Source: Kribbella voronezhensis (lineage in GTDB: Bacteria > Actinomycetota > Actinomycetes > Propionibacteriales > Kribbellaceae). From it: a stretch of DNA of 64,000 nt. Where the stretch lies: positions 4,843,403-4,907,402 of the forward strand of contig NZ_SOCE01000001.1 in the NCBI RefSeq assembly GCF_004365175.1, written 5' to 3'. The notes under the pieces are model-generated. The model had not been told where the DNA came from and did not search any database. It saw nothing but the letters and a program-made list of their open reading frames with translations. Positions 1 through 64,000 of the stretch are shown here, piece after piece. Position 1 is the stretch's first letter. Each line of letters starts with the position of its first letter. The translations under genes and the position numbers were made by a program.

Positions 1-381
1 CAGCAGGGCGTCGCCAGTGGTGACCAGCCGGACCGCCGCCGCCAGGTGCTCGGGGGTGACGTCCTTCAGCAGGAACCCGCTGGCTCCGGCCGCCAAAGCG
101 GCGTACACGTAGCGATCCAGATCGAAGGTGGTGAGGATCAGGACCCGGCAGCCCGTCTGCTCGGCCAGGATGCGGCGGGTCGCCTCCAGGCCGTCCATCG
201 CCGGCATCCGGATGTCCATGAGTACGACGTCCGGCCCCAGCCGGCGGACCGCCTCGACGGCCTCGGCACCGTCGGCCGCCTCACCGACGACCTCGATGCC
301 GTGCGCGGTCAGGATCATCCGGAACCCGGTCCGCACCAGGGCCTGGTCATCGGCGATCACGACCCGGAGGGCGGTCGTCAC
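1..381 (-). CDS. Response regulator, receiver domain (partial, C-terminus outside window)
   Basis: Read on the minus strand the protein begins MTTALRVVIADDQALVRTGF, a classic receiver-domain start with the acidic pair (ADD) of the phosphorylation pocket. The phosphoacceptor Asp lies in VLMDIRMPA and the conserved Lys in FLLKDV. About 127 residues are visible; the LuxR-type DNA-binding domain expected in this family lies beyond the window. The GTG start overlaps the stop codon of the sensor kinase by four bases (GTGA), so the two are translationally coupled. The kinase is of the HisKA_3 type, which pairs with NarL/LuxR regulators, so this is almost certainly its partner and a DNA-binding transcription factor. 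The ABC exporter transcribed divergently is the likely target, by analogy with other HisKA_3 systems next to exporters. Confidence 0.9.
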   Translation of the reverse strand, partial: MTTALRVVIADDQALVRTGFRMILTAHGIEVVGEAADGAEAVEAVRRLGPDVVLMDIRMPAMDGLEATRRILAEQTGCRVLILTTFDLDRYVYAALAAGASGFLLKDVTPEHLAAAVRLVTTGDALL

Positions 382-1175
382 AGGCGCTCCAGCGGGATCT
401 TCGCGCGGACCCGGAACCCGCCACCCAACCGGCGCCGCGCATCCAGATCGCCGCCGTACACGGCCACTCGCTGCCGCAACCCCACCAGCCCGCGTCCCTC
501 GCCACCGGCGATCGGTGAACGCCCACCGGTCAGGATGCTCGGCCCGGTGTTCAGGATCTCCACCCGCAACGCGTGGTCGGCGTATCGCACCGTCACCTCC
601 GCCTTCACCCCGTCGCCATGCCTGAGTGCGTTGGTCAGCGCCTCCTGGATGATCCGGTACGCCGTGACGTCGACCCCGGCCGGAAGTGGCCGCGGCTCCC
701 CCGAGATCCGCACCTCCACCGGCAATCCGGCGAAGGCGATCCGGTCGATCAGCGGACTGAGCCGGCTCAGGCTCGGCTGTGGTGACAGTCGATCGTCTTC
801 TTGACCATCGGACGGCGGTGCGAGCAGACCGAGTAGATGCCGCAGCTCGGCCATCGTGTCGCGCCCGGCCGCCTCGACCGCGAGCAGCGCTGCCTCGGCT
901 TCAGCCGGCTCGGTCGCCAGCACGTGCCGCGCGGCCCCGGCCTGGATCACCATCACGCTCACGTTGTGGCTGACGATGTCGTGCAGATCGTGGGCGATCC
1001 GGGCCCGCTCGGCGTCGACCGCGGTCTGCGCTGCGCTCTCCCGTTCGCGCTCGAGCAACCATCCGCGCTCCTCCAAGGCGCGAGCGTGCGCCCGCCGCGC
1101 CCGGACGAGGGCCACCGCGAGCGCCGCGGCGGCCAGGCAGGCCAGCACAGCGACGAGCAGCCAGATCGTGGTCAC
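378..1175 (-). CDS. Two-component sensor histidine kinase (HisKA_3 family)
   Basis: Membrane sensor kinase that autophosphorylates on His and passes the phosphate to the adjacent regulator. A single hydrophobic segment (TTIWLLVAVLACLAAAALAVA) sits at the very N-terminus. It is followed by a short coiled region, the HisKA_3 dimerisation box with the phospho-His in IAHDLHDIVSHN, and a GHKL ATPase with N-box IIQEALTNALRHG and G-box GEGRGLVGL. There is no large extracellular loop, so it probably senses through its membrane segment or a partner, as intramembrane-sensing kinases do. I place the start at the GTG at 1175, which has GGGAGAG eight bases upstream; longer in-frame starts exist up to 1238. 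It is divergent from the ABC exporter at 1315, a common arrangement for exporter-sensing systems. Confidence 0.9.
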   Translation of the reverse strand: MTTIWLLVAVLACLAAAALAVALVRARRAHARALEERGWLLERERESAAQTAVDAERARIAHDLHDIVSHNVSVMVIQAGAARHVLATEPAEAEAALLAVEAAGRDTMAELRHLLGLLAPPSDGQEDDRLSPQPSLSRLSPLIDRIAFAGLPVEVRISGEPRPLPAGVDVTAYRIIQEALTNALRHGDGVKAEVTVRYADHALRVEILNTGPSILTGGRSPIAGGEGRGLVGLRQRVAVYGGDLDARRRLGGGFRVRAKIPLERL

Positions 1176-1302
1176 GAGAACCACTCTCCCAAAGGCGCTT
1201 CGGATTCGGCATCCCCCCGCTGGGGGCACGCCGTACATCTGCGGGATGACCGGACGCGGACAGTACGCCGGCAGGCTGACGTCCAGCGCGTGCCGGCGGT
1301 TC

Positions 1303-1308
1303 TAGCGT
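1303..1308 (+). promoter_or_regulatory. -10 box TAGCGT of a probable leaderless promoter
   Basis: TAGCGT ends six bases before the ATG at 1315. This TANNNT-N6-ATG spacing is the usual form of leaderless promoters in actinobacteria. No good -35 hexamer is visible at the optimal distance, so activation by the neighbouring response regulator is plausible. Confidence 0.5.
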
Positions 1309-1314
1309 GAACGC

Positions 1315-2022
1315 ATGACGGATGACGAAGGCAACGGGCAGGCGGTTGTACGGCTCACCGCTGTACGCAAGGAGTACGGCGACTCCGTCGCACTGGACGG
1401 GGTATCGCTGGAGATTCGCGCCGGCGAGGCCGTTGCGGTGATGGGACCGTCCGGCAGCGGCAAGTCCACGCTGCTCAGCATGGTCGCCGGACTCGACCGG
1501 CCGACCTCAGGGTCGGTCATGGTGCACGGCGACGACCTGGGCAGGCTGGACGAGAAGGGCCTGGCGTTGTACCGGCGCCGGCGGATCGGCATGATCTTCC
1601 AGTTCTTCAACCTGCTGGACGATCTGTCCGCCCTCGACAACGTCGCACTGGCCGCGCAGCTGACCGGCACGTCGGCCTCGGCCGCCCGGAAGCGTGCCGA
1701 GGAACTTTTCGAGGAACTCGGCATCGCCGACCGCCGGAACATCTACCCGGCCCAACTGAGTGGCGGCGAACGGCAACGCGTTGCCGTCGCCCGGGCGCTG
1801 ATGAACCGCCCTGCCGTGCTGCTGGCCGACGAGCCGACCGGTGCACTGGACACGCGCGCCGGCGAACAGGTGATGGATCTCCTGCTGGACCTCAACCAGA
1901 TCGGCCAGACGCTGCTCCTGGTGACCCATGACCAGCAACTCGCGACGCGCTGCGCCAGCCGCGTCATCGAGTTCGTCGACGGGCAGATCGCGGGCGAGCG
2001 CAGCCTGGAGCGTACGTCGTGA
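1315..2022 (+). CDS. ABC transporter ATP-binding protein (MacB/LolD type)
   Basis: ATPase of 235 residues that powers the permease encoded immediately downstream. Walker A is GPSGSGKST, the signature is LSGGERQRVAVARA, Walker B is VLLADEPTG and the switch His is in VTHDQ. The sequence type is that of the MacB/LolD/FtsE branch, whose members work as mechanotransmitting exporters rather than importers. The start ATG lies six bases after a TAGCGT -10 box. Its TGA overlaps the GTG of the permease gene by four bases. The sensor kinase and regulator are divergent. The substrate cannot be read from sequence; antimicrobial peptides and lipids are typical of the group. Confidence 0.95.
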   Translation: MTDDEGNGQAVVRLTAVRKEYGDSVALDGVSLEIRAGEAVAVMGPSGSGKSTLLSMVAGLDRPTSGSVMVHGDDLGRLDEKGLALYRRRRIGMIFQFFNLLDDLSALDNVALAAQLTGTSASAARKRAEELFEELGIADRRNIYPAQLSGGERQRVAVARALMNRPAVLLADEPTGALDTRAGEQVMDLLLDLNQIGQTLLLVTHDQQLATRCASRVIEFVDGQIAGERSLERTS

Positions 2023-4343
2023 GCGCCGTGTGGCCGGTGTCGCGAGCAGCGGTCCGACGGCGCCGGATGCAGACCGTGATCATCGGAGTGGTCGTGATGC
2101 TGTCCACCTCGATGATCGTCGTGGCACTGGGGCTGCTGGCGGCGTCGAGTGGTCCCTTCGACCAGGCGTACGCGCGGCAGAGCGGTGCACACTTGGTCGC
2201 GTCGTACGACCGGACCAAGGTCAGCGACGCCCAGCTCACCGAGTCGGCTCGTACTGCGGCCGCCGTGGCCGGGCCGTTCGGCCAGGCGACCCTCGACATG
2301 GACACCGGCGGACCAGAGACGTCTCTGGTGGTGGTGGGACGCGCGGATCCCGGCGGAACGGTCGACCGGCTCAACGTGTGGAAGGGACGCTGGGCAACCA
2401 AGCCGGGCGAGATCGTGATGAACCGGAATCCGACCGACTCCACCGGGCGCGGTGCGCCGACGCTGGGTGAGACGGTCACAGTGGCCGGCAGCCACAGGCT
2501 GACCATCGTCGGGTTCGCCTACAGCGTGAGCGGATCGGCCGATGCCTGGGTCGCGCCGGCGCAGATGACGTCGTTGAAGCCGACCTCGACGCAGATGCTG
2601 TACCGCTTCGCCCAGGCCGCGACCAACGAGCAGGTGTCGGCTGGTCAGTCCGCGGTGACGTCCGGTCTGCCGTCCGGCGCACTGGTGGGCACCCAGTCCT
2701 ACCTTGCGCTGCGAGCACTCGCCACCGGCGAACCGAACACCTTCGTGCCGTTCTTGATGGTGTTCGGCTGGCTCGGGCTAGCGGTCGCCGTACTGATCGT
2801 GGCGAACGTGGTCAGTGGTGCTGTGGTCGCCGGCTTCAAGCACATCGGCGTACTCAAGGCTCTCGGGTTCACCCCGACCCAGGTGATGACGGTCTATCTG
2901 GCGATGGTGTCCATCCCGGCGTTCGCCGGCTGCGCGATCGGCACGGTTCTGGGCAATGTGCTCGCAGAGTCGTTGCTGACGAGGGCCTTCGAGAACTACG
3001 GCGCGGGTGGTGTCGGCGTAGCGGTCTGGGTGGACGTGGCCGCGCTGCTCGGCGTACCTGCGCTGGTGGCGCTGTCCGCTCTGGTCCCTGCGCTTCGAGC
3101 GCGAAGTCTGTCGGCGGCTGAGGCGATCAGTGCGGGTAGTGCGCCGCGAGCCGGCCGCGGGCTGCGGGCCCAGCGCTGGCTGAGTGGTACTCGGTTGCCG
3201 CGGGCGGTGAGCCTCGGGTTCGGGCTTCCGTTCGCCCGGCCGGCGCGTACGGCGTTGACGCTGGCGGCCGTCGTACTCGGGGTCACCAGCGTGACGCTGG
3301 CGGTTGGTCTCGGGAAGTCGTTGACCTCCTACCAGACTGCTGCGAGCCGGGTCGGTGCTGTCGACGTGACGATGTTCGGAGGTCTCAAGGGGAGCGGTCC
3401 GCCACCTCCTGGTGAGGTGGCGCCGCCCGTCGCCAAGCTGACTGACGCGCAGGACGAGGCGTTGCTGCGGTCGACTCCAGGCGCTTCGGCGGTGATCGCG
3501 AGTGCGGAGCTGCCGATGCGGCTGGCCGGGACGAACACGGATTTGCGGGTGTCCTTCTATCGCGGGGACTTCGAGCAGCTCGGCTATCGGATGCTCAGCG
3601 GGCGATGGTTCGACGGGCCGGGGCAGGTGGTCGTGTCCGAGCGGTTCCTTCGCCAGCACGGGCTGGCGATCGGCGACACGATCACCCTGCAGTCGGAGGG
3701 CAGGAACGTTCAGGCACGGATCGTCGGGAAGGCGCTCTACAACTCGGGTGAGGAGGTGCTGTCGAACTGGCAGACGCTGGCGTTGGTGGCACCGGAATTG
3801 CGAGCGTCGCTGTACGAGATCAAGGTGAAGCCCGGCACGGACCTGGACAGCTACGTCAAGGCCGTGCAGGCCGGGGACTCCGGGTTACAGGAGGCCTCCG
3901 GTCAGGAATCGGGCAGCTTCGTTGCGATCGTCCTGGCGACTGTCGTCCTGCTGACCCTGATGCTGGGGACCGTGGCCGCGCTCGGCGTCTTCAACACAGT
4001 CGTCCTCAACACCCGCGAACGTCGCCGCGACCTCGGCATGCTCAAGTCGATCGGCATGACCCCCGCCCAGGTCGTCGTGATGGTGGTGACGTCCATGGCC
4101 GCGCTGGGCGCGATCGGCGGCCTCCTGGGCATCCCACTGGGCATCGTCGCCCACCGTCTGGTCGTCCCCGCCATGGCGAACGGTGCCCAGGTGGCGATCC
4201 CCGACTTCATGCTGCACGTCTACCCCGCCCCGCTGCTAGCTCTGCTGGTCCTCGCCGGCATCGCGATCTCCGCCCTCGGTGCCTTCGTCCCGGCCCGGTC
4301 CGCCGCCCACACCACCATCGCCGAAGTCCTCCACAACGAATGA
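2019..4343 (+). CDS. ABC transporter permease, FtsX/MacB type
   Basis: Large permease of 774 residues built from two FtsX-like halves. One membrane segment near residues 22-45 is followed by an extracytoplasmic domain and three segments around residues 245-360. A second N-terminal-type segment lies near residue 410, then another extracytoplasmic domain and three C-terminal segments (from about 625 to 765). The cytoplasmic coupling motif FKHIGVLKALGFTPTQV is repeated as RRRDLGMLKSIGMTPAQV before the C-terminal segments, which shows the internal duplication. The GTG start overlaps the ATPase stop. With the ATPase it forms an exporter or lipoprotein/peptide-handling pump, probably controlled by the divergent two-component system. 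Confidence 0.92.
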   Translation: MSAVWPVSRAAVRRRRMQTVIIGVVVMLSTSMIVVALGLLAASSGPFDQAYARQSGAHLVASYDRTKVSDAQLTESARTAAAVAGPFGQATLDMDTGGPETSLVVVGRADPGGTVDRLNVWKGRWATKPGEIVMNRNPTDSTGRGAPTLGETVTVAGSHRLTIVGFAYSVSGSADAWVAPAQMTSLKPTSTQMLYRFAQAATNEQVSAGQSAVTSGLPSGALVGTQSYLALRALATGEPNTFVPFLMVFGWLGLAVAVLIVANVVSGAVVAGFKHIGVLKALGFTPTQVMTVYLAMVSIPAFAGCAIGTVLGNVLAESLLTRAFENYGAGGVGVAVWVDVAALLGVPALVALSALVPALRARSLSAAEAISAGSAPRAGRGLRAQRWLSGTRLPRAVSLGFGLPFARPARTALTLAAVVLGVTSVTLAVGLGKSLTSYQTAASRVGAVDVTMFGGLKGSGPPPPGEVAPPVAKLTDAQDEALLRSTPGASAVIASAELPMRLAGTNTDLRVSFYRGDFEQLGYRMLSGRWFDGPGQVVVSERFLRQHGLAIGDTITLQSEGRNVQARIVGKALYNSGEEVLSNWQTLALVAPELRASLYEIKVKPGTDLDSYVKAVQAGDSGLQEASGQESGSFVAIVLATVVLLTLMLGTVAALGVFNTVVLNTRERRRDLGMLKSIGMTPAQVVVMVVTSMAALGAIGGLLGIPLGIVAHRLVVPAMANGAQVAIPDFMLHVYPAPLLALLVLAGIAISALGAFVPARSAAHTTIAEVLHNE

Positions 4344-4391
4344 GCGAGCGTCCGCTGAGGTGGTGGGTAATGGTCCGGACACCTGGGAGCG

Positions 4392-4420
4392 TTGACCGGT
4401 TCCGGCGACGGGACTAGCGT
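4392..4420 (+). promoter_or_regulatory. Probable promoter of fdhA
   Basis: TTGACC at 4392-4397, a 17-base spacer and TAGCGT at 4415-4420 form a good housekeeping-type promoter. It implies a 5' leader of about 160 bases before the GTG at 4586. No recognisable riboswitch was seen in that leader. Confidence 0.55.
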
Positions 4421-4448
4421 CGTGAACGATCCCTTCGCCGGACCGGTC
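4394..4448. other. Large imperfect inverted repeat over the fdhA promoter
   Basis: GACCGGTTCCGGCGA at 4394-4408 pairs with TCGCCGGACCGGTC at 4435-4448, with a single unpaired T. It could terminate the upstream permease transcript or act as an operator, because the -35 and -10 boxes of the next promoter lie in its left arm and loop. Confidence 0.5.
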
Positions 4449-4585
4449 GTGCGCGTCCAGGCGCATCCGGAGTCCCCGGGGATTCACCTGACACGGGGCG
4501 GGCGACGATCGCATCGCCGTACCACAAGGCGGTCGCGGTCCGCGGTCAAGCAGCACCGGAGCTTCCCGGGAGAGGGGCAACAGTC

Positions 4586-5800
4586 GTGCCTGGCAACAGG
4601 GCAGTCATCTACAAGGGACCAGGTGACGTGGCGGTCGAGACGATCGACTACCCGAGCCTTGAACTCAAGGACGGTCCAGGAGTCAACCCCGCGAACGTGG
4701 GCCGGCAGGTCCAACACGGGGCGATCCTGAAGGTCGTCGCCAGCAATATCTGCGGCAGCGACCAGCACATGGTCCGCGGCCGGACCACGGCACCGCCGGG
4801 ACTCGCTCTCGGCCATGAGATCACCGGCGAGGTCGCCGAGGTCGGCCGCGACGTCGAGTTCATCAAGGTCGGCGATCTGGTGTCGGTCCCGTTCAACATC
4901 GCCTGTGGACGGTGTATCAACTGTAAGGAGGGCAAGACCGGCGTCTGCCTGAACGTGAACCCGGACCGGCCCGGCTCGGCGTACGGGTACGTCGACATGG
5001 GCGGCTGGGTCGGCGGCCAGGCGGAGTACGCGCTGGTGCCGTACGCCGACTGGAACCTGCTGAAGTTCCCCGACAAGGACCAGGCGCTCGCGAAGATCCG
5101 CGACCTGGCGATGCTGTCGGACATCTTCCCGACCGGATACCACGGCGCGGTCACCGCCGGTGTCGGAACCGGGTCGACCGTCTACATCGCCGGAGCCGGA
5201 CCCGTCGGCCTGGCCGCGGCGACATCGGCGTTCCTGCTCGGAGCGGCGGTCGTGATCGTGGCCGATCTGCAGAAGGAACGGCTGGAACAGGCCCGTAGCT
5301 TCGGCTGCGAAACGATCGACGTTTCACAGGGCGAACCGAGGGACCAGGTTGAACAGCTCCTCGGGGAGCCGGAGGTCGACTGCGCCGTTGACGCGGTCGG
5401 GTTCGAGGCACACGGCCACGGCAGTGATGCTCAGGCCGAGCGGCCGGCGACCGTGCTGAACACGGTCATGGATGTCACCCGTGCCGGTGGCGCGGTCGGT
5501 ATTCCCGGGCTCTACGTCACCGGCGATCCCGGTGCGAGCGACGATGCCGCGAAGACCGGTTCGCTGTCCATCCGGCTCGGCCTCGGCTGGGCGAAGTCGC
5601 TGTCGTTCACGACCGGCCAATGCCCGGTGATGCGGTACAACCGCCAGTTGATGAAGGCGATCCTGAACGACCGGACGCAGATCGCGAAGAACGTGAACGC
5701 CACGGTCATCCCGCTGGATCAGGCGCCGCAGGGGTACGCCGAGTTCGACAAGGGAGCGGCCCGCAAGTACGTGCTGGACCCGCACGGAATGATCAAGTAG
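4586..5800 (+). CDS. fdhA: Formaldehyde dehydrogenase, glutathione-independent (Zn-dependent MDR family)
   Basis: Cytoplasmic NAD-dependent dehydrogenase of 404 residues of the Pseudomonas putida FdhA type, which oxidises formaldehyde to formate without a thiol cofactor. The opening RAVIYKGPGDVAVETIDYP is typical. The catalytic zinc ligands lie in NICGSDQHMVRG and GHEITG, the structural zinc Cys set is CGRCINCKEGKTGVC, and the NAD-binding loop is YIAGAGPVGLAAA. The length matches the family (about 400), and the long insertion after the Rossmann motif is characteristic of this group. The GTG start has GGGAGAGGGG upstream. It appears to be a single-gene unit with its own promoter and a terminator hairpin. 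Some relatives dismutate aldehydes, so the exact substrate is an inference. Confidence 0.9.
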   Translation: MPGNRAVIYKGPGDVAVETIDYPSLELKDGPGVNPANVGRQVQHGAILKVVASNICGSDQHMVRGRTTAPPGLALGHEITGEVAEVGRDVEFIKVGDLVSVPFNIACGRCINCKEGKTGVCLNVNPDRPGSAYGYVDMGGWVGGQAEYALVPYADWNLLKFPDKDQALAKIRDLAMLSDIFPTGYHGAVTAGVGTGSTVYIAGAGPVGLAAATSAFLLGAAVVIVADLQKERLEQARSFGCETIDVSQGEPRDQVEQLLGEPEVDCAVDAVGFEAHGHGSDAQAERPATVLNTVMDVTRAGGAVGIPGLYVTGDPGASDDAAKTGSLSIRLGLGWAKSLSFTTGQCPVMRYNRQLMKAILNDRTQIAKNVNATVIPLDQAPQGYAEFDKGAARKYVLDPHGMIK

Positions 5801-5813
5801 GCCCGTCGGAAGT

Positions 5814-5847
5814 CGCGGGAGCCGGGCCTACCGGATCGGCTCCCGCG
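5814..5847 (+). terminator. Terminator hairpin after fdhA
   Basis: CGCGGGAGCC (5814-5823) pairs perfectly with GGCTCCCGCG (5838-5847) across a 14-base loop, 14 bases after the fdhA stop. There is no T-run, which is usual in actinobacteria. Confidence 0.65.
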
Positions 5848-5926
5848 CCCGGGGCATACTGCGAGTGAGAGCGGATTTCCCACCAGAGCGAAGCGAACGA
5901 GCGCGAGTTCAGGCTTGGGGACTTTC

Positions 5927-6130
5927 ATGAGCGGTGACGGGAGCAGCGACAGCCTGCTGGATCTGGAGTTCGCGTACACGAGCCACCAGGACTCGTGCCG
6001 CGACCTGTACTCGCCGTTCTACTACTGTCGGCGCCCGCTCGGTCACGACGGCGTCCACGCGGCCGGCTTCGGCAGTGGCCGCCTACGCTGGCGGCACGAC
6101 CCCAACCACCCGCCACACATGCTTTCGTGA
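5927..6130 (+). CDS. Small conserved-looking protein of unknown function, 67 aa
   Basis: I do not recognise this protein. It is acidic in its first half (MSGDGSSDSLLDLEFAYTS) and then contains DSCRDLYSPFYYCRRPLGHDGVH, where two Cys and a following His-rich stretch could bind a metal. It ends in a basic, His/Pro-rich tail. The ATG at 5927 follows TTGGGGAC; an in-frame extension upstream to 5915 is possible. The reading frame looks real because of its Tyr/Phe/Cys content, unusual for chance frames in this GC-rich DNA. It sits alone between fdhA and guaA on the same strand. Confidence 0.55.
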   Translation: MSGDGSSDSLLDLEFAYTSHQDSCRDLYSPFYYCRRPLGHDGVHAAGFGSGRLRWRHDPNHPPHMLS

Positions 6131-6186
6131 TCAAGCACCGCTGGAGCGATTAGAGCCTTGCTGACCTGCACCGATACGCTTTGCGG

Positions 6187-7737
6187 GTGACTGAGCATGA
6201 GTTGGTTCTGGTCGTCGACTTCGGGGCGCAGTACGCGCAGCTGATCGCGCGGCGGGTGCGCGAGGCCAAGGTGTACTCCGAGATCGTGCCGCACTCGATG
6301 CCGGTCGAGGAGATGCTGGCCCGGAATCCGAAGGCGATCATCCTGTCCGGCGGACCGCAGTCGGTGTACGCCGAGGGTGCGCCGCGGGTGGACTCGGCAC
6401 TGTTCGAGGCGGGGGTGCCGGCGTTCGGGATCTGCTACGGGTTCCAGGCGATGGCGCAGACGCTGGGCGGCGACGTACGCCGTACGGGACTGCGCGAGTT
6501 CGGGCGGACCCCGGTCACGGTGAGCGAGGCCGGCGCGCTGCTCGCAGGGATCCCCGAGGACCTGAACGTGTGGATGTCGCACGGTGACGCCGTACACGCG
6601 CCGCCGGTCGGATTCGCCGTACTGGCTGCGTCTTCGGGTGCGCCGGTCGCGGCGTTCGAGAACCTGGAGAGCAAGCTGGCCGGTGTGCAGTGGCACCCGG
6701 AGGTGCTGCACTCGCAGGCTGGGCAGGCCGTGCTGGAGCACTTCCTGTACGACATCGCTGGGTGCAGCGGCGACTGGACGACCACCAACGTCGTCGAGGA
6801 GCAGGTGGAGCTGATCCGGCAGCAGGTCGGCGACAAGCAGGTGCTGTGTGCGCTGTCCGGTGGCGTGGATTCGGCCGTCGCCGCGGCTCTGGTGAGCAAG
6901 GCGATCGGCGACCAGCTCACCTGTGTGTATGTGGACCACGGGTTGCAGCGGTCGGGTGAGTCGGACCAGATCGAGAAGGACTTCGTCGCTGCTACCGGCA
7001 CGCGGCTGGAAGTCGTGGACGCGGAGGATCAGTTCCTGGGCGCGCTGGCCGGGGTGACCGACCCGGAGCAAAAGCGGAAGATCGTAGGGCGCGAGTTCAT
7101 CCGGACTTTCGAGGCGACCGCCCGGAAGCTCGACGCTGATCGGCACATCGAGTTCTTGGTGCAGGGGACGCTTTATCCGGATGTCGTGGAGTCCGGTGGC
7201 GGGACCGGTACGGCGAACATCAAGTCGCATCACAATGTCGGTGGGCTGCCCGACGACCTGCAGTTCTCGCTGATCGAGCCGCTGCGGACGTTGTTCAAGG
7301 ACGAGGTCCGCGAGCTGGGGATCGCGCTGGGACTGCCGGAGACGCTGGTTTACCGGCACCCGTTCCCGGGGCCGGGGTTGTCGATCCGGATCATCGGCGA
7401 GGTGACGAAGGAGCGGCTGGAGATCCTGCGGGCGGCCGATCTGATCGCCCGGACCGAGCTGACCGCCGCCGGGCTGGATCGCGACATCTGGCAGTTCCCG
7501 GTGGTGTTGCTGGCTGACGTGCGGTCGGTGGGTGTGCAGGGTGACGGTCGGACCTACGGTCATCCCGTCGTACTGCGGCCGGTCACCAGCGAAGACGCGA
7601 TGACGGCCGACTGGGCCCGCCTGCCCTACGAAGTACTCGAGAAGATCTCTACTCGCATCACCAACGAGGTCGACGAGATCAACCGAGTCACCGTAGACAT
7701 CACAAGCAAGCCCCCGGGGACGATCGAGTGGGAGTAG
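6187..7737 (+). CDS. guaA: GMP synthase (glutamine-hydrolysing)
   Basis: Converts XMP to GMP using ATP and glutamine, the last step of guanine nucleotide synthesis. The N-terminal class I glutamine amidotransferase has the nucleophile in [12 protein letters not shown] and the His-Glu pair in WHPE. The ATP-pyrophosphatase domain has the P-loop LSGGVDSAV, and the C-terminal dimerisation domain ends [11 protein letters not shown], the usual terminus. The length is 516 residues, as expected. I prefer the GTG at 6187 because TACGCT lies six bases upstream, a leaderless arrangement; TTG at 6181 is the alternative. The stop is followed directly by the repeat-rich spacer. Confidence 0.97.
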
Positions 7738-8455
7738 TTCGTACTACGTAGGAGCCGCCCGCCCGGTCGCGGCCTCCTGCGTCGGCCGTCTCCTCCCACC
7801 CTGGACGCTGGCTCCTGCGTCGCAGCTGAGTTACCCGCCCGGTCGCGGCCTCCTGCGTCGGCCGTCTCCACCCACCCCAGGACACCGGCTCCTGCGTCGC
7901 CAGCTCACCTGCCCCGGGGCACCGGCTCCTGCGTCGCTGGTTGGAAGGGCGGTGGGTGCCCGGTGTTGTCGGGGCTGGTGTGGTTGGCGCGCTGGTTGTG
8001 CTTGGCTCCTGCGTCGCCAGCTCACCTGCCCCCGGGCACCGGCTCCTGCGTCGCCGGTCGGAAGGGCGGTGGGGTGCCGGGCGTGCGGTGACGGCCACTC
8101 CGCCGACTGTGTTGTCGGGCTGGTGTGGGTTGGCGTGCCGGTTGGTGCTGGCTCCTCCGTTGCCTCCACCACGCTGGACGCCTGCTGCGGCGTCGCCTCG
8201 CTCCCCCACGCTGGGCGCCGGAGTTCTGCCTCGCTGGCTGTGCCACCCTCGGCGCCCGTTCCTTCGTTGCCGGTGGAGAGGCGGTGGGTACCCGACCTTG
8301 TCGGGGCTGGTGTGGTTGGTGCACCTGTTGGTGCTGGCTCGTATGTCGCCCGTCTCCCTCACACTCGGGCGTCGGCTTCTTCGTTGTCGGTGTAGAAGGC
8401 GGTTGGTGCGAGAGCGTGCGGAGGCCGGTGTTGTGGGGCTTCGTGAAGCTGGTTC
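7738..8455. repeat. Repeat-filled convergent intergenic region (CTCCTGCGTC family, locus 1)
   Basis: 718 bases between the 3' ends of guaA and the anti-sigma-like gene. I see seven exact copies of CTCCTGCGTC on the plus strand (starting at 7774, 7812, 7850, 7889, 7926, 8006 and 8043), mostly spaced 37-39 bases apart, and degenerate relatives near 8152, 8260 and 8350. They lie in longer blocks alternating between GGCCTCCTGCGTCGGCC and GGCTCCTGCGTCGC. Open frames crossing the region consist only of the repeat and are not genes. Confidence 0.85.
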
Positions 8456-9235
8456 CTACAGCGAGAGCTGGACGGTGGCTGTGGTGCCGTCTCGGTAGGT
8501 GACCTGGACGGTGGTGCCTTTCGAGCCGTTGGTCAGGTCGTTGCCGGGGAGCCAGAGGGCGAACTGGCCGCCGGAGACGGTGGCGTTGACCTTTCCGTGG
8601 GTGGGGCTGGTGTAGCTGACCGCGGTGACGTCTGACCCGGCGGCGCCTGCAGCGACCGACAGTTCGTTTCCGTCGATCGAGCCGGTACCCAGCACGAGCG
8701 GGGCGAGGCCGCGGTTGCTCGGGCGGTCGGCCGGGGGAGTCGAGCCGATGGCACCGAAGTACGACCGGAAGAGGTGCTTCGAATCGTCGGTGATGCAGAG
8801 GGCCGAGAAGCCGTCGCGGCCCGCGAGGATCACCAGAGTCCAGGCGCCGCGTCGCTCGGAGATCGCGGTGCCGGCGGACTTCAGCTGATCGGCGTACTCA
8901 CGGCTTCCCGACTTCTGGTGGCTGCGGCAGGAGTTCGCCGCGTCGGCGCGCTTCGATGCCGACATACCTGAGGGCGAACTTGTCCAGCTCGCGAAGGCTT
9001 TGTCGCCGCCGAGTGCTGAAGGGAGTACCAGCGCGGCGACGGTGGCGGCAGCCGCAGTACCCAGGGCGACGGAAACGGCGAGTCGCCGGGTCCGCCGGGG
9101 CGTGGGAGCAGGCAACGCCGGGTCGGTCGCGAGGATGCGTTCGAGGTCGGCGCGGGCGCGGGGTCCGTTCGGGTCGATCTCGCGGTCGGCGGGATCGAGC
9201 GTTCGTAGTACGGGGAAATCGTCCGTGATGTTCAT
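8456..9235 (-). CDS. Anti-sigma-like membrane protein encoded with an ECF sigma factor
   Basis: Protein of 259 residues with a cytoplasmic N-terminal segment (about 1-48), one membrane segment (LAVSVALGTAAAATVAALVL) and a secreted C-terminal domain of about 185 residues ending TVQLSL. It overlaps the sigma-factor stop by four bases (ATGA). This gene order and topology match membrane proteins paired with ECF sigma factors in actinobacteria. The HXXXCXXC zinc motif of classical ZAS anti-sigma factors is absent; two Cys (NSCRSHQ and ALCITDD) are in the extracytoplasmic part. Anti-sigma function is therefore inferred from position and topology. It could instead be an unrelated surface sensor. Confidence 0.75.
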   Translation of the reverse strand: MNITDDFPVLRTLDPADREIDPNGPRARADLERILATDPALPAPTPRRTRRLAVSVALGTAAAATVAALVLPSALGGDKAFASWTSSPSGMSASKRADAANSCRSHQKSGSREYADQLKSAGTAISERRGAWTLVILAGRDGFSALCITDDSKHLFRSYFGAIGSTPPADRPSNRGLAPLVLGTGSIDGNELSVAAGAAGSDVTAVSYTSPTHGKVNATVSGGQFALWLPGNDLTNGSKGTTVQVTYRDGTTATVQLSL

Positions 9236-9792
9236 GAGGAGTGCCTTTCGGTCACGCTCGCCGGGGCGAGCGTGGGTTGGGGGCGGTGGTCGAGGTGCGC
9301 GCGTAGTGCGCGCCGGGCGCGGCTGAGGCGCAGGCGGAACGCGACGGGCGAGATCCCGAGGACCACCGCGGCCTGCGGTGCCGTCAGCTCATCCAGTACT
9401 GCGAGGGCGAGCGCCTCCTGGTGGACCTCCGACAGCAGATTCCACGCGGCCGCGAGATCGATCTGCTGAGCCACGAGATCCGCAGCACCATCGGTTGCGG
9501 TCGAGACGGAAGTAGCCAGCCGTACGGCGAGCGCCCGTCGCCGGTCGGATCCGCGTCGGCTGTTCATGATCGTGTGCCGAGCGACCCCGAAGAGCCAGGC
9601 GCGAGCGTCCTCGGCCTGCTTCGGCAAATCATCCAACCGCCGCCACGCGACCAGGAACGCCTCCGCGACGACGTCCTCCGCCTGACTGTGATCGACCCGC
9701 CGCTGAGCAAATCGCACCAGGTCGGCATAGGTCGCCCGATAAAGCGCACTGAACCGAGCCGCCCGATCCGGAGCGCGTGAACTGTTGGTCAT
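9232..9792 (-). CDS. RNA polymerase ECF sigma factor
   Basis: Sigma factor of 186 residues. Region 2 is recognisable in YRATYADLVRFAQRRV and AEDVVAEAFLVAWRRLDDLP, and the region 4 helix-turn-helix in LTAPQAAVVLGISPVAFRLR. The start is the ATG at 9792 (MTNSSRAPDRAARF); an upstream extension has no sigma character. It is coupled by a 4-base overlap to the membrane protein downstream. It diverges from the giant multicopper oxidase gene at 10169, which is a candidate target, although no repeated promoter motif could be confirmed by eye. Confidence 0.93.
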   Translation of the reverse strand: MTNSSRAPDRAARFSALYRATYADLVRFAQRRVDHSQAEDVVAEAFLVAWRRLDDLPKQAEDARAWLFGVARHTIMNSRRGSDRRRALAVRLATSVSTATDGAADLVAQQIDLAAAWNLLSEVHQEALALAVLDELTAPQAAVVLGISPVAFRLRLSRARRALRAHLDHRPQPTLAPASVTERHSS

Positions 9793-10168
9793 ACCCCGAA
9801 CCTGTCCACCACACCACCAAGTGTGTCGCCCCACCGACGCAGATAAGGCGGGAAGGCTGATGGAGACACCCAGCCGCCCGCGTTTCGTGCATATGAGACT
9901 CATTGCGCCGGCGCCTGCGCCGTGGCGCGAACATCCTCCGCACCCCCAGACCCTCACTAGCGTCCGTGACCAGGCCGGGTTCGTGCTCTGCCGGGCCGGC
10001 CGTCGAGCTGCCGCGAAAATGCCCCCGGCGAAAGGTCACTTGCTGCGCAGGCGCGGCGACGCCCTGGTCCTGCCCACTTCGGGACCAATGGCCCTGTGTC
10101 GGGCAGGAGGGCCAGCGTCAAATCGGAGAACCGGTAGCGACTGCGCCGCCGGCATGGGGAGGGGCATC
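9793..10168. other. Divergent intergenic region between sigma factor and multicopper oxidase
   Basis: 376 bases that should hold promoters for both directions. I see GC-rich inverted repeats (for example GCGCCGGCGC near 9904) and the ribosome site GGGGAGGGG just before 10169. I find no convincing gene or known RNA. Confidence 0.4.
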
Positions 10169-13100
10169 ATGAGATGGTCAAGGGGTACGAAACGAGCCGG
10201 CAGCAGAGCTGGCGGTCGCACCAAGAGGTTGTCTGTCGCCCTCCTGGCCGCGATCGTGTTCTGCGCGATGACGAGTCCCCCGGCGTTGGCCGGGCAAGAC
10301 CAGAACGCACGGAGAACGACGCAAGCCGCTCAGGTTTCGTCCGCGCCGACGAGTCCCACCGACGAGTCGAAGGTGCCACACTATTTCGGCCCCTATCCCA
10401 ACTGGGCCAACAGCCCGCAAGTACTTTCCGACGCCATCGTCACCATCACCAACGGCGGCGGCACCGGCGCCGAGGCACGGGCGACGGTCGACCCGAAGAC
10501 GGGCGGCATCACCGCGGTGACCGTTGTGAGTCCGGGCAGCGGTTACACGAGCGCCCCGGACGTCGCCGTCACCGCGGCGGGCGTGACTCCCACGCCCGCC
10601 CAGGCGACGGCCGTCATCTCTCTCGGCGTCGTCAAGAGCATCGCGGTCGACGAGGCGGGCTTCGGTTTCGTCGCGCCGGCGGTCACCATCACGGGTGGCA
10701 ACCCGACTCCGGGTTCCGAGGCCACGGCAGTTGCCAGTGGCGGCGTCGACGACCTCACGCTGACCGATGGCGGATCCGGCTACACGACCCAGCCTGTGGT
10801 CGAGTTCAGCCTGCCGGACCTACCGAGCGGAACGCCGGCCACCGGTACGGCGACCATGGACGCCGCCGGTGTGGTCAACGGAGTCACCGTGGTGACCCCG
10901 GGCACGGGGTACACGTCAGCGCCGAGGGTCACGATCCTCGATGCGAACCAGGTCAACCCCACGGCAGCGACCGTCAAGGCCACACTCGGCATCGCCCAGA
11001 TCGATGTCACCGATGGCGGCCAGGGATATGACTCCGCTCCGACCGTCACGATCAACGACACGGTCGGCGTGGCTGACAAGGGCGCCAGCGCGACCGCGAC
11101 GGTGGCCGTCAAGGGCGCCGTCACCGACATCAACGTCACCGCCCCTGGCGCCGGCTACCTCACGCCCGGCCTGAAGAAGTTCGTCGACACACTGCCTGGA
11201 CTGGGACCGAACGCCGCGAACGACCTCGGCCAGTACATCCCGGTGGCGGTGCCCGACACCACCACCTATCCCGGCACTGACTACTACGAGATCGCGGTCG
11301 TCCAGTACCGGATGAAGTTCCACCGCGACCTGCCGGCCACCCTGTTGCGCGGCTATGTCCAGCTGTCGACCAGCGTGGTGCCCGGCAAACAGATTGCCCT
11401 GAGCAACGCCAACCTCGACCCCGCCATCGCGGACACTCCGATCACGGCGTACAAGGGTGTGGACAATCCCCACTACCTCGGCCCGACCATCGTGGCCAAC
11501 AAGAACAGGCCGACCCGGATCCTGTTCCGCGACCTGCTCCCGACGGGCGTGGCCGGGAACCTGTTCCTGCCGGTCGACACCTCGCTGATGGGTTCGGGCG
11601 TGGGTCCGGACGGTGTGACGCTGGGCGCGAACGGAGTACCGAACGACCAAGCCCAAGATCAAGGCTCTGTGACCGACGGGGTCCGGAATCCGGCGTGTGC
11701 CGACATCCCGAAGCCAGCCGGAAAATGCTATTCGGAGAACCGCGCCACGCTGCACCTGCACGGTGGCATCACCCCCTGGATCAGCGACGGCACGCCGCAC
11801 CAATGGGTCACGCCCGACGGCGAGAACACCGCGTACCCCAAGGGCGTCAGTGTGAGCAACGTTCCCGACATGCCCGATCCGGGCCCGGGAGCGGAGACCT
11901 TCTTCTACACCAACCAGCAGAGTGCCCGGCTGATGTTCTACCACGACCATGCCTGGGGCATCACCCGACTGAACGTCTACGCCGGTGAGGCCGCCGGCTA
12001 CCTGCTCACCGACCCGATGGAGCAGAGTCTGATCGCCCCAGGAGGTGCTCTCGCGGGCCTGGGCCTCGGCGACCCGTTGATCGTCCAGGACAAGAGCTTC
12101 GTCCCGAGTGCCGCCCAGATGGCGAAGGTGGATCCGACCTGGGACGCGGCCAAATGGGGTGGCGAGGGCAGCCTGTGGACACCCCACGTGTACATGCCCG
12201 CGCAGAACCCCGGCTCGCCCTCGGGGATGAGCCCGTTCGGACGCTGGATGTACGGCCCCTGGTTCTGGCCACCGGCAAAGGACGCCAAGTACCCGCCGAT
12301 CGCCAACCCGTACTACGACTCCGCCTGCGATGCTGACGTCCAACCGTTCTGCGAGCCGGCCCAGATCCCGTCGACCCCGAACGTCTCGGTCGGTATGGAG
12401 GCATTCAACGACACGCCGATCGTCAACGGCACCGCCTATCCCACCACCACGGTGGATCCGAAGTCCTACCGCTACCGGATTCTGAACGCGGCAAACGACC
12501 GCTTCTGGAACCTGTCCTGGTATGTCGCCGACTCGACCGGAACCGAGGTCGCTCTCAAGAAGGCCGAGGTCGACGCGGCTCAGACCGATCCGGTCGTGTT
12601 CCCGACGCCTGATACCGCCCAGAGCCCGAAGGGCCCGAGCTGGGTGCAGATCGGCACAGAGGGCGGCTTCCTGCCTGCTCCCACTGTCGTTCCAGCCCAG
12701 GAGACCACGTGGATCACCGACCCGACCCGCTTCGACGTCGGCAATGTCGACAAGCATTCGTTGCTGCTGGCACCGGCCGAGCGGGCTGACGTGATCGTCG
12801 ACTTCTCGCAGTACCGCGGGAAGACGCTGATCCTCTACAACGACGCTCCCGCCGCGTTCCCGGCGCGAGTGCCCGGCTACGACTACTTCACCGGCGGCGC
12901 GGACCTGACGCCGTCCGGCGCACCGCCGACCCTGCCGGGCTACGGCCCCAACACCCGCACCGTCATGCAGGTGAAGGTCTCCACAGCGGCGCCGGCGATC
13001 GCGTTCGACCGGCCCAACACCACCAGTGACCGGATGGGCGCCCTCGTCACCGCGTTCGCTCATCACGCCGATGGTTCAGGCGTCTTCGAGTCCGGATCCG

Positions 13101-16012
13101 ACCCGGTCATCGTCGGACAGGACGCGTACGACTCTGCTTACGGGACGAACTTCGTGGCCAACGGCTACTGCAACAGTCCCACCAACCCCACCGCGAAGTG
13201 CGACGGGTTCGCACGGATCGCCGAGCAGGGCGGCGACCAGTTCAAGTTCGACACCCTCGGCCCGAACAAGGACGGAACAGGTACCCAGCTTTCAATCCCC
13301 TTACAGGGCAAGGGCATTCATGACGAGATGAACTCGGCCAACTTCGACGAATGGGGGCGGATGACCGCCAACATGGGACTCGAGGCACCAGGCGCGACAC
13401 CGCTGCTGCAGAACATCATCCTCTATCCCTACGTGAACCCGGCGACCGAGACACTGGACTCGACCGGCCTGCCGGGCAGTCTCGACGTCACGCCGATCTC
13501 GTCGGCCGCCGACGGGACACAGATCTGGAAGATCACCCACAACGGAGTCGACACCCATCCACTGCACTTCCATCTGTACGACGTGCAGGTGATCAACCGG
13601 GTCACCTGGGACAACATCATCATTCCTCCAGAGCCGAGCGAGCTCGGCTGGAAGGACACGGTGCGGGTGAGCCCGCTCGAGGACACCATCGTCGCCGTAC
13701 GGCCAATCGTGCCGACGCTGCCGTTCGGAGTCCCCGACAGCCACCGTCCGCTCAACCCGATGATGCCCATCGGCGCCAAGGGGTCCCTGAACGGCCCGAA
13801 CGGGACCGAAGCGGGCTTCAACAACACCGATGCCGGCGGCAACCCCATCGCGCCGATCGAGAACGTGGTCGCGAACTTCGGCTGGGAGTACGTGTGGCAC
13901 TGCCACATCCTCAGCCACGAGGAGATGGACATGATGCGGCCGGTGACGGTTCACGTCAGTCGGGCTCTGCCTGCTGCACCTGTTCTGTCGTTCACCCGCG
14001 GCAGCACTGATCTCAGCTGGACCGACGGCACACCGGTCGACTACACGAAGCCGGCCACGTGGACCAACCCGGGCACTGCCGAGGTCGGCTATCGCGTTGA
14101 ACGGGCAGAGGTCACCGATGGGGTACCTGGGGCGTACACGAAGATCGCGGACGCCGTCGCGAATGCCACCGCCTACACCGACAACCCAGCCGACCCGACA
14201 CTCACCTACAACTACCGGGTAACAGCCTGGAACGCTGCTGGTGATGCTGCCTCCAACGTTGTCACCGTCGAAGGACTGCCCAAAGCCCCGACCGGGTTGA
14301 CGGCAGTGGTCCAACCGGCGCCACAACTGCCGGCCGGCTCCCAGGTCGCCGTGAGTTGGGTCAACAACGCCAGCAACGCGGTGAGTGTCGTCGTCGAACG
14401 AGCCGTGGGCACCGGAACCTTCAGCGTGCTGGCGACAGTGGCTCCGACTGACACCGGCTACATCGACACAACCGTTGTCCCGGGCACCTACCACTACCGG
14501 GTCAAGGCGGTGAATCCGATCGCGTCGTCTGCCTACGCGGGCCCAGCCTCTGTGGATGTTCCGCAGCCTGGATCCACATCGGTGCTGCTGAATGCTCCCA
14601 ACCCGTCCTCGGTCGGACAGGACGTGACGTTCACCGCGACGGTGAGCCCACTGCTGGCCAGCGGTCTGCCGACCGGTGACGTCACCTTTACCGTCAACGG
14701 GACGACCACGAAGGTTGCGCTCGACGTGACCGGCGTGGCGACCTACACGACGAACTCGCTGCCGGCGGGCTCGCACACTGTCACAGCCGACTACAGCGGC
14801 GACAGCGTGTTCCTCGCGAGCTCGGCATCCACAACCCAGACGGTGAACAAGACCGCGACCACGACCGTCGTGGTCAGCAGCATCAACCCCTCGATCTCTG
14901 GCGGGCCCGTGACCTTCACCGCGACGGTCACACCCTCCACCGCAACAGGGACTGTTCAGTTCACCATCGACGGCGTCGGCGCCGGTGCCCCAGTTCCGCT
15001 GATCGGCGGAAGCGCGACCTACTCGACGAGCGGGCTCGCTGTCGGGGCGCACCTGGTCTCCGCCACCTACGGCGGCGACCCTGCCTATCTGGCCAGCAGC
15101 AGTACGCCGCTGACCCAGAGCGTCGGCCCGGCGCTGCGCGCGACCTCCACGGTCGTGACCAGCAACCGGACACCGGCGTCGACCTTCGGGCAGAACGTCA
15201 CCTTCACGGCCACCGTCAGGCCACTGAGCGGCACCGGCATTCCGACCGGCAGCGTCCAGTTCAGCATTGACGGCGCCAATGTCGGCGGTGTCCTGACACT
15301 GAGCGCCCAAGGAAGGGCGACGTACTCGACCGCGACTCTGTCGGCCGGTAGCCATAACGTCATCGCGACGTACAGCGGCTCGACGGTCTTCGCGGGCGGC
15401 GGAAGCGCGACGGTCACCCAGGTCGTCGCCCAGGCGGCCAGCGCAACCGTCGTGACGACCAGCCGGACTCCATCCGTCTCCGGCCAGACAGTGACGTTCA
15501 CCGCCAGGGTTACCCCGTTGGCAGCGGCCGGAGCTGTCCAGTTCAGGCTCGACGGCGCCGACGTCGGCGGCCCGGTAGCCACGGACGCAACCGGTAGGGC
15601 CCGGCTCGTGATCAGCACCCTGCCTGTCGGGGCGCACACGGTCTCGGCCGCCTACAGCGGCAACGTCAACTACCTGCCCAGCACAAGCGCCGTGCTCACC
15701 CAGACGGTGAACAAGGCAGCGAGCAGGACAGTTGTCCAGAGTAGTGGCAGTCCAGCGACGCGGGGCACAACAGTCGTCTTCACCGCGACCGTCACGGCGG
15801 TAGCACCAGGAGCCGGCATCCCCACGGGAACGGTCCAATTCCGGATCGACGGTAGAGCCGTAGGGACCCCAGCATCGATCAACGTGGCCGGACAAGCGGC
15901 CTACGCGACAAGCACTATGACCGTGGGCAACCACACCGTCTCGGCCGTATTCAGCGGTAACGGCGCCTTCAACCCGAGCACCAGCGCCAACATCACCCAG
16001 CGAGTCCGGTAA
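10169..16012 (+). CDS. Giant secreted multicopper oxidase with N-terminal repeats and C-terminal Ig-like repeats
   Basis: 1947-residue exported protein. The start is the ATG at 10169, with GGGGAGGGG four bases upstream, and the signal peptide reads KRLSVALLAAIVFCAMTSPP before an ALAG cleavage site. Residues about 85-330 hold repeats of the type GSGYTSAPxVxIT. The oxidase core follows, with the four copper motifs LHLHGG (528), YHDHAW (591), THPLHFH (1129) and HCHILSHEEM (1244), so both the type 1 and the trinuclear copper sites look intact. About 1268-1465 resemble fibronectin-like beta domains. About 1467-1947 are five bacterial Ig-like repeats (PTGSVQFxIDG ... AxYSGD). There is no sorting signal, so it is probably released or loosely wall-bound. 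The oxidase core resembles CotA/bilirubin-oxidase-like enzymes; the substrate is unknown. Confidence 0.9.
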   Translation: MRWSRGTKRAGSRAGGRTKRLSVALLAAIVFCAMTSPPALAGQDQNARRTTQAAQVSSAPTSPTDESKVPHYFGPYPNWANSPQVLSDAIVTITNGGGTGAEARATVDPKTGGITAVTVVSPGSGYTSAPDVAVTAAGVTPTPAQATAVISLGVVKSIAVDEAGFGFVAPAVTITGGNPTPGSEATAVASGGVDDLTLTDGGSGYTTQPVVEFSLPDLPSGTPATGTATMDAAGVVNGVTVVTPGTGYTSAPRVTILDANQVNPTAATVKATLGIAQIDVTDGGQGYDSAPTVTINDTVGVADKGASATATVAVKGAVTDINVTAPGAGYLTPGLKKFVDTLPGLGPNAANDLGQYIPVAVPDTTTYPGTDYYEIAVVQYRMKFHRDLPATLLRGYVQLSTSVVPGKQIALSNANLDPAIADTPITAYKGVDNPHYLGPTIVANKNRPTRILFRDLLPTGVAGNLFLPVDTSLMGSGVGPDGVTLGANGVPNDQAQDQGSVTDGVRNPACADIPKPAGKCYSENRATLHLHGGITPWISDGTPHQWVTPDGENTAYPKGVSVSNVPDMPDPGPGAETFFYTNQQSARLMFYHDHAWGITRLNVYAGEAAGYLLTDPMEQSLIAPGGALAGLGLGDPLIVQDKSFVPSAAQMAKVDPTWDAAKWGGEGSLWTPHVYMPAQNPGSPSGMSPFGRWMYGPWFWPPAKDAKYPPIANPYYDSACDADVQPFCEPAQIPSTPNVSVGMEAFNDTPIVNGTAYPTTTVDPKSYRYRILNAANDRFWNLSWYVADSTGTEVALKKAEVDAAQTDPVVFPTPDTAQSPKGPSWVQIGTEGGFLPAPTVVPAQETTWITDPTRFDVGNVDKHSLLLAPAERADVIVDFSQYRGKTLILYNDAPAAFPARVPGYDYFTGGADLTPSGAPPTLPGYGPNTRTVMQVKVSTAAPAIAFDRPNTTSDRMGALVTAFAHHADGSGVFESGSDPVIVGQDAYDSAYGTNFVANGYCNSPTNPTAKCDGFARIAEQGGDQFKFDTLGPNKDGTGTQLSIPLQGKGIHDEMNSANFDEWGRMTANMGLEAPGATPLLQNIILYPYVNPATETLDSTGLPGSLDVTPISSAADGTQIWKITHNGVDTHPLHFHLYDVQVINRVTWDNIIIPPEPSELGWKDTVRVSPLEDTIVAVRPIVPTLPFGVPDSHRPLNPMMPIGAKGSLNGPNGTEAGFNNTDAGGNPIAPIENVVANFGWEYVWHCHILSHEEMDMMRPVTVHVSRALPAAPVLSFTRGSTDLSWTDGTPVDYTKPATWTNPGTAEVGYRVERAEVTDGVPGAYTKIADAVANATAYTDNPADPTLTYNYRVTAWNAAGDAASNVVTVEGLPKAPTGLTAVVQPAPQLPAGSQVAVSWVNNASNAVSVVVERAVGTGTFSVLATVAPTDTGYIDTTVVPGTYHYRVKAVNPIASSAYAGPASVDVPQPGSTSVLLNAPNPSSVGQDVTFTATVSPLLASGLPTGDVTFTVNGTTTKVALDVTGVATYTTNSLPAGSHTVTADYSGDSVFLASSASTTQTVNKTATTTVVVSSINPSISGGPVTFTATVTPSTATGTVQFTIDGVGAGAPVPLIGGSATYSTSGLAVGAHLVSATYGGDPAYLASSSTPLTQSVGPALRATSTVVTSNRTPASTFGQNVTFTATVRPLSGTGIPTGSVQFSIDGANVGGVLTLSAQGRATYSTATLSAGSHNVIATYSGSTVFAGGGSATVTQVVAQAASATVVTTSRTPSVSGQTVTFTARVTPLAAAGAVQFRLDGADVGGPVATDATGRARLVISTLPVGAHTVSAAYSGNVNYLPSTSAVLTQTVNKAASRTVVQSSGSPATRGTTVVFTATVTAVAPGAGIPTGTVQFRIDGRAVGTPASINVAGQAAYATSTMTVGNHTVSAVFSGNGAFNPSTSANITQRVR

Positions 16013-16060
16013 CCCAGCAACGGGCCAAGAGACGGGAGGGCAAAGAGCGGCCCAACTGCT

Positions 16061-16103
16061 CCCCGGAAGGTGGGACTGAGTTCCGCAGTCCCACCTTCCG
16101 GGG
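16061..16103 (+). terminator. Strong terminator hairpin after the multicopper oxidase
   Basis: CCCCGGAAGGTGGGACTG at 16061-16078 pairs perfectly over 18 bases with its complement at 16086-16103 across a 7-base loop. It lies about 50 bases after the stop. Confidence 0.85.
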
Positions 16104-16293
16104 ACCTGTATTCCAGGCACCCATCCGACGAGCGAAACCTGACGATGGTCGGCCTCGGGCAGTTGCACACTGACACTCTGTACCGATCAACCAGCGCCCG
16201 ACGATCACGAGAGGTTGTGAACGTGGCGTATTCGTCCACCGACCACAAAGCCGCAACCTGGAAATCGCGATGCGCCGTCGGCGGAGTTGGTCG

Positions 16294-16299
16294 TATTGT
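16294..16299 (+). promoter_or_regulatory. -10 box TATTGT, probable leaderless promoter
   Basis: TATTGT ends seven bases before the ATG at 16307, consistent with a leaderless transcript for the methyltransferase. No clear -35 box was seen. Confidence 0.4.
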
Positions 16300-16306
16300 C
16301 TCGGCC

Positions 16307-17077
16307 ATGTCGGAGCGAACTGCGTCGCGGATTGTGCTTGACAACCAGAGGTACTGGGAGGCGCTGGCTCCGCACCGCAAAGGAGAACCGGTCGAGTCCG
16401 TCCGGTCCGGCAGCGTGCTGAACGAGAACGAGCGGGCCGCGGTCGGCGATGTTCGAGGGCGCCGGGTCCTGCAGCTGGCCTGCTCGGTGGGGGACGAGGC
16501 GCTGACGTTCGCTCAGATGGGGGCAGATGTCACCGCCGTCGACCTTGCGCCGAGCCACCTGGCTACGGGGAGGGCGAAGGCCGAAGCTTTGGGCCTGGTC
16601 GTCGACTTTCGAGAGCAGGACATGATGAAGCTGGACCAGGACGTCACTGGGTTCGACCTGGTCTTCATCTCCTGGGGTGGCTTGTGCTGGGCACCAGACA
16701 TCGACGCTTGGGCACGGCTGATAGCCAAACGGATCAATCCTGGCGGCTCGCTGGTGATCAGTGAGCATCATCCCTTGTGGGAGGTGCTTACTGTCGCGGG
16801 CGATGGTCATCTGAGCGTCAGCGGCGACTACTTCGGTTCGGGTCGCGACGGTTATGCCGACCCACTCAAAGCACCGGAGATCACCAGGACGCTAGGAGTT
16901 CCGGATCTTCCGCACAGGAGTTTTGTCTGGAGTATCGGCAGCGTCGTCAGTGCGGTGCTGGCGGCGGGCATGACGGTTCGGTCGTTGCAGGAGTTTGCCG
17001 AAGCCGACATGTACCCCGGTCTCGGCGACGCCGATGCTTGTATTCCGGCGACCTATCTCCTGACCGCAGTCCGCTGA
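16307..17077 (+). CDS. SAM-dependent methyltransferase (class I)
   Basis: Protein of 256 residues of the Rossmann-fold methyltransferase class. Motif I reads VLQLACSVGDEALTFAQMG, followed by the acidic ribose-binding residue in VTAVDLAPSHL and the post-II region DFREQDMMKL. The sequence is closest in feel to UbiE/COQ5-like small-molecule methyltransferases with a Trp/Gly-rich active site region (FISWGGLCWAPD). The start is the ATG at 16307 rather than the longer frame upstream, because MSERTASRIVLDNQRYWE is a typical beginning and the upstream part overlaps a terminator. It is monocistronic, between a terminator and a repeat region. The substrate is unknown. Confidence 0.85.
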   Translation: MSERTASRIVLDNQRYWEALAPHRKGEPVESVRSGSVLNENERAAVGDVRGRRVLQLACSVGDEALTFAQMGADVTAVDLAPSHLATGRAKAEALGLVVDFREQDMMKLDQDVTGFDLVFISWGGLCWAPDIDAWARLIAKRINPGGSLVISEHHPLWEVLTVAGDGHLSVSGDYFGSGRDGYADPLKAPEITRTLGVPDLPHRSFVWSIGSVVSAVLAAGMTVRSLQEFAEADMYPGLGDADACIPATYLLTAVR

Positions 17078-17451
17078 CTTCCTGTGGTGACGGCTGTGAG
17101 AACAGACAGCCGGCCCACTATCTGACGATGGTCCGGCTGGCCGATCAGGTCGTTGCGAGTGTTGCGCGTACCGCAGGGACCCTGCGCGAGCGGTCATCGG
17201 CTGGGCCGGGGTAGCCACGTCGAAGTCGGCGATGAGGGAGCAGACGTCCGCGGGCTGGGGGAGTCAGACGACGCAGGAGGCGCGGCGGGTCTGTATCCCA
17301 GCCGCGACGCAGGAGCCGGCCTGCAGGGTGGGAGGAGTCAGGCGACGCAGTAGCCTGCGACCGGGTGGGCTATTCCAGCCGCGACGGAGGAGCCGGCGTG
17401 GAAGGGTGGGTGGAGACGGCCGACGTAGGAGGCCGCGACTGGGCGGGCGTA
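17078..17451. repeat. Repeat-containing convergent intergenic region (locus 2)
   Basis: 374 bases between the 3' ends of the methyltransferase and the TPR gene. A small hairpin (CGGCTGT at 17091-17097 with ACAGCCG at 17106-17112) may terminate the first. From 17262 to 17451 there are copies of the reverse-oriented core GACGCAGGAG (exact at 17270 and 17306; variants at 17344, 17383 and 17422). The part next to the TPR stop closely matches, in the sense of that gene, the sequence next to the guaA stop at locus 1. No gene is visible. Confidence 0.8.
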
Positions 17452-20103
17452 TCAAGCTTGTAGTTGCTTCTCCAAAGCTTCGGCTTCGGCAGTGCGACCG
17501 AGGGTGCGTAGGCGGTCGGCCAGGAGCCAGCCGGTGCGGTGCCAGGACTCGTCGCCGGTGGGGAGGGTGGTGAAGATGTCCTGGAGCATGGTGGCGTCGG
17601 TGGTGCCGTGTTCGGCGATCAGGAGGCGGGCGTTGAGTAGTTGCCCCTCGAAACCACCGCGTTCGTAGTACTCCGCTGCGTTGCGCGCGTGCTCGACTGC
17701 CTCGCTGATGGAGCCCTGCTGCATCTTCAGCATTGCCAGGTCCCAGTGGATCCCCGCCTGCTGGAAGAGCACGGGCTGCTCGGCAGAGGGGAGCGATTCG
17801 AGTACCGGCCGCGCCCGGTCGAGCAGTTGGTCCACCACGTCGAAGTCACCGGCGTACCGGGCGGACTGTGCAGCCAACCGAACCGCTTGCACGTAAGCGA
17901 GTGGCAGTTCGGCCGCCTCGAAGTGCTCGGCTGCGGTCAGGAAGATGTCGACGGCTTCCTTGTCGCGGTCCATCCGTTCGAGCAGCAGGCCCTCGTCCTG
18001 GCGGAGGTTGCCGAGCCATTGCGGGTGCGCGTCGACCGGTGCCTCGGCGAGCAGGAGGCGTACCTGCGCCAAAGCGGAGTCCAGCTCGCCCAGAGCTCGA
18101 TAGGCATCAACCAGTACGCCGCGTACGTCGGCTTGGAGACTCGCGAGCGACGGATCCCGCAGTACGGGCAGTGCCTCTTCGCCGGTTTCGGCCGCTTCGA
18201 GGGTACGACCGGTGAGCAGGTAGGCGCGAGCGAGTTCCAGGCGACAGATGGCGATGTGTACTTCGGCGTCGGGGGCGCCCGTCGCCAAGGCGATCGCTTC
18301 CTCCAGATCGGCGACGGCCTCGTCCGGCCTGTCCAGGGCGATCCGGATCCAGCCGCGCTGGCGGTACGCGAACGACCTGGGCAGCTCGTGCCTGGCAACG
18401 ACCCCGGCAGTCGCCGCGCTCTCAGCCTCCTCAAGCTGTTCGCGCTGGATCAACAAGTTGCACTGGAGGATCCCCGCGGCCGCGCGCAGGTCGTCCTCCG
18501 TGTCGGGCGCAGCACGGAGAATCGTCAACTCCTGCAGGGATTCCTCGACCCGACCGGCTTGGGCAAGCAGCGTGGCGAGCGAGTACCGCCAGCCTCCCTG
18601 GCGTCGGGGTTCGTCGTTGTCGATCAGCCGGCGCAGCGGTTCCTCACCGGTCGCCAGCGCCTCGTTGATCCGTCCGGCTTCGCCCAGAACCCTTGCGATC
18701 CGGCCGCGGTCGCGCAGGAGCCGGACCTCCTCACCGAGCTCGGAGTACAGGGCGAGCGCCTCACGCCAGGCGTTCACGGCCTCCTCGTCCTGGCCGATCG
18801 ACGACAGGCCACGACCGTCGAGCAGGCGCGCCTGGTCGAGCTTGGTCCGCTCGCTCTCGGGCACTTCGCGCTCGAACGCCTGCCAGGCCGCGATCGCCTG
18901 CTCCCGACGATCGTTCTGCCACTCCTCCTCGGCCCGATCGAGCCAACCGCTGCCGGACGGATCAGGGCCGACGGCAACTTCTTCTACAGCCACAGCCTGG
19001 GCTTTGGTTCGCGCATGGGCACGCCGAGCGGTCTCGGACAACGGCAGGTACTCCAGCCACGGCTCGGCCTCGAGCACAGAGCGGATCTGGTCGCTCTGAT
19101 GGCTGGTCCCGTTCCGTACGTCGAACTGTGCCGCCAACTCCAGCGCCCGCTCCGCCAACTGGGCGGACAGTTCCGCCGACGCGATGTCCGGTTCCTGCGG
19201 ACGCCGGATCATCAGATCGACCCGGCTCAGCGCCAGCGCGGCCGCGGCAGCAAAACGCATCTCGGCGAACGGGCTGGGTGGGTCCGCGAGATCGGTGAGG
19301 TGACGCTCCACCAGTTCGACAGCGCGCGTCTCGTTGCCGGTGCGGGCGCAGAAGAGGACGTGTTCGGCGTATGTCTCCAGCTCGCCCGGGTTGTTGCGCA
19401 GCTTCCGATAAGCCCGCCGATGCGCATCGACGGCCTCCGAATGCATGCCCTCGGCAACATAAGCGGGAAGCAGTGTGGTCAGCAGTTGCTGCGGCTGCTC
19501 GTTACAGGTCAGTTGGCCGTCCAGTACGCCGACCGCGAGCGCCAGCGCGTCGGCCGGCTGCCCGATCTCGATCAGGTGCCGCGCCTTGCCGGTCGGGTCG
19601 CAGCCGATGCAGTCGGACAGGTCGTCGCGCGGCGTGGTCGACCAGAGCCGGAACTCCTCGGCCGCCGCGGCCGCATCGCCGATGTGGTTCGCGACGAGCC
19701 ACCGGTAGTGGTGGACGACCTGCATGCTGTGCCCGCCGGCGCGCCACCTTCGCTCCATGTCGTCCAGTACCGCGTAGGTCTGGTCGAGCGAGACCTCGGG
19801 AAACTTCGCCAGCGTGTTGGGCGTGTACTTGAAGCACCACAGGAACGTGTGCTCGTGGCGCTGAAACTTCCCCGGATCCGCGTCCCAGTCGGCCACACAA
19901 CGCGCGAACGGCACGAGCAGCTTCCGCGGCTCGCCGCCCATCACGTACGCCGTGACGAGCGTGAGCCGCGCGAAGAAGGCCAGCTCTTCGTCGGTGGACG
20001 CGTCCGCCCGGCGTACGACGTCCTCCAGCAAGGCCGAACGCGCTTTCCCGTACGGCGTACTCATCGCGCGGTCGAGTCGCTCGAGCAGGTCGTCGTCGCT
20101 CAT
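17452..20103 (-). CDS. Tetratricopeptide-repeat protein coupled to the Hsp90-family gene
   Basis: Soluble protein of 883 residues made almost entirely of helical TPR-like hairpins. Recognisable units occur along the whole length, for example EAVNAWREALALYSELGEE, EAVADLEEAIALATGAPD and EAVDIFLTAAEHFEAAELP. There are no membrane segments and no catalytic domain that I recognise. A Cys pair (CIGCDP) lies around residue 166. The ATG overlaps the stop of the Hsp90-family gene by four bases, so the two proteins are made together. TPR proteins are the standard co-chaperones of eukaryotic Hsp90, which makes a chaperone-scaffold partnership the natural inference here, although the bacterial protein lacks the eukaryotic MEEVD tail. 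Confidence 0.85.
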   Translation of the reverse strand: MSDDDLLERLDRAMSTPYGKARSALLEDVVRRADASTDEELAFFARLTLVTAYVMGGEPRKLLVPFARCVADWDADPGKFQRHEHTFLWCFKYTPNTLAKFPEVSLDQTYAVLDDMERRWRAGGHSMQVVHHYRWLVANHIGDAAAAAEEFRLWSTTPRDDLSDCIGCDPTGKARHLIEIGQPADALALAVGVLDGQLTCNEQPQQLLTTLLPAYVAEGMHSEAVDAHRRAYRKLRNNPGELETYAEHVLFCARTGNETRAVELVERHLTDLADPPSPFAEMRFAAAAALALSRVDLMIRRPQEPDIASAELSAQLAERALELAAQFDVRNGTSHQSDQIRSVLEAEPWLEYLPLSETARRAHARTKAQAVAVEEVAVGPDPSGSGWLDRAEEEWQNDRREQAIAAWQAFEREVPESERTKLDQARLLDGRGLSSIGQDEEAVNAWREALALYSELGEEVRLLRDRGRIARVLGEAGRINEALATGEEPLRRLIDNDEPRRQGGWRYSLATLLAQAGRVEESLQELTILRAAPDTEDDLRAAAGILQCNLLIQREQLEEAESAATAGVVARHELPRSFAYRQRGWIRIALDRPDEAVADLEEAIALATGAPDAEVHIAICRLELARAYLLTGRTLEAAETGEEALPVLRDPSLASLQADVRGVLVDAYRALGELDSALAQVRLLLAEAPVDAHPQWLGNLRQDEGLLLERMDRDKEAVDIFLTAAEHFEAAELPLAYVQAVRLAAQSARYAGDFDVVDQLLDRARPVLESLPSAEQPVLFQQAGIHWDLAMLKMQQGSISEAVEHARNAAEYYERGGFEGQLLNARLLIAEHGTTDATMLQDIFTTLPTGDESWHRTGWLLADRLRTLGRTAEAEALEKQLQA

Positions 20104-21869
20104 TTCGGGTCCTCCTGGGTCGGGACAGCCTGATCCAGCAGGCCGAGGAAGGATCGATTCACCAGTGCGGAGTCCGCCGGGCCGATCGGGTGGTAGCCGA
20201 GCATCAGAGCGTGCCCGTAGAGGCCTTCGACCGCGAGACGCGCGAGCTCGGGATCCGCCAGGCCGGCCATCCGGCGTACGAGGGGACTGCGATGGTTCAG
20301 GACGAGTTGCGGGCGGCTGTCGTCATGGGTGTCGAGGGCACCGAGTACTTCGGACCACAGCGCGTCGGCCTTGCTCTTCGTGGACCGCAGCTCGGCGGCG
20401 AACTGGGCGGACCGGTCGACCAGATAGATCGCCGGCAGCCCAGCGGGGTCGAAGGCACGGACGACGACCTCGCAGCCGACCGCATCGAGGGCCTCCTGGG
20501 CCAGCCGGACGAACGGCCTGAGCGCGAGCTCGGTTTCCGGGTCGAGACTGTCGAAGCTGGTGCTCAGCTCGGTCGGATCGAACCGGCTGACGGCCAGGCC
20601 CGGTACGACGTCGGGCAGCCGTTCGAGCAGTTCGGAGTCGTAGGTGTAGCCACCGTTGACGACCGTGAGTTGCTGGGCGGCGGCGACCGCGGCGAGCTGG
20701 CGGAACTCCTCGATCGTCGCGGCGTACCGGATCTCGCCGTACCGCTCGTGCAGTTCGGCCGAGGTCATCCGGCCGTGGTTGGTCTCGAACTTGAGCCAGC
20801 GGTGAACCAGCCGGAGCAGTTCGTCGTCGTGCAGCGCGAGTGCCTTCACGCCGAGCTGGTGGATCGCCAGGAAGCGGTCGAGCTTCTGCGGATCCGTGCT
20901 GCCGAGGCGTACCAGCCAGCCTCTCAGCTGTGCTCCGAGAGCCTCGCGGGTTTCCTCGAGATTGCCGTCGTCGAAGAGCGCCTCGCGGCTCGCGGTCGGA
21001 CGCAGCTCGGACGTGTCAATGACAGCCCGGACGAAGAACGCCCAGTCCGGCAGGAGACCCTCGACACCCTCGGCCAACAGCATCCGCTTGAGGTAGACGC
21101 GGTGCGTGGCGCGCTCGGCCGGGTTGGCGGGGAAGGGCAGCACGAAGGCGACCCCGGTGAGTCCGGCTGCCGGGTTGTTGAGTGGAATGACGTCGAACGG
21201 GGTGAACCCGAGCTTGTCCTGTGCATACCCGACGAGCTCGGCCCGTTGAGTCGCCCCGGTGTTCTCCCAGGGCGCTTTGCCTTCGGTGACCCGCTCACCG
21301 TCGACGCGGATCTCGAGCGGGAGCAAGGCACCGAAGAGCTTGATCAGCTCGATGACGGTGGCCTGCTTGAACCATTGTTCGGCACCACGGCGAGCCTTGA
21401 GCGTCACCGTAGTACCGGTTTCTTCGGCCGGGTCTGCCTCGCTGATGGTGTAGCGGCCGTCCGCCGTACCGACCCAGCGGGTGGTCGGACCGGCGGTGGG
21501 GTGCGTCAGTACTTCGATCTCGTCGGCGACCATGAAGGCCGACAGCAGACCGATGCCGAACTGGCCGAGGAACTCGGTCCGCGCGAACCCGATCTCGTCC
21601 CGCTTCGAACTCCGCCCGATCGTGGCGAGCAGTTCCCGTACCTCGTCAGGTCGGAGCCCGATCCCGGTGTCGGTGATGCTGAGCCGATCCGGGCCGGTCC
21701 GTACGTCGATCCGCGCGGGCGCCTGTGGCTCAGCGGCCTGCCGCGCTGTGATCGCGTCCACGGCGTTCTGTAGCAGTTCTCGCAGGTAGACCCGCGGACT
21801 GCTGTACAGGTGATTGCTCAGCAGATCGACGATCCCGTGCAGATCAACCTGGAAGTTTTCGCTCCCCAT
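20100..21869 (-). CDS. htpG: Hsp90-family (HtpG-like) chaperone
   Basis: ATP-dependent chaperone of 589 residues, somewhat shorter than E. coli HtpG (about 620). The GHKL ATPase motifs are intact: YLRELLQNAVDAI (N-box), ITDTGIGL (G1) and FLGQFGIGLLSAFMV (G2/lid). Middle-domain features such as RVYLKRMLL and the conserved Arg region AFFVRAVIDTSEL, the equivalent of the GVVDSEDLPLN region, are present. The start is the ATG at 21869 (MGSENFQVDLHGIVDLLS) preceded by GAGAGGCTGGGG; an upstream start adds only 11 poor residues. The terminus ends TQEDPK, without MEEVD. It forms a two-gene operon with the TPR gene downstream. Its divergence from housekeeping HtpG suggests a specialised client set. Confidence 0.9.
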   Translation of the reverse strand: MGSENFQVDLHGIVDLLSNHLYSSPRVYLRELLQNAVDAITARQAAEPQAPARIDVRTGPDRLSITDTGIGLRPDEVRELLATIGRSSKRDEIGFARTEFLGQFGIGLLSAFMVADEIEVLTHPTAGPTTRWVGTADGRYTISEADPAEETGTTVTLKARRGAEQWFKQATVIELIKLFGALLPLEIRVDGERVTEGKAPWENTGATQRAELVGYAQDKLGFTPFDVIPLNNPAAGLTGVAFVLPFPANPAERATHRVYLKRMLLAEGVEGLLPDWAFFVRAVIDTSELRPTASREALFDDGNLEETREALGAQLRGWLVRLGSTDPQKLDRFLAIHQLGVKALALHDDELLRLVHRWLKFETNHGRMTSAELHERYGEIRYAATIEEFRQLAAVAAAQQLTVVNGGYTYDSELLERLPDVVPGLAVSRFDPTELSTSFDSLDPETELALRPFVRLAQEALDAVGCEVVVRAFDPAGLPAIYLVDRSAQFAAELRSTKSKADALWSEVLGALDTHDDSRPQLVLNHRSPLVRRMAGLADPELARLAVEGLYGHALMLGYHPIGPADSALVNRSFLGLLDQAVPTQEDPK

Positions 21870-21940
21870 CCCCAGCCTCTCGCTCCACCCCGGCTGCCAC
21901 ACGGTACGCCATCACAGGGGCTGGGTCTTCTCCGTATCCG

Positions 21941-22876
21941 TCAGGGGACGCGGGGCAGGAAATGAATCCACTTGAGGACGCGAGCACCCAGTTTGGCGGT
22001 GCTCAGATGGCTTTCGGCCGCTTCGAGGACCTTGGTCTGACCCTTGAGCTCGGCCAGATCCTCCGACAAGGCGATCGGACGATTCGAACTGTCGTGCACC
22101 CGTACTTCGGCGGCGCGCTCGCGGCACTTGTTCACGGCGACGCCGGCGCCGAGGCCGTCGAGCAGCAGGTCGGACATGTCCTTGTCGGCCAGGTCGGACG
22201 TCTTCTCGGCGAGCTCGTTCATCGTGAAGGCGCACTGGGCGATCGCCGCACCGGCTCTGGTCCTGCCCTTGAGTGCGTCGATCAGCGCTGTCTTTCCCAG
22301 CGAGGCGATCTTGGCGACGACCAGTGCGTGCGCCTCCCAGCTGAGGCTGAGCGGAAGATCGATCGTCCATTCGAGATCGGCGGTGGGAATGCTGGTGGTG
22401 ATCACGTCTTTCGGTGGCAGCAGGGCCCTGGTGGTGAAGACGTTGCGAAAAGACGTGATGTCCAGGGTGGGCGACCAATGGGTGACGCCTGCGGTGGTTC
22501 TCCCGTTGTTGTGCAGCACCCAGACCGCGTCGCTCTCGTTCCGCAGATAGGTGGCCGTGCCCGCATCGTTGACACAGGCAACGATCTTGTCGACGTACTC
22601 GAGCTCCGCGGGTGTCTCGGTCATGATGTCGAGGCCGTGACCGTAGTTGCCCGGGCAGTCCTCGTCGGGCACCTGGTAAGTGGCGCGTTCTGGCCGCTCC
22701 GAGCTGGGCTCGGACGACGGCGGCGACGGCGGCGTCCAGGTCGTTGACGGCGGCGGGAAGCCGCCCGTGTCTGTGCCTCCGCCCGTGCCTCCGCCGCCGG
22801 TCTCCTTGCCGCCGCATGCGGACAGACAGAGTGCGACCAGCAAGATGAGAGCGACGCCCCGCGTAATGACCTTCAT
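21941..22876 (-). CDS. Secreted lipoprotein of unknown function
   Basis: Protein of 311 residues with a lipoprotein signal peptide (MKVITRGVALILLVALCLSAC; lipobox LSAC). A Gly/Thr/Pro/Ser-rich linker follows to about residue 60 (GGGTGGGTDTGGFPPPSTT). The mature globular part has at least four Cys (DEDCPGN, VACVNDAG, AQCAFTM, NKCRERA) that could form disulfides. I recognise no catalytic motif. It should be anchored on the outer face of the membrane. It stands alone, downstream-divergent from the LexA-box radical SAM gene and with a gap of about 70 bases from the Hsp90 gene start. Confidence 0.8.
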   Translation of the reverse strand: MKVITRGVALILLVALCLSACGGKETGGGGTGGGTDTGGFPPPSTTWTPPSPPSSEPSSERPERATYQVPDEDCPGNYGHGLDIMTETPAELEYVDKIVACVNDAGTATYLRNESDAVWVLHNNGRTTAGVTHWSPTLDITSFRNVFTTRALLPPKDVITTSIPTADLEWTIDLPLSLSWEAHALVVAKIASLGKTALIDALKGRTRAGAAIAQCAFTMNELAEKTSDLADKDMSDLLLDGLGAGVAVNKCRERAAEVRVHDSSNRPIALSEDLAELKGQTKVLEAAESHLSTAKLGARVLKWIHFLPRVP

Positions 22877-22974
22877 GTCGAACCCCCCGGTCCTGATGAT
22901 TGTGACTGTAGGTCACGACACCCGCTGACGGAAGGTGACGGCTGCTCCTTGGTGGTGGGTCACTGCTGACCGAC

Positions 22975-23003
22975 TTGAAAGGTTGGCGAACATATGTTCG
23001 ACT
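22975..23003 (+). promoter_or_regulatory. Promoter with embedded LexA box for the radical SAM gene
   Basis: The perfect palindrome CGAACATATGTTCG at 22987-23000 matches the Gram-positive SOS (LexA) box, GAAC-N4-GTTC. TTGAAA (22975-22980) and TCGACT (22998-23003), with a 17-base spacer, would make a promoter whose spacer and -10 are covered by the box. The transcript would then start close to the ATG at 23010. Confidence 0.75.
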
Positions 23004-23009
23004 GTCGTC

Positions 23010-24155
23010 ATGCGATGGGCTGGACAGCAGATCGACGCGGAGACCCCGGGGGCACTGCCGGGGTTGGGGTCGATCGCGGGCCTGGTGCGGAGCGTGACGA
23101 CGCCGGAGTTCCGCGGGGTGACGTTCCACGAGGTGGTCGCGAGGTCGGCGCTCAACTCGGTGCCGGGCACCGGGCTGCCGTTCAACTGGACCGTCAATCC
23201 GTACCGCGGATGCACGCACGCCTGCCGTTACTGCTTCGCCAGACCGACCCACCGCTACTTGGAGCTGGATCAAGGCCTGGACTTCGACCAGCAGATCGTG
23301 GTGAAGACCAACATCGCCGACGTACTGCGCCGGGAGCTCGCCAGACCGTCATGGCGCGGCGAGCAAGTTGCCCTGGGCACCAACACCGATCCCTATCAAC
23401 GGGCCGAGGGCCGCTACCGCCTGATGCCCGGCATCATCGAGGCGCTGGCAGACTCCGGTACGCCGTTGTCGATCCTCACCAAGGGCACGTTGCTCAAACG
23501 CGACCTCGCCCTGCTCACCGCGGCCGCCGAGCGCGTGCCGGTCGGAATCGGCATCTCGTTGGCCCTCGGAGACGAAGACCTCCGCAAACGCCTGGAACCA
23601 GGCGTCCCCTCGGTACGCGGCCGCCTCGACCTGATCCGCGCAGTACGCGAGGCCGGCCTGCCCTGCGGTGTGATGGTGGCGCCCGTCCTCCCGTGGATGA
23701 CCGACTCCTCGGATCAGCTCGACGCCTTGCTCGGTGACCTGGCGGACGCCGGCGCGACCGGAGTGACCACGCTCGTCCTGCACCTACGACCCGGCGTGAA
23801 GGAATGGTTCATGGGCTGGCTTGCTCAGGAACGCCCGGACTTGGTGAAGCGCTACGAAGACCTCTACTCCCGCGGCACCAACGCGTCGCCGAGCTACCGC
23901 CGAGCTTTTCAAGACAAGGTTCGTCCATTGCTCGACAAGCACGGCTTCGGATCGTCATCCCGCCACCGCTCCCGCGCCAACAGCACACCGGTAACTCCGC
24001 GCAAGCAACTCGGAATCGTCGACGTCCCGGGCAACGGCTCAGAGTCCGGCTGGGGAGAACCAGACCCCACCCACGCCCGCTTCCGAGGACCCCGCAAGCG
24101 TGCTGCTCCGGTCCCAGCAGTTGGCCCGGATCTCAACCAGGACACGCTTTTCTAG
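23010..24155 (+). CDS. Radical SAM protein, Rv2578c family
   Basis: Protein of 381 residues of the SPL-like/Rv2578c radical SAM group. The [4Fe-4S] cluster motif CTHACRYC has the CX3CX2C pattern, preceded by the family hallmark NPYRGC. NTDPYQRAEGRYRL and SILTKG are further conserved blocks. The start ATG at 23010 gives MRWAGQQID, the form seen in actinobacterial relatives. The group is related to spore photoproduct lyase, so a role in DNA lesion reversal is often suspected, but the reaction has not been established to my knowledge. A perfect LexA box nine bases upstream puts it under SOS control. The gene ends just before repeat locus 3. Confidence 0.9.
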   Translation: MRWAGQQIDAETPGALPGLGSIAGLVRSVTTPEFRGVTFHEVVARSALNSVPGTGLPFNWTVNPYRGCTHACRYCFARPTHRYLELDQGLDFDQQIVVKTNIADVLRRELARPSWRGEQVALGTNTDPYQRAEGRYRLMPGIIEALADSGTPLSILTKGTLLKRDLALLTAAAERVPVGIGISLALGDEDLRKRLEPGVPSVRGRLDLIRAVREAGLPCGVMVAPVLPWMTDSSDQLDALLGDLADAGATGVTTLVLHLRPGVKEWFMGWLAQERPDLVKRYEDLYSRGTNASPSYRRAFQDKVRPLLDKHGFGSSSRHRSRANSTPVTPRKQLGIVDVPGNGSESGWGEPDPTHARFRGPRKRAAPVPAVGPDLNQDTLF

Positions 24156-24507
24156 TACTTCCCACGCACCTCCTACGTCGGTGCTCCCGCCCACCCGGGT
24201 GCGCGGCTCCTGCGTTGCGTGGGGCTTCGAGCGCCCCGGGTGGGCGGTTCGTTGCCCAGCATCCAGCGGGTTGCGGCATCTGGCCAGCCAACTGCGCTTG
24301 CAGCGGCGACGCAGGAGCCGCGTTTCTGGGAGGGTGGGAGCGCCGACGCAGGAGGTGCGTGGGCCTTCGAGCGCCCGGGGTGGGCGGGTTCGTTGCCCAG
24401 CTATCCGGTTGGCGTGCGGCATCCGGCCAGCCGACTGCTTTCGAAAGCGCGACGGAGGAGCCGCGCACCAGGGCGGGTGGGAGCGCCGACGCAGGAGGTG
24501 CGTGGGT
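24156..24507. repeat. Mirror-symmetric repeat region between convergent genes (locus 3)
   Basis: 352 bases between the radical SAM and methionine aminopeptidase stops. Plus-oriented cores CTCCTACGTC (24170) and CTCCTGCGTT (24207) follow the first gene. Minus-oriented cores GACGCAGGAG (24308, 24345, 24488) and GACGGAGGAG (24451) follow the second. The outer segments 24161-24216 and 24450-24506 form a long imperfect inverted repeat. An inner block of about 40 bases, starting with CTTCGAGCGCCC, is directly repeated near 24225 and 24367. No gene is visible. Confidence 0.85.
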
Positions 24508-25275
24508 TCAGCGTTGCGTGAGGATCTGAGGCCCGGCGTCGGTGATGGCGACGGTGTGTTCGGCGTGGGCTCCTCGGGTGTGGTCGGCGGAGCGGAGGGT
24601 CCAGCCGTCTTTGTCGATGACGTAGACCGAGCCGGGGCCGTGCCAGAACCAGGGTTCGATGGCGATGACGTGCCCGGGGCGGAGTTTCAGGCCGCGGCCT
24701 GGTTGGCCGCCGTTCGGTACGTGTGGGTCCTCGTGCATGCGCCGCCCGATGCCGTGGCCGCCGAAGTCGAGGTTGGTGCCGACGCCGGCACGCTGGCCGA
24801 CCGCGCCGATCGCTGCACCGATGTCGCCGAGGCGCGCGCCCGGAACCGCGGCGGCGATCCCTGCTGCCAGCGCCTCCTCTGTGGTGGCGATCAACTCGAG
24901 GTCCTGCGCGTTCGGCGTACCGACGATGAAGCTGGTGGCGGAGTCGGCGCACCAGCCGTCGATCGAGGCGCCGCAGTCGACGTTCAGCAGGTCGCCGTCG
25001 GCGAGGCGGAGGTCGCTGGGCAGGCCGTGCAGTACTGCGTCGTTCACGGAAGTGCAGATGACACCGCTGAACGGGATGGTCGCGAAACCGGGTTGGTACC
25101 CGTCGAAGAGCGACACGGCCCCGGCGGATCGGAGTACGTCGCGGGCGACCTCGTCCAGTTCGCGGAGCGAGACGCCGACGGCGGCTTCCTTCTTCACCGC
25201 GGTCAGCGCCGTGGCGACGACCTGGCCGGCGGCGCGCATCCGATCGATCTCGGCCGCCGTCTTCAAATCGACCAT
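24508..25275 (-). CDS. map: Methionine aminopeptidase, type I
   Basis: Removes the initiator Met from nascent proteins in the cytoplasm. Pita-bread fold, 255 residues. The metal ligands and catalytic residues are visible: His in DAVLHGLP, the Asp pair in NVDCGASIDGWCAD, His in FGGHGIGRRMHEDP, Glu in IAIEPWF and Glu in AEHTVAIT. There is no N-terminal zinc finger or SH3-binding extension, as is normal for type Ia. The ATG at 25275 has GAGGAAGA upstream and is preferred over the GTG at 25296. Actinobacteria usually carry two or three map genes; this isolated copy with a palindromic operator is probably an accessory one. Confidence 0.95.
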   Translation of the reverse strand: MVDLKTAAEIDRMRAAGQVVATALTAVKKEAAVGVSLRELDEVARDVLRSAGAVSLFDGYQPGFATIPFSGVICTSVNDAVLHGLPSDLRLADGDLLNVDCGASIDGWCADSATSFIVGTPNAQDLELIATTEEALAAGIAAAVPGARLGDIGAAIGAVGQRAGVGTNLDFGGHGIGRRMHEDPHVPNGGQPGRGLKLRPGHVIAIEPWFWHGPGSVYVIDKDGWTLRSADHTRGAHAEHTVAITDAGPQILTQR

Positions 25276-25295
25276 CTGCTTCTTCCTCAACCTCA

Positions 25296-25325
25296 CGTGA
25301 TAGTTATACCGGTACTACTATCACG
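25296..25325. promoter_or_regulatory. 30-bp palindromic operator upstream of map
   Basis: Arms CGTGATAGT (25296-25304) and ACTATCACG (25317-25325) are perfect complements. The centre TACCGGTA is itself palindromic, so 13 of 15 base pairs match. On the minus strand it contains a TATAAC -10-like box, so a bound repressor would block map transcription. The shape resembles GntR-type operators, but no such regulator lies nearby. Confidence 0.7.
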
Positions 25326-25378
25326 CTCGCGGTGCGACCTCGGTTCTCCGGACGGGCGGCCGAGCCGCAGCTGTGCGG

Positions 25379-25416
25379 AAAATCCTTTGTGTGCTGAGGA
25401 TTTCGGGCCTTAGGGT
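25379..25416 (+). promoter_or_regulatory. WhiB7-like promoter of the Erm-type gene
   Basis: AAAAT (25379-25383) lies three bases before TTGTGT (-35, 25387-25392), with an 18-base spacer and TAGGGT (-10, 25411-25416). An AT-rich patch directly upstream of the -35 is the known signature of WhiB7-dependent antibiotic-response promoters. The -10 ends six bases before the ATG at 25423, so the transcript is probably leaderless. Confidence 0.6.
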
Positions 25417-25422
25417 CCAGGC

Positions 25423-25506
25423 ATGGCTATGAACTGCTTTGTGATGGTCCGTCGTGCCCGGCTCCGGGCAGGCGAGGGGTGCCTGGGGATGGCATCCGCT
25501 CGATAG
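25423..25506 (+). CDS. Putative 27-aa leader peptide (uORF) of the Erm-type gene
   Basis: Short frame beginning MAMNCFVMVRRARLR and ending at TAG 25504-25506. Its ATG is six bases after a TAGGGT -10 box, the normal place for a leaderless start. Residues 10-15 (RRARLR) contain RAR and RLR, the +x+ pattern at which macrolide-bound ribosomes are known to stall (as in the ErmD leader). It overlaps the methyltransferase start at 25454 in a different frame, so stalling would affect that start directly. Function is inferred; no homology search was possible. Confidence 0.5.
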   Translation: MAMNCFVMVRRARLRAGEGCLGMASAR

Positions 25507-26008
25507 TCGTTGGGCCCAGCGGGTCGTGGACTCGGCCGGGATCAGTCCCGGTGAGCTCGTCCTCGATGTCGGAGCCGGCCTCGGCGCGTTGACAGCGCCG
25601 CTGGTTCGGGCCGGGGCTCAGGTGGTCGCCGTGGAGCTCCACCCTGGTCGTGCCGATCGGTTGCGCCGGCGGTTCGCGGATGCACCGGTGACGGTGGTTC
25701 GTGCTGATGCCGGCGATCTCCGGTTGCCCAGCCGACCGTTCCGGGTGGTCTCCAGTCCGCCGTACGGAATCTCCACCTCGTTGCTGAAGAGGTTGCTCGC
25801 GCCGGGGTCACGCCTGGTCTCGGCCGACCTCGTCCTGCAGCGCGCGGTGGTGAACCGGTGGACCGCCGGTGCCGCACCAGGGGCCGCCCGCTGGTCGCAG
25901 TACTACGATCTTTCGATCGGGATTCGCCTTCCTCGTAAGGCTTTCACCCCACCGCCACACGTCGATTCCGCTGTCCTGCTCATCCGTCGTCCTACTCGCA
26001 GAACATGA
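25454..26008 (+). CDS. Erm-type (rRNA adenine N-6) methyltransferase, compact form
   Basis: Protein of 184 residues from the KsgA/Erm superfamily, which methylate adenine in rRNA. Motif I is LVLDVGAGLGALTAPLV, the SAM ribose-binding acid is in VVAVELHPGRA, motif III is VVRADAGDLRLP and the catalytic loop is SSPPYGIS. The C-terminal substrate domain typical of full-length Erm proteins (about 250 residues) is reduced to a short tail ending RRPTRRT. Only the GTG at 25454 keeps the conserved WHPLDSRW segment, and it lies inside the upstream ORF. The promoter context suggests induction by ribosome-targeting antibiotics, so A2058-type 23S methylation and macrolide resistance are the leading hypothesis. 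Another rRNA site is possible. Confidence 0.8.
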   Translation: MPGSGQARGAWGWHPLDSRWAQRVVDSAGISPGELVLDVGAGLGALTAPLVRAGAQVVAVELHPGRADRLRRRFADAPVTVVRADAGDLRLPSRPFRVVSSPPYGISTSLLKRLLAPGSRLVSADLVLQRAVVNRWTAGAAPGAARWSQYYDLSIGIRLPRKAFTPPPHVDSAVLLIRRPTRRT

Positions 26009-26010
26009 GA

Positions 26011-26043
26011 GGCCCCGCCTTCCTGAAACAAGAAGGCGGGGCC
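26011..26043. terminator. Bidirectional terminator between erm-like and ABC genes
   Basis: GGCCCCGCCTTC (26011-26022) pairs perfectly with GAAGGCGGGGCC (26032-26043) across a 9-base loop, between two convergent genes. Confidence 0.85.
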
Positions 26044-26054
26044 CAACTACCGGA

Positions 26055-27791
26055 TCAGCCGTGCCAGGAGTGCCAGAGCGCGGCGTAGGAGCCGTTCTGG
26101 GCTACCAGGTCGTCGTGGCTGCCTAGTTCGGTGATTCGGCCGTCCTCGACCACGGCGACCCGGTCGGCGTCGTGGGCCGTGTAGAGGCGGTGGGCGATCG
26201 CGATCACGGTCCGGCCTTCCAGTACGGCGGCCAGCGAACGCTCCATGTGCCGCGCGGCCCGCGGGTCGATCAGTGAGGTCGCCTCGTCGAGCACCAGCGT
26301 GTGCGGATCGGCCAGCACCAGGCGCGCCAACGCCAACTGCTGCGCCTGGGCCGGGGTCAGCGTGTGCTCACCCGAGCCAACGCGGGTGTCCAGACCGGAC
26401 GGCAACGCCAGAGTCCACTCCCGCGCGTCCACTGCTTCCAACGCCGCCAGTAGCTGGTCATCCGAAGCATCCGAGCGCGCCATCGAGAGGTTGTCCCGCA
26501 GTGTGCCGACGAAGACGTGGTGCTCCTGGGTGACCAGCGCGACCTGCTTGCGCAGCTCGTCCAGGGGCAGCTCGGTCATGCCGACGCCACCGACGTTCAC
26601 CGATCCGGCCCGCGGCGGATGGATCCCAGCGACCAGGCGGCCGAGTGTCGACTTGCCGGCACCCGACGGGCCGACCATGGCGATCCGCTCGCCCGGCTGA
26701 ACCACCAGGTCGACGCCGTGCAACACGTCGCGCCCGTCGACGTACGAGAACCGGACGTCGCGCGCCTCGACCAGCTCGCCGTTGGGCCTACGGCCGGAAG
26801 GCGTCCGGTCGTCCGGCACGTCCGTGATGCCGATCAGCCGGGCGAGCGAGGCACCGCCGATCTGTAGCTCGTCCATCCAGGAGAGCAGCCGGTCCACCGG
26901 GTCGATCAACTGGTTGACGTAGAGCACGCCGGCCGTGACCGCGCCCAGCGAGACGTGCCCGCCGAGGTGCAGCCAGCCGCCGAACAACAATGTCCCGACG
27001 ACCGGAACGAGGTACCCGATCTCGACCACCGGAAAGTAGATGGTCCGGAGGGACAAGGTGTACCGCTCGGCGTCGTACGAGCCGCGGATGTCCTTGTCCG
27101 ACTGGCGCACGCGCTGCTCGTACCGCTGGAGAGCCTCGACCGTCCGAGCACCCTCGACCGTCTCGGCGAGCGAGCTCGTCATCTGCGCGTACGCCGCGTT
27201 CTCGCGCAGGTACCCGTCCTTCGCACGGCGCAGGTACCACCTGGTGCTCAGCGCGAGCACCGGGACGAGAGCGAGCAGCGGCACGAGCACCCACACGCCG
27301 ACGAGCAGCGCGGCACCGACCGTGAACAACACAGTCACGAAAGCGACAATCGTCTCCGGGATGGCCAGACGCACTGTCTTCGACAGGGCGTCCACGTCCC
27401 GCGACGTCCGAGTCAGCAGATCGCCCGTGCCGGCGCTCTCGACTGTCCCGATCGGCAGCGCCAGCGCGTTGTCGACGAAGTCCTCGCGCAGCTCGGCGAG
27501 CACCTCCTCACCAAGCGCGAACGAGCGGAACCGGGCCCACCGGGTGAGCAGCGACTGCACCACCACGAACACTGCGATCACCAGGATCACTTGGTTGACC
27601 TTGCTCGCGGTGGTTCCGTGCTGCACGTCCTCGACCAGTCCACCGATCAGCCGCGGGGCGACCAGACCGGACACCGCGGCCAACGCGTGCAGGCCGAGGG
27701 CGACCAGCAGGGCCCGCGGGTGGCGCCGGGCCAGACTGCGCGCATACCGGCGGACGTCCGCCGAACTCGCGACAGGCAGGATCTGTCTCAC
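26055..27791 (-). CDS. Heterodimeric ABC exporter subunit with intact Walker A and degenerate signature
   Basis: Half-transporter of 578 residues: six membrane helices in about residues 20-320, then the nucleotide-binding domain. Walker A is intact (MVGPSGAGKST near 372) and Walker B with catalytic Glu is present (TLVLDEATSLID). The switch His is in IAIAHRL. The signature motif is LTPAQAQQ instead of LSGGQ, so this subunit cannot complete its partner's ATP site. The partner gene upstream overlaps by four bases and has the opposite defect. Together they form one competent ATP site made from this Walker A and the partner's FSGGQ. Such asymmetric exporters handle drugs, peptides or lipids; the substrate is unknown. 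Confidence 0.92.
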   Translation of the reverse strand: MRQILPVASSADVRRYARSLARRHPRALLVALGLHALAAVSGLVAPRLIGGLVEDVQHGTTASKVNQVILVIAVFVVVQSLLTRWARFRSFALGEEVLAELREDFVDNALALPIGTVESAGTGDLLTRTSRDVDALSKTVRLAIPETIVAFVTVLFTVGAALLVGVWVLVPLLALVPVLALSTRWYLRRAKDGYLRENAAYAQMTSSLAETVEGARTVEALQRYEQRVRQSDKDIRGSYDAERYTLSLRTIYFPVVEIGYLVPVVGTLLFGGWLHLGGHVSLGAVTAGVLYVNQLIDPVDRLLSWMDELQIGGASLARLIGITDVPDDRTPSGRRPNGELVEARDVRFSYVDGRDVLHGVDLVVQPGERIAMVGPSGAGKSTLGRLVAGIHPPRAGSVNVGGVGMTELPLDELRKQVALVTQEHHVFVGTLRDNLSMARSDASDDQLLAALEAVDAREWTLALPSGLDTRVGSGEHTLTPAQAQQLALARLVLADPHTLVLDEATSLIDPRAARHMERSLAAVLEGRTVIAIAHRLYTAHDADRVAVVEDGRITELGSHDDLVAQNGSYAALWHSWHG

Positions 27792-29509
27792 GCCGGCACC
27801 TCCTCGTCCTCGGTCTGCCTGGTCACTGTGCTGCGGTACTGCGGTTGCTCCTCGAGCAGCTGCCGATGCTTGCCAACAGCAACCACTCGTCCGTCCGCGA
27901 CGAAGATCACCTCGTCGACACGATCCAGCAGCAACGGGCTGGAAGTCAGTACTACGGTGCTGCGGCCGGCCCGGTGCTCCGCCAGCCGCTCAGCGATCCG
28001 CATCTCCGTGTGCGCGTCCACCGCGGAGGTGGGCTCGACCAGCACCAGCACCGACGGATCGGCCAGCAGAGCGCGAACCAGGATCAGCCGCTGCCGCTGC
28101 CCACCGGAGAACGAGCGGCCCTTCTCCTCGACCTCGGAGTCGAGCCCGTCCGGCAACGCGACCAAAACGTCCTCGGCCGACGCCGTCCGGATCGCGGCCA
28201 GCAACTCCTCATCCGTACGCCGGTGTGCCGGGTCGAGCTCGTCGCGCAGGGTCCCGGTGAACAACTGAGTGCCCGTGTCGCTCACCAGGATCCGCCTGCG
28301 CACGTCCGCCCGGGTCGCGCTGGCCAGCGTGACCCCGCCGTACCGGACCTCGCTGGTCTCGTCGTAGCGGCCGAGGCGGTCGGCCAGCACTGCGGCGAGG
28401 TCGGCCTCGGCGGACACGATCGCGGTGAGCAGGCCCTCGCGGGCGCGGATGCCGGAGACGGGGTCGACCAGGTCGCCGCGGTCCGGCAACGTGACCGGCT
28501 CGGCCGGATCCACCACGTCGGGGGTCAGCACCATCACCCTGTTCACCCGGCCGGCCGCGACCAGGCCGCGCATCAGCTGGTTGGCGAACTCTGTCGCCGT
28601 CCGCAACGGCAGCACCAGGAACATGGCATAGCCGTAGAAAGCAAGCAGGGTGCCGGCGCTCAGCTCACCCTTCAGCGCGAAGTGGGCGCCCAGACCGACG
28701 ACGGCCACCACGAAGATGCCCGGAAGGAGAACCTGGGTGGCGTCCAGGGCGGACTGGATCCGGGCCACCTGGACACCGGCCCGGCGGACACCCTGCGACT
28801 CGTCGCGGTAGCGCCGGGAGAACGAGTCCTCGCCGCCGATGCCACGCAGTACGCGCAAGCCGGAGACGATGTCGGAGCCGAGGGAGTTCAGCTCGCCGAC
28901 CGCCTGCCGCTGGGCGAACTGCTTGCGGTGCAACGGCCGCAGCATCGGACCGAGCGCGAACAGCATCACCGGGACACCGATCAGCACCACGAGACCGAGC
29001 ACGGTCGACGACTGCAGCAGGATCACCGCGACCACGGCGAAGGAGACGATCGAGCCGGCGAACCGGGCGCAGACCTCCATCAGATTGCCGATGTAGGACA
29101 GGTCGCCCGCGCCGATGCTGACCACCTCGCCGGTGGCCAGGTTCTTCGGCAGGGTCGCGCCGAGGTCGGCCGACTTCCGCGTCACCACCTGAACCGTCCG
29201 ATACGCGGCGGAGAGCCAGTTCGCCACGGCGAACCTGTGCCGCATGATGCCGGCCAGCGCCTGCACGACCCCGACAGCGGTCAGCGCGACGGTCCACAGC
29301 ACCAGCCGCTCGCCGTTGCGATCAGCGACGCCCTCGTCGATGGCCTTGCCCAGGATCGCGGGGATGAAGGCCTGTGACCCCATCCACAGGATTCCGAACG
29401 CCATCCCGCCCAGGAGCGTGGTCTTCTGACCGCGCGCCACCCACCACAGATAGCGGGCAGGCGAACGGTGATCGGGCGTACCGGGATCGGCCACAGGAAG
29501 CTGTTTCAT
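27788..29509 (-). CDS. Heterodimeric ABC exporter subunit lacking Walker A
   Basis: Half-transporter of 573 residues with six membrane helices (about 30-320) and a C-terminal nucleotide-binding domain. The signature is good (FSGGQRQRLILVRALLAD) and a Walker B-like VLVLVEPTSAVD is present. Where Walker A should be (about residue 363) the sequence is TAIVSAEADLAAVLAD, with no Gly-Lys-Ser/Thr. It should therefore not bind ATP productively at its own site and depends on the partner's Walker A. Its stop overlaps the partner start by four bases. The nearby Erm-type gene is convergent and separated by a terminator, so a joint resistance role is not shown. Confidence 0.92.
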   Translation of the reverse strand: MKQLPVADPGTPDHRSPARYLWWVARGQKTTLLGGMAFGILWMGSQAFIPAILGKAIDEGVADRNGERLVLWTVALTAVGVVQALAGIMRHRFAVANWLSAAYRTVQVVTRKSADLGATLPKNLATGEVVSIGAGDLSYIGNLMEVCARFAGSIVSFAVVAVILLQSSTVLGLVVLIGVPVMLFALGPMLRPLHRKQFAQRQAVGELNSLGSDIVSGLRVLRGIGGEDSFSRRYRDESQGVRRAGVQVARIQSALDATQVLLPGIFVVAVVGLGAHFALKGELSAGTLLAFYGYAMFLVLPLRTATEFANQLMRGLVAAGRVNRVMVLTPDVVDPAEPVTLPDRGDLVDPVSGIRAREGLLTAIVSAEADLAAVLADRLGRYDETSEVRYGGVTLASATRADVRRRILVSDTGTQLFTGTLRDELDPAHRRTDEELLAAIRTASAEDVLVALPDGLDSEVEEKGRSFSGGQRQRLILVRALLADPSVLVLVEPTSAVDAHTEMRIAERLAEHRAGRSTVVLTSSPLLLDRVDEVIFVADGRVVAVGKHRQLLEEQPQYRSTVTRQTEDEEVPA

Positions 29510-29660
29510 AGCTCTCTCAGGCTAGGTGGCCGCACCGACTGAACGCATGTGATTAAAAGCTCCCCGGTGACCCACGCCATCGATCTGTTGGTGGCGGAGC
29601 TTCATCTTGCGTTGGGCAACGAGTTCCCGGGCCGCCATCTGCACCCCCTGTGCTGGATCC

Positions 29661-30626
29661 ATGCTGGTGATCGCGCATCGTGGAGCGAGTGGCTACCGAC
29701 CGGAACACACCCCCTCGGCGTACCGCCTGGCGGCCGCGCTGGGGGCCGACTACCTGGAGCCCGACCTGGTCGCCACGCTCGACGGCGTCCTGGTGGCCCG
29801 GCACGAGAACGAGATCTCCGGTACGACGGACGTCGCGGACCACGCGGTGTTCGCGGACCGGCGGATCACCAAGATCGTCGACGGGACGGCCGTCACCGGC
29901 TGGTTCGTCGAGGACTTCACCTACGAGGAACTACGTACGCTCCGGGCCAAGGAGCGGATGCCGGCGCTGAGGGCGGCCAACACGGCGTACGACGGCCGGG
30001 AGCTGATCCCCACCTTCGACGAGGTGGTCGCGCTGGCGCGGCAGGAGTCCGCAAGGCTCGGCCGCCCGATCGGGGTGATCCCGGAGATCAAGCACCCGGC
30101 GTACTTCCGGCACCTCGGTCTGCCGCTGGAGGAGCTCCTCGCCGAGCGGTTGGCAGCGCTGGGGCTGTGCAAGGGCGAGGCGATGGTTCAGTCGTTCGAG
30201 CCGACGAGTCTGCGGCGGCTGTCGGTGATGACGAGCGTGCCGCTAGTGCAGCTGGTCGACTCCGAGAACGCACCGAACGATTTCCTGCGAAGCGGTGACG
30301 GCAGGACGTTCCTGGACCTGATCGCGCCATCCGGGCTGCGCGAGATATCGACGTACGCGCAGGTACTGGCGCCGCACAAGGACCTGGTGATCCCACGCAC
30401 GGCCAGTGGCGCCTTGGGGGAGCCCACCAAGCTGGTGGATCAAGCGCACCGGGCAGGGCTCGCTGTGCAGCTCTGGACCTTCCGCGCCGAACGCCGCTTC
30501 ACCCCGACCGGCCTCGACATGGCCGCCGAACTGGCCCGCTTCGCGGCCACCGGCATCGACGGCGTCTTCGCCGACCATCCGGACATCGCAGTAGCAGCTG
30601 CCGCGAGAACGGCAGTCAAGGTCTAA
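29661..30626 (+). CDS. Glycerophosphodiester phosphodiesterase (GlpQ type)
   Basis: Hydrolyses glycerophosphodiesters to glycerol-3-phosphate and an alcohol. TIM-barrel enzyme of 321 residues. The catalytic first His and metal ligands are in VIAHRGASGYRPEHT (near the N-terminus), and the second His lies in ARHENEISGTTD. PEIKHP and FADHPD are further conserved blocks. The sequence begins directly with the first barrel strand (MLVIAHRG) and has no signal peptide, so it should act in the cytoplasm, unlike classical periplasmic GlpQ. The start is the ATG at 29661; frames further upstream add no recognisable sequence. The 3' end overlaps the convergent M48 peptidase gene by four bases. Confidence 0.9.
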   Translation: MLVIAHRGASGYRPEHTPSAYRLAAALGADYLEPDLVATLDGVLVARHENEISGTTDVADHAVFADRRITKIVDGTAVTGWFVEDFTYEELRTLRAKERMPALRAANTAYDGRELIPTFDEVVALARQESARLGRPIGVIPEIKHPAYFRHLGLPLEELLAERLAALGLCKGEAMVQSFEPTSLRRLSVMTSVPLVQLVDSENAPNDFLRSGDGRTFLDLIAPSGLREISTYAQVLAPHKDLVIPRTASGALGEPTKLVDQAHRAGLAVQLWTFRAERRFTPTGLDMAAELARFAATGIDGVFADHPDIAVAAAARTAVKV

Positions 30627-31894
30627 CGCAGCTCGGTCCGCAACTCCTTCAGTACTGCGTCAGCCGTCGTCGCCAACTCGCCATCGATCGCGCGGCTCCG
30701 GTCATTCGTCAGTACTACGAGCGCGCGCTGGGCCGGCCTTGCACGGATCAGCTTGGTCCGCAGGTACGTCGGTGGGTGGGTCGAGTCGATCCGGGTGTCC
30801 TGGAGTCGGCTGAGCCTGACGCGTCGCTCGATCTCACGCGCGGGTACCTCGGCGACAGCACGCCGTACGGCCTCCAGCGGTTGGATGCCCTTGTCGAAGC
30901 GCAGGGACCGCTCGAGCGCACGGTAGGAGGCATCGGCGAGCAGCGTCCGCTCGAGTGCCCAGGCGGTGGCGTCCGAGCCGGCGATCTCGGCGGCCTTGCG
31001 GTCGGCGAGGTACTCGGCCCGCTGGCTGCTCCGCAAGTCCAGCTTGCCGAGCAGCCAGGAGTAGCTCCGTACGCCGCCGCCCACGGTCGCGTTGACGATC
31101 CTGGTCACCAGGCCTGCGGGGGTCGGATCCGCCCACATCGCGTCAGCGAGTTCCTGCCTGTACCGATCGAGAGGCTGCTCGCTGAAGGTCTGCCGCAGCT
31201 CGTAGAGCACAGAACCCGCGGCATTCACCATCCAGCCGTGCCGGGCGTCACCGTTCTTGCCGTGACCGAGCTCGTGCGCGAGGATCGCGACCCGCTCCTG
31301 CGGTCCGAGCCCTGCCCACAGTGGCAGTCCGAGACCGATCACGGGCCGGAAGCGCCAGCCGATGCGCGCGAAGTACACAGTGGGCTCAGGATCGACGACC
31401 ACCGCGGTAACCGGCTTGGTGCCGATGGTCCTGGCGAGTTCGTCCAGCAGAGCGAACAGCGTCGGTGCACTGTCCCGCTCGACGAGGTGGGCGTCCGGAT
31501 CCAGACGGTGCGCTCGCGGCCGGAGCAGCAGGGCGAGGCTGAGCGGAATCAGCGCCAGCAGGATGCTCAGCCAGAGAGGTCTGTAGAAGACAAGTAGTGC
31601 GATCCCGGCCAGCAGGGCGGCCAGGGGCAGTAGAAGGACCAAGCCCGACAGTAGCCAGGCGCCGATCCGGGCGGCGTCCCAGCCGGGTCGGTGGAGGTGG
31701 CCGTGCTCCAGTTCGCGGTACAGGGTGTCAGCGAGCCGGTGTTCCAGGCGCTGGCGCCAGGTCGGCTCGGGGCGGTCAGTGGCCGACGGGTCGACGTTCC
31801 AGTCGCACTTGTCGCACCAGGTGACGTACCGCGGGTCTACGGGGACTTGCTGGGCGCACTGCGGACAGCGCGTCACCCCGGCATCTGTCTGCAC
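30623..31894 (-). CDS. Membrane M48-family zinc metallopeptidase with N-terminal zinc ribbon
   Basis: Protein of 423 residues. An N-terminal zinc ribbon (CPQCAQQVPVDPRYVTWCDKC) precedes two membrane helices around residues 78-125. The protease domain has HELGHGKNGD (HEXXH) around residue 208, and a downstream Glu that would be the third zinc ligand lies in RAEYLADRKAAE. This is the HtpX/Ste24-like M48 organisation with the active site on the cytoplasmic side, usually used in membrane protein quality control. The zinc ribbon is an extra that could recognise substrates or partners. Its start codon region is followed upstream by the PspC stress gene on the same strand. Confidence 0.9.
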   Translation of the reverse strand: MQTDAGVTRCPQCAQQVPVDPRYVTWCDKCDWNVDPSATDRPEPTWRQRLEHRLADTLYRELEHGHLHRPGWDAARIGAWLLSGLVLLLPLAALLAGIALLVFYRPLWLSILLALIPLSLALLLRPRAHRLDPDAHLVERDSAPTLFALLDELARTIGTKPVTAVVVDPEPTVYFARIGWRFRPVIGLGLPLWAGLGPQERVAILAHELGHGKNGDARHGWMVNAAGSVLYELRQTFSEQPLDRYRQELADAMWADPTPAGLVTRIVNATVGGGVRSYSWLLGKLDLRSSQRAEYLADRKAAEIAGSDATAWALERTLLADASYRALERSLRFDKGIQPLEAVRRAVAEVPAREIERRVRLSRLQDTRIDSTHPPTYLRTKLIRARPAQRALVVLTNDRSRAIDGELATTADAVLKELRTELR

Positions 31895-31924
31895 CGGGGA
31901 AGTGTGGCAGTAGTTCTGTACTGC

Positions 31925-31979
31925 GGCAGCACGGTGGCGGGCCGTCGGGGCCTACCGAGGGGACCGTCACCGTGCTGCC
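31925..31979 (-). terminator. Terminator hairpin after the PspC/basic peptide unit
   Basis: GGCAGCACGGTG (31925-31936) pairs perfectly with CACCGTGCTGCC (31968-31979), and the pairing extends inward past one mismatch. It lies over the stop of the tentative small gene and before the M48 gene. Confidence 0.6.
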
Positions 31980-32170
31980 AGGGTGCCCGCTTCTGGTTGT
32001 GTGGCTGCGGGCCGGCCGACCTGGCGCGGCTGGGCGGGGTGCCCGGCTGGTGCACCCGGTCGACCAGGCTGGTTGTGCAGTGCGGCTAGCTGTTGCCGGC
32101 GCAGCTTGAGCAAGCGTGCGCGGTACTGGCGCCGGCGCCGGGCCAGGTCGGCCCGGACGGCCGGGCTCAC
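31967..32170 (-). CDS. Tentative small basic protein, 67 aa, coupled to pspC
   Basis: I do not recognise this frame. It starts with a GTG that overlaps the pspC stop by four bases (GTGA), the same coupling used throughout this genome, and reads MSPAVRADLARRRRQYRARL, then becomes Pro/Ala/Gln-rich. It is strongly basic with a helical first half. Its stop falls in a terminator hairpin. The coupling and the terminator position favour a real gene; the low-complexity tail argues for caution. Confidence 0.35.
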   Translation of the reverse strand: MSPAVRADLARRRRQYRARLLKLRRQQLAALHNQPGRPGAPAGHPAQPRQVGRPAATQPEAGTLAAR

Positions 32171-32490
32171 GCGGCCGGCGGCTTGTCGTCGTAGATGCGG
32201 GCGGCGATGTCGGCTTCCTGGGTCGGCTGCTGCTGGAAGTTCTGCTGAACGTCCTGCCAGACCGCCTTGCCGTCGGCCTCCGGGATCACGATCCAGGCGA
32301 TCACGTAGCCGAGCAGCGCGGTGCCGCCGGTGATCAGGGTGAGGCCGACGATGCCCAGCCGGACCAGCGTCGCGTCGATGTTGAGGTACTCCGCGATGCC
32401 GCCGGAGACACCGGACAGCATCCGCTGGTTGCGGGAGCGGCGAAGGACCTTGCCGGACAGATTCGAGAACGGTGCAGTGGAGTTCGTCAT
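32167..32490 (-). CDS. PspC-domain membrane protein
   Basis: Protein of 107 residues with the PspC domain: LRRSRNQRMLSGVSGGIAEYLNIDATLVRLG followed by one long hydrophobic stretch (IVGLTLITGGTALLGYVIAWIVIPE). The C-terminal tail is soluble and ends DDKPPAA. PspC proteins sense or relay envelope stress in the membrane; in actinobacteria they often stand apart from other psp genes, as here. Downstream is a tentative coupled basic peptide, then the M48 membrane protease, also a membrane quality-control protein, on the same strand. Confidence 0.9.
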   Translation of the reverse strand: MTNSTAPFSNLSGKVLRRSRNQRMLSGVSGGIAEYLNIDATLVRLGIVGLTLITGGTALLGYVIAWIVIPEADGKAVWQDVQQNFQQQPTQEADIAARIYDDKPPAA

Positions 32491-32612
32491 GTCACCAACT
32501 GTGCCGCCGCGGACCCCCTCGCCACATCAGGATCCGACCCGACCCACCCCTGACCCGACCCCTGCCCACACCTTCACCCCGCCCCTGACGACTTTCGTCA
32601 CCTACAGCTGCT

Positions 32613-33176
32613 TCAGAGGTCGCGGCTGACCAGGACCCAGGAGGGGGAGGTGCGGCTGACTTCCTCGAAGCCGGCGGCCAGGTAGATGGAGAGCGGGCCG
32701 CGATAGAGGCCGGCGGAGGAGGTCTTGCCTGTCCGGGCGACGTCCACGGCGCAGGCCTGGAGGGTGGTGGCGCCGTGGGTGCGGGCGAGGTCGATCGCGC
32801 CGGTCAGCAGTTCGCCGGTGACTCCCTGGCGGCGGTGAGCTACCGGTACTACGAAGCAGGTGACCACCCAGGCCTCGGGGTCGGCGCCTCGCCAGTTGGG
32901 TGACGCGATCACACGTGGGTAGGCCGCACGGGGCCCGACGGCGCACCAGCCGACCGGCGTACCGGACTCGTCGCTGGCCAGTACGCCGGGAGGCCGGTCC
33001 GAGTGGAGCTGAGCGCGCAGGGCGTCGCGGTGAGTCGCGGGAGCGGCGTCGGACCACAGCTTGCCGCGAAGCCGGAAGTACTGACAGAAACAGCGCGACG
33101 GGTCGCCGCGCTCGCCCATCACCTGGACCAGATCGTCCCAGCGATCGGCCGTCGCCGGGCGCACCTCGAGACTCAT
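32613..33176 (-). CDS. GNAT-family N-acetyltransferase
   Basis: Protein of 187 residues with the GNAT fold. The acetyl-CoA pyrophosphate loop is HRRQGVTGELL, preceded by the strand WVVTCFVVPV, and a C-terminal Tyr-containing segment is IYLAAGFEEVSRTSPSW. The N-terminal block RCFCQYFRLRGKLW has a Cys pair characteristic of a subgroup of small actinobacterial acetyltransferases. The acceptor substrate is unknown. It diverges from the groEL promoter region and does not appear to share its CIRCE control. Confidence 0.85.
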   Translation of the reverse strand: MSLEVRPATADRWDDLVQVMGERGDPSRCFCQYFRLRGKLWSDAAPATHRDALRAQLHSDRPPGVLASDESGTPVGWCAVGPRAAYPRVIASPNWRGADPEAWVVTCFVVPVAHRRQGVTGELLTGAIDLARTHGATTLQACAVDVARTGKTSSAGLYRGPLSIYLAAGFEEVSRTSPSWVLVSRDL

Positions 33177-33213
33177 CCAGCCACCGTAGCGCGGGCCGGA
33201 GCGAGGGGGCTGG

Positions 33214-33240
33214 CTTGCACTCGGTTGGGGCGAGTGCTAA
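33214..33240. promoter_or_regulatory. CIRCE operator 1 (HrcA site)
   Basis: CTTGCACTC-N9-GAGTGCTAA matches the CIRCE consensus TTAGCACTC-N9-GAGTGCTAA at 16 of 18 positions, with the right arm perfect. Confidence 0.88.
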
Positions 33241-33247
33241 TACTTGG

Positions 33248-33274
33248 TTAGCACTCGCTGGGTGAGAGTGATAA
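33248..33274. promoter_or_regulatory. CIRCE operator 2 (HrcA site)
   Basis: TTAGCACTC-N9-GAGTGATAA matches CIRCE at 17 of 18 positions. It lies seven bases after the first copy, about 150 bases upstream of groEL. Confidence 0.9.
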
Positions 33275-33387
33275 CTCTCGTGCCCAGCAGGTGTGACCAT
33301 AGACGGCCTCGATGAGGTATCGGAGACGTGGCGGGACGTGACCGCCACGACGACGGTGCCGTCCGTCGCGGGCATCCGGCCGGCTGA

Positions 33388-35046
<1,659 letters not shown>

Positions 35047-35088
35047 TCTCCTGAAGTCCCGCAGGACAGCAACACAAAGCAGTACAGC

Positions 35089-35120
35089 AAGGCGGTCCCG
35101 GCTCCGGCCGGGGCCGCCTT
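35089..35120 (+). terminator. groEL terminator
   Basis: AAGGCGGTCCCGGC (35089-35102) pairs with GCCGGGGCCGCCTT (35107-35120) over 14 bases with one G-T pair and a 4-base loop, followed by T-G-C. Confidence 0.85.
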
Positions 35121-35159
35121 TGCGTCGCCTCCCAAGACCGGCGTCGTGGGATTAATCGG

Positions 35160-35188
35160 TGGACCATGACCTCGGCGGGGCCTAAGGT
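35160..35188 (+). promoter_or_regulatory. Probable promoter of the leader peptide/GNAT unit
   Basis: TGGACC (35160-35165), a 17-base spacer and TAAGGT (35183-35188). The start would be near 35195, about 30 bases before the short upstream ORF. Confidence 0.4.
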
Positions 35189-35227
35189 CTGCGACAGCGA
35201 GACGATCTCGAGTGGAAGGAGCGACCG

Positions 35228-35284
35228 ATGAAGACCACTTTGTGCATTCCGGCGCGCCTGCCCCGCTCGTTCAGCTCGCACTGA
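35228..35284 (+). CDS. Putative 18-aa leader peptide upstream of the GNAT gene
   Basis: ATG at 35228 with the strong ribosome site GGAAGGAG six bases upstream. The peptide reads MKTTLCIPARLPRSFSSH and ends 32 bases before the GNAT start, which has its own perfect GGAGG. Strong translation signals on so short a frame suggest a regulatory leader, but no pairing or stalling mechanism could be identified. Confidence 0.4.
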   Translation: MKTTLCIPARLPRSFSSH

Positions 35285-35316
35285 GTGCGGCCGCCGCGCC
35301 TCCTTCTGGAGGATTC

Positions 35317-36249
35317 GTGAAGATCCGCACCACCGTCGAGGCCGACCTCGACTTCATCCGCACCGCGATCACCGAGCAGTCGATCAACACCGTCACCCCC
35401 GAGCGTTTCGACGAGTACATCGTCTCGGGCTACTACCGGCACGAGTGGTGCTGGGTGGCCGAGCAGGACGGCGAGATCGTTGCCCTCGCCATCTGGTGGG
35501 GCATGCCGCAGGCCGAGCAGCCGTACAGCGTGGACGGCCTGTACGCCGTACCGGGCGTCGACCGGGTCGCTGCCTGGGCCGAGCTGATCCGGGCCGGAGC
35601 GGCCAGTGTCCCGTCTGGCGGGGACGGACCGGAGTACCACCTCTTCCTCCCCAATGGCTGGCGCGAACAGGCCGACGTGGTGGAGGCGTTCGAGCCCCGG
35701 GCCGAGGCGGCCGCGCGGGCCGGGCTTTCCGAGCGCACCGAGCGACTGCGGTACGAATGGCTGCCGGAGTACGGACTGCCGGCGCGGTCGACCCGGCTGC
35801 GGTTCGAGCCGGGCGACGACGAGGCGTTCCTGGCCGCCTTCCGCCAGGTGATCGAGGGCAGCCTCGATGCGGCGACCGCGCGCGAAGTCGCGAAGGTGGG
35901 CGTCGACGGGGCAGCCCGGCAGGACCTGGAGATCTACCAGGAGATGCCCGGAGAGCGTTCCTGGTGGCGCCTCGCGTACGACCAGGACGGCGCGTTGGTG
36001 GGCTTCGCGTTGCCGTCGGCCAACAACGGCGGTCCGGTCGTCGGGTACCTCGGCGTGGTACCCGAGCAGCGCGGTCACCGGTACAGCGACGACCTGCTGG
36101 CCGAGATCACCCATCTCCTGGTCGAAACCGGAGCCGACCGGATCAGGGCCGACACCGACCTGACCAACAAGCCAATGGCGGCGAGCTTCGAGCGGACCGG
36201 CTACCGCAACCACGCCGTACGGATGGTGTTGTCGTACCCGATCGCCTGA
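35317..36249 (+). CDS. GNAT-family acetyltransferase, two-domain
   Basis: Protein of 310 residues with two GNAT-like halves. The N-terminal half (MKIRTTVEADLDFIRTAITE ... EWCWVAEQDGEIVALAIWW) looks degenerate. The C-terminal half carries the acetyl-CoA loop PEQRGHRYSDDLL followed by TDLTNKPMAASFERTGYRN, the typical end of an active GNAT domain. The start is the GTG at 35317 with GGAGG five bases upstream; a longer in-frame reading would run through the leader peptide region. The acceptor is unknown; small-molecule or antibiotic acetylation is possible given the leader-like frame before it. Confidence 0.85.
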   Translation: MKIRTTVEADLDFIRTAITEQSINTVTPERFDEYIVSGYYRHEWCWVAEQDGEIVALAIWWGMPQAEQPYSVDGLYAVPGVDRVAAWAELIRAGAASVPSGGDGPEYHLFLPNGWREQADVVEAFEPRAEAAARAGLSERTERLRYEWLPEYGLPARSTRLRFEPGDDEAFLAAFRQVIEGSLDAATAREVAKVGVDGAARQDLEIYQEMPGERSWWRLAYDQDGALVGFALPSANNGGPVVGYLGVVPEQRGHRYSDDLLAEITHLLVETGADRIRADTDLTNKPMAASFERTGYRNHAVRMVLSYPIA

Positions 36250-36256
36250 CCTGGTG

Positions 36257-36303
36257 GCCGTCGGCCCCTGGCCGGAAAGAACTTCTCGCCAGGGGCAGAC
36301 GGC
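36257..36303 (+). terminator. Terminator hairpin after the GNAT gene
   Basis: GCCGTC (36257) plus GCCCCTGGC (36264-36272) pair with GCCAGGGGC (36288-36296) plus GACGGC (36298-36303), with one G-A mismatch between the two segments. Confidence 0.75.
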
Positions 36304-36344
36304 AGCCGGTGTGACCCCTATGCTTCCCTGACATGTCAGTCACC

Positions 36345-36360
36345 TCCGGTGATCACCGGA
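36345..36360. promoter_or_regulatory. Perfect 16-bp palindrome before the membrane protein gene
   Basis: TCCGGTGATCACCGGA is fully self-complementary. A second perfect palindrome, TGACATGTCA, lies at 36329-36338. Both are between a TATGCT -10-like box (36320-36325) and the start at 36379, a typical operator position. Confidence 0.55.
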
Positions 36361-36378
36361 GTCAGGGGAGCCGCTGGG

Positions 36379-36819
36379 ATGCGTGATATCGCGCTGATCC
36401 TGCACGTTGTCGCCGGAACCGTCGCGCTCGTGTTCGGACCACTGGCGATCGTTTTGACCTTGCGCCTTCGCCGGCTCAACTGGGCCGGCGAGAGCTACCA
36501 CTGGGCCGTCGCGCTGGTCTGCCTGTCGGCGCTGGTGATGGTGCCGTACGACTGGGCCAAGCTCTGGGTGTTCTGGCCGATCGCCGTCGCGACGTACCTG
36601 TTCGTGTACTTCGGTCAGCGGGCGGCCGAGGAGGCGGGCGGCCTCTGGTACCGAGGCGTACTGCGCGGGTACGGCGGCGGCTGGATCGCTTTGTGGACAG
36701 CGTTCCTGGTGATCAACCTGCCGGATCACCCGTGGAGCTGGGCCGTTCCGCTCGTGGTGGGCTCGGTCGTGGTCGAGTGGCTGTGCTTCCGCCCGGCGGC
36801 TGCCTGGACGAGCCAGTAG
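36379..36819 (+). CDS. Small integral membrane protein, unknown function
   Basis: Protein of 146 residues with about five hydrophobic helices: IALILHVVAGTVALVFGPLA, HWAVALVCLSALVMVP, FWPIAVATYLFVYF, GWIALWTAFLVINL and WAVPLVVGSVVVEWLCF. The His in the first helix (LHVVAGT) recalls DUF2306-like and heme-associated membrane proteins, but I cannot assign a family. The ATG at 36379 has AGGGGAG nine bases upstream. It lies behind palindromic sites that suggest its own regulation, and 28 bases ahead of the S9 peptidase gene, with which it may be co-transcribed. Confidence 0.75.
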   Translation: MRDIALILHVVAGTVALVFGPLAIVLTLRLRRLNWAGESYHWAVALVCLSALVMVPYDWAKLWVFWPIAVATYLFVYFGQRAAEEAGGLWYRGVLRGYGGGWIALWTAFLVINLPDHPWSWAVPLVVGSVVVEWLCFRPAAAWTSQ

Positions 36820-36847
36820 CTGAACTGGCCACGAGTTACCGTCGGCT

Positions 36848-38881
36848 GTGGACTACTCGACGTTCGACGACTTTCTGGCTGTACCGCGTGTCAACAGCCT
36901 CGCCCTCTCGCTCGACGGCAGCCGCCTGGTGGCAGCGATCGCGAAGTACGACAAAGAAGCGAACAAGCTGGTCAGTGCGCTCTATGAACTCGACGCCGAC
37001 GGCAGCGCCGAACCACGCCGGTTGACGCACTCGGCCGAAGGGGAGAGCCAGCCGGTGTTCGAGCCGGACGGCTCACTCTTGTTCGTCTCCAGTCGCTCCA
37101 GCGACGACGGCCCCGCCCTGTGGCGGCTCCCGGTCAGCGGTGAGGCCGCGAAGGTCGCCAGTACGCCGGGCGGCATCTCGGCGATCCGAGTGGCAGCCGA
37201 TGCGGGGACGGCGGTCGTGACGACCAGCGTGATGCCCGGCGCCAAGGATGCCGCTGAGGACAAGGAGCTTCGCAAGGCCCGCAAGGACGCTGGGGTCAGC
37301 GCGATCCTGCACACGACTTCACCGGTGCGGTTCTGGGACAGCGAACTCGGCCCGGACGAGACCCACCTGCAAGTGGTGGCTGGTAAGAACCTGAGGGCCG
37401 GCGAGGGTGGCGCTAAGGACCTGACGGCCGGCGAGGGTGGCGCTAAGGACCTGACGGCCGGCGACGGTGGCACGAAGGACCTGACGCCGGCTCCCGGCCG
37501 GGCTCTCGACGACGCCGAGTTCACGGTGACGCCGGACGGCAGGACCGTGATCGCGAAGTGGCAGCTCGACCGTGTCGGCTGGCCGCGGCCTGTCCTCGTC
37601 GCCATCGACACCGAGACGGGCGAGCGGCGTACTCTCGCCGATGCCGAGGACGGCGGCTTCTACGAACCCGCCGTGTCACACGACGGCCGCTTCGTCGCTT
37701 TCACCCGCTGGCAGGACCAGAAGCACGACAGGCCGCCGACGGTCTCGCTGCTGCTGGCCGATCTGCAGACCGGCGAGACGCGCGACCTGGTCGCCGATCC
37801 CGACGGCTGGCCGGAAGCGCCCGCCTTCAGCGCCGACGATCGAAGCGTGTTCTTCATCGCCTTCGACCACGGTCACCGCTCGCTCTTCCGGGCCGACATC
37901 GCCACCGGCGAGGTCAGCCGGGTGACCACCGAAGGCTCGTTCAGCGCGGTACAGGTCGCTCCGGACAACGCGTCGCTGTTCGCCATCCGGGCCGCGACCG
38001 ATGCGCCGGCCCATCCGGTCCGGATCGATCTGGCCTCCGGTGCTGTCACCCGACTGCTCCCTGCGCCTGAAGCCGAGCTGCCTGGCACCCTTGAACGAGT
38101 CGAGACCACCGCGGCCGACGGGACCACCATCGAAGCCTGGCTGATCCTGCCGCGCAACGCTTCCCCGGCCGAACCGGCTCCGCTGCTGCTCTGGGTCCAC
38201 GGCGGCCCGTTGAGTTCCTGGGCCGGCTGGAGCTGGCGATGGAACCCCTGGCTGATGGCGACCAAGGGGTACGCCGTACTGATGCCCGATCCGGCCCTGT
38301 CACTCGGGTACGGCGCGCAGATGCTCGAGCGGGCCTGGGACCGCTGGGCCGCGCTGGTTCACGAGGACCTGATGGAGATCACCGACGCCGTCGTCGCGCG
38401 GCCCGACATCGACGCTGATCGCACAGCCGCGATGGGCGCGTCCTTCGGTGGCTACATGGTGAACTGGATCGCCGGTCAGACCGACCGCTTCAAGTGCCTG
38501 ATCACCATGGCCGGCAAGTGGAACACGGAGAACTTCTGGGCCACCAGCGACATGCCCGGCTACTTCAGGGCGGAGTGGGGCCCGCAGGAGGAATTCCCGG
38601 ACCGGTACGCCGAACGCTCACCGCGCCGCTTCCTCGACCGGATCACCACACCCACCCTGATCATCCACGGCACCCTCGACCAGCGGGTCCCGATCAACCA
38701 GACCCTGCACATGTTCACCGACCTCCAGCTGGCCGGCGTCGAGTCGGCCTACCTCTCCTTCCCCGACGAAGGCCACTGGATCCTCAAACCCGGCAATGCC
38801 CGCACCTGGCACGAAACCGTCTGGTCCTGGCTAGCCAAACACCTCGACAAGCAGGAGTGGACCAAGCCACCCCTGCTCTGA
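36848..38881 (+). CDS. S9-family (prolyl oligopeptidase-type) serine peptidase
   Basis: Cytoplasmic peptidase of 677 residues: a seven-bladed beta-propeller (about 1-420) followed by an alpha/beta-hydrolase domain. The catalytic Ser is in GASFGGYM, the Asp in HGTLDQRVP and the His in DEGHWI. The oxyanion loop is WVHGGPLSSW. There is no signal peptide. The GTG start gives MDYSTFDDFLAVPRVNSLAL. The propeller contains an unusual in-frame tandem repeat at residues 182-211 (three 10-residue units like LTAGEGGAKD, encoded by three 30-base units at 37391-37480) that looks like a flexible insert. The family cleaves short peptides, acylaminoacyl-peptides or dipeptides. Confidence 0.93.
   Translation: MDYSTFDDFLAVPRVNSLALSLDGSRLVAAIAKYDKEANKLVSALYELDADGSAEPRRLTHSAEGESQPVFEPDGSLLFVSSRSSDDGPALWRLPVSGEAAKVASTPGGISAIRVAADAGTAVVTTSVMPGAKDAAEDKELRKARKDAGVSAILHTTSPVRFWDSELGPDETHLQVVAGKNLRAGEGGAKDLTAGEGGAKDLTAGDGGTKDLTPAPGRALDDAEFTVTPDGRTVIAKWQLDRVGWPRPVLVAIDTETGERRTLADAEDGGFYEPAVSHDGRFVAFTRWQDQKHDRPPTVSLLLADLQTGETRDLVADPDGWPEAPAFSADDRSVFFIAFDHGHRSLFRADIATGEVSRVTTEGSFSAVQVAPDNASLFAIRAATDAPAHPVRIDLASGAVTRLLPAPEAELPGTLERVETTAADGTTIEAWLILPRNASPAEPAPLLLWVHGGPLSSWAGWSWRWNPWLMATKGYAVLMPDPALSLGYGAQMLERAWDRWAALVHEDLMEITDAVVARPDIDADRTAAMGASFGGYMVNWIAGQTDRFKCLITMAGKWNTENFWATSDMPGYFRAEWGPQEEFPDRYAERSPRRFLDRITTPTLIIHGTLDQRVPINQTLHMFTDLQLAGVESAYLSFPDEGHWILKPGNARTWHETVWSWLAKHLDKQEWTKPPLL
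37391..37480 (+). repeat. In-frame 30-bp tandem repeat in the S9 peptidase gene
   Basis: Three consecutive 30-base units (37391, 37421 and 37451), the first two differing at only one or two bases, encode LRAGEGGAKD, LTAGEGGAKD and LTAGDGGTKD. Confidence 0.9.
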
Positions 38882-38934
38882 CGCGCGAGCGCCTCCAGCT
38901 CTACACAGTCTGTAGCTCAGGAGCAGATGGAGAG

Positions 38935-39645
38935 CTAAGCCTGGCCGGCTTGTTCTTCTGGGGTGGATTTGCGGACTACCAGGCGGGTCCAGGCGCCGAC
39001 GTAGACGCGGTCGTCGCCGGTGAGTTCTCGGCGTTGGCCCGGGGGGATCGGGTCTTCGGGGAGGGGGTCGGAGGCCTGGCCGACGAAGGTGCCGTTGGAG
39101 GACTGGAGGTCTTCGACCCACCAGCGCTGGCCGTCGGTGGTGAGTTGGGCCTGGCGGCGGCTCACGCCGGTGTCGTCGCCGCAGTCGATCTCCGGGGTGA
39201 TCCCGCGGCTCTTCGAAGGCCTGCCGACCAGCACGCTCTTGGCCGTGATCGGGATGACCACCGGCAGCCCGGGGGAGGGGCAGGGGTCGTCGCTCTGCTG
39301 TACGGCGTACCAGTCGGGGTCGACCCAGCGCTCCACGACCCAGTCAGCGACCTCTTGCGGCGCGGGTGGCACCGGTGGGGGCGTACCGAGGTCCAGCGGC
39401 GAGGCCGGCCGTGGCATGGTGCCGGTGGTGAAGTCGTAGCCGCAGTTCTCGCAGAACAAGGCGTCTGCGGCAGCAGGCTCGGAACAGTTCGGGCATGCCT
39501 GGGTCGTCGCCGCCGGTGCCGCCACTGCGGGGGCCGGGACGGACGCGGCGGCCGGGGTGGCCGCAGCACCGATCGGGAGTCCACAGACGTCGCAGTAGTC
39601 CGTGGAGACGGACGGGTGTCCGCTCGGACAGGTGACTGAGCTCAT
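38935..39645 (-). CDS. FHA-domain protein with double zinc ribbon
   Basis: Protein of 236 residues. Two zinc-ribbon motifs occupy the N-terminus (CPSGHPSVSTDYCDVCG and CPNCSEPAAADALFCENCG), followed by a Pro/Ala linker and, from about residue 125, a forkhead-associated domain that binds phosphothreonine peptides. Its hallmarks are VLVGRPSKSRG, DTGVSRRQAQL and SSNGTFVG. It is the last gene of the ten-gene minus-strand cluster and overlaps the vWA gene by four bases. The FHA domain is probably a reader of phosphorylation by the kinase encoded in the same cluster, and the zinc ribbons resemble those on that kinase and on the phosphatase, suggesting a shared docking mode. Confidence 0.9.
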   Translation of the reverse strand: MSSVTCPSGHPSVSTDYCDVCGLPIGAAATPAAASVPAPAVAAPAATTQACPNCSEPAAADALFCENCGYDFTTGTMPRPASPLDLGTPPPVPPAPQEVADWVVERWVDPDWYAVQQSDDPCPSPGLPVVIPITAKSVLVGRPSKSRGITPEIDCGDDTGVSRRQAQLTTDGQRWWVEDLQSSNGTFVGQASDPLPEDPIPPGQRRELTGDDRVYVGAWTRLVVRKSTPEEQAGQA

Positions 39646-40919
39646 TTCTTCACCCTGGTGGTCTTGGTGGACGCGGTGTCGAGCGCCATCTCGTCAGCCT
39701 TCTCGACGCTGCGCTTCAGTCGAACGGTGCCGGTGTCCTGGTCGTCGATCTCGACCACCTTCCGCAGCCGCGAGGTGGCTTCCTCGTTGCCGGTCTGGGC
39801 GGCGAGCTGGACCGCGCGGCCGAGCTTGGTGGTCGCGGTCTCGGTGTCACCGGCGGCCTTCGCGGCCAGGCCCTCCTGGATCGCGTCGGCGAGCTCGGTC
39901 TGGCCGGTGTAGTGCGCGACCTCCGGGCTGATCCGGGTGGTGAGCGCCTCGTCGTTGGACCACAGCGCCTTCACCAAGCCTTGCGCGACGACCTGGTCGC
40001 CGACTGCGAGCTGGACCCGGGCGGCGAGTTGCTCCTGCCCGATTCCCTTGGCAGCAAGGCGAATCGCGACGTGGTAGTCGCGCGACTCGTCACCCCAGGA
40101 GCCGGTCGGGTACGCACTGGTCAGCGCGTTCACCTCCGTACGCCGGGAGGTCAGGTCGTCGACGGTCGGAGCGACCTGGCGGACGAACAGCACCTGTGCG
40201 CCCTGCGGAGCCCAGACCCGCATGTCGGCACCGGCGACACCCTTGCTCATCGCCTGCTTGATCAGCTTGGAGAACTCCGCGGCGAGCTGGTCCGGGGCGG
40301 GGATGATGTCGACCGTACCGAGCAGCGCGGTCGCGATCCGGCGGACCTCGGCGACCTGCCAGTTGACGCCGACACCGCGGCAGTCGCACTGGAACTGACC
40401 GGTGACGGCCTCGATCGTCGCGGACAGCACCTCGGGCGTCTCGTGCTGGTTCTCGCCGTCGGTGAGCAGGATCGCGTGCTTCTGCGACAGCGACGGCACG
40501 GTCGCGAAGACCCGGGCGGCGAGCCGCAACCAGGTGCCCATCGCCGTACCGCCGTCGGCGTAGAAGCGGGCGACGGCGTCCTTGGCGGCCTGCCGGGTGA
40601 ACTGGTCCATCCGCACCATCACCGGCTCGGGCGACGGCGGGAAAGCGAGCTGGGCCCGGTCGTTGCCGGAGATGACGGCGAACCAGACGCCGTCGAGGAT
40701 CTGGTCGAGCGCGGTCTGGGCGGCGTACGCCGCGGCCCGGATGCCCTCGGCGCCCATCGAGCCGGAGGTGTCGACGATGATGATCTCGCCGGCGTCACCG
40801 CTGCCGGACTGGCCGGCCGCACCCGCGCCGGTACAGGACACCGTGACGATCGCGTGCACGTCGGTGCCGCCGTCGGGCAGGAACTCGTTCTGGTACACGG
40901 TGGCGGAGAACTCGGCCAT
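39642..40919 (-). CDS. von Willebrand factor A (TerY-like) protein
   Basis: Protein of 425 residues. The vWA domain starts around residue 45 with the metal-ion (MIDAS) motif IIIVDTSGSMGAEG and continues with LLTDGENQHET. A beta-rich middle part follows, and the C-terminal quarter (from about 330) is helical and TPR-like (GLAAKAAGDTETATTKLGRAVQLA). There is no signal peptide. In tellurite-type stress loci, vWA proteins form conserved sets with a PP2C phosphatase and a kinase; the next genes here encode exactly these. It probably acts as a metal-dependent scaffold. It is separated from the phosphatase gene by 33 bases and overlaps the FHA gene. Confidence 0.9.
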   Translation of the reverse strand: MAEFSATVYQNEFLPDGGTDVHAIVTVSCTGAGAAGQSGSGDAGEIIIVDTSGSMGAEGIRAAAYAAQTALDQILDGVWFAVISGNDRAQLAFPPSPEPVMVRMDQFTRQAAKDAVARFYADGGTAMGTWLRLAARVFATVPSLSQKHAILLTDGENQHETPEVLSATIEAVTGQFQCDCRGVGVNWQVAEVRRIATALLGTVDIIPAPDQLAAEFSKLIKQAMSKGVAGADMRVWAPQGAQVLFVRQVAPTVDDLTSRRTEVNALTSAYPTGSWGDESRDYHVAIRLAAKGIGQEQLAARVQLAVGDQVVAQGLVKALWSNDEALTTRISPEVAHYTGQTELADAIQEGLAAKAAGDTETATTKLGRAVQLAAQTGNEEATSRLRKVVEIDDQDTGTVRLKRSVEKADEMALDTASTKTTRVKK

Positions 40920-40952
40920 CTCAGGCGTCCTTTCTACAAAGCTGACGGGCGA

Positions 40953-42026
40953 TCACAGACGAGCCAGTGCGACGGTGATGTTGTCCTGGCCGCCCTGGGC
41001 GTTCGCCCAGTCGACCAATGCGGACGCGGTGGCCAGAGGCTCGCCACGGTTGGCCGCAGCGGTCTGACGTACGAGGTCGGCCAGTGGTGCCGCCTCGGAG
41101 CAGTAGTTCCACAGGCCGTCGGAGCAGACCACGAGCCATCCCGGGCCGTCCACCTTGACGGTCGTGGTGCGGGGAGTGTGGTCCGGTGCGTCCTTGCCGA
41201 GCCAGCGGGTGATGGCGTGGGCCTGCGGGCCGGTCTCGGCCTGCTGCCGCGGTACGCCGGTGGCGATGAGCTCGGCGGCCCAGGAGTCGTCCACGGTGAG
41301 CCCAACCGGCTCCGCGTTGTCCGGGAACCAGTACGCCCGGCTGTCACCCACCACGCCCGCCACCAGCAGGTCGCCCTCGAGGACGACGGCGACGAACGTG
41401 CAGGAAGCCGGATTCGGGCTGTCCGGGCTGGTGTTCGCCAGTACTGCGTCGTTCGCGGCGTCCGCGGCTGCCTTCAAGCGGGCGACCACCGCGCTGTTCC
41501 GCGACGACTCGGTGCCCATCCCTTGTGCATGACCAGCGGCCAGCACTTCGCGAGCGGCACGCGCTGCGGCCAGGCTGGCCACGTCGGAGTCCAGCGAGGA
41601 GCTCACGCCGTCGCAGACCACGAGCTGTGCCCTACTGCCCGGCTCGGCGTCGGCGGAGACGGCCACGGCGTCCTCGTTGCGGCTGTGCCGGATGCCGCGA
41701 TCGCAGACGGCCGCGACCCACGGCGCCGGCTGCTCGCTGAAGTGGTCGCGCGGCTTGGCTGCCTTGGTCCCACAGGTCTGGCAGTAGCTGTCGTCACCGA
41801 CGACGCCGCCACAGGACCGGCAGGGGCCGGGCGGAGCCTCCGCCGAGCGGGCCGCGGACGGGTTGAGCTCCACAGTCGGCTCGGTGTCGGTGTCGATCGC
41901 GGCCGTCGCTGGAGTGGCAGCAGGCGACAGTTCGGCCCCGCAGGCCTCGCAGTAGCGGTCGGCGGCGCCGATCGGCCCGCCACAGCTCGGACAGGTCGTA
42001 CTCGTCGTGCCGGTCGTCGAAGTCAT
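40953..42026 (-). CDS. PP2C-type Ser/Thr phosphatase with double zinc ribbon
   Basis: Protein of 357 residues. Two N-terminal zinc ribbons (CPSCGGPIGAADRYCEACG and CRSCGGVVGDDSYCQTCG) precede a PPM/PP2C phosphatase domain from about residue 105. The metal-binding motifs are AAVCDRGIRHSRNEDAVAV, LVVCDGVSSS, VGDSRAYWF, VVCSDGLWNY and GGQDNITVAL. The start is the ATG at 42026, overlapping the kinase stop by four bases. It is the natural antagonist of the kinase encoded next to it, removing phosphate from Ser/Thr. Cytoplasmic; no membrane segment, unlike PstP of mycobacteria. Confidence 0.93.
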   Translation of the reverse strand: MTSTTGTTSTTCPSCGGPIGAADRYCEACGAELSPAATPATAAIDTDTEPTVELNPSAARSAEAPPGPCRSCGGVVGDDSYCQTCGTKAAKPRDHFSEQPAPWVAAVCDRGIRHSRNEDAVAVSADAEPGSRAQLVVCDGVSSSLDSDVASLAAARAAREVLAAGHAQGMGTESSRNSAVVARLKAAADAANDAVLANTSPDSPNPASCTFVAVVLEGDLLVAGVVGDSRAYWFPDNAEPVGLTVDDSWAAELIATGVPRQQAETGPQAHAITRWLGKDAPDHTPRTTTVKVDGPGWLVVCSDGLWNYCSEAAPLADLVRQTAAANRGEPLATASALVDWANAQGGQDNITVALARL

Positions 42027-44377
42027 CGCAGTGTCCATCCTCGAACCTCGTTGGCCTGGTCGACCAGGGCGATCCGTTCCTCCCGGCTGGGCGCTTGCCC
42101 GGCCAGCTCACGGTAGGCCGCCTCCAGGCCGTCCCGCAGTTCCGGTTCGGTGGCGGCCCGTCCGGCGATGTGCACGCCGGGCTGGGGGCCGTTGCCGAGG
42201 ACCTCGTCCAGCGCGGTCCGGAACACGTTCGCCGACAACTGGGCCCGGTCGGCCGGGTCGATCGTCAGCGACTCGATACTGCCCATGGCCTCCGCGAGGG
42301 CGGGGAGTCCACGTCCTGATCCTGCCAGCAGACCGGCTCGCTGGCGACGAGCCCGGATGTACGCGCCGCTGGTCGGGGGTACCAGGTCGACCGCCGCGAT
42401 GGCCCCGTCCAGGTCGCCGCGGTCGGAGCGGATCGCGGCCAGGCCGAACGCGGACGGTGCGATGTAATTGGCGTCGGTCCGGGCACAGGTGATGTAGAGC
42501 CCTTCGGCCACGTCGTACTCGCCGCTGAGCTCGCAGGACAGGGCCAGCGCGAGCTTCGGTGCCAGCTCACCGGGGACCTGGCCGTAGACGGCGTTGAAAG
42601 CCGACTGGGCAGCAGCGTTGTCTCCACGGGCCAGCGCGACGAGCCCGGACATCCAGACCGCGCGCCACTCCCACGGGTCCTCCGCGAGCAGGTCCGACAC
42701 CGCGGTGTCGACCATGTCGTACTGCCCGGACTCCAGTGCCGCCAGTGCGATCTCCAGCAACACCTGCGGCGACTGCTCCGGTGCGTTGACCAGCAACTCC
42801 AGCCGCGCGGCCGGATCCGGGACGCTCACCGTCTTCAACCAGCCGGCCTGCTTGTCGGTCTCGTCCGGCAACAGCGAAGGCAACCGCCGCCACGGGGGAG
42901 CGGCCTCACCCAGCCCGCCGGCCAGGTCGCCGGGGCTGCCGAACAGCAGCGACGACGCGGAATGCTGCGCTGCGCCACTCTTCTGCTGCGACGCGACCAC
43001 TTCACGCAGTACGCCGAGCAGCTGGACCCGGAACTCGTCGGCGGACACGAAGCGGTCGGCCGGGTCCTTCGCGCACGCCTTCAGCAGCAAGCGGTACACC
43101 GAGTCGTGCTGCTGGAAGAGCGGGACGTCGGCCACCGGCGGCAGCGAGGACAGGTACGTCGACTGGTAGCCGCGGAACTCCATCGCCAGCACGGTCAGCG
43201 TACGGCCGAGGGTGAAGATGTCGGAGGCGACCGACGTACCGACCTCGGGCACTTCCGGTGCCTGGTAGCCGACCGTGCCGTAGATGGCGGAGTCCGCGTC
43301 GTCGATACGGCGTACGCCGCCCAGGTCGATCAGCTTCACCGCGTCGCCGACCTGGATGATGTTGTCCGGCTTGAAGTCGCAGTAGACCAGGCCGAGGTCG
43401 TGCAGGTAGGAGAACGCGGGCAGGATCTCCAGCATGTAGGCGATCGCCTGGTCGATCGGCAGCGCGTTGTACCGGCCGCCGTTGGCCTCCATCCGCTGCT
43501 TGAGCAGGGTTTTCAGCGACGTACCGCCGACGTACTCCATCACGATGTAGCCGGCGCCGTCGTGGCTGACGAAGTTGTAGATCTCGACGATCAGCGGGTG
43601 CTCGACCCGGGCCAGGAACTGCTGCTCGGCGATCGCGGCCGCGACGGCGTCGGGGTCCTCGGAGTTCAGCAGGCCCTTGAGCACGACCCAGCGCTTCTGG
43701 ACGTTCAGGTCCCGCGCCATGTAGATCCAGCCGAAGCCGCCGTGCGCCAGCGCGCCGGCCACCTCGTACTGGCCGCCGACCAGATCGCCCGCCTTGAGCT
43801 TGGGCGAGAACGAGAACGGGCTGCGGCACTTCGGGCAGAAGCCCTCGGTGCGGCCCGGCTGATCGCCGCGGGACCGGCCGACCGGGTTGCCGCACTTCGG
43901 GCAGTTGCGACGGTCCTCGGGAACCATCGGGTTCGCCAGGATCGCTTTGCTCGCGTCGATCGGCGGGATCGGCGGGACATGGGTCAGACCGGCACCCAGC
44001 CGCGCCCCGCGCAGCCGGGTGGACGACGTACCGAGCCGGCGGGTCAGCTTGGAGCCGGCCTGGGTCGCGCGAGCCGAGCCGAGGGGGGTGGAGGCCAGCC
44101 GGTTGGAGGCGCGGGAGACGGTCGACGGCGAGCTGATCGGCTCGTGCGCCGGTGAGGCGGCGGCTCCACCAGGAGCGCCGCAGACGTCGCAGTAGCCGTC
44201 GACGATCGTGCCGGAGCAGCCCGGCTGAGCACAGGCGCCGCTTGCGGGAGCACTGGCAGCACTGGCAGCACTGGCCGCACTGGCTGGGGCCGCTGCCGCG
44301 GGTGAACCGCAGACGTCGCAGTAGCCGTCAACGATCGAGCCGGTACAGCCTGGCTGGGTGCAGGCGATGTTCGTCAT
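42023..44377 (-). CDS. pknG: PknG-like Ser/Thr protein kinase with zinc ribbons and TPR domain
   Basis: 784-residue soluble kinase. Residues 5-67 hold two copies of a zinc ribbon (CTQPGCTGSIVDGYCDVCG and CAQPGCSGTIVDGYCDVCG). A third, rubredoxin-like pair (CPKCGNPVG ... CPKCRSPF) at about 159-185 matches the redox site of mycobacterial PknG. The kinase domain (about 204-465) has the ATP Lys in WVVLKG (234), catalytic YCDFKPDN (Asp 334) and metal-binding IDLGG (Asp 351). The C-terminal part from about 520 is helical and TPR-like. The domain order matches PknG, which controls 2-oxoglutarate and glutamate metabolism through GarA/OdhI in mycobacteria and corynebacteria. The GlnH and GlnX genes upstream fit this assignment. 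Confidence 0.93.
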   Translation of the reverse strand: MTNIACTQPGCTGSIVDGYCDVCGSPAAAAPASAASAASAASAPASGACAQPGCSGTIVDGYCDVCGAPGGAAASPAHEPISSPSTVSRASNRLASTPLGSARATQAGSKLTRRLGTSSTRLRGARLGAGLTHVPPIPPIDASKAILANPMVPEDRRNCPKCGNPVGRSRGDQPGRTEGFCPKCRSPFSFSPKLKAGDLVGGQYEVAGALAHGGFGWIYMARDLNVQKRWVVLKGLLNSEDPDAVAAAIAEQQFLARVEHPLIVEIYNFVSHDGAGYIVMEYVGGTSLKTLLKQRMEANGGRYNALPIDQAIAYMLEILPAFSYLHDLGLVYCDFKPDNIIQVGDAVKLIDLGGVRRIDDADSAIYGTVGYQAPEVPEVGTSVASDIFTLGRTLTVLAMEFRGYQSTYLSSLPPVADVPLFQQHDSVYRLLLKACAKDPADRFVSADEFRVQLLGVLREVVASQQKSGAAQHSASSLLFGSPGDLAGGLGEAAPPWRRLPSLLPDETDKQAGWLKTVSVPDPAARLELLVNAPEQSPQVLLEIALAALESGQYDMVDTAVSDLLAEDPWEWRAVWMSGLVALARGDNAAAQSAFNAVYGQVPGELAPKLALALSCELSGEYDVAEGLYITCARTDANYIAPSAFGLAAIRSDRGDLDGAIAAVDLVPPTSGAYIRARRQRAGLLAGSGRGLPALAEAMGSIESLTIDPADRAQLSANVFRTALDEVLGNGPQPGVHIAGRAATEPELRDGLEAAYRELAGQAPSREERIALVDQANEVRGWTLR

Positions 44378-45540
44378 GTCGTCCCTCCTGTGGCGCGACC
44401 GGAGTGCGGGTCGGCGGCAAGACTGGTGTCCAGGTAGGCCTGGTAGGCCGCGACGAGCGCGCCGAGCCGGATCAGGTCCACTGGTTCGGTGTCGATCACG
44501 TCGTGGCCGCGCCGGTAGAGCTCGGCAAGGTCCTCGGTGGTTCCACTGGTCCGCGCGACGCTGCCCGCCTTCACGCTGTAGGCGTCCAGCCGTGCGGCCA
44601 ACTCGTCGCGGCGTTCCAGCGCGGCGCCGTACGCCGACTGCGCCTGCCCGAGCGCACGCCGTACTGCGTCCAGCCGCGTCAGGTACTTCTCCAGCTCAGC
44701 AGGCGTGTTCGGCACCGGCCCGAGCGCAGTGACATCCGGTACGCCGAGGCGCGGCGCCGGGGTGACCGCAGCGACACATCGATCGGCGAGAGCCCGTACT
44801 GCGACCCCCTGCGCTTCCAGCTCGGTCCGTACTGCGCGGGCGCGGGCCACGTCGGCAGCGCGCTCCCGGCGGGTGGCGCCACCGACGATCAGGTCCCGTT
44901 CGGTGCGGGCGGCATCCATCTCGAGCGAGCCGATCAGGCCGCCGACATCCGCGCCACGCTTGGCCCGCTCGGTCAGGTCGGTGACCCGGCGGTCCAGGTC
45001 GTGATGGGTCGCGATCGCCTCGTTCCGGCTGATCGCCGGCTCGTTCTTGACCAGGTCACTGATCCGTTCCACCTGGGCGCGAAGCTGCCGCAGCCGCGCG
45101 GCGAGATCCGCGTCGCCCGGCTCCAGTGCCAGCCTGGACCGGAGCGTGGCGGCCAGCGCGTCCGACAAAGTGCATGCCTCAGGCAACGAAACGGCGAGCG
45201 ACCCGCTCGCGCCACCGGTGTCCAGACCGCCCCAGATCAGCGTCGAGATCCGCTCGGTCTCGGTCGCGCCGACCCGGCCGGAGTCCCAGGTGACGAGGAT
45301 CAGTTCGTACCGATCCGACACTGCCTTCCAGACCGCCATCGCCAGGACGACGTCGGCGCTGAGCGCGTCGGCGTCCTCGGCCTGCAGGGCGGCCTGGTCG
45401 AGCTCGTCCAGTTCGGCCCTGCGGCGGTCCCGCCACGTCCCCAGGGCATCGAGGAACGCCAGCAGATCCTTCGCGGGGATGCTGCTGCCGATCCGCCCTG
45501 GCGGCGGAGGCGCGACTGCCGTCGGAGTACGAACTGTCAT
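44374..45540 (-). CDS. Coiled-coil protein of the PknG cluster, unknown function
   Basis: Protein of 388 residues, almost entirely helical with long charged heptad-like stretches (ADLAARLRQLRAQVERISDLVKN, HHDLDRRVTDLTERAKR, ALGQAQSAYGAALERRDELAARLDAY). There are no membrane segments and no catalytic motif that I recognise. The start is the ATG at 45540, overlapping the glnH stop by four bases; its own stop overlaps the kinase start. Position between the sensor lipoprotein and the kinase suggests an adaptor or scaffold that links membrane sensing to the kinase. M. tuberculosis has no equivalent between glnH and pknG, so this is an added component. Confidence 0.8.
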   Translation of the reverse strand: MTVRTPTAVAPPPPGRIGSSIPAKDLLAFLDALGTWRDRRRAELDELDQAALQAEDADALSADVVLAMAVWKAVSDRYELILVTWDSGRVGATETERISTLIWGGLDTGGASGSLAVSLPEACTLSDALAATLRSRLALEPGDADLAARLRQLRAQVERISDLVKNEPAISRNEAIATHHDLDRRVTDLTERAKRGADVGGLIGSLEMDAARTERDLIVGGATRRERAADVARARAVRTELEAQGVAVRALADRCVAAVTPAPRLGVPDVTALGPVPNTPAELEKYLTRLDAVRRALGQAQSAYGAALERRDELAARLDAYSVKAGSVARTSGTTEDLAELYRRGHDVIDTEPVDLIRLGALVAAYQAYLDTSLAADPHSGRATGGTT

Positions 45541-46502
45541 TCGGGGACTCGTCCGTAGACAGCCTTGGGCGGAGCCGGCGCGGGACCGAGATCGGCCGCG
45601 AACCACTTGTTGTACGACGCCTTCCAGCGGCCGTCGGCCTTGATCTGCTCCAGGACACCGTTGACGAACCGGACGAACTCCGGGTGCTTCTTGGACATCC
45701 CGAGGCCGTACGGCTCGTCACTGAACCGCTCGCCCTTGATCACCCGCGCGTACGGGTCCTGCGCTGCGTCGCCGGCCAGGACGGTGTCGTCGCCGCTGAT
45801 GCCGAAGACCTTGCCCTGCTGGAAGAGCACCAGGCAACCGCCGTCCGTGTCGGCGGTGACCGCCTTGAGGAGCCGGAAGTTCTTCCGCAGGTTCGTGTAA
45901 CTGGTCGAGCCGGTCGGGGTACAGATCGCCGTGCCCGGGGGCAGGTCGTTGAGGCTCTTGGCGGTCGAACTCAGCGGCACCAGCGACTTCTGGCCGGAGC
46001 GGTAGTACTCCGCGGAGAAGGCGATCTGACTCCAGCGATCGCAGTTGATCGTCATGTTGCGGGCCACGATGTCGACCGAACCGTCGATGAGGACGGGCAG
46101 CCGTTGCGGACTGGAGATGACCCGCAGTTCGACCGGGACGCCGAGGGCCTGGGCAACGGCCTTGATCATGTCGATGTCGAAGCCCTCGATGTCTCCGCTG
46201 ATCGGGTTCCGGGAGCCGAGGTGCAGGCTGTCGGCCGAGACGCCGGCGATCAGCCGGCCGCGCTGCTTGATCTGCGCCATGTAGGAGCCGGCGGGGAACT
46301 GGTCGGGCGAGGGGAGGGCACCCTCGGGGGCGTAGGAGGCCAACGCGTTGTCGCATTTCAGCGGTAGCGTGCCAGGGGCCGGAGGCGTTTCGACCGGAAC
46401 CGGCTTGGTGGGCACCGGGGTCGCCTCGTAGCTGCTGGAGCCGCAGGCCGTCAGGGCGAGCAGTGCGGCGGCCACACCGGCCGCGATCAGCTGCTTCTTC
46501 AT
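45537..46502 (-). CDS. glnH: Glutamine-binding-type lipoprotein (GlnH)
   Basis: Extracytoplasmic solute-binding lipoprotein of 321 residues. The signal is MKKQLIAAGVAAALLALTAC with lipobox LTAC, then a Pro-rich linker. The type II binding fold shows RLIAGVSADSLHLGSRNP, GFDIDMIKAVAQALG, DIVARNMTINCDRW and DGRWKASYNKWF. No amino-acid permease or ATPase gene lies nearby, so it is a sensor rather than a transporter component. The M. tuberculosis GlnH protein binds Asp/Glu/Asn and signals through GlnX to PknG; the same gene order is retained here except for the inserted coiled-coil gene. The start is supported by the 4-base overlap with glnX. Confidence 0.92.
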   Translation of the reverse strand: MKKQLIAAGVAAALLALTACGSSSYEATPVPTKPVPVETPPAPGTLPLKCDNALASYAPEGALPSPDQFPAGSYMAQIKQRGRLIAGVSADSLHLGSRNPISGDIEGFDIDMIKAVAQALGVPVELRVISSPQRLPVLIDGSVDIVARNMTINCDRWSQIAFSAEYYRSGQKSLVPLSSTAKSLNDLPPGTAICTPTGSTSYTNLRKNFRLLKAVTADTDGGCLVLFQQGKVFGISGDDTVLAGDAAQDPYARVIKGERFSDEPYGLGMSKKHPEFVRFVNGVLEQIKADGRWKASYNKWFAADLGPAPAPPKAVYGRVPE

Positions 46503-47830
46503 CGATATTCCCCCAGTCGCTGAGACATGCCCCAGGCCACCAGCAGTGCGGCGACGATCCCGATGGGCAGGCCGAGCCAGCCGATCGGGGGCAGCCCCTT
46601 GCGGGCGTCGGACAGTTCGGTGCTGACCTTCGTGCTGGTCACGCCCAGGCTGGCGGCCGACGCCTCGTCGAAGTCGCCGAAGATCGTGCCCGCATCGGTG
46701 CCGGTGTTCGTGCCGACCGACCTGGCCACCGCGTCGCCCCACTTGCCCTGCTTGGCGTCCAGGTCGCGGATCGTGGCGTGGATGGCCTTGTACTGGTTCC
46801 AGGGCGTCTGCACCGCGGGGCTGGTCGCAGCCACGATCGCGAGCTGCTTGTCGACCTCGGCCGCGGACTTGGTCCAGGCGGTCTGGAAGGCCTCGCCGGA
46901 ACCGCGAGCGATCAGGGTGAGGCTCTCGTTGGACTTGGCGTCGTACGCCGCGATCCGGGCTCGGGACAGCGCCAGCGTGTCGGCGTACGCATGTCCTCTG
47001 GTGTCCTTCGCCTTGCTGCCCGCGCTCGACAGCGCGGCACCGCCGACGACCATGGTCAGCAGCACCAGTGCGGCTGCGGCGGCGATCGGCAGGTTCAGGT
47101 AGCGGTGCGTCCGCTTCGCCAGCCACCACAGGGCGTAGGCGAGCACCAGCAGCGTGACCAGACCGCCGATGATCAGCCAGTAGTTGCCGTTACCGATGCC
47201 GTCGAACTCGGTGCCGACCCGGGACTCGTTGGCTTTGACCAGTGCGTCGAGCAGCGGCAGCGAGTCCTCCTGCAGCGAGGCGCTGGCGTCCTTGAGGTAC
47301 TGCGAACCGATCGGCAGGCCCTGCCGATTGTTCGCGCGGGCCTGCTCGACCAGACCCTGGTAGGTCAGGAGCGTGGTGTTCAGCTGGCCGAGTGCGGCCT
47401 GGTCGGCCGGCTGCGCGGTGGCGGCCTCGGTGATCAGCTTGGAGGCCTGCGCCATCGAGTCGACGAAGTGCTGTCGCTGGGCGGGCGGCTCGAGGCCGCC
47501 GACCAGGAAGGCGTTGGTGGCGTCGGCGTTCGCGCTGACCAGGTTCGTGTGGATTCCCTGGATCCGGACCAGCTGGGCAGTGTTCGCTTCCGCGCGCTTC
47601 AGAGCGCCGTCGGACTCCCGGAACCCTTGCGCCGCGGCGAGACCGAACAGGACTGCCATCGCGGCCGAGATGATGAGAACGAGCCGCATCCGGCCCGGCG
47701 TGCCGGCGAACCAGGTCTGGATCGCGCCGCTCGGTCGCGCGCGCCGCGGCGTACCGGCCGGGGCGGTGGCCACGGACGGTGGAGGCGGCGGCGACCAGAT
47801 GACTGGGGGCGCGCTGGTGGTTTGGGTCAC
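46499..47830 (-). CDS. glnX: GlnX-like membrane protein
   Basis: Protein of 443 residues with four membrane helices: MRLVLIISAAMAVLFGLAAA (about 48-68), YWLIIGGLVTLLVLAYALWW, LPIAAAAALVLLTMVVGGAA and WLGLPIGIVAALLVAWGM near the C-terminus. Two extracytoplasmic helical domains of about 130-150 residues lie between helices 1-2 and 3-4; they resemble the four-helix sensory bundles of chemoreceptors (IHTNLVSANADATNAFLVGG). The Pro-rich N-terminus and the C-terminus are cytoplasmic. In mycobacteria GlnX relays ligand binding from GlnH to PknG. It overlaps both neighbours by four bases. Confidence 0.88.
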   Translation of the reverse strand: MTQTTSAPPVIWSPPPPPSVATAPAGTPRRARPSGAIQTWFAGTPGRMRLVLIISAAMAVLFGLAAAQGFRESDGALKRAEANTAQLVRIQGIHTNLVSANADATNAFLVGGLEPPAQRQHFVDSMAQASKLITEAATAQPADQAALGQLNTTLLTYQGLVEQARANNRQGLPIGSQYLKDASASLQEDSLPLLDALVKANESRVGTEFDGIGNGNYWLIIGGLVTLLVLAYALWWLAKRTHRYLNLPIAAAAALVLLTMVVGGAALSSAGSKAKDTRGHAYADTLALSRARIAAYDAKSNESLTLIARGSGEAFQTAWTKSAAEVDKQLAIVAATSPAVQTPWNQYKAIHATIRDLDAKQGKWGDAVARSVGTNTGTDAGTIFGDFDEASAASLGVTSTKVSTELSDARKGLPPIGWLGLPIGIVAALLVAWGMSQRLGEYR

Positions 47831-49308
47831 GCCTGCTCCTCTTGCTCGGCCTCGGCCTCGACTGCTTCGGCTTGCTCGGCCTTCGTCTCGGCCTCGGCTG
47901 CTTCGGCTTGCTCGGCCTTCGTCTCGGCCTCGGCTGCTTCGGCTTGCTCGGCCTTCGTCTCGGCCTCGGTCTCGGCTGCTTCGGCGGGTGCTTCGTCGGT
48001 CAGGTCCTCAGGGAGGATCTGACGCAGCTGATCGGTACTGGGTGCCGTCACGTCGCGAAGTCGCCAGGCATGGCGGCCGATCGCCGCCTCCAGCATGTTG
48101 CGGGCGAACCGGCCGTTGCCGAACGAGCGGTTCCGCGGCGTCGACGCCAGGATCACCTTGAACTGGTCCAGCGCGTTCGGTGTCAGCTCGTAGTCGGCTG
48201 CCTCGGCGAGCCCGGTCAGGATGTCGGTGAGTTCGGAGTCGGAGTAGTCCTCGAACGCGATCGTGGTCCGGAACCGGCTGGCCAGTCCGGGGTTCGCGGC
48301 GATGAAGTCCTCCATCGGCTCGGGATACCCGGCGACGATGACGACCAGGTCGTCGCGCCGGTCCTCCATCTCCTTCACCAGCGTGTCGACGGCCTCCCGG
48401 CCGTACTGGTCGGCGCCCAGCTCGCCGGCGGTCAGGCTGTACGCCTCGTCGATGAACAGCACCCCACCAGCGGCAGAGGCGACCACCTCGGCGGTCTTCG
48501 TTGCCGTCTGCCCCAAATAGCCGGCGACCAGCTCGGAGCGGTCGATCTCGACCAATTGGCCCTTGGAGAGCAGGCCGAGTGCCTTGTAGATCCCGCTGAC
48601 CAGCCGCGCCACCGTGGTCTTGCCGGTGCCGGGATTCCCCACGAACACCAGGTGCCGGGTAATGGTCGGGCTCTTGAGCCCCGCTTCGGCACGGAGCTTC
48701 TCGACCCGCAGTACGGCGACCTGCCGGTGCACCTCGCGCTTGACGCTCGCCAGACCGGTCAGTTCGTCCAGCTCGGCGAGCAGCTCTTCGACAGTGCGCG
48801 CCGGTACCGGCTCAGCTTCGACAGCCGGCTTGGCTTCCGCCTGTACTGCGGCGGTCGGCGCGCTCGCCGTCGGGCTCGCAACCGGGCCGCCGGCCTGGAG
48901 CTGCCGTGCACCCGCTGCCTGGAGTTGCGCGGCAGCTGCGACCGACGCATTGCCGATGACGCGCATCGTGGGCTCGCCAAGGCTGCAAGCAGCAGAGGCG
49001 AGCTCAGCGAGCGCTTCGGCGTACGGGATCTTCTCTGCTGAACCCTGTGCGATCAGATCAGTCAGTACTGCGGTTGGCGCGCCACGCCATCTCCGGCCGC
49101 GTACTGCGGCGTCGAAGAAGTCCTGGGTGTCAGTGCCGGGTGATACAGCAGCCCAGTCGACCGCAGCTCCCGGAGCCGACTCGGCCAGCGCAGCAGCGAG
49201 CGACAGTCCTTCGGCTCTCGCCGACTCCTCTTGCACCCCGGCCCGAGCAGCGACGGCCAGCAGGGCCGACAGCGCTTCCTGCAGCGAAGTACCCCCCGCG
49301 CTGGTCAT
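47827..49308 (-). CDS. AAA+ ATPase of the CbxX/CfxQ type
   Basis: Protein of 493 residues. A helical N-terminal region (about 1-150) and an Ala/Pro linker precede one AAA+ module. Its motifs are LVFVGNPGTGKTTVARL (Walker A), GGVLFIDEAYSL (Walker B), VIVAGYPEPM (sensor 1 region) and SRFRTTIAF. The fold is that of CbxX and the EccA ATPases of type VII secretion, but no ESX genes are near. The C-terminus is a Glu/Ala tail built from three 12-residue repeats (TKAEQAEAAEAE). The start is the ATG at 49308, overlapping the upstream stop. It probably remodels a protein complex of this cluster. Confidence 0.9.
   Translation of the reverse strand: MTSAGGTSLQEALSALLAVAARAGVQEESARAEGLSLAAALAESAPGAAVDWAAVSPGTDTQDFFDAAVRGRRWRGAPTAVLTDLIAQGSAEKIPYAEALAELASAACSLGEPTMRVIGNASVAAAAQLQAAGARQLQAGGPVASPTASAPTAAVQAEAKPAVEAEPVPARTVEELLAELDELTGLASVKREVHRQVAVLRVEKLRAEAGLKSPTITRHLVFVGNPGTGKTTVARLVSGIYKALGLLSKGQLVEIDRSELVAGYLGQTATKTAEVVASAAGGVLFIDEAYSLTAGELGADQYGREAVDTLVKEMEDRRDDLVVIVAGYPEPMEDFIAANPGLASRFRTTIAFEDYSDSELTDILTGLAEAADYELTPNALDQFKVILASTPRNRSFGNGRFARNMLEAAIGRHAWRLRDVTAPSTDQLRQILPEDLTDEAPAEAAETEAETKAEQAEAAEAETKAEQAEAAEAETKAEQAEAVEAEAEQEEQA
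47861..47968 (-). repeat. In-frame 36-bp tandem repeat encoding the acidic tail of the AAA+ protein
   Basis: Three nearly identical 36-base units at 47861, 47897 and 47933 encode repeats of TKAEQAEAAEAE. The near identity at DNA level indicates recent slippage. Confidence 0.9.
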
Positions 49309-49889
49309 GCCCCTCCTCGTCCTGGTGGTGGTTGCAGTGGTCCTGAACCGGGTGGCAGATCCGGCGCCGGCGTCGACGGAGTGTTGCCGAGGGCAAGACT
49401 CCCACCGGTCGATCCGGTCCCGAACTTCTCCTGCAGGAACCGGCCATGGGCGATCAGCGCGGCCGCGTCGGCCCGGTTGACCGCGTCGAACACCTTGTCC
49501 ATCGTCGCGCCCAAGAGGTCCAACTGGTCGATCAGGATCATCAGCGAGGTCTTGCCGCGGTCCACCGGCCGGCTGTCCGCCCACTGCCGGGGCAGCCGCA
49601 GGTACCCACCGATTGCCTCCGGCAAGTAGTCCGTCGCGGTCGCCATCACGTTGTAGGCCTGGACGCTGCCACCGAGGTTGCCCAGCCGCGGGATGGTCTC
49701 CCGGACGATCCGCACGACGCGGGCGACCCGGGAGGCGACCACGGCCGGAACGGCGCCGTCGGCAACGAGTTGCTCCACCCGGACCAGCGCCGCCAGCAGA
49801 TCGTCGTTGGTCGGTGCGCGCGGGATCGGGGCAGGCTCGGGCTCCGCCTTGCGGCCGGTCAGCCGCGCGAAGAAGTCACCCAATGCCAT
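49305..49889 (-). CDS. Helical protein encoded next to telA (XpaC-like position)
   Basis: Protein of 194 residues: MALGDFFARLTGRKAEPEPA, then a helical core (VEQLVADGAVPAVVASRVARVVRIVRE ... TSLMILIDQLDLLGATMDKVFDAV) and a Gly/Pro-rich tail ending PPPGRGGA. TelA-family genes are often next to an XpaC-type gene, and the position and helical nature here fit that, but I cannot confirm the family from sequence alone. It overlaps the AAA+ gene start by four bases and follows the telA gene by 34 bases. Confidence 0.75.
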   Translation of the reverse strand: MALGDFFARLTGRKAEPEPAPIPRAPTNDDLLAALVRVEQLVADGAVPAVVASRVARVVRIVRETIPRLGNLGGSVQAYNVMATATDYLPEAIGGYLRLPRQWADSRPVDRGKTSLMILIDQLDLLGATMDKVFDAVNRADAAALIAHGRFLQEKFGTGSTGGSLALGNTPSTPAPDLPPGSGPLQPPPGRGGA

Positions 49890-49923
49890 GCAGTACCGTC
49901 CCCCGCTTCACGGTCCCGGGCTC

Positions 49924-51183
49924 TCAGCGACCGAGGTCGAGGGTGCCGGCGACGACCCGCTGGTCCTGCTGGGCGACCCGGTCCAGGTAGCTGCGGGACT
50001 TGGTCACCTCGTTCTCCAGCGTGCCGATGGTGGCGGCCATGTTGTCCAGCGCCTCGACCTTGAAGGTGTCGATCGCGTCCATCGTGGCGTAGATGTTCGC
50101 GAACGCCGCCTGCAGCTGGGGCAGCCCGATGGTCGCCGAGGCGGCCTGCTGCTGGATCGCGACCGAGTTGTCCCGCAGCATCTGCGAGGTCCGCTCGATC
50201 ATGCCGCTGGTGGTCGTGTTCAGCGCGGTGATCTGGTCGAGCACCAGCTTCTGGTTGCCGAGCGCCTGGGCCACGATGACCGCCGTACGGAGTGCGGAGA
50301 CCGTGGTGGTGGAGGCGCGGTCGACGCCCTTGATCAGCTCGATGTTGTTCTTGATCACGATGTCGATGGCCAGGTAGTTCTGGATCGACACGGCCAGCTG
50401 GGTGAGCAGGTCCTGGTGCTTCTGCCGGACGTAGAAGAGAACGTCGTCGCGCAGCGCGCGGGCCTTCTCGGGGTCGGTCGCCTCCAGTTCCGCGATCGTC
50501 GCGGACAGCCGGGCGTCCAGCCGCTCGGCGACGTACACGTACTGGTTCAGCCGGCCCATCGCGTCCCAGAGCTGCTGCTTCTCCAGGTTGAGCGCGGCGT
50601 TGTCCTTGCCGAGCTCGTCCTGGCCGTCGCGCAACGAGTGCAGGATGCCTTCGAGGTGGCTCTGCGCGCTCTGGTACTTGCGGAAGTAGTCCTCGATCTT
50701 GTCGCCGAAGGGGATCATCCCGAGCAGCTTCTTCGCGCCGGTGGCTTCCTTCGGGTCCAGGTTCTCGACCGTACGGCGAAGTTCGAGCAGCGTCTTGCCG
50801 ACCGTCGATCCCTCGGACAGGCCGCCGCTGGTCAGCGCCTTCACCGGCGACTGCAGCAACCGGTTCGAGCTCTCGGCGGCGTGCCGGATGTCGACGTCGC
50901 CCATGCTGCGGACGTCACCGGCCTTCTGGGCGAACTCCGGCGAGCGTGGCTCGGCCGACATCAACGACGTCAGGAACCCGTCGACCTTGGAGTCGAGCCC
51001 CGGCAGCGCGGCCGGGTCGACCGCGGGGGCCAGACTCGGCGCTGCGGTCGCGGCGACCGGCTGTGTCGGTGCGGGCGCGGTCAGTATCAGTCCGGGCGCG
51101 GTAGCCGTCGGCGGCTGCAGTGGCGCCTGCACCGGCGCAGCCTGCGCTGCCGCGGCGCCCTGCGTGTTGTCAGCTTCGGTCAT
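49924..51183 (-). CDS. TelA/KlaA-family (toxic anion resistance) protein
   Basis: Protein of 419 residues. A Pro/Ala/Thr-rich N-terminus (about 1-75) is followed by the long helical TelA core: ELRRTVENLDP, IPFGDKIEDYFRKYQSAQSHLEGIL, YVYVAERLDARL, AIDIVIKNNIELIKGVDRAS and TTTSGMIERTSQML are typical blocks. Family members are linked to tellurite and other envelope-active stresses, but their biochemical role is unresolved. The ATG at 51183 has GGAGGGG upstream and is the first gene of the ten-gene unit, so its upstream region (51184-51303) should hold the main promoter. Cytoplasmic, no membrane segment. Confidence 0.92.
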   Translation of the reverse strand: MTEADNTQGAAAAQAAPVQAPLQPPTATAPGLILTAPAPTQPVAATAAPSLAPAVDPAALPGLDSKVDGFLTSLMSAEPRSPEFAQKAGDVRSMGDVDIRHAAESSNRLLQSPVKALTSGGLSEGSTVGKTLLELRRTVENLDPKEATGAKKLLGMIPFGDKIEDYFRKYQSAQSHLEGILHSLRDGQDELGKDNAALNLEKQQLWDAMGRLNQYVYVAERLDARLSATIAELEATDPEKARALRDDVLFYVRQKHQDLLTQLAVSIQNYLAIDIVIKNNIELIKGVDRASTTTVSALRTAVIVAQALGNQKLVLDQITALNTTTSGMIERTSQMLRDNSVAIQQQAASATIGLPQLQAAFANIYATMDAIDTFKVEALDNMAATIGTLENEVTKSRSYLDRVAQQDQRVVAGTLDLGR

Positions 51184-51303
51184 CGTCGTTCCCCTCCGGT
51201 GGCCTACTCGCGAGCCGGCGCCCGCATCCCCTGTCACACCCGTGACGCGCACACAATCTACGCGGTTCCCGGCCCACCGGACACCAACGTCCTGTGACCG
51301 TTA

Positions 51304-51759
51304 TCAGGCCCTGTCGTAAGTGACGAAAGTGAAGCCGTCGTGCGGGGTGCGGGCGGTCTCGGTCCAGTCGGCGGGGTCGAAGGCCGGGAAGGTGACGTCG
51401 CCGATGGGGGACTGGGCGACCTCGGTCAGCTCGAGGCGGTCGGCGTACGGGAGGGCCTGGCGGTAGATCTCGCCGCCGCCGGCGACGTAGAGGTCGCCGT
51501 CCTGCTTGAGGGCGGTCTCGAGATCGTTCACCACCTCGACACCGTCGGCTGACCAGTCCGGCCGGCGGGTGACGACGACCGTACGGCGGCCGGGTAGCGG
51601 GCGACCGATCGAGTCGTAGGTCTTGCGGCCCATCACCAGGGTGTGGCCGAGCGTCAGCTGCTTGAAGTGCTGCAGGTCTTCGCGGATCCGCCAGGGCAGG
51701 TCGTTGTCGCGGCCGATCACGCCGTTCGCGCCGACCGCGGCGATCAGGATGATCGTCAT
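51304..51759 (-). CDS. folA: Dihydrofolate reductase
   Basis: Reduces dihydrofolate to tetrahydrofolate with NADPH. Its 151 residues begin [25 protein letters not shown], with the catalytic Asp of the DLPW helix region. [19 protein letters not shown] and [12 protein letters not shown] are the NADPH-binding blocks. The ATG at 51759 overlaps the thyA stop by four bases, giving the common thyA-folA operon in which ThyA makes the dihydrofolate that FolA recycles. Confidence 0.96.
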
Positions 51760-52547
51760 ACCGCGATGGGCGCCTTGATCCCGGGGTGCGGGTCGTAGCC
51801 GATGAGCCGCACGTCCGCGATCTCGTAGGAGTCGATCGAGTCCCGCTTGGTCAGCTCCAGCGTCGGCAGCGGCCGTGCCTCGCGGGTCAGTTGCAGCTTC
51901 GCCTGGTCGAGGTGGTTCAGGTAGAGGTGCGCGTCGCCGAGGGTGTGCACGAAGTCGCCGACCTCGAGACCGGTCTGCTGGGCGACCATGTGCGTGAGCA
52001 GCGCGTACGACGCGATGTTGAACGGTACGCCGAGGAAGATGTCGGCCGACCGCTGGTAGAGCTGACAGGACAGCCGGCCGTCGGCCACATAGAACTGGAA
52101 CATCGTGTGGCACGGCGGCAGCGCCATCTGGTCCACGTCGGCGACGTTCCAGGCGTTGACGATGTGCCGGCGGGAGTCCGGGTTCTGCTTGATCGAGGTG
52201 ATGACGGCGGCGATCTGGTCGATGTGCCGGCCGTCCGGAGCCGGCCAGGAGCGCCACTGCGAGCCGTAGACCGGCCCGAGCTCGCCGTCCGCGTCGGCCC
52301 ACTCGTCCCAGATGCTGATGCCGTTCTCCTGCAGCCACTTCACGTTGGTGGAGCCGCTGAGGAACCAGATCAGCTCGCCGACGACGGACCGCAGATGCAG
52401 CTTCTTCGTGGTCACCGCGGGGAATCCGGCGCTCAGGTCGTACCGCGCCTGGTGCCCGAACACGCTCAGCGTGCCGGTCCCCGTCCGGTCCCCCTTCTCG
52501 ACACCGTTGGTCAGGACGTGATCGAGAAGCTCGAGATACTGCCGCAT
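51756..52547 (-). CDS. thyA: Thymidylate synthase
   Basis: Methylates dUMP to dTMP using methylene-tetrahydrofolate. Its 263 residues match the E. coli enzyme length. The catalytic Cys is in [12 protein letters not shown]. Conserved blocks are [69 protein letters not shown] and GDAHLYLNH. It forms an operon with folA through a 4-base overlap. The start ATG at 52547 gives [12 protein letters not shown]. Confidence 0.98.
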
Positions 52548-52649
52548 GCGGTCAAACTAACAGCCACCCGAAGGCCCGCCGGGTGCGGCACGACGGACAG
52601 CGGGGCAGCGTCCGCTGAGCGGGCACGGCGGGCTTGAGACACTCACAGC

Positions 52650-53315
52650 GTGGAATACGTACTGACGCTGGTGGTCCGGGTCGAGAAGGGTGCGCGTCCG
52701 GCGCAGACCGATGCGCTGGAGACGGCGGCGCGGGCGGTGCTCGCGATCCTGTCCGACGACCGGTCGGTCGGGGAGGGGGAGTGGGCCGAGGCGATGGCCG
52801 GCTGGCAGGACGCCCGGATCCGAAAGGTGGTACGACGTGCTCGCGGCGCCGAGTGGCGTCGGGCCGAAGCGCTGCCGGGAATCACCGTGACGGGACGAGC
52901 CGCCGGGGACTCACCGGCCGAAGTACGGGTCTTCCCGCCGGTACCGCTGGAAGAAGTACCGAAGGATCTCGCCAAGCTGCAGGTCAGCGGGACCGACTTC
53001 GAGGATCCGGAGGAGTTGCCGGCACCCGAGCCCGGGCTGCCGGTGCTGTGGATCAATCCGGCTCTGGAGATGTCGAGCGGCAAGGCGATGGCCCAATGCG
53101 GCCACGCGGCGCAACTCGCCTGGTGGGAACTGTCACCCGAGGAGCGGAAGGAATGGGCGGCGGCGGACTTCGCGCTCGCCGTACGGACTGCGAGCCCGGC
53201 CCAGTGGCAGACCCTGCAGGGCAGCGGTCTGCCGGTGGTCCAGGACGCGGGCTTCACCGAGGTGGCGCCCGGGTCCCGGACCGTGATCGCGGCTCATCCC
53301 TTGCTGACCCGGTAG
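52650..53315 (+). CDS. Peptidyl-tRNA hydrolase PTH2-type protein
   Basis: Protein of 221 residues. The C-terminal half is a PTH2 domain with the hallmark SSGKAMAQCGHAAQLAWW and the final AAHPLL. PTH2 enzymes release peptides from peptidyl-tRNA. The N-terminal part (MEYVLTLVVRVEKGARPAQ ... ARIRKVVRRARGAEWRRA) is an extension of about 100 residues that looks like a duplicated, degenerate PTH2 module, because it shares the DARIRKV..A pattern. The GTG start follows within 100 bases of the divergent thyA start. Its 3' end overlaps the convergent reductase gene by 22 bases. Confidence 0.85.
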   Translation: MEYVLTLVVRVEKGARPAQTDALETAARAVLAILSDDRSVGEGEWAEAMAGWQDARIRKVVRRARGAEWRRAEALPGITVTGRAAGDSPAEVRVFPPVPLEEVPKDLAKLQVSGTDFEDPEELPAPEPGLPVLWINPALEMSSGKAMAQCGHAAQLAWWELSPEERKEWAAADFALAVRTASPAQWQTLQGSGLPVVQDAGFTEVAPGSRTVIAAHPLLTR

Positions 53316-53884
53316 TGCAGGTGAGTGACGCGGTCGCCCTCGATGACCTTGGGGTCGTCCAGCCGGATCTGGTCGCCCGCGTAGTCGCCGAAGAAGCTCT
53401 TGCCGGTCCCGAAGATCACCGGTACGAGGTTGTACGAGAGCTCGTCGACCAGCCCCGCCCGCAGCGCCTGGCCGGTCAGGTTGCCCGCCGCGAGCGAGAT
53501 GTCGCGGTCACCGGCGAGCTCCTTCGCCTTCGCGACGGCCTCCTCGATCCCGCTGACGAAGGTGTACGGCGCATCGGGGAACGGCCAGTCGGTGGGCGGC
53601 TGGTGCGTCACGACGACGACATGCTCGCCGAACGGCGGGACGCCTTCCCAGCCGTTGGTGAGGTCGAACAGGTGCCGCCCGCACAGGACGGCCCCGACCT
53701 TCTTCCAGGCAGTGTTGATGTAGTCGGCGCTGGCCTGGCTGACCTTGAAGGGCCGGCCCGGGTCGGTGCCGTACACCTCGACCGTGCCGTTGCCGTACCA
53801 GTCGAACAGCGGGCCGACCTGGTCCTCGGTATCGGCGACGAACCCGTCCAGCGACACGACGGCCGCGGCAATGACGTTGCCCAT
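53294..53884 (-). CDS. Dihydrofolate-reductase-like (RibD C-terminal domain) protein
   Basis: Protein of 196 residues with the RibD/DHFR-like NADPH-binding fold: VIAAAVVSLDGFVADTEDQ, VLCGRHLFDLTNGW, VVVTHQPPTDWPF and the C-terminal LNYNLVPVIFGTGKSFF-like block. It is a paralogue of the gene immediately upstream on the same strand (two bases apart). These families are common in actinobacteria; substrates are generally unknown. The pair is followed upstream by SRPBCC and ArsR genes, making a four-gene unit under the ArsR regulator. Confidence 0.85.
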   Translation of the reverse strand: MGNVIAAAVVSLDGFVADTEDQVGPLFDWYGNGTVEVYGTDPGRPFKVSQASADYINTAWKKVGAVLCGRHLFDLTNGWEGVPPFGEHVVVVTHQPPTDWPFPDAPYTFVSGIEEAVAKAKELAGDRDISLAAGNLTGQALRAGLVDELSYNLVPVIFGTGKSFFGDYAGDQIRLDDPKVIEGDRVTHLHYRVSKG

Positions 53885-53886
53885 GG

Positions 53887-54495
53887 CTACTTCTCCTTCA
53901 CGACGCGATAGGTGAGGTGCTGGGCTGCCGCAGTCGAGATCGACTCGGCCAGCTCCAGTTGCACCGATTCGGACGGCTCGGCCGGGAACAGCCGGGTCCC
54001 GTCCCCCAGTACGACGGTTGCCACGTGCAACCGCAGTACGTCGGCCAGCCCTGCGGCGAGCACCTGGTGGCAGACCTGGCCGCCGCCCATCACCACGACA
54101 TCCTTGCCGTTGGCAACTGCTCGGGCCTGCTCGACGGCGCTCCGGACTCCATCGGTGACGTAGTGGAACCGGTCGCCGAGCCGGGGGTTGTCCGGCGCGG
54201 AGTGGGTGACCACGAAGACGGGTGGATTCACCCCGCCGGTCGGCTTGGCGCCGTACCCCATCTCGTCGCTCCAGCCGCCGGGCGCGTCGATGATGTCGAA
54301 CAGGTTCCGGCCCTGGACGACCGAGCCGGTCGCTTCGAAGGCGGCATCCAGCACGGCCTGGTCGTCGGCGTTGCCGTGGAAGACCCAGTCGTGCAGGGCC
54401 ATGCCGCCGTCGCCCAGTCCGTTGCCGATGCCGACGTTGGGGCCGGTCACGTAACCGTCCAGCGACATCGAGATGTCGACCACCACCCGGGTCAT
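53887..54495 (-). CDS. Dihydrofolate-reductase-like (RibD C-terminal domain) protein
   Basis: Protein of 202 residues of the same RibD-C family as its neighbour: VVVDISMSLDGYVTGPNVG, VVQGRNLFDII, VFVVTHSAPDNP, DVVVMGGGQVCHQVLAAGLAD and LGDGTRLF. The start is the ATG at 54495, overlapping the SRPBCC gene stop by four bases. The tandem paralogues probably arose by duplication. A nitro- or flavin-type reductase activity is sometimes suggested for the family, but nothing here settles it. Confidence 0.87.
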   Translation of the reverse strand: MTRVVVDISMSLDGYVTGPNVGIGNGLGDGGMALHDWVFHGNADDQAVLDAAFEATGSVVQGRNLFDIIDAPGGWSDEMGYGAKPTGGVNPPVFVVTHSAPDNPRLGDRFHYVTDGVRSAVEQARAVANGKDVVVMGGGQVCHQVLAAGLADVLRLHVATVVLGDGTRLFPAEPSESVQLELAESISTAAAQHLTYRVVKEK

Positions 54496-54974
54496 GACTG
54501 CTCCTTGCCGATCAGTTCGGCGAGGCGGTCGTAGGAGTCGCGGATGCCGTACTCCATGCCGCTCTCGACGGCGGCGTCCCGGCTCGCGACGGAGGGGAAC
54601 ACCGTCTGGGTGTGCAGGCGGACGCCGGTGTCGGTCTTGGTGTAGCTGGCCCGCTCCAGGCAGACCTCGCCCGGAGCGCCTTCCCACTCGAAGGTCTGGA
54701 TCACCAGCGCGTCCTGCTCGACGGTGTGGAAGACCCCGCGGAACGCGTACTCCGTGCCGTCGGCGTCGCGGTGGATGTAGCGGTAACGCCCGCCCGGGCG
54801 TACGTCGTACTCGACGACCTCGGCTTCCAGGTTGCGCGGGCCGAGCCACTGGGTCACCAGGTCGGGATCGGTGGCGACCCGGAACAGCTGGGCCGGGGTG
54901 GCGTCGAAGTCCCGGGTCACCTCGATGAACGGGAGTCCGGCCGGGGCGGTGATGGTGGTGGGGTTGGTGCTCAC
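54492..54974 (-). CDS. SRPBCC (AHSA1-like) domain protein
   Basis: Protein of 160 residues of the START/AHSA1 class: FIEVTRDFDATPAQLFRVATDPDLVTQWLGP, GGRYRYIHRDADGTEYAFRGVFHTV and SGMEYGIRDSYDRLAELI. These are hydrophobic-ligand-binding folds. The GTG at 54974 overlaps the ArsR stop by four bases. ArsR-AHSA1 gene pairs are widespread in actinobacteria and usually co-expressed, with the SRPBCC protein possibly binding or modifying the inducer. Confidence 0.9.
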   Translation of the reverse strand: MSTNPTTITAPAGLPFIEVTRDFDATPAQLFRVATDPDLVTQWLGPRNLEAEVVEYDVRPGGRYRYIHRDADGTEYAFRGVFHTVEQDALVIQTFEWEGAPGEVCLERASYTKTDTGVRLHTQTVFPSVASRDAAVESGMEYGIRDSYDRLAELIGKEQS

Positions 54975-55309
54975 GAGTCTTGCTCCTTCACGGTTTCGAG
55001 GATGGCGTCGATGCGGCGGAACTGCCGCTCGGCGGTCAGCCGGTAGTCGTCGATCCAGCTGGTCAGCGCTTCGAGGGCGGCCGGGTTGAGCCGGCACGGC
55101 CGGCGCTGGCCGTCCCGGCTGCGGGTGATCAGGCCGGCGGTCTCCAGGACCTGCAGGTGCCGCGAGATCGCCTGCTTGGTGATGTCGAACGGCTCGGCCA
55201 GCTCGTTCACCGTCGCCTCGCCGCGGGACAGCCGTGCGATCAGCGCCCGGCGGACCGGGTCACCGAGTGCCGCGAAGCCCCGATCCAGCTGCCCATTGTC
55301 AATCGACAT
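54971..55309 (-). CDS. ArsR-family transcriptional regulator
   Basis: Winged-helix repressor of 112 residues: GQLDRGFAALGDPVRRALIARL, recognition region FDITKQAISRHLQVLETAGLITRSR, then a helical tail. The metal-binding ELCVCDL motif of classical ArsR is absent, as in the AHSA1-linked subgroup. The ATG at 55309 is preferred over a TTG nine bases upstream. Two overlapping ATCAAC-N6-GTTGAW palindromes lie immediately upstream and overlap the start region, which indicates autoregulation of the four-gene unit. Confidence 0.92.
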   Translation of the reverse strand: MSIDNGQLDRGFAALGDPVRRALIARLSRGEATVNELAEPFDITKQAISRHLQVLETAGLITRSRDGQRRPCRLNPAALEALTSWIDDYRLTAERQFRRIDAILETVKEQDS

Positions 55310-55313
55310 CTTT

Positions 55314-55347
55314 ATCAACCATTCCGTTGATCAACCGATGTGTTGAA
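55314..55347. promoter_or_regulatory. Tandem overlapping ArsR operators
   Basis: ATCAAC-N6-GTTGAT at 55314-55331 and ATCAAC-N6-GTTGAA at 55330-55347 are two 18-bp palindromes sharing two bases, starting five bases upstream of the ArsR start codon. Confidence 0.7.
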
Positions 55348-55388
55348 TATAGACAGATGGCTCTCGCGCGGTCAAATGGCGAGCTTTA

Positions 55389-55429
55389 GCAACTTTGGTT
55401 GACAGAAGCAGCTTGTCAACTTAGGTTGC
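55389..55429 (+). promoter_or_regulatory. Leaderless promoter embedded in a 41-bp palindrome
   Basis: TTGACA (55399-55404), 17-base spacer, TAGGTT (55422-55427), then six bases to the ATG at 55434. The palindrome has outer arms GCAAC/GTTGC and inner arms GTTGACA/TGTCAAC around a 9-base centre, so a dimeric repressor would cover both promoter boxes. Confidence 0.75.
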
Positions 55430-55433
55430 TCAT

Positions 55434-55658
55434 ATGGAGAAGCTGATGGATCCCGCCGATCCCGCCGCGGGGCTGGCCGCCGTGGTGGCGTTGCGCCGGC
55501 TGGCCGACCGGCTGGAGGACAGCCAGGTGGAGGCAGCCCTGCGAGCCGGCTGGAGCTGGTCCGACGTGGCCGAGGTGCTGGGAGTCACCCGGCAGGCAGT
55601 GCACAAGAAACATGCCGCGCGGCTGATCGCTGCCGGTGTCGCCCTGAGGAGGCGCTGA
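55434..55658 (+). CDS. Small helix-turn-helix protein
   Basis: Protein of 74 residues. After a helical first part (VALRRLADRLEDSQVEAALRAG) it has a clear helix-turn-helix, WSWSDVAEVLGVTRQAVHKKHA, and a basic end. The ATG is six bases after a -10 box, and its TGA overlaps the next ATG by one base (TGATG), so it is coupled to the Clp-N gene. HTH/Clp-N gene pairs of this kind occur in many actinobacteria. The 41-bp palindrome over its promoter is a plausible target for its own product. Confidence 0.85.
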   Translation: MEKLMDPADPAAGLAAVVALRRLADRLEDSQVEAALRAGWSWSDVAEVLGVTRQAVHKKHAARLIAAGVALRRR

Positions 55659-56149
55659 TGTCGACGAATGTGAAAGATGTCCGGACGGTCCTGACCCGGG
55701 ACGCTCGCGAGGAGGCCGAGCTGGACGGGTCGGCCGCGATCGAGGCCGAGCATGTGCTGCTCGGACTGACGCGGCAATCAGCTGGACCGGTTTCTCGGTT
55801 GCTGACCGAGGCGGGACTGACCAGGGAGACGATCCGCGACGCGCTCGACCGCGAGTGGGAGCAGAGCCTTTCCGTCGCCGGGATCGCCGTCGCCGTGGCG
55901 GAGTTGCCCACGCCGACGCCGGATCGCGGCCGCCCGCCGAAGTTCGGCGAATCGGCCAAGCTCGTGCTCAAGCGGGCGGCCGATCTGGCCAGGCGGCTCG
56001 GTGCGCACCGGATCACCGCGGCCCACATCCTGGCCGGACTGCTGGACACCAACCTCGGCCGGGTCGCCCGCGCACTGGACCTGGCCGGCGTCGATCGGCC
56101 GGCCCTGCAAGCGCGGGCGTTGCAGATCGCCGCCGACGAGGCGCGTTAG
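55658..56149 (+). CDS. Stand-alone Clp N-terminal domain protein
   Basis: Protein of 163 residues consisting of two Clp-N repeats and no ATPase: TRDAREEAELDGSAAIEAEHVLLGLTR ... LLTEAGLTRETIRDAL, and FGESAKLVLKRAADLARRLG ... RITAAHILAGLLDTNLGRVARAL. In ClpC/ClpA these repeats bind adaptors and substrates. A free version could act as an adaptor or a decoy for the Clp protease. It is coupled to the HTH gene upstream, and its end overlaps the convergent multicopper oxidase gene by four bases. Confidence 0.88.
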   Translation: MSTNVKDVRTVLTRDAREEAELDGSAAIEAEHVLLGLTRQSAGPVSRLLTEAGLTRETIRDALDREWEQSLSVAGIAVAVAELPTPTPDRGRPPKFGESAKLVLKRAADLARRLGAHRITAAHILAGLLDTNLGRVARALDLAGVDRPALQARALQIAADEAR

Positions 56150-57666
56150 CTGGTTCGGAAGGCGGCCATCATCGCCATGTCCTCGTGTTCGAGATTGTGG
56201 CAATGGATCAGGTACTTGCCACGGTGCGCGGTGAACCTGACCAGTACTTCGACGACCTCGGCCGGCCGGATGTCCACGGTGTCCTTCCAGCCGCGGTCGT
56301 ACGGGCCCGGCTTCTTCCCGCCACGGCGGAGTACCTGGAACGGCGCGAGATGGACGTGCACCGGGTGGTGGACATCGGTGACGAACGACCAGATCTCGTA
56401 CTGATCCAGCTTCACCTCGGCCTGCATGACGTCCGGGTCGAACGGCTTGCCGTTGATCGTCCAGCCCTTGTGATCACCGGCATCGCCCCGGCGAAAGGCC
56501 CACTTGCGGCGAACGACGCCGGCCGGCTCGCGCACCTCGGCGTACGACGAAAGCTTGCTCGGGATGCTCGTGTCGTCGCTCGCCCTGCCGGTGACCCGGA
56601 AGCGCATCACCTGGCCGGTGCGATCCTTGCCGAGCTTGTTCAGCAAGGTGACCTCGGTGCCCGGCTGGTACTTCGAGAAGTCCACGATCACGTCGAAGCG
56701 CTCGGCCGGTGCGATCACCAGGCTGGCCTGCTCCACCGGCGTACCGAGCAGTCCGCCGTCGCTGCCGATCTGGATCAGTGGCTGTCCTGGGTCGAGGGCC
56801 AGCTCGTACCGGCGGGCGTTGGAGGCGTTCAGGATCCGGAACCGATAGCGTGCGGCCGCCACGTCGAGGATCGGCCAGGGTGCGCCGTTGACCAGGACGA
56901 CGTCGCCGACAACGCCTTCCATATAAGCCGATTCGACGCCCGGGCCGTCCTTGGCGGCGGGATAGCGGAACGATCCGTCCGCCGCGAAGGCGCGATCCGC
57001 GATCAGCAAGGGGATCTCGCGATCACCCCGCGGCAACGGCAGGGCGTCCTCCTCGTCGTCCCGGATCAGGTGCAGTCCGAACAGACCGCGATAGACCTGA
57101 GGGGCGGTGTAGTCCATCCGGTGGTCGTGATACCAGAGCGCCGCGGCGCGCTGGGTGTTCGGATACGTATAGGTGCGGCTCCCCGTCTTCTGATCCCCGC
57201 CCGACATTTGCATGTGCTCGTGATGGTGGCCCCCGTTCGGCAGGAGAAGATCCAGCGGCCAGCCATCGCTGGCAGCCGGAGTGTGTCCGCCGTGCAGGTG
57301 CACCACGGTCGGTACGTCGAGTTGGTTCACCTGCTCGATCACAGTGGTCCGCCCACTGCGTACGTCGAAGGTCGGGCCGGGGAACAGGCCGTCGTACCCC
57401 TGTACTTCGGTTCGCAGGCCCGGCAGGATCTCCAGGCTTGCCTTCTTCTGCACCACTCGGTAGTGGTCGACACCTGCCTCGGTCCGGACCGGCTTCTTCA
57501 CCGGCGGGATCGGCAGCGGCACCTCGAAGGCTTCCGGGAGAGGGACTTCGCTGCGGAGCAACTCGGCTGATTGGCCCGGCGAGGCCTCCAGGCCGCAGTC
57601 GGCCAGCGCCGCGACCAGACCGGTGCCTCCGGCAACAGTCAGGAACGTCCGTCGGGACAGGCTCAT
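56146..57666 (-). CDS. Tat-exported multicopper oxidase
   Basis: Protein of 506 residues beginning MSLSRRTFLTVAGGTGLVAAL, a twin-arginine signal (SRRTFL). The four copper-binding motifs are VVHLHGGH, LWYHDHRM, HPVHVHLAPF and HCHNLEHEDMAMM, so both type 1 and trinuclear sites look complete. The sequence type is CotA/bilirubin-oxidase-like. The Tat signal implies folding with copper in the cytoplasm before export. It is coupled by 4-base overlaps to two small membrane proteins, which is an unusual setting. Candidate roles are Cu(I) or Mn(II) oxidation and phenol oxidation; none is proven by the sequence. Confidence 0.93.
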   Translation of the reverse strand: MSLSRRTFLTVAGGTGLVAALADCGLEASPGQSAELLRSEVPLPEAFEVPLPIPPVKKPVRTEAGVDHYRVVQKKASLEILPGLRTEVQGYDGLFPGPTFDVRSGRTTVIEQVNQLDVPTVVHLHGGHTPAASDGWPLDLLLPNGGHHHEHMQMSGGDQKTGSRTYTYPNTQRAAALWYHDHRMDYTAPQVYRGLFGLHLIRDDEEDALPLPRGDREIPLLIADRAFAADGSFRYPAAKDGPGVESAYMEGVVGDVVLVNGAPWPILDVAAARYRFRILNASNARRYELALDPGQPLIQIGSDGGLLGTPVEQASLVIAPAERFDVIVDFSKYQPGTEVTLLNKLGKDRTGQVMRFRVTGRASDDTSIPSKLSSYAEVREPAGVVRRKWAFRRGDAGDHKGWTINGKPFDPDVMQAEVKLDQYEIWSFVTDVHHPVHVHLAPFQVLRRGGKKPGPYDRGWKDTVDIRPAEVVEVLVRFTAHRGKYLIHCHNLEHEDMAMMAAFRTS

Positions 57667-58097
57667 TGCGCACCCTTTCTGCGGCCACGGCGAGCGGCGG
57701 GCCGGAAGGACCAGATGGTCAGTGCCACCACCGTGAGGACGATGGCGGTGCCGAGCGGCACGTGGATCGCCAGGTTCTGGGAGTGGCCGACGATCATCTG
57801 GAGGAACTCGGCGAAGAACAACAGGAATGTCAGTCCCGCCGGCCACAGTCGGCCGCCACCCGGTCGCCAGTAGAGCAAGGCCGGCACGAGCTGGACCATC
57901 GAGATCATCCAGAGGGTGGAGCCGATCGGGCTGTGCACGTCCATCGCGTCGGCATCGCCGGACAGGTAGTAGCCGGCCATGATCGGCTGGGTCACGACCA
58001 GGCCGGTGTGCAGTAACAGCACGAGCCGCAAGACCCACAAGGAGGCGCGCGGACGACGTACCGGCTGTTGGCTCGGGGCTTGCAGTTGGTCGGTCAT
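57663..58097 (-). CDS. Four-helix membrane protein, partner of the multicopper oxidase
   Basis: Protein of 144 residues with four hydrophobic helices and the motifs LVVTQPIMAGYYLSGDADAMDVHSP, FLQMIVGHSQNLAIHVPLG and a basic C-terminus (RPAARRGRRKGAQ). It is a paralogue of the next gene (shared pattern QPxxAGxYLxGxxxAMxxHxPIG). Conserved His and Met residues in or near the helices could bind heme or copper. The ATG at 58097 and TGA at 57663 overlap the neighbours by four bases. I do not recognise the family with certainty. Confidence 0.8.
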   Translation of the reverse strand: MTDQLQAPSQQPVRRPRASLWVLRLVLLLHTGLVVTQPIMAGYYLSGDADAMDVHSPIGSTLWMISMVQLVPALLYWRPGGGRLWPAGLTFLLFFAEFLQMIVGHSQNLAIHVPLGTAIVLTVVALTIWSFRPAARRGRRKGAQ

Positions 58098-58480
58098 GCG
58101 GCGGCCTTCTCCGTACGGCGTACGCGCGTGGCCGGGCGGCAGGTCCAGACGGCGACCGCGATGCCGGTGCCCACCAGGGTGATGCCGACCGGGATGTGCA
58201 GGAGCAGGTTGCGGGTGTATCCCATGGTGACCTGGAGAACCTCGCCGGCCAGCATCGCCGCGGTCAGCCCGACGGCGAGGGCGCGACCGCCGGTCCGCCA
58301 CCAGATCGTTGCTATCAGCAACTGGCCTAGGCAGAGGAACACCGCGGCCAGGCCGATCGGTTCGTGCATCCGCATCGCGGCACCCGCGCCGTTCAGGTAC
58401 GAACCCGCGAGCACGGGTTGCAGGCAGAGCGCGATGGCATGCGTCACCGCGACCACCCTCAGAACCACCAAGGACTTCAT
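58094..58480 (-). CDS. Four-helix membrane protein, first gene of the multicopper oxidase operon
   Basis: Protein of 128 residues with four helices, paralogous to the downstream gene: LCLQPVLAGSYLNGAGAAMRMHEPIG, WWRTGGRALAVGLTAAMLAGEVLQVTMGYTRNLLLHIPVG. The charge pattern puts the basic C-terminus (RPATRVRRTEK) in the cytoplasm. The invariant Gln-Pro, His-Glu-Pro and helix-4 His positions suggest a bound cofactor. Just upstream lies the palindrome CTACATGTAG, which could be an operator. Function unknown; a role in electron transfer to or from the oxidase is one inference. Confidence 0.8.
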   Translation of the reverse strand: MKSLVVLRVVAVTHAIALCLQPVLAGSYLNGAGAAMRMHEPIGLAAVFLCLGQLLIATIWWRTGGRALAVGLTAAMLAGEVLQVTMGYTRNLLLHIPVGITLVGTGIAVAVWTCRPATRVRRTEKAAA

Positions 58481-58504
58481 GCCGTCATAATAGTAGCCTG
58501 TCTA

Positions 58505-58514
58505 CATGTAGCGC
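58505..58514. promoter_or_regulatory. Palindrome CTACATGTAG upstream of the membrane protein/oxidase operon
   Basis: A perfect 10-bp palindrome about 25 bases upstream of the start at 58480, next to TACTAT/TATTAT -10-like boxes on the minus strand. Confidence 0.4.
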
Positions 58515-58559
58515 GACAGGGTATTTCCCGGAGCCACCCCTCAGAAGACAGACAGAAAC

Positions 58560-59075
58560 CCCCGGCCGGCTGCCGGGGGTGTGGTGAGGCACCCGGCTGG
58601 TCGCTCGGGGCGCGTGAGGCGAGAGCCGGTCAGTTGATGACTCGGGACCGTGGTGAGGCAAGAGCTACCGGCTGGTGGCTCGGGGTGTACCGCAGCAAGA
58701 GTCACCCGGCTGGTGGCTCGGGGTGTGCTGCAGCAAGAGCCGAGGAATTGATGGCTCGGGTGTGGTGCAGCAAGAGCCGGTCGGGTTGAGGGCTCCGGGT
58801 GTGGCGAGGCAAGAGCCGGCGGTTGGTGGCTTGGGGTGTGGCGAGGCAAGAGCCGGCGGTTGGTGGCTTGGGGTGTGGCGAGGCAAGAGCCGGCGGTTGG
58901 TGGCTTGGGGTGTGGTGAGGCAAGAGCCGGCGGTTGGTGGCTTGGGGTGTGGTGAGGCAAGAGCCGGCGGTTGGTGGCTTGGGGTGTGGTGATGCGAGAG
59001 CCGGCGGTTGGTGGCTTGGGGTGTGGTGATGCGAGAGCCGGTTGGTTGAGGGCTCGGGGCGTGGTGGGGGCCGGG
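58560..59075 (-). repeat. 37-bp tandem repeat array (GGCTCTTGCCTCACC family, locus 4)
   Basis: About 13 tandem units. The seven between 58811 and 59069 keep an exact 37-base period (AAGAGCC or GAGAGCC at 58811, 58848, 58885, 58922, 58959, 58996 and 59033) and are nearly identical; those from 58560 to 58800 are more degenerate. The core GGCAAGAGCC on the plus strand is one base from the GCAGGAGCC core of the other three loci. There are no unique spacers. The 37-base period is not a multiple of three, so open frames here cycle through three readings of the repeat. Confidence 0.92.
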
Positions 59076-59420
59076 TCAGGTGAGGCGGCCGAGGGGGGAG
59101 ACGCTGATGCCGGCGCGTTCGCAGACCCAGTGCGGGTCGGGGCCGAGTTCGGGCTCGATGCGGAGCTCGTGGTCGTTGAGGTCGTCGCAGGCGGTGCAGC
59201 GTGGCCAGCGGAGGCCGGAATCGACCAGGCGGTCCTGCACGTCCTGGGCGACCAGGCCGGCGATGTGCTCGGCGCCGTCGGGCCACTGGTCGAGCCACCA
59301 CTGCCGGCCGGCCACCACGTCCTCGAGCAGGGACACCATCACGGCGTCGTCGAATCCCCGCGCGGCCAGGTCGTGAAGGACCATCGCGCGGGCGGTCAGC
59401 AGGATCCCGGGCTCACTCAT
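59076..59420 (-). CDS. Conserved-looking hypothetical protein, 114 aa
   Basis: I do not recognise the family. The protein is acidic and helical in its first part (ARAMVLHDLAARGFDDAVMVSLLEDVVAG), with a Trp-rich segment (RQWWLDQWPDG). It then carries a likely zinc site: CTACDDL and a later Cys in WVCERAGI. No membrane segment. The ATG at 59420 has AGGG upstream. The 37-bp array begins immediately after its stop, in the same relative orientation as the repeats after guaA and the other genes. Confidence 0.7.
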   Translation of the reverse strand: MSEPGILLTARAMVLHDLAARGFDDAVMVSLLEDVVAGRQWWLDQWPDGAEHIAGLVAQDVQDRLVDSGLRWPRCTACDDLNDHELRIEPELGPDPHWVCERAGISVSPLGRLT

Positions 59421-59756
59421 CGCCCTTCAGGGTGCCAGACGGAACCGACAAAACCCCACGCCTGGTCGGCATGGGGTCTCATCGCCTCGGGAGAGGTCTT
59501 CACCGGACCGGTCTTCCGGATCACCTTCGGGTTGTGCTTCCGGTCGTTCCGGCGCTTGCCTACGGGTCGTCCCCGGGATCGCCTTCGGGTTGTGCTGCGG
59601 CGATCGTGTTCGGGTTGTCCCCGGGTCGCTCGGGATCGCCTTGGGGTTGTGTTCCGGCGATCGCGTCTGGGGCGTCCCCGGATCGCCTCCGAGTTGTCTC
59701 GGGGGCTTTGCTCTTCCGGGGCTGTTCGCCCAGGTGCTTGGTCCGGGGTGCGGGTG
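59421..59756 (-). repeat. Intergenic region with degenerate ~57-bp repeats
   Basis: 336 bases. Four related segments beginning GATCACC or GATCGCC (59519, 59577, 59634, 59681) share the pattern GATCGCCTTCGGGTTGTG followed by CGGCGATCG-like and GGGTCGTCC-like words. Spacing is 58, 57 and 47 bases. The region follows the small gene ending at 59757. The repeats are unrelated in sequence to the 37-bp array. No gene is visible. Confidence 0.7.
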
Positions 59757-59981
59757 TCAGCTGGAGGCGGCTTCGCAGTGGGGTTGGGGGGCGATGCGGT
59801 CGGCCAGTTTGAGTTCGTGGGCGGCTGCGGTGCGGAGGAACGCGCTGAGCCGGGCGCGGACGGCGTACGAGCGGCGCGGGGCGGGCTCGTGGTACTCCTG
59901 CTGGGGAGCGTTCGGTAGGGCGGACTGGGCGACGGCCCGCGCGTTCTCCACTGCGGTGTTGCCGGCGATGAAATAAGTCAT
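59757..59981 (-). CDS. Small protein of unknown function, 74 aa
   Basis: Reads MTYFIAGNTAVENARAVAQS, then a basic middle (APRRSYAVRARLSAFLRTAAAHELKLADRI) and a short tail with one Cys (PHCEAASS). The ATG at 59981 has a good ribosome site (GAAGGGAG) ten bases upstream, and the frame differs in composition from the long chance frame that contains it. It lies 80 bases downstream of the LacI-family gene on the same strand, so it may be its co-transcribed partner. No family recognised. Confidence 0.6.
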   Translation of the reverse strand: MTYFIAGNTAVENARAVAQSALPNAPQQEYHEPAPRRSYAVRARLSAFLRTAAAHELKLADRIAPQPHCEAASS

Positions 59982-60061
59982 GGTCGTGCTGCTCCCTTCC
60001 GGTGAGCGTGCTTGTCGGAACCAGCGGCCGGACGGCCGTGGTCGGACGATCTGTGGTTGTG

Positions 60062-61102
60062 TCAGCTGCGCGGGGCGGGACCGCTGCTCGAGCGGACGAT
60101 CAGCTCGGTGGGCAGCATCACTTGGTGGTCGGTGAAGCCGGGGTCGAGCAGGACCCGGCCGACCATCCGGCCGCGGTCCTTGATCGGCTGGCGGATCGTG
60201 GTGAGCCCGGCCGCCTCGGCCGCGGGGATGTCGTCGAAGCCGACCACGGTCAGGTCCCGGCCGGGAACCAGTCCGCGGGTCTTCATCGCCTCCATCGCGC
60301 CGAGCGCCTGGACGTCGCTCAGCCCGACGATCGCGGTCGGCCGGTCCTGGGAGTCGAGCACCCACTCGGCGCCGGCCAGCCCCGAACTGAAGGCGTTGTG
60401 GCCGCCGGAGACCAGCCTGATCCGGGCATCCGGCATCTCCTTCTGCAGACCGCGGATCCGCAGTTCGCAGTCGGCGTACCCGACCTGGTCGAGGCTCAGT
60501 TCGACCGGCCGGCTGCCGGCAGCCTCGGTGTTGTCGACCAGTACTACGAGGTCGCGGTGGCCGAGGCGGGCCAGGTGCTGGCCGAGCTTGGCCGCGGCCT
60601 CCATCTCGTCGATCGCGACCCACGAGGTGTCCGGGTGGGCGCCGCGGTCGGTCGAGACGGTGGGGATGCGGCGCTTCCTGAGTACGTCGAGGCCGGGGTG
60701 GCCGGGGGCGACGCAGAAGATCGCGGCGCCGTCGATCGCGGCCTGCCGGACCGCGTCGGTGCCGCCTTCGATGTCCGAGGAGTCGAGGGGCATCAGCAGC
60801 AGGCTGGTGACGAACTCCTCGGCCACCTCGGCGAGGCCGGCCAGGAAGCCCACGGCGTACGGATCGGAGAAGGCGTAGGCGAGCTTGTCGGTGAACAGGA
60901 CGCCGACCGCGCCGGCCTTGCCGCTGCGCAGTGCGCGGGCGGAGGCGTCGGGTCCGGCGTAACCGAGCTCGGCGGCCTTGGCCAGGATCCGCTCCCGCAT
61001 GGTCGCGGAGAGCTGGTCGGGCTTGTTGTAGGCGTTCGAGACGGTCGACGGCGACACCCCGACGGCCTGCGCCACGGTCTTGATGGTGACTCCGGGTGCC
61101 AT
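60062..61102 (-). CDS. LacI-family transcriptional regulator
   Basis: Protein of 346 residues. The N-terminal helix-turn-helix with hinge reads VTIKTVAQAVGVSPSTVSNAYNKP. A periplasmic-binding-protein-like sensor domain follows (VGVLFTDKLAYAFSDPYAVGFLAGL, SDVQALGAMEAMKTRGLVPGRDLTVVGFDDIP). It represses sugar- or nucleoside-type operons in other bacteria; no sugar transporter or enzyme is adjacent here, so its ligand is open. ATCGTT-N7-AACGAT and a nearby half-site directly upstream suggest autoregulation and possibly control of the divergent cutC unit. Confidence 0.93.
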   Translation of the reverse strand: MAPGVTIKTVAQAVGVSPSTVSNAYNKPDQLSATMRERILAKAAELGYAGPDASARALRSGKAGAVGVLFTDKLAYAFSDPYAVGFLAGLAEVAEEFVTSLLLMPLDSSDIEGGTDAVRQAAIDGAAIFCVAPGHPGLDVLRKRRIPTVSTDRGAHPDTSWVAIDEMEAAAKLGQHLARLGHRDLVVLVDNTEAAGSRPVELSLDQVGYADCELRIRGLQKEMPDARIRLVSGGHNAFSSGLAGAEWVLDSQDRPTAIVGLSDVQALGAMEAMKTRGLVPGRDLTVVGFDDIPAAEAAGLTTIRQPIKDRGRMVGRVLLDPGFTDHQVMLPTELIVRSSSGPAPRS

Positions 61103-61118
61103 CCCGAACCTCCTTCTG

Positions 61119-61151
61119 AATCGTTCTTCTAAATCGTTCTAGAAAAACGAT
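61119..61151. promoter_or_regulatory. LacI-type operator upstream of the regulator
   Basis: ATCGTT (61133-61138), seven bases, AACGAT (61146-61151), plus an additional AATCGTTCT half-site at 61119. It lies 17-49 bases upstream of the LacI-family start codon, between the divergent regulator and cutC genes. Confidence 0.6.
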
Positions 61152-61205
61152 ACAGAAGCTCTCTGCGGAGCGCAACACCTATTTCTGACCGGGCCCGGCG
61201 GGGCG

Positions 61206-61226
61206 ATGCAGGATGATGTCCTGCAT
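61206..61226 (+). promoter_or_regulatory. Inverted repeat ending at the cutC start codon
   Basis: ATGCAGGA and TCCTGCAT form perfect 8-base arms around TGATG; the right arm covers the first two bases of the start ATG at 61225. As RNA it would pair the AGGA ribosome site with the start; as DNA it could be an operator. Confidence 0.5.
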
Positions 61227-61938
61227 GGGTTCGTTGCTGGAGGTCATCGCTCTGCATCCGGCCGATGCGGAAGCGGCTCAGGAGGGTGGCGCGGACCGGC
61301 TGGAACTGTGCGCCTCGATGGAGGCGTCCGGCCTCTGCCCGTCGGTGTCGACGGTGAGCGCGATCCGCCGGGTCACGGACCTGCCGCTGCGGGTGATGCT
61401 GCGGCTGACCGACTCGTTCGCGACCAACGGGGCCGAGCTGAACCGGCTGACCGCGATGGCCCAGTCTTATCTGTCGGCCGGCGCGGACGGGTTCGTGTTC
61501 GGCTTCCTGACCCCGGACAACCAGGTGGACACCGAGTCCGTCGCGGCGCTGGCGAGCACGTTCGCCGGCACACCGTGGACCTTCCACCGGGCGATCGACG
61601 CCGTGCTCGAGCAACGGCCGGCCTGGCGTGCCCTGCGCAGCCTGCCCGGCCTGGACTGCGTACTCACGGCCGGCTCGTCGCTGGGGGTCGGCCACGGTTT
61701 GGACGAGCTCACCGGGCTGGCCAAGGAGGACCCGCAGGTGGCGAAGGTGATGATGGCGGGCGGCTCGCTCCAGCCCGAGCACGTGCCGTGGCTGTACGGC
61801 GCCGGCGTACGGCGGTTCCACGTCGGGTCGTCCGTGCGCCAGGACGGCTCGTGGACCAAGGCCTACGTGAACTCGCGCTTCGTCCGGGCCTGGCGCAACC
61901 TGCTGGACGCCCAGGACAGCAAGGAGCAGCACGCGTGA
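61225..61938 (+). CDS. cutC: CutC-family protein
   Basis: TIM-barrel protein of 237 residues: LLEVIALHPADAEAAQEGGADRLELCASMEASGLCPSV is the family signature (compare ADRVELC in E. coli), with VMLRLTDSFATNGAE, FHRAIDAV and VLTAGSS as later strands. CutC was named for copper homeostasis, though its direct role in copper handling is disputed. The start at 61225 gives the family-typical length; ATG at 61213 would add four residues. The stop overlaps the next gene by four bases. Two multicopper oxidase genes are in the wider region, but no direct link is visible. Confidence 0.93.
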   Translation: MGSLLEVIALHPADAEAAQEGGADRLELCASMEASGLCPSVSTVSAIRRVTDLPLRVMLRLTDSFATNGAELNRLTAMAQSYLSAGADGFVFGFLTPDNQVDTESVAALASTFAGTPWTFHRAIDAVLEQRPAWRALRSLPGLDCVLTAGSSLGVGHGLDELTGLAKEDPQVAKVMMAGGSLQPEHVPWLYGAGVRRFHVGSSVRQDGSWTKAYVNSRFVRAWRNLLDAQDSKEQHA

Positions 61939-62192
61939 TCCTCATCGACCCACCGGTCTGGCCGGGCTGGGACCGGGTCTGGTCGCACCTGGTCAGCGAC
62001 GAGTCGTTCGACGAGTTGCACGCGTTCGCGCGGCAGGCCGGCATCCCCGCGCGCGCCTTCGATCGCGATCACTACGACGTCCCCTCCGACAAGTACGACG
62101 AACTGATCGCGGCCGGCGCCACTCCGGTCGCCAGCCGCGACCTGGTCCGCCGCCTGATCGCCTCGGGCCTCCGTCACCGCAAGCGCACCTAG
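61935..62192 (+). CDS. DUF4031-type small protein
   Basis: Protein of 85 residues: MILIDPPVWPGWDRVWSHLVSDESFDELHAFARQAGIPARAFDRDHYDVP. This matches the DUF4031 family, common in actinobacteria and of unknown function. The compact sequence is rich in conserved Trp, Asp and His (PPVWPGWDRVWSH, FDRDHYD), suggesting a metal or nucleotide site. The GTG overlaps the cutC stop (GTGA), so the two are coupled. Confidence 0.88.
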   Translation: MILIDPPVWPGWDRVWSHLVSDESFDELHAFARQAGIPARAFDRDHYDVPSDKYDELIAAGATPVASRDLVRRLIASGLRHRKRT

Positions 62193-62226
62193 TAGCAGAC
62201 CTTCGCCGCCGAAGCGGCACGTAGTA

Positions 62227-62691
62227 CTAGATCTCGACGTCCACGTGGGTCTCGCCCTCGGCCGGCACCGAGCCGGGCAGCGGAGAGGTGTCGACGTACT
62301 TGATCTCGTAGCTGCGTTCGGCGAACTTCCAGCCGTCCGGCGTCCGCCGGTAGCGGTCGTGGTAGACGGCGTAGTTCGAGTACGACTGGCCGTCGTGGAA
62401 GCGGCCGAACTCGTAGATGTAGGCGCGGCCGGTCGCGGTGTCACCGTCGACCACGACCGAGCCCGGGTGCACGTTCTGGACGAAGTACTCCCAGACGCTC
62501 TTCATCCGGACGATGCCGGCCCGGATCTCGGCGCGGCTGGTGAACTCGACGGCGCCGGGGATCCGGAAGATGCCGTCCTCGGTGAACAGCTCGGCGAAAC
62601 GGTCGTAGTCGTGCATCATCCCGGCATCGGTGAATTCGGCCGGCAGGGTGCCGATCTCGAACCGGTCGACGATGCTCTGCAAGTCGGTCAT
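62227..62691 (-). CDS. SnoaL/NTF2-like protein
   Basis: Protein of 154 residues with the NTF2-like fold: MTDLQSIVDRFEIGTLPAEF, HDYDRFAELFTEDGIFRIP, FVQNVHPGSVVVDGDTATGRAY and YHDRYRRTPDGWKFAERSYE. Members act as small isomerases, dehydratases or ring-opening enzymes, or bind ligands. It diverges from a sigma factor whose C-terminus carries the same fold, across a region with a perfect 15-bp palindrome. The start is the ATG at 62691. Confidence 0.87.
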   Translation of the reverse strand: MTDLQSIVDRFEIGTLPAEFTDAGMMHDYDRFAELFTEDGIFRIPGAVEFTSRAEIRAGIVRMKSVWEYFVQNVHPGSVVVDGDTATGRAYIYEFGRFHDGQSYSNYAVYHDRYRRTPDGWKFAERSYEIKYVDTSPLPGSVPAEGETHVDVEI

Positions 62692-62739
62692 GGGTCGTCC
62701 TCTCATCGGGTCATCTGCTCGACGAGACGGCGGCCGGGA

Positions 62740-62754
62740 ATGTGAGCCTCACAT
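62740..62754. promoter_or_regulatory. Perfect 15-bp palindrome between the NTF2-like and sigma factor genes
   Basis: ATGTGAG-C-CTCACAT is fully symmetric and central in the 124-base divergent region, an operator-like position. Confidence 0.65.
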
Positions 62755-62815
62755 TTGGGGTCCGGGTTTCGTCGGAGAGGATGAGAGGGCATTCGCGGAC
62801 GTTGGGAGTGGACAG

Positions 62816-63733
62816 GTGAGCACCGAAACCGGAGGCGACCAGAGTCTGGGCGCGATCATGAGTGAGCGGCGGCAGTTGATCAACGTCGCCTACCGGCTGC
62901 TCGGCTCGTTGGTGGACGCGGAGGACGTGGTACAGGAGACGTATGCGCGGTGGTACGCGATGTCGCCGGAGGAGCAGGAGGCGATCCAGTCGCCGGGTGC
63001 CTGGCTGACGACTGTTGCCAGCCGCATCTGTCTCGACCTGCTCGGGTCGGCCCGGGCCCGGCGCGAGAACTACGTGGGGGAATGGATTCCCGAGCCGCTG
63101 CCCGGGCGGACGGAATGGGTGAGCGGACGAACCGGTGGTGCGACGACCGACCCGGCCGACCGGATCACGCTCGACGAGTCGATCAACATGGCGTTCCTCG
63201 TAGTGCTCGAATCGATGACGCCGGCGGAGCGGGTCACCTTCGTCCTGCACGACGTCTTCCGCTACCCGTTCAAGGAGGTCGCCGAGATCGTCGGCCGGAC
63301 GCCGGCGGCCTGCCGCCAGCTGGCCACCTCGGCCCGTCGCCGGGTTCGCGACGCCGAGGCGCCGGTGACCACGCCGGCCCAGAAGGCCGAGGTCGTCCGG
63401 GACTTCAAGCTGGCCTGGGAGGCCAAGGACATCAACGCCCTGATCGGGCTCCTCGACCCCGACGCGACGTCGATCGCCGACGGCGGCGGTCTGGTCCCGG
63501 CGTTCCTGGAGCCGATCCGGGGTGGCGAGGAGGTCGCGCGTCTGATGCTGGAGGTCGCCAGAAGGGTGCCTGTGCTTGGACTGGTCGAACGCACGGTCAA
63601 CGGTCAGCCGGGCCTCGTCGCCCAGCAGAACGGTGTCACCGTCTCCGTCTTCGCCTTCGACGTCGTCGACGACCGGATCAAGCACCTGTGGATCATCCGG
63701 AACCCGGAGAAGCTGCGTCCCTGGACCGTATGA
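62816..63733 (+). CDS. SigJ-like ECF sigma factor with C-terminal SnoaL domain
   Basis: Protein of 305 residues. Region 2: INVAYRLLGSLVDAEDVVQETYARWYAM. Region 4: LESMTPAERVTFVLHDVFRYPFKEVAEIVGRTPAACRQL. From about residue 190 a SnoaL/NTF2-like domain follows (VVRDFKLAWEAKDINALIGLLDPDATSIADGGG), as in the SigJ (ECF41) group, where the C-terminal domain regulates the sigma factor in place of an anti-sigma factor. The GTG at 62816 is preceded by GGGAGTGG. ECF41 factors often control an adjacent gene; the divergent NTF2-like gene is the obvious candidate. Confidence 0.92.
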   Translation: MSTETGGDQSLGAIMSERRQLINVAYRLLGSLVDAEDVVQETYARWYAMSPEEQEAIQSPGAWLTTVASRICLDLLGSARARRENYVGEWIPEPLPGRTEWVSGRTGGATTDPADRITLDESINMAFLVVLESMTPAERVTFVLHDVFRYPFKEVAEIVGRTPAACRQLATSARRRVRDAEAPVTTPAQKAEVVRDFKLAWEAKDINALIGLLDPDATSIADGGGLVPAFLEPIRGGEEVARLMLEVARRVPVLGLVERTVNGQPGLVAQQNGVTVSVFAFDVVDDRIKHLWIIRNPEKLRPWTV

Positions 63734-63737
63734 CCAG

Positions 63738-63769
63738 AAGGCCCCCACAACAAAGTCTGTGGGGGCCTT
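63738..63769. terminator. Bidirectional terminator between sigma factor and tuf genes
   Basis: AAGGCCCCCACA (63738-63749) pairs perfectly with TGTGGGGGCCTT (63758-63769) across an 8-base loop, between convergent genes. Confidence 0.9.
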
Positions 63770-63772
63770 CGT

Positions 63773-64000
63773 TCAGTCGAGCAGTTCGGTCACGGTGCCG
63801 GCGGCGACCGTGTGGCCGCCTTCGCGGACCGCGAAGCCGAGGCCGACGTCCATCGCCACCGGCTTCTCCAGCTCCACGCCGAGCTCGATCGTGTCGCCGG
63901 GCATCACCAGGGTGATCTCACCGAGGTCGATGCCGCCGGACACGTCCGTGGTACGGAAGTAGAACTGCGGCCGGTAGTCCGCGGCGAACGGCGTGTGCCG
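63773..64000 (-). CDS. tuf: Elongation factor Tu, C-terminal 75 residues (partial)
   Basis: The minus-strand reading is the EF-Tu C-terminal barrel: [39 protein letters not shown] and [20 protein letters not shown]. The rest lies outside the window. Normal actinobacterial EF-Tu ends with GRTVGAGRVTKI, so this copy ([14 protein letters not shown]) is divergent and probably a secondary tuf gene, as some streptomycetes have. It delivers aminoacyl-tRNA to the ribosome if functional. Confidence 0.9.

Follow-up and report, generated by a model that had tools for sequence, protein, structure and literature searches.

REP-like composite palindromes built from fixed-loop hairpins between convergent genes of Kribbella voronezhensis

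The spacer downstream of guaA and other copies in the window

The window analyzed here is a 64,000-nucleotide stretch of the Kribbella voronezhensis genome (8.03 Mb) with a G+C content of 68%. Near its left end, guaA on the plus strand (stop at 7737), whose product is a GMP synthase according to its Pfam matches, converges with a minus-strand gene ending at 8456, and the spacer between them (7738–8455) is occupied by a plus-oriented repeat array. The original prediction had reported seven exact copies of a core, CTCCTGCGTC, in this spacer, and all seven were recovered on the plus strand, at 7774, 7812, 7850, 7889, 7926, 8006, and 8043, spanning 7774–8052. They fall within seven plus-strand hairpin units, located at 7770–7788 (5-bp stem, loop TCCTGCGTC), 7808–7826, 7846–7864, 7885–7903, 7922–7940, 8002–8020, and 8039–8057. 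Over the whole window, the core with one mismatch was matched 26 times, compared with a mean of 11.5 and a maximum of 22 in 100 shuffles.

The sense RNA of the array had also been described as C-rich and poor in G runs. This holds for ~7738–7918, the first quarter of the 718-nt array, but not beyond it, where G outnumbers C in most 60-nt blocks of the sense strand and the second half of the array is degenerate and G-rich. No U-tract following a stem, the mark of an intrinsic terminator, was found at 7700–8500. The array consists exclusively of plus units, carries 77-nt direct repeats, and has no global fold (z −0.4 versus shuffles), features from which it is read as a putative atypical derivative in which one arm, the left one, would have been amplified in tandem while the remainder decayed.

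Of the four repeat-bearing sites announced for the 64 kb, two further core-bearing convergent spacers were verified, one at 17078–17451 with minus units and one at 24156–24507 with units of both orientations, while the fourth site exists only in diverged form. The first of these spacers contains a single-orientation arm on the minus strand (17222–17442) with five minus loop copies (two exact cores and three with one mismatch), which adjoins the minus-strand gene ending at 17452. The second holds a complete element, made of a left inverted arm on the plus strand (24161–24219), whose 59 nt are complementary at 88% to those of the right arm, an inner hairpin pair on the minus strand (24300–24364), and a right inverted arm on the minus strand (24448–24506), and the whole gap folds into one long hairpin (z −9.7). 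The fourth site is probably a diverged 37-nt tandem array on the minus strand (58561–59080), with about 11 copies of GTGGTGAGGCAAGAGCCGGCGGTTGGTGGCTTGGG and a loop-like TCTTGCCTC suggestive of a diverged offshoot of the family. Here the gap that carries it measures 619 nt, versus 116 and 107 nt in two relatives.

A compensated stem around a fixed loop, paired and inverted

The core is not itself the repeat unit; each copy is a hairpin, with a 5-bp stem around a fixed 9-nt loop, TCCTNCGTC (C-rich strand). In the alignment of copies, CTCCTNCGTCG corresponds to the closing C-G pair and the 9-nt loop, and complementarity at each of the five pairs next to it is seen in 69–88% of the sites, compared with 31% for a sixth pair. 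Among 139 array units, 595 stem cells were Watson-Crick, versus 421 ± 9 with shuffled 3′ arms, and perfect 5-bp stems were present in 67 of the 139 units, versus 11 ± 3 in the shuffles and zero in slid controls. A MAFFT alignment of 45 pairs gave a stem covariation of 0.303 (0.102 ± 0.015 when shuffled), with 89% of the cells paired (slid controls reached no more than 72%) and double changes at 8 of the 10 pairs. The stem is thus maintained by compensatory changes around a fixed loop, which shows selection on the folded form. No Rfam family matched the repeat at or above the gathering score. A first hint that the G-rich strand is the folded one was dropped: otherwise perfect stems contained 26 A-C/C-A versus 4 G-T/T-G mismatches, which would point to that strand, but after de-duplication per locus, with all exact loops, the ratio was 25:13 (p = 0.07).

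The units form head-to-tail pairs with a fixed spacing of 36–41 nt. Between the two hairpins lies a C-rich linker (58% C), mostly CTCCC(G/A)CCCACCC or TCGACCCACCCACCCC, and the pair carries an outer box, CCCACGC or CCCGCTTC. These pairs are in turn arranged as inward-facing inverted arms, the complete element being one palindrome of 0.25–1 kb. The arms measure 299 nt at L094, 160 nt at L116, and 59 nt in the window at 24161–24506 (matching at 91, 88, and 88%, respectively), and complete elements form a single hairpin far better than their shuffles do (z −9.7 and −12.7). In 16 of the 16 gaps with both orientations, all plus units lie to the left of the minus units; six of these gaps are tandem, where gene direction would not predict this order. 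The element ends are often CCCACGC...GCGTGGG, and orthologous sites carry remnants, with no clean target-site duplication seen. Neither the interior nor the length of the element is conserved.

At two loci (L094 and L144), a gene lies between the arms. In the latter (L144:2429–3238), a small Imm1-type immunity gene is enclosed by the inverted arms, and the related genome G014 keeps only the gene end and the right boundary. In another relative, arms 3.3 kb apart enclose two plus-strand genes, one of which resembles MraY by eye (L250, G007:C4:41000–47000). A transposase or shared cargo between the arms was considered and discarded: the passengers are ordinary genes (an Imm1 immunity protein, a PNPOx-like protein, and an SDR), and no transposase lies between the arms in the loci inspected.

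Placement, distribution, and turnover

With up to one mismatch, GGCTCCTGCGTCGCC has 108 sites in the whole genome versus 6 for the reversed control. Enrichment was measured in a sample of 864 kb, made up of the window and 40 blocks of 20 kb at even spacing; 40 further regions were fetched around pattern matches, and genes were called with a purpose-written gene caller, whose stops should be reliable for long genes and less so for small ORFs. In this sample, CTCCTNCGTCG occurs 24.5 times per 10 kb in convergent spacers, 3.4 in tandem spacers, 2.1 in divergent spacers, and 0.08 in coding sequence, whereas its reversed control gave 0.6, 0, 0, and 0.03, respectively. An enrichment after stop codons, proposed as the test of the original prediction, was therefore borne out for convergent gaps. 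The top-enriched 8-mers of convergent spacers are fragments of the hairpin family, and a covariance model found 42 matches in the same sample. At one locus (L098:17164–17937), the element follows a tRNA gene (17215–17296) rather than a protein stop codon, with a short remnant at the G014 site. A further box, GTACTACG, often lies between a terminator and an element; in the sample of this genome (G000), its density in convergent spacers is about six times that in coding sequence (4.0 versus 0.65 per 10 kb).

It had been claimed that the C-rich strand is always in the sense of the preceding gene. This is the case in convergent gaps (39:1 arms, relative to the nearer gene) but not in tandem gaps (19:13, p = 0.38). 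The bias in convergent gaps arises because the arms face inward, the C-rich strand then always being sense to the nearer gene. The sense rule is thus mostly the geometry of inverted arms, and orientation is removed as evidence for a function of the sense RNA. More generally, caution is needed at convergent 3′ ends, where inverted-arm geometry alone can yield a strand bias.

The genome holds about 140 strong copies, with fewer in seven relatives. Across the genus, which is the only one of its family in the genome set, eight genomes gave covariance-model matches, numbering 136 (a lower bound, as at most 138 were scored per genome), 92, 51, 51, 31, 29, 28, and 18, and the other 30 gave 0–1. In a GuaA-gene tree of 30 of these genomes (G028 absent), the carriers included fall in two clades, G031/G029/G018/G000/G014 and G007/G015. 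The Y1/RAYT transposase family (PF01797) is absent from G000 and from 36 of 37 relatives, while the same search was positive in 5 of 14 control genomes. A spread beyond the genus was considered and rejected, the order and class samples giving 0–2 matches per non-genus genome, with dissimilar linkers; so was a phage or plasmid origin, as the arm had no match in plasmids or phages. In 2.9 million viral contigs, there were 21 single pattern matches. The genus member G010, which is free of the family (no significant covariance-model match in a 320-kb sample), was searched for a similar dispersed family of its own, and this too was discarded: its 30 strongest intergenic repeat matches in the 320-kb sample all lie within single loci. 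G010 does carry its own locus-specific intergenic tandem arrays (L254–L269), for example at L267:7149–8420 and L268:9141–9721, which, judged by those strongest matches, share no sequence between loci. The open-access literature that was searched contained no such repeat for Kribbella.

Orthologous intergenic sites were compared in two relatives, G014 (GuaA 99% identical) and G018 (97%). G014 shares the guaA array (863 nt). In G018, the spacer is only 81 nt long and contains an intrinsic terminator together with a fragment, CCCACGCAGC. The site at 24155 of the window measures 352 nt here versus 36 nt in G014, which keeps a remnant of the right unit; in G018, it extends over about 1.9 kb and contains an additional gene next to right arms that have decayed. 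The product of this inserted ORF of G018 (C1, L199–L207 region) looks like a periplasmic-binding-type protein. Two other gaps measure 731 nt (L116) and 421 nt (L130) here versus 81 and 73 nt and 75 and 73 nt, respectively, in the relatives. At L155, the units of G014 belong to different subfamilies and are oriented differently, while G018 is devoid of them, and at L156, G014 has a single chimeric hairpin combining the 5′ arm of the first unit with the 3′ arm of the second, as a result of a deletion between the two loops. Elements thus expand, contract, and are gained and lost rapidly at orthologous sites. The remnants at "empty" sites mean that some of these differences are losses rather than gains, insertions not being separable from them at most sites.

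3′-end formation, competing explanations, and known repeat families

The association of the repeats with 3′ ends, part of the original prediction, was upheld. A sense arm lies within 200 nt of 39 convergent gene ends, and in 26 of them the element begins within 40 nt of the stop; most array-bearing ends have no intrinsic hairpin before the element. At about a dozen of the 39 ends, a strong intrinsic hairpin does precede it, mostly with 50–85 nt of room, and 3′-end formation cannot be the role of the element there. Conversely, at L130 and L159, the entire gap is element on both sides, and G018, which lacks the array at guaA, L130, and L166, has a classical intrinsic terminator at these loci. 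Such element-filled gaps, together with the terminators of the relatives, would place 3′-end formation within the element or close to it, provided that these genes have a defined end at all. The element thus probably often replaces the intrinsic terminator and would form 3′ ends in both directions.

Among known systems, the closest in lifestyle are the REP/BIME elements, which have been reviewed and classified (PMC3733652). REPs lie downstream of genes, frequently between convergent genes, and form inverted dimers (PMC1525189, PMC3733652). The Kribbella family has the broad REP/BIME features, namely short palindromic units of 20–40 nt in high extragenic copy number that are paired and, by inversion, assembled into larger palindromes; it also shares their downstream and convergent location, their patchy occurrence among relatives, and the roles proposed for them in termination and mRNA stability. 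However, here the 9-nt loop is conserved rather than the stem, which is only 5 bp, and the basic module is the head-to-tail pair, an arrangement that is rare in known REPs (PMC3733652), in a genome without RAYT transposase. Unlike GTAG REPs, which are mobilized by RAYT, the family conserves its loop and has neither a GTAG tag nor a RAYT/Y1 gene. With the CGTC REP super-family, it shares an unpaired CGTC, the lack of a dedicated transposase, and the lack of association with transposase genes, but CGTC REPs carry the CGTC tag at one end, 8–9 bp stems starting with A-T pairs, 4–5 nt loops, and a CCA tail (PMC3733652), whereas here CGTC lies inside a 9-nt loop on a 5-bp stem. The family is therefore REP-like in lifestyle and lacks the defining features of both tagged REP super-families. 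The review does not mention Actinobacteria, Kribbella, or Streptomyces (PMC3733652). MITE-type elements, for which the same review names NEMIS and ERIC, are likewise non-coding and intergenic, with long inverted repeats and strong RNA hairpins, but here there is no demonstrated target-site duplication, fixed length, or shared interior, and no parent transposon was found in the loci inspected. Bidirectional intrinsic terminators of convergent genes have the same position and two-sided symmetry and are present in relatives at the same loci, but the family is far larger, consists of repeated units without U-tract, and is dispersed.

We consider it rather likely that the family consists of dispersed, non-coding, REP/BIME-like composite palindromes that spread between loci, often replace the intrinsic terminator, and act as two-way 3′-end formers. 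Some activity would spread or copy the elements between loci; as there is no linked transposase and no demonstrated target-site duplication, and the interiors are not conserved, it is the distribution alone that points to such mobility. The elements would then persist mostly between convergent genes, where harm should be least, and in many loci the resident element may take the place of the intrinsic terminator and form 3′ ends for both genes. The hairpins formed during transcription, together with the foldback of the second arm, could block RNA polymerase or processing exonucleases.

Other explanations were weighed against this one. According to the original prediction, the repeats may be Rho-dependent termination zones, in which Rho would bind the C-rich sense RNA and terminate transcription within the array. 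The C content of the linker, the nearly constant sense orientation in convergent gaps, and the many array-bearing ends without intrinsic hairpin would fit this proposal, but the orientation is explained by the inverted arms and is lost in tandem gaps, and the units are covarying hairpins, whereas Rho prefers unstructured RNA and does not require a fixed loop sequence. Furthermore, the array turns G-rich after about 180 nt, a strong hairpin already stands between stop and element at about a dozen ends, and the family is missing from most members of the genus. Repeat-free convergent spacers have no C>G skew beyond their first 20 nt and thus give no sign of C-rich RNA as a general termination device here. 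With no specific support from these data, Rho-dependent termination appears improbable. The resemblance to the anti-Shine-Dalgarno sequence, offered as another basis for activity, proved weak, since CCTCCTGCG requires a C where the stem is variable, and only two of the seven cores have it. If the repeat were purely selfish or neutral, it would be tolerated nowhere but between convergent genes and play no part in 3′-end formation, the gene ends there being cryptic or processed. This would account for the patchy distribution, the rapid gain and loss, the antisense arms in tandem gaps, and the elements located at some loci downstream of intact intrinsic terminators. We nevertheless regard it as unlikely, because the folded form is under selection, as shown by the compensatory stem changes and the fixed loop, and several gaps are all element, with no other terminator remaining.

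Two further readings start from the structure of the unit. An invariant loop on a freely variable stem is the opposite of ordinary terminators and, with the fixed spacing of the head-to-tail pairs, could make the hairpin an RNA or single-stranded DNA site for a putative partner, such as a hairpin-recognizing mobilization enzyme or an RNA-binding protein. No partner was found, the genome has no Y1/RAYT gene, the repeat has no Rfam family, and an early sign of folding in the G-rich strand was lost once duplicates were removed, which leaves this reading possible but doubtful. Its narrower form, in which the loop would be bound by a genus-specific factor (a non-RAYT mobilization enzyme or a 3′-end factor) and the family would have its own machinery outside the REP family, seems unlikely as well. 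As for the template strand, the linker and the outer box give GGGNGGGNGGG-hairpin-GGG, which might form a G-quadruplex stalling RNA polymerase. The four-run pattern is present in 46 of 76 pairs versus 1.4 in composition-preserving shuffles, which disregard shared ancestry, but the G tract is irregular in one subfamily and the quadruplex appears in just 9 of 60 G-strand folds with quadruplexes allowed, making such a roadblock very improbable.

The best descriptions of REP-like palindromes come from Proteobacteria, and RAYT is the mobilizer known best. The composite palindromes of Kribbella provide an actinobacterial counterpart in which the logic is inverted (fixed loop and free stem), RAYT is absent, and turnover is visible between close species. 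With them, one can ask by what route repeats of this kind spread, and whether 3′-end formation passes to them when they displace a terminator.

Follow-up and report, generated by a model that had tools for sequence, protein, structure and literature searches.

A predicted ten-gene operon of Kribbella voronezhensis joining GlnH, GlnX and a PknG-like kinase to TelA and a vWA–FHA pair of ArnA/ArnB-like architecture

Introduction

What does a PknG-type kinase serve when it is encoded together with its own phosphatase, a vWA protein, an FHA protein and TelA? The question is raised by a locus of Kribbella voronezhensis (contig NZ_SOCE01000001.1) at positions 38935–51183 of the window, the whole 64,000-nucleotide stretch of DNA analysed here. 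To our knowledge, M. tuberculosis PknG, itself a studied kinase, is known almost solely through GarA/OdhI. TelA is a widespread and poorly understood envelope-stress protein whose mechanism is obscure. The initial annotation of the locus read its ten genes as one machine, in which amino-acid sensing is joined to a Ter-type vWA–phosphatase–kinase triad. We have found no description of this gene combination in the open literature, a coverage that does not extend to the 2012 study of Ter systems by Anantharaman et al.

Results

Architecture of the locus

All ten genes lie on the minus strand, in the order TelA, helical protein, AAA+, GlnX, GlnH, coiled-coil protein (CC), PknG, PP2C, vWA and FHA, and none has an internal stop (Table 1). 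Overlaps of four bases had been noted at nearly all junctions and are exact at seven of the nine; the remaining two leave gaps of 34 bp (TelA–helical protein) and 33 bp (PP2C–vWA). Searches of Pfam and NCBIfam bore out the families named from the letters alone. The helical protein and CC match no family in either collection, and their AF2 models, entirely helical in both cases (mean pLDDT 73 and 84.5, respectively), match no fold in the PDB at E ≤ 0.001. A scan for sigma-70 promoters found no site, a result that is weakly informative in a G+C-rich actinomycete.

Table 1. Features of the locus, with positions in the window
Feature	Length (aa)	Position	Strand	Basis
TelA family protein, cytosolic	419	49924..51183	-	PF05816, 317 bits (cut-off 30)
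All-helical protein, recurrent TelA neighbour	194	49305..49889	-	Homologues beside TelA; AF2 model
CbxX/SpoVK/EccA-type AAA+ ATPase, Walker A GNPGTGKT	493	47827..49308	-	AAA and AAA_lid_6
GlnX, four predicted TM helices	443	46499..47830	-	NF058618; TM scan
GlnH solute-binding lipoprotein, lipobox-like LTAC	321	45537..46502	-	SBP_bac_3
CC, helical coiled-coil protein, conserved ~70-aa C-terminal segment	388	44374..45540	-	Profile match; AF2 model
PknG-like Ser/Thr kinase	784	42023..44377	-	Pfam domains; motifs; solved relative
PP2C phosphatase, two N-terminal zinc ribbons	357	40953..42026	-	PP2C_2 and DZR
vWA protein, MIDAS motif intact	425	39642..40919	-	VWA_3 and VWA_3_C; 4FX5
vWA C-terminal threonine tail, LDTASTKTTRVKK		39642..39692	-	Column conservation, 50 sequences
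FHA protein, N-terminal zinc ribbons and C-terminal FHA domain	236	38935..39645	-	FHA and DZR

Conservation of the gene order

The gene order was mapped across genomes with trimmed profiles. The identical ten-gene order recurs in 15 further genomes (10 other Kribbella species, 4 Nocardioidaceae-like genomes and 1 genome from another family), giving 16 loci with a fixed order when K. voronezhensis is included, and most of the overlaps are retained in all of them. As the same order and most of the overlaps recur in this way, the arrangement is no product of chance. Among 197 Propionibacteriales genomes, TelA is found in 92, PknG in 85 and vWA in 83, the three occurring together in a nearly all-or-none manner; they are collinear in 81 of these genomes, compactly in 77 and with inserted genes in 4. 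TelA keeps the first place in the cluster across loci. The cluster is found in all of the sampled Kribbella genomes and is apparently inherited vertically. These observations support the view that the ten genes form one conserved, presumably translationally coupled operon across the Propionibacteriales, and on such grounds the proposal of one machine appears well supported. What found no support in that proposal, as detailed below, was the assignment to the TerY-P systems, the view of CC as a local insertion and glutamate or aspartate as the signal.

In four genomes, genes are inserted between PP2C and vWA. Their translations, judged by eye, share nothing, and we have set them aside as unrelated insertions rather than parts of the cluster.

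The cluster also occurs in reduced forms. GlnH is absent from it at 13 loci, one of which (L150) also lacks AAA+, and two loci (L167 and L169) have a five-gene form consisting of TelA, the helical protein, a CC–kinase fusion, vWA and FHA. In this series of reductions, TelA and the helical protein therefore remain alongside the kinase, vWA and FHA although the sensor has been lost. A seven-gene core without TelA (GlnX, GlnH, CC, PknG, PP2C, vWA and FHA) is found in at least three further families, rearranged in one; Nonomuraea gerenzanensis provides an example.

The receptor proteins

GlnX scores 322 bits against the subfamily model NF058618 (cut-off 250) and falls below the cut-off of the equivalog NF041460; a four-TM protein of this family is thus encoded together with PknG, as in GlnH–GlnX–PknG systems. 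The closest solved relatives of GlnH are the M. tuberculosis GlnH structures 6h2t and 6h1u (E = 3e-52), in which Arg147, Thr162 and Trp232 contact the side chain of aspartate or glutamate (PMC6069109). A comparison of pocket residues in M. tuberculosis numbering indicates that the backbone contacts for an amino acid are retained (Ser/Thr164, Arg169 and Asp250), whereas the side-chain set is not: Arg147 is kept, Thr162 is replaced by Asn and Trp232 by Asp. The ligand is therefore probably an amino acid, and probably not aspartate or glutamate. The suggestion that these two serve as the signal finds no support, given this pocket and the absence of GlnH at the 13 loci noted above.

CC and the kinase

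The kinase has the domain order of PknG, with N-terminal Cys-rich repeats followed by a rubredoxin-like domain, the kinase domain and TPR; PknG_rubred, Pkinase and PknG_TPR (PF16919, PF00069 and PF16918) all score over their cut-offs. Its catalytic motifs YCDFKPDN and LIDLG are present, and the closest solved relative is M. tuberculosis PknG (2pzi, E = 2e-135).

CC had been described as lacking a counterpart in the M. tuberculosis locus, and Mycobacteriaceae-like loci indeed have no space for such a gene between glnH and pknG. The family nevertheless adjoins pknG elsewhere: the CC profile matches the pknG-adjacent gene of other families (hhalign E = 1.9e-11) with no match in controls, relatives neighbour pknG in several further families, and in two genomes CC is fused to the kinase. 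The view of a local insertion is thus not supported. On this evidence, CC is a core component of the cluster, and we propose that it may act as an adaptor between receptor and kinase.

The vWA–FHA pair and the phosphatase

The PP2C carries the motifs CDG, GDSR, SDG and DNIT and has PstP among its solved relatives. The vWA protein aligns over its full length with 4FX5 (E = 1.2e-113), which shares its architecture of vWA domain, beta-sandwich and helix bundle with vWA2/ArnE, a paralogue of ArnB (PMC6509490). By homology with 4FX5, the cluster protein is predicted to have the beta-sandwich and C-terminal helix bundle of ArnB's paralogue. It has no sequence match to ArnB itself, and VWA_3_C has no match in any control genome, that of Sulfolobus acidocaldarius included. 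The C-terminal threonine tail is the best conserved of the stretches compared, with a column identity of 88% across 50 sequences where the vWA domain reaches 63%, and one Ser and one Thr are invariant in all 50. The tail is absent from the vWA of the two five-gene loci, so it is dispensable in some versions of the system.

The nearest solved relatives of the FHA protein by sequence are ArnA (8s05 and 5a8i) and GarA, all of them weak (E = 1.8e-4 to 5e-4), and the match to ArnA (E = 1.8e-4) is no better than that to GarA. The protein is ArnA-like in its architecture of DZR and FHA, and the spacing of its zinc ribbon, CxxC-10-CxxC, is the same as in ArnA. In the archaeal pair, C-terminal threonines of ArnB are phosphorylated and ArnA binds through its zinc finger and FHA domain (PMC12852372). 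By analogy, we propose that the FHA protein reads phosphorylated vWA, with the vWA tail as the candidate site that PknG would phosphorylate and the FHA protein would bind.

TelA, the helical protein and AAA+

A hydropathy scan predicted no TM helix in TelA. Homologues of the helical protein adjoin TelA at four loci outside the cluster (L082, L083, L086 and L088). Identity with XpaC, suspected from the xpaC–yaaN pair of B. subtilis, was rejected, PF10112 matching no gene of the cluster and none of the helical protein's homologues. The nearest NCBIfam neighbour of the AAA+ protein is SpoVK, then EccA and CbbX, with TIGR02881, TIGR03922 and TIGR02880 all below their own cut-offs. In B. subtilis, TelA/YaaN belongs to the sigma-W regulon together with xpaC (PMC3498285), and disruption of listerial TelA is cited as leading to greater sensitivity to nisin and tellurite (Collins 2010, cited in PMC12791056). 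It is from the Firmicutes literature solely that an envelope role would follow for TelA here.

Discussion

The arrangement suggests a single operon in which a receptor at the envelope is coupled to a phospho-switch in the cytosol, a model to which we give about an even chance of being correct as a whole. The GlnH lipoprotein and the four-TM GlnX would together make the receptor, which CC would connect with PknG. The kinase would phosphorylate the conserved threonine tail at the C-terminus of vWA, the PP2C of the operon would counteract it, and the FHA protein, held via its zinc ribbon, would clamp the phosphorylated tail in the fashion of ArnA on ArnB. We infer that the altered vWA–FHA state would be relayed to an effector made up of TelA, the AAA+ ATPase and the helical protein, most likely linked to the envelope.

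It is also conceivable that GlnH, GlnX and PknG control GarA/OdhI and 2-oxoglutarate dehydrogenase in the mycobacterial style, PP2C, vWA, FHA, TelA and AAA+ being mere co-transcribed passengers or otherwise employed. GlnH and PknG are closely homologous to the M. tuberculosis proteins, the cascade is held to be conserved across Actinobacteria (PMC6069109), and a GarA/OdhI orthologue, scoring 190.5 bits against a cut-off of 200, lies elsewhere in the Kribbella genome, adjoining a gcvH-like frame. The acceptor motif of this orthologue, however, is altered from ETTS to DTAM. Nearly all genomes have GarA (141 of 148) and PknG_TPR is found in 40, so GarA does not follow PknG. Gain and loss are shared by TelA, PknG and vWA, and the five-gene loci keep TelA, the helical protein, kinase, vWA and FHA without GlnH and GlnX. 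We regard the purely mycobacterial pathway as unlikely; the canonical output may still operate, as the known PknG substrate has an orthologue in this genome. We assign a similarly low probability to two cooperating but separable modules on one transcript, in which co-regulation would be the sole link between the seven-gene PknG/ArnAB-like switch and a TelA–helical protein–AAA+ envelope-stress module. The families with the core but no TelA would fit such a division, as would the TelA–helical protein pairs standing alone in other families at the four loci named above and TelA with AAA+ alone at L087. Against it, co-occurrence within the Propionibacteriales is near-perfect, and in the reduced loci TelA and the helical protein accompany kinase, vWA and FHA even though AAA+, GlnX, GlnH and PP2C are lost.

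A conflict or defence system of the TerY-P kind, with vWA, phosphatase and kinase as a stress or anti-phage switch, is very improbable. In its favour, the kinase, PP2C and vWA genes are neighbours, as in the triads that make up TerY-P modules (PMC11090510), and conflict systems contain actinobacterial kinase/PP2C/vWA neighbourhoods (PMC7159879). Yet the TerY-P kinase is defined by a C-terminal zinc ribbon or OB fold (PMC11090510), and the cluster kinase has neither; its rubredoxin-like domain is N-terminal and its C-terminus is TPR, and the vWA is of the 4FX5/ArnB-paralogue type. PADLOC matches were confined to its generic models for kinases, ATPases, PP2C and zinc ribbons, and every Kribbella genome sampled carries the cluster, which appears to be inherited vertically. 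On kinase architecture and the PADLOC result we reject the TerY-P and defence readings; filing the three genes as a Ter-type triad finds no support.

On the model of a receptor coupled to a phospho-switch, the operon probably provides the dedicated adaptor, phosphatase and phospho-reader of PknG in other Actinobacteria. PknG likely gains a second, testable output, for which one conserved threonine tail is named as candidate acceptor; TelA is tied to a kinase switch by the operon, and the archaeal vWA–FHA switch is suggested to have a bacterial counterpart. A wider generalisation is offered tentatively, as one that may well prove wrong: that outside the Mycobacteriales, in most Actinobacteria, PknG would chiefly serve an ArnA/ArnB-like vWA–FHA switch with CC as obligate adaptor, that in the Propionibacteriales this switch would act on a TelA envelope machine, that GlnH/GlnX would be an exchangeable input, and that control of GarA would be either a secondary branch or a specialisation that arose later in mycobacteria.

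Comparison with known systems

The GlnX–GlnH–PknG operon of Mycobacterium and Corynebacterium, with its GarA/OdhI output, has the same three proteins in the same order, a four-TM GlnX, a GlnH lipoprotein and a PknG of rubredoxin-like, kinase and TPR domains. The Kribbella operon differs in having seven more genes, with CC between glnH and pknG and with PP2C, vWA and FHA partners of its own, and in its GlnH side-chain contacts. The TerY-P triad, as described in PMC11090510 citing Anantharaman 2012, likewise co-encodes vWA, PP2C and a Ser/Thr kinase; the C-terminal TPR of the cluster kinase, the 4FX5/ArnB-paralogue vWA and a cluster free of Ter or restriction genes set the present locus apart. 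With the xpaC–yaaN (TelA) operon of Bacillus and Listeria the cluster shares a TelA gene adjoining a partner gene, but the helical protein has no detectable similarity to XpaC and no kinase operon is found there. In Sulfolobus ArnA–ArnB, as here, a vWA gene adjoins a zinc-ribbon/FHA gene and is accompanied by a kinase and a phosphatase (ArnC and PP2A there), the C-terminus is Thr-rich and the tripartite fold of ArnB's paralogue is shared via 4FX5 (PMC6509490, PMC12852372). The sequence similarity to that pair is marginal, and the present system would be its bacterial form, an operon with PP2C in place of PP2A and with a PknG-type kinase as the putative phosphorylating enzyme.

Content of the ten-gene cluster

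The ten genes reported in the initial annotation are confirmed on the minus strand at 38935-51183, with 0 internal stops. Identified from Pfam, NCBIfam and solved relatives, their products are, in order of transcription, TelA, an all-helical protein of 194 residues, an AAA+ ATPase, GlnX, GlnH, a coiled-coil protein (CC), PknG, PP2C, a vWA protein and an FHA protein. PknG and GlnH match their solved M. tuberculosis counterparts with E 2e-135 (2pzi) and E 3e-52, respectively, and the nearest named GlnX is that of Kribbella monticola (98% identity), which assigns the window to a Kribbella genome. Neighbouring genes overlap by exactly 4 bp at seven of the nine junctions; at the remaining two they lie 34 and 33 bp apart. 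The N-termini of the FHA, PP2C and PknG proteins resemble one another: each has Cys-rich, zinc-ribbon-like repeats that close with YCxxCG or a comparable motif. These may be a common element that serves for docking or depends on metal.

Locations of the features discussed in the text
Feature	Location	Strand	Remark
FHA gene	38935-39645	minus	Cys-rich N-terminal repeat
PP2C gene	40953-42026	minus	Cys-rich N-terminal repeat
PknG gene	42023-44377	minus	Cys-rich N-terminal repeat
folA-like frame	upstream of cluster	same as cluster	label read from translation
S9-type peptidase-like frame	downstream of cluster	convergent with cluster	label read from translation
CC-PknG-type kinase fusion	L167:6395-9349	minus	single open frame
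CC-PknG-type kinase fusion	L169:9441-10820	plus	single open frame, without TPR domain
TelA-helical pair	L086:8661-10556		within purine biosynthesis row
TelA and AAA+ unit	L087:8549-11583		overlapping genes
GarA/OdhI-like gene	L089 (G000:C1:174602-174946)		N-terminal zinc ribbon

Conservation and natural reduction

In a gene-order map of ten-gene loci built with clean profiles, all ten genes occur in identical order in 10 other Kribbella species and in 5 further genomes, four from another family of the same order (Propionibacteriales) and one (G010) from a different family; in these loci, almost all of the seven overlapping junctions retain their 4 bp. Among 197 genomes sampled from the order, TelA is found in 92, the kinase marker PknG_TPR in 85 and the vWA marker VWA_3_C in 83, and the three are collinear and compact in 77. 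They are collinear in 4 more, where unrelated genes separate PP2C from vWA; these insertions (L146-L149) measure ~2 to 11 kb and lie at the sole loose downstream junction. Nearly all genomes, with few exceptions, have all three or none, and all three are present in 38/38 sampled Kribbella genomes. Comparative evidence supports well the proposal that the ten products form one machine.

Thirteen clusters of family f41, of the same order, lack GlnH yet retain a GlnX-like protein (counted among clusters only; the frame in L157 was identified by eye). The AAA+ gene is absent in addition to GlnH from locus L150. In loci L167 and L169 only TelA, the helical protein, CC fused to the kinase, vWA and FHA are left, AAA+, GlnX, GlnH and PP2C having gone. 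On the TelA tree the reduced clusters nest within the cluster clade of the order, and the starred branches require at least three changes of the GlnH-less label. Judged from the reduced clusters, TelA and the helical protein remain with the kinase, vWA and FHA after loss of the amino-acid sensor. Of the sequence arguments that favour one machine, we take this retention to be the strongest; it also speaks against amino-acid sensing as the sole purpose of the machine.

In other orders the TelA-helical-AAA part is usually absent next to pknG (family labels here are inferred, except Kribbella and Nonomuraea). Families f20 (probably Streptomyces) and f19 keep GlnX, GlnH, CC, PknG, PP2C, vWA and FHA together; f18 and Nonomuraea gerenzanensis have the rearranged order CC, PknG, PP2C, vWA, FHA, GlnX, GlnH; and in f5 (Mycobacteriaceae-like) the members are limited to GlnX, GlnH and PknG. 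In a 148-genome sample of the class, VWA_3_C lies within 10 kb of PknG_TPR in 25 genomes, and in 0 of the 9 f5 genomes having PknG. Additional PknG loci in f19 (L073, L074, also L075-L077) bear divergent GlnX-GlnH pairs, and in both L073 and L074 two such pairs lie close to a single kinase, a pattern suggestive of sensor diversification.

Individual components

A profile built from the gene between glnH and pknG in f20 and f19 aligns with that of CC from Kribbella/Nocardioidaceae along a C-terminal stretch of 69 residues (hhalign E 1.9e-11, probability 97%), against a probability of ≤0.2% for five control profiles. CC and kinase form one continuous frame in L167 and L169, two genomes of a single genus. 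On these sequences CC is a core component of the cluster, and the fusion suggests that it works directly with the kinase.

A glutamate or aspartate signal is unsupported by the GlnH pocket: of the sequences compared, only the M. tuberculosis reference and the two from f5 have Trp at 232, a placement that depends on the alignment. The ligand is more likely an amino acid whose side chain differs from theirs.

The helical protein recurs as a neighbour of TelA and has no XpaC similarity detectable by sequence. The sigma-W regulon of Bacillus subtilis includes both yaaN (TelA) and xpaC (PMC3498285), and disruption of listerial telA increased sensitivity to nisin and tellurite (Collins 2010, cited in PMC12791056); by analogy, these suggest that the cluster output may be envelope-related. 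Elsewhere, a TelA-helical pair is flanked by SAICAR synthetase on one side and GATase_5/AIRS genes on the other (L086), and a TelA-AAA+ unit has no kinase genes nearby (L087).

A GarA/OdhI orthologue (190.5 bits) lies outside the cluster in the same genome, close to a gcvH-like frame. GarA is found in 141/148 genomes of the class sample, PknG_TPR in 40/148. In place of ETTS, the acceptor motif of mycobacterial GarA, Kribbella has DTAM, and the Nocardioidaceae-like genomes have (S/T)TAT or a comparable motif. L089, a GarA/OdhI-like protein encoded near a gcvH-like frame, has an altered phospho-acceptor motif.

Comparison with known switches

The vWA protein has a full-length match to one solved structure, 4FX5 from Catenulispora acidiphila (E 1.2e-113), whose vWA, beta-sandwich and helix-bundle fold is that of vWA2, a paralogue of archaeal ArnB (PMC6509490). 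ArnA binds ArnB loosely through its zinc finger, and tightly once ArnC has phosphorylated the C-terminal threonines of ArnB (PMC12852372). The window FHA protein shares the zinc-finger and FHA architecture of ArnA, which is among its nearest solved relatives, the match being weak and no better than that to GarA. The C-terminal tail of vWA, LDTASTKTTRVKK, is the best conserved stretch among those compared: across 50 sequences its mean column identity is 88%, versus 63% for the vWA domain, and one Ser and one Thr never vary. The threonine tail is absent from L167 and L169. Given the likeness to ArnA/ArnB and this conservation, we infer that PknG may phosphorylate the tail, which the FHA protein would then bind as ligand. 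The label of a Ter triad, applied initially to the vWA, phosphatase and kinase genes, is unsupported. We read the cluster as a variant form of PknG sensing; its likeliest mechanism, to which we give an even chance, is a switch like that of ArnA and ArnB.
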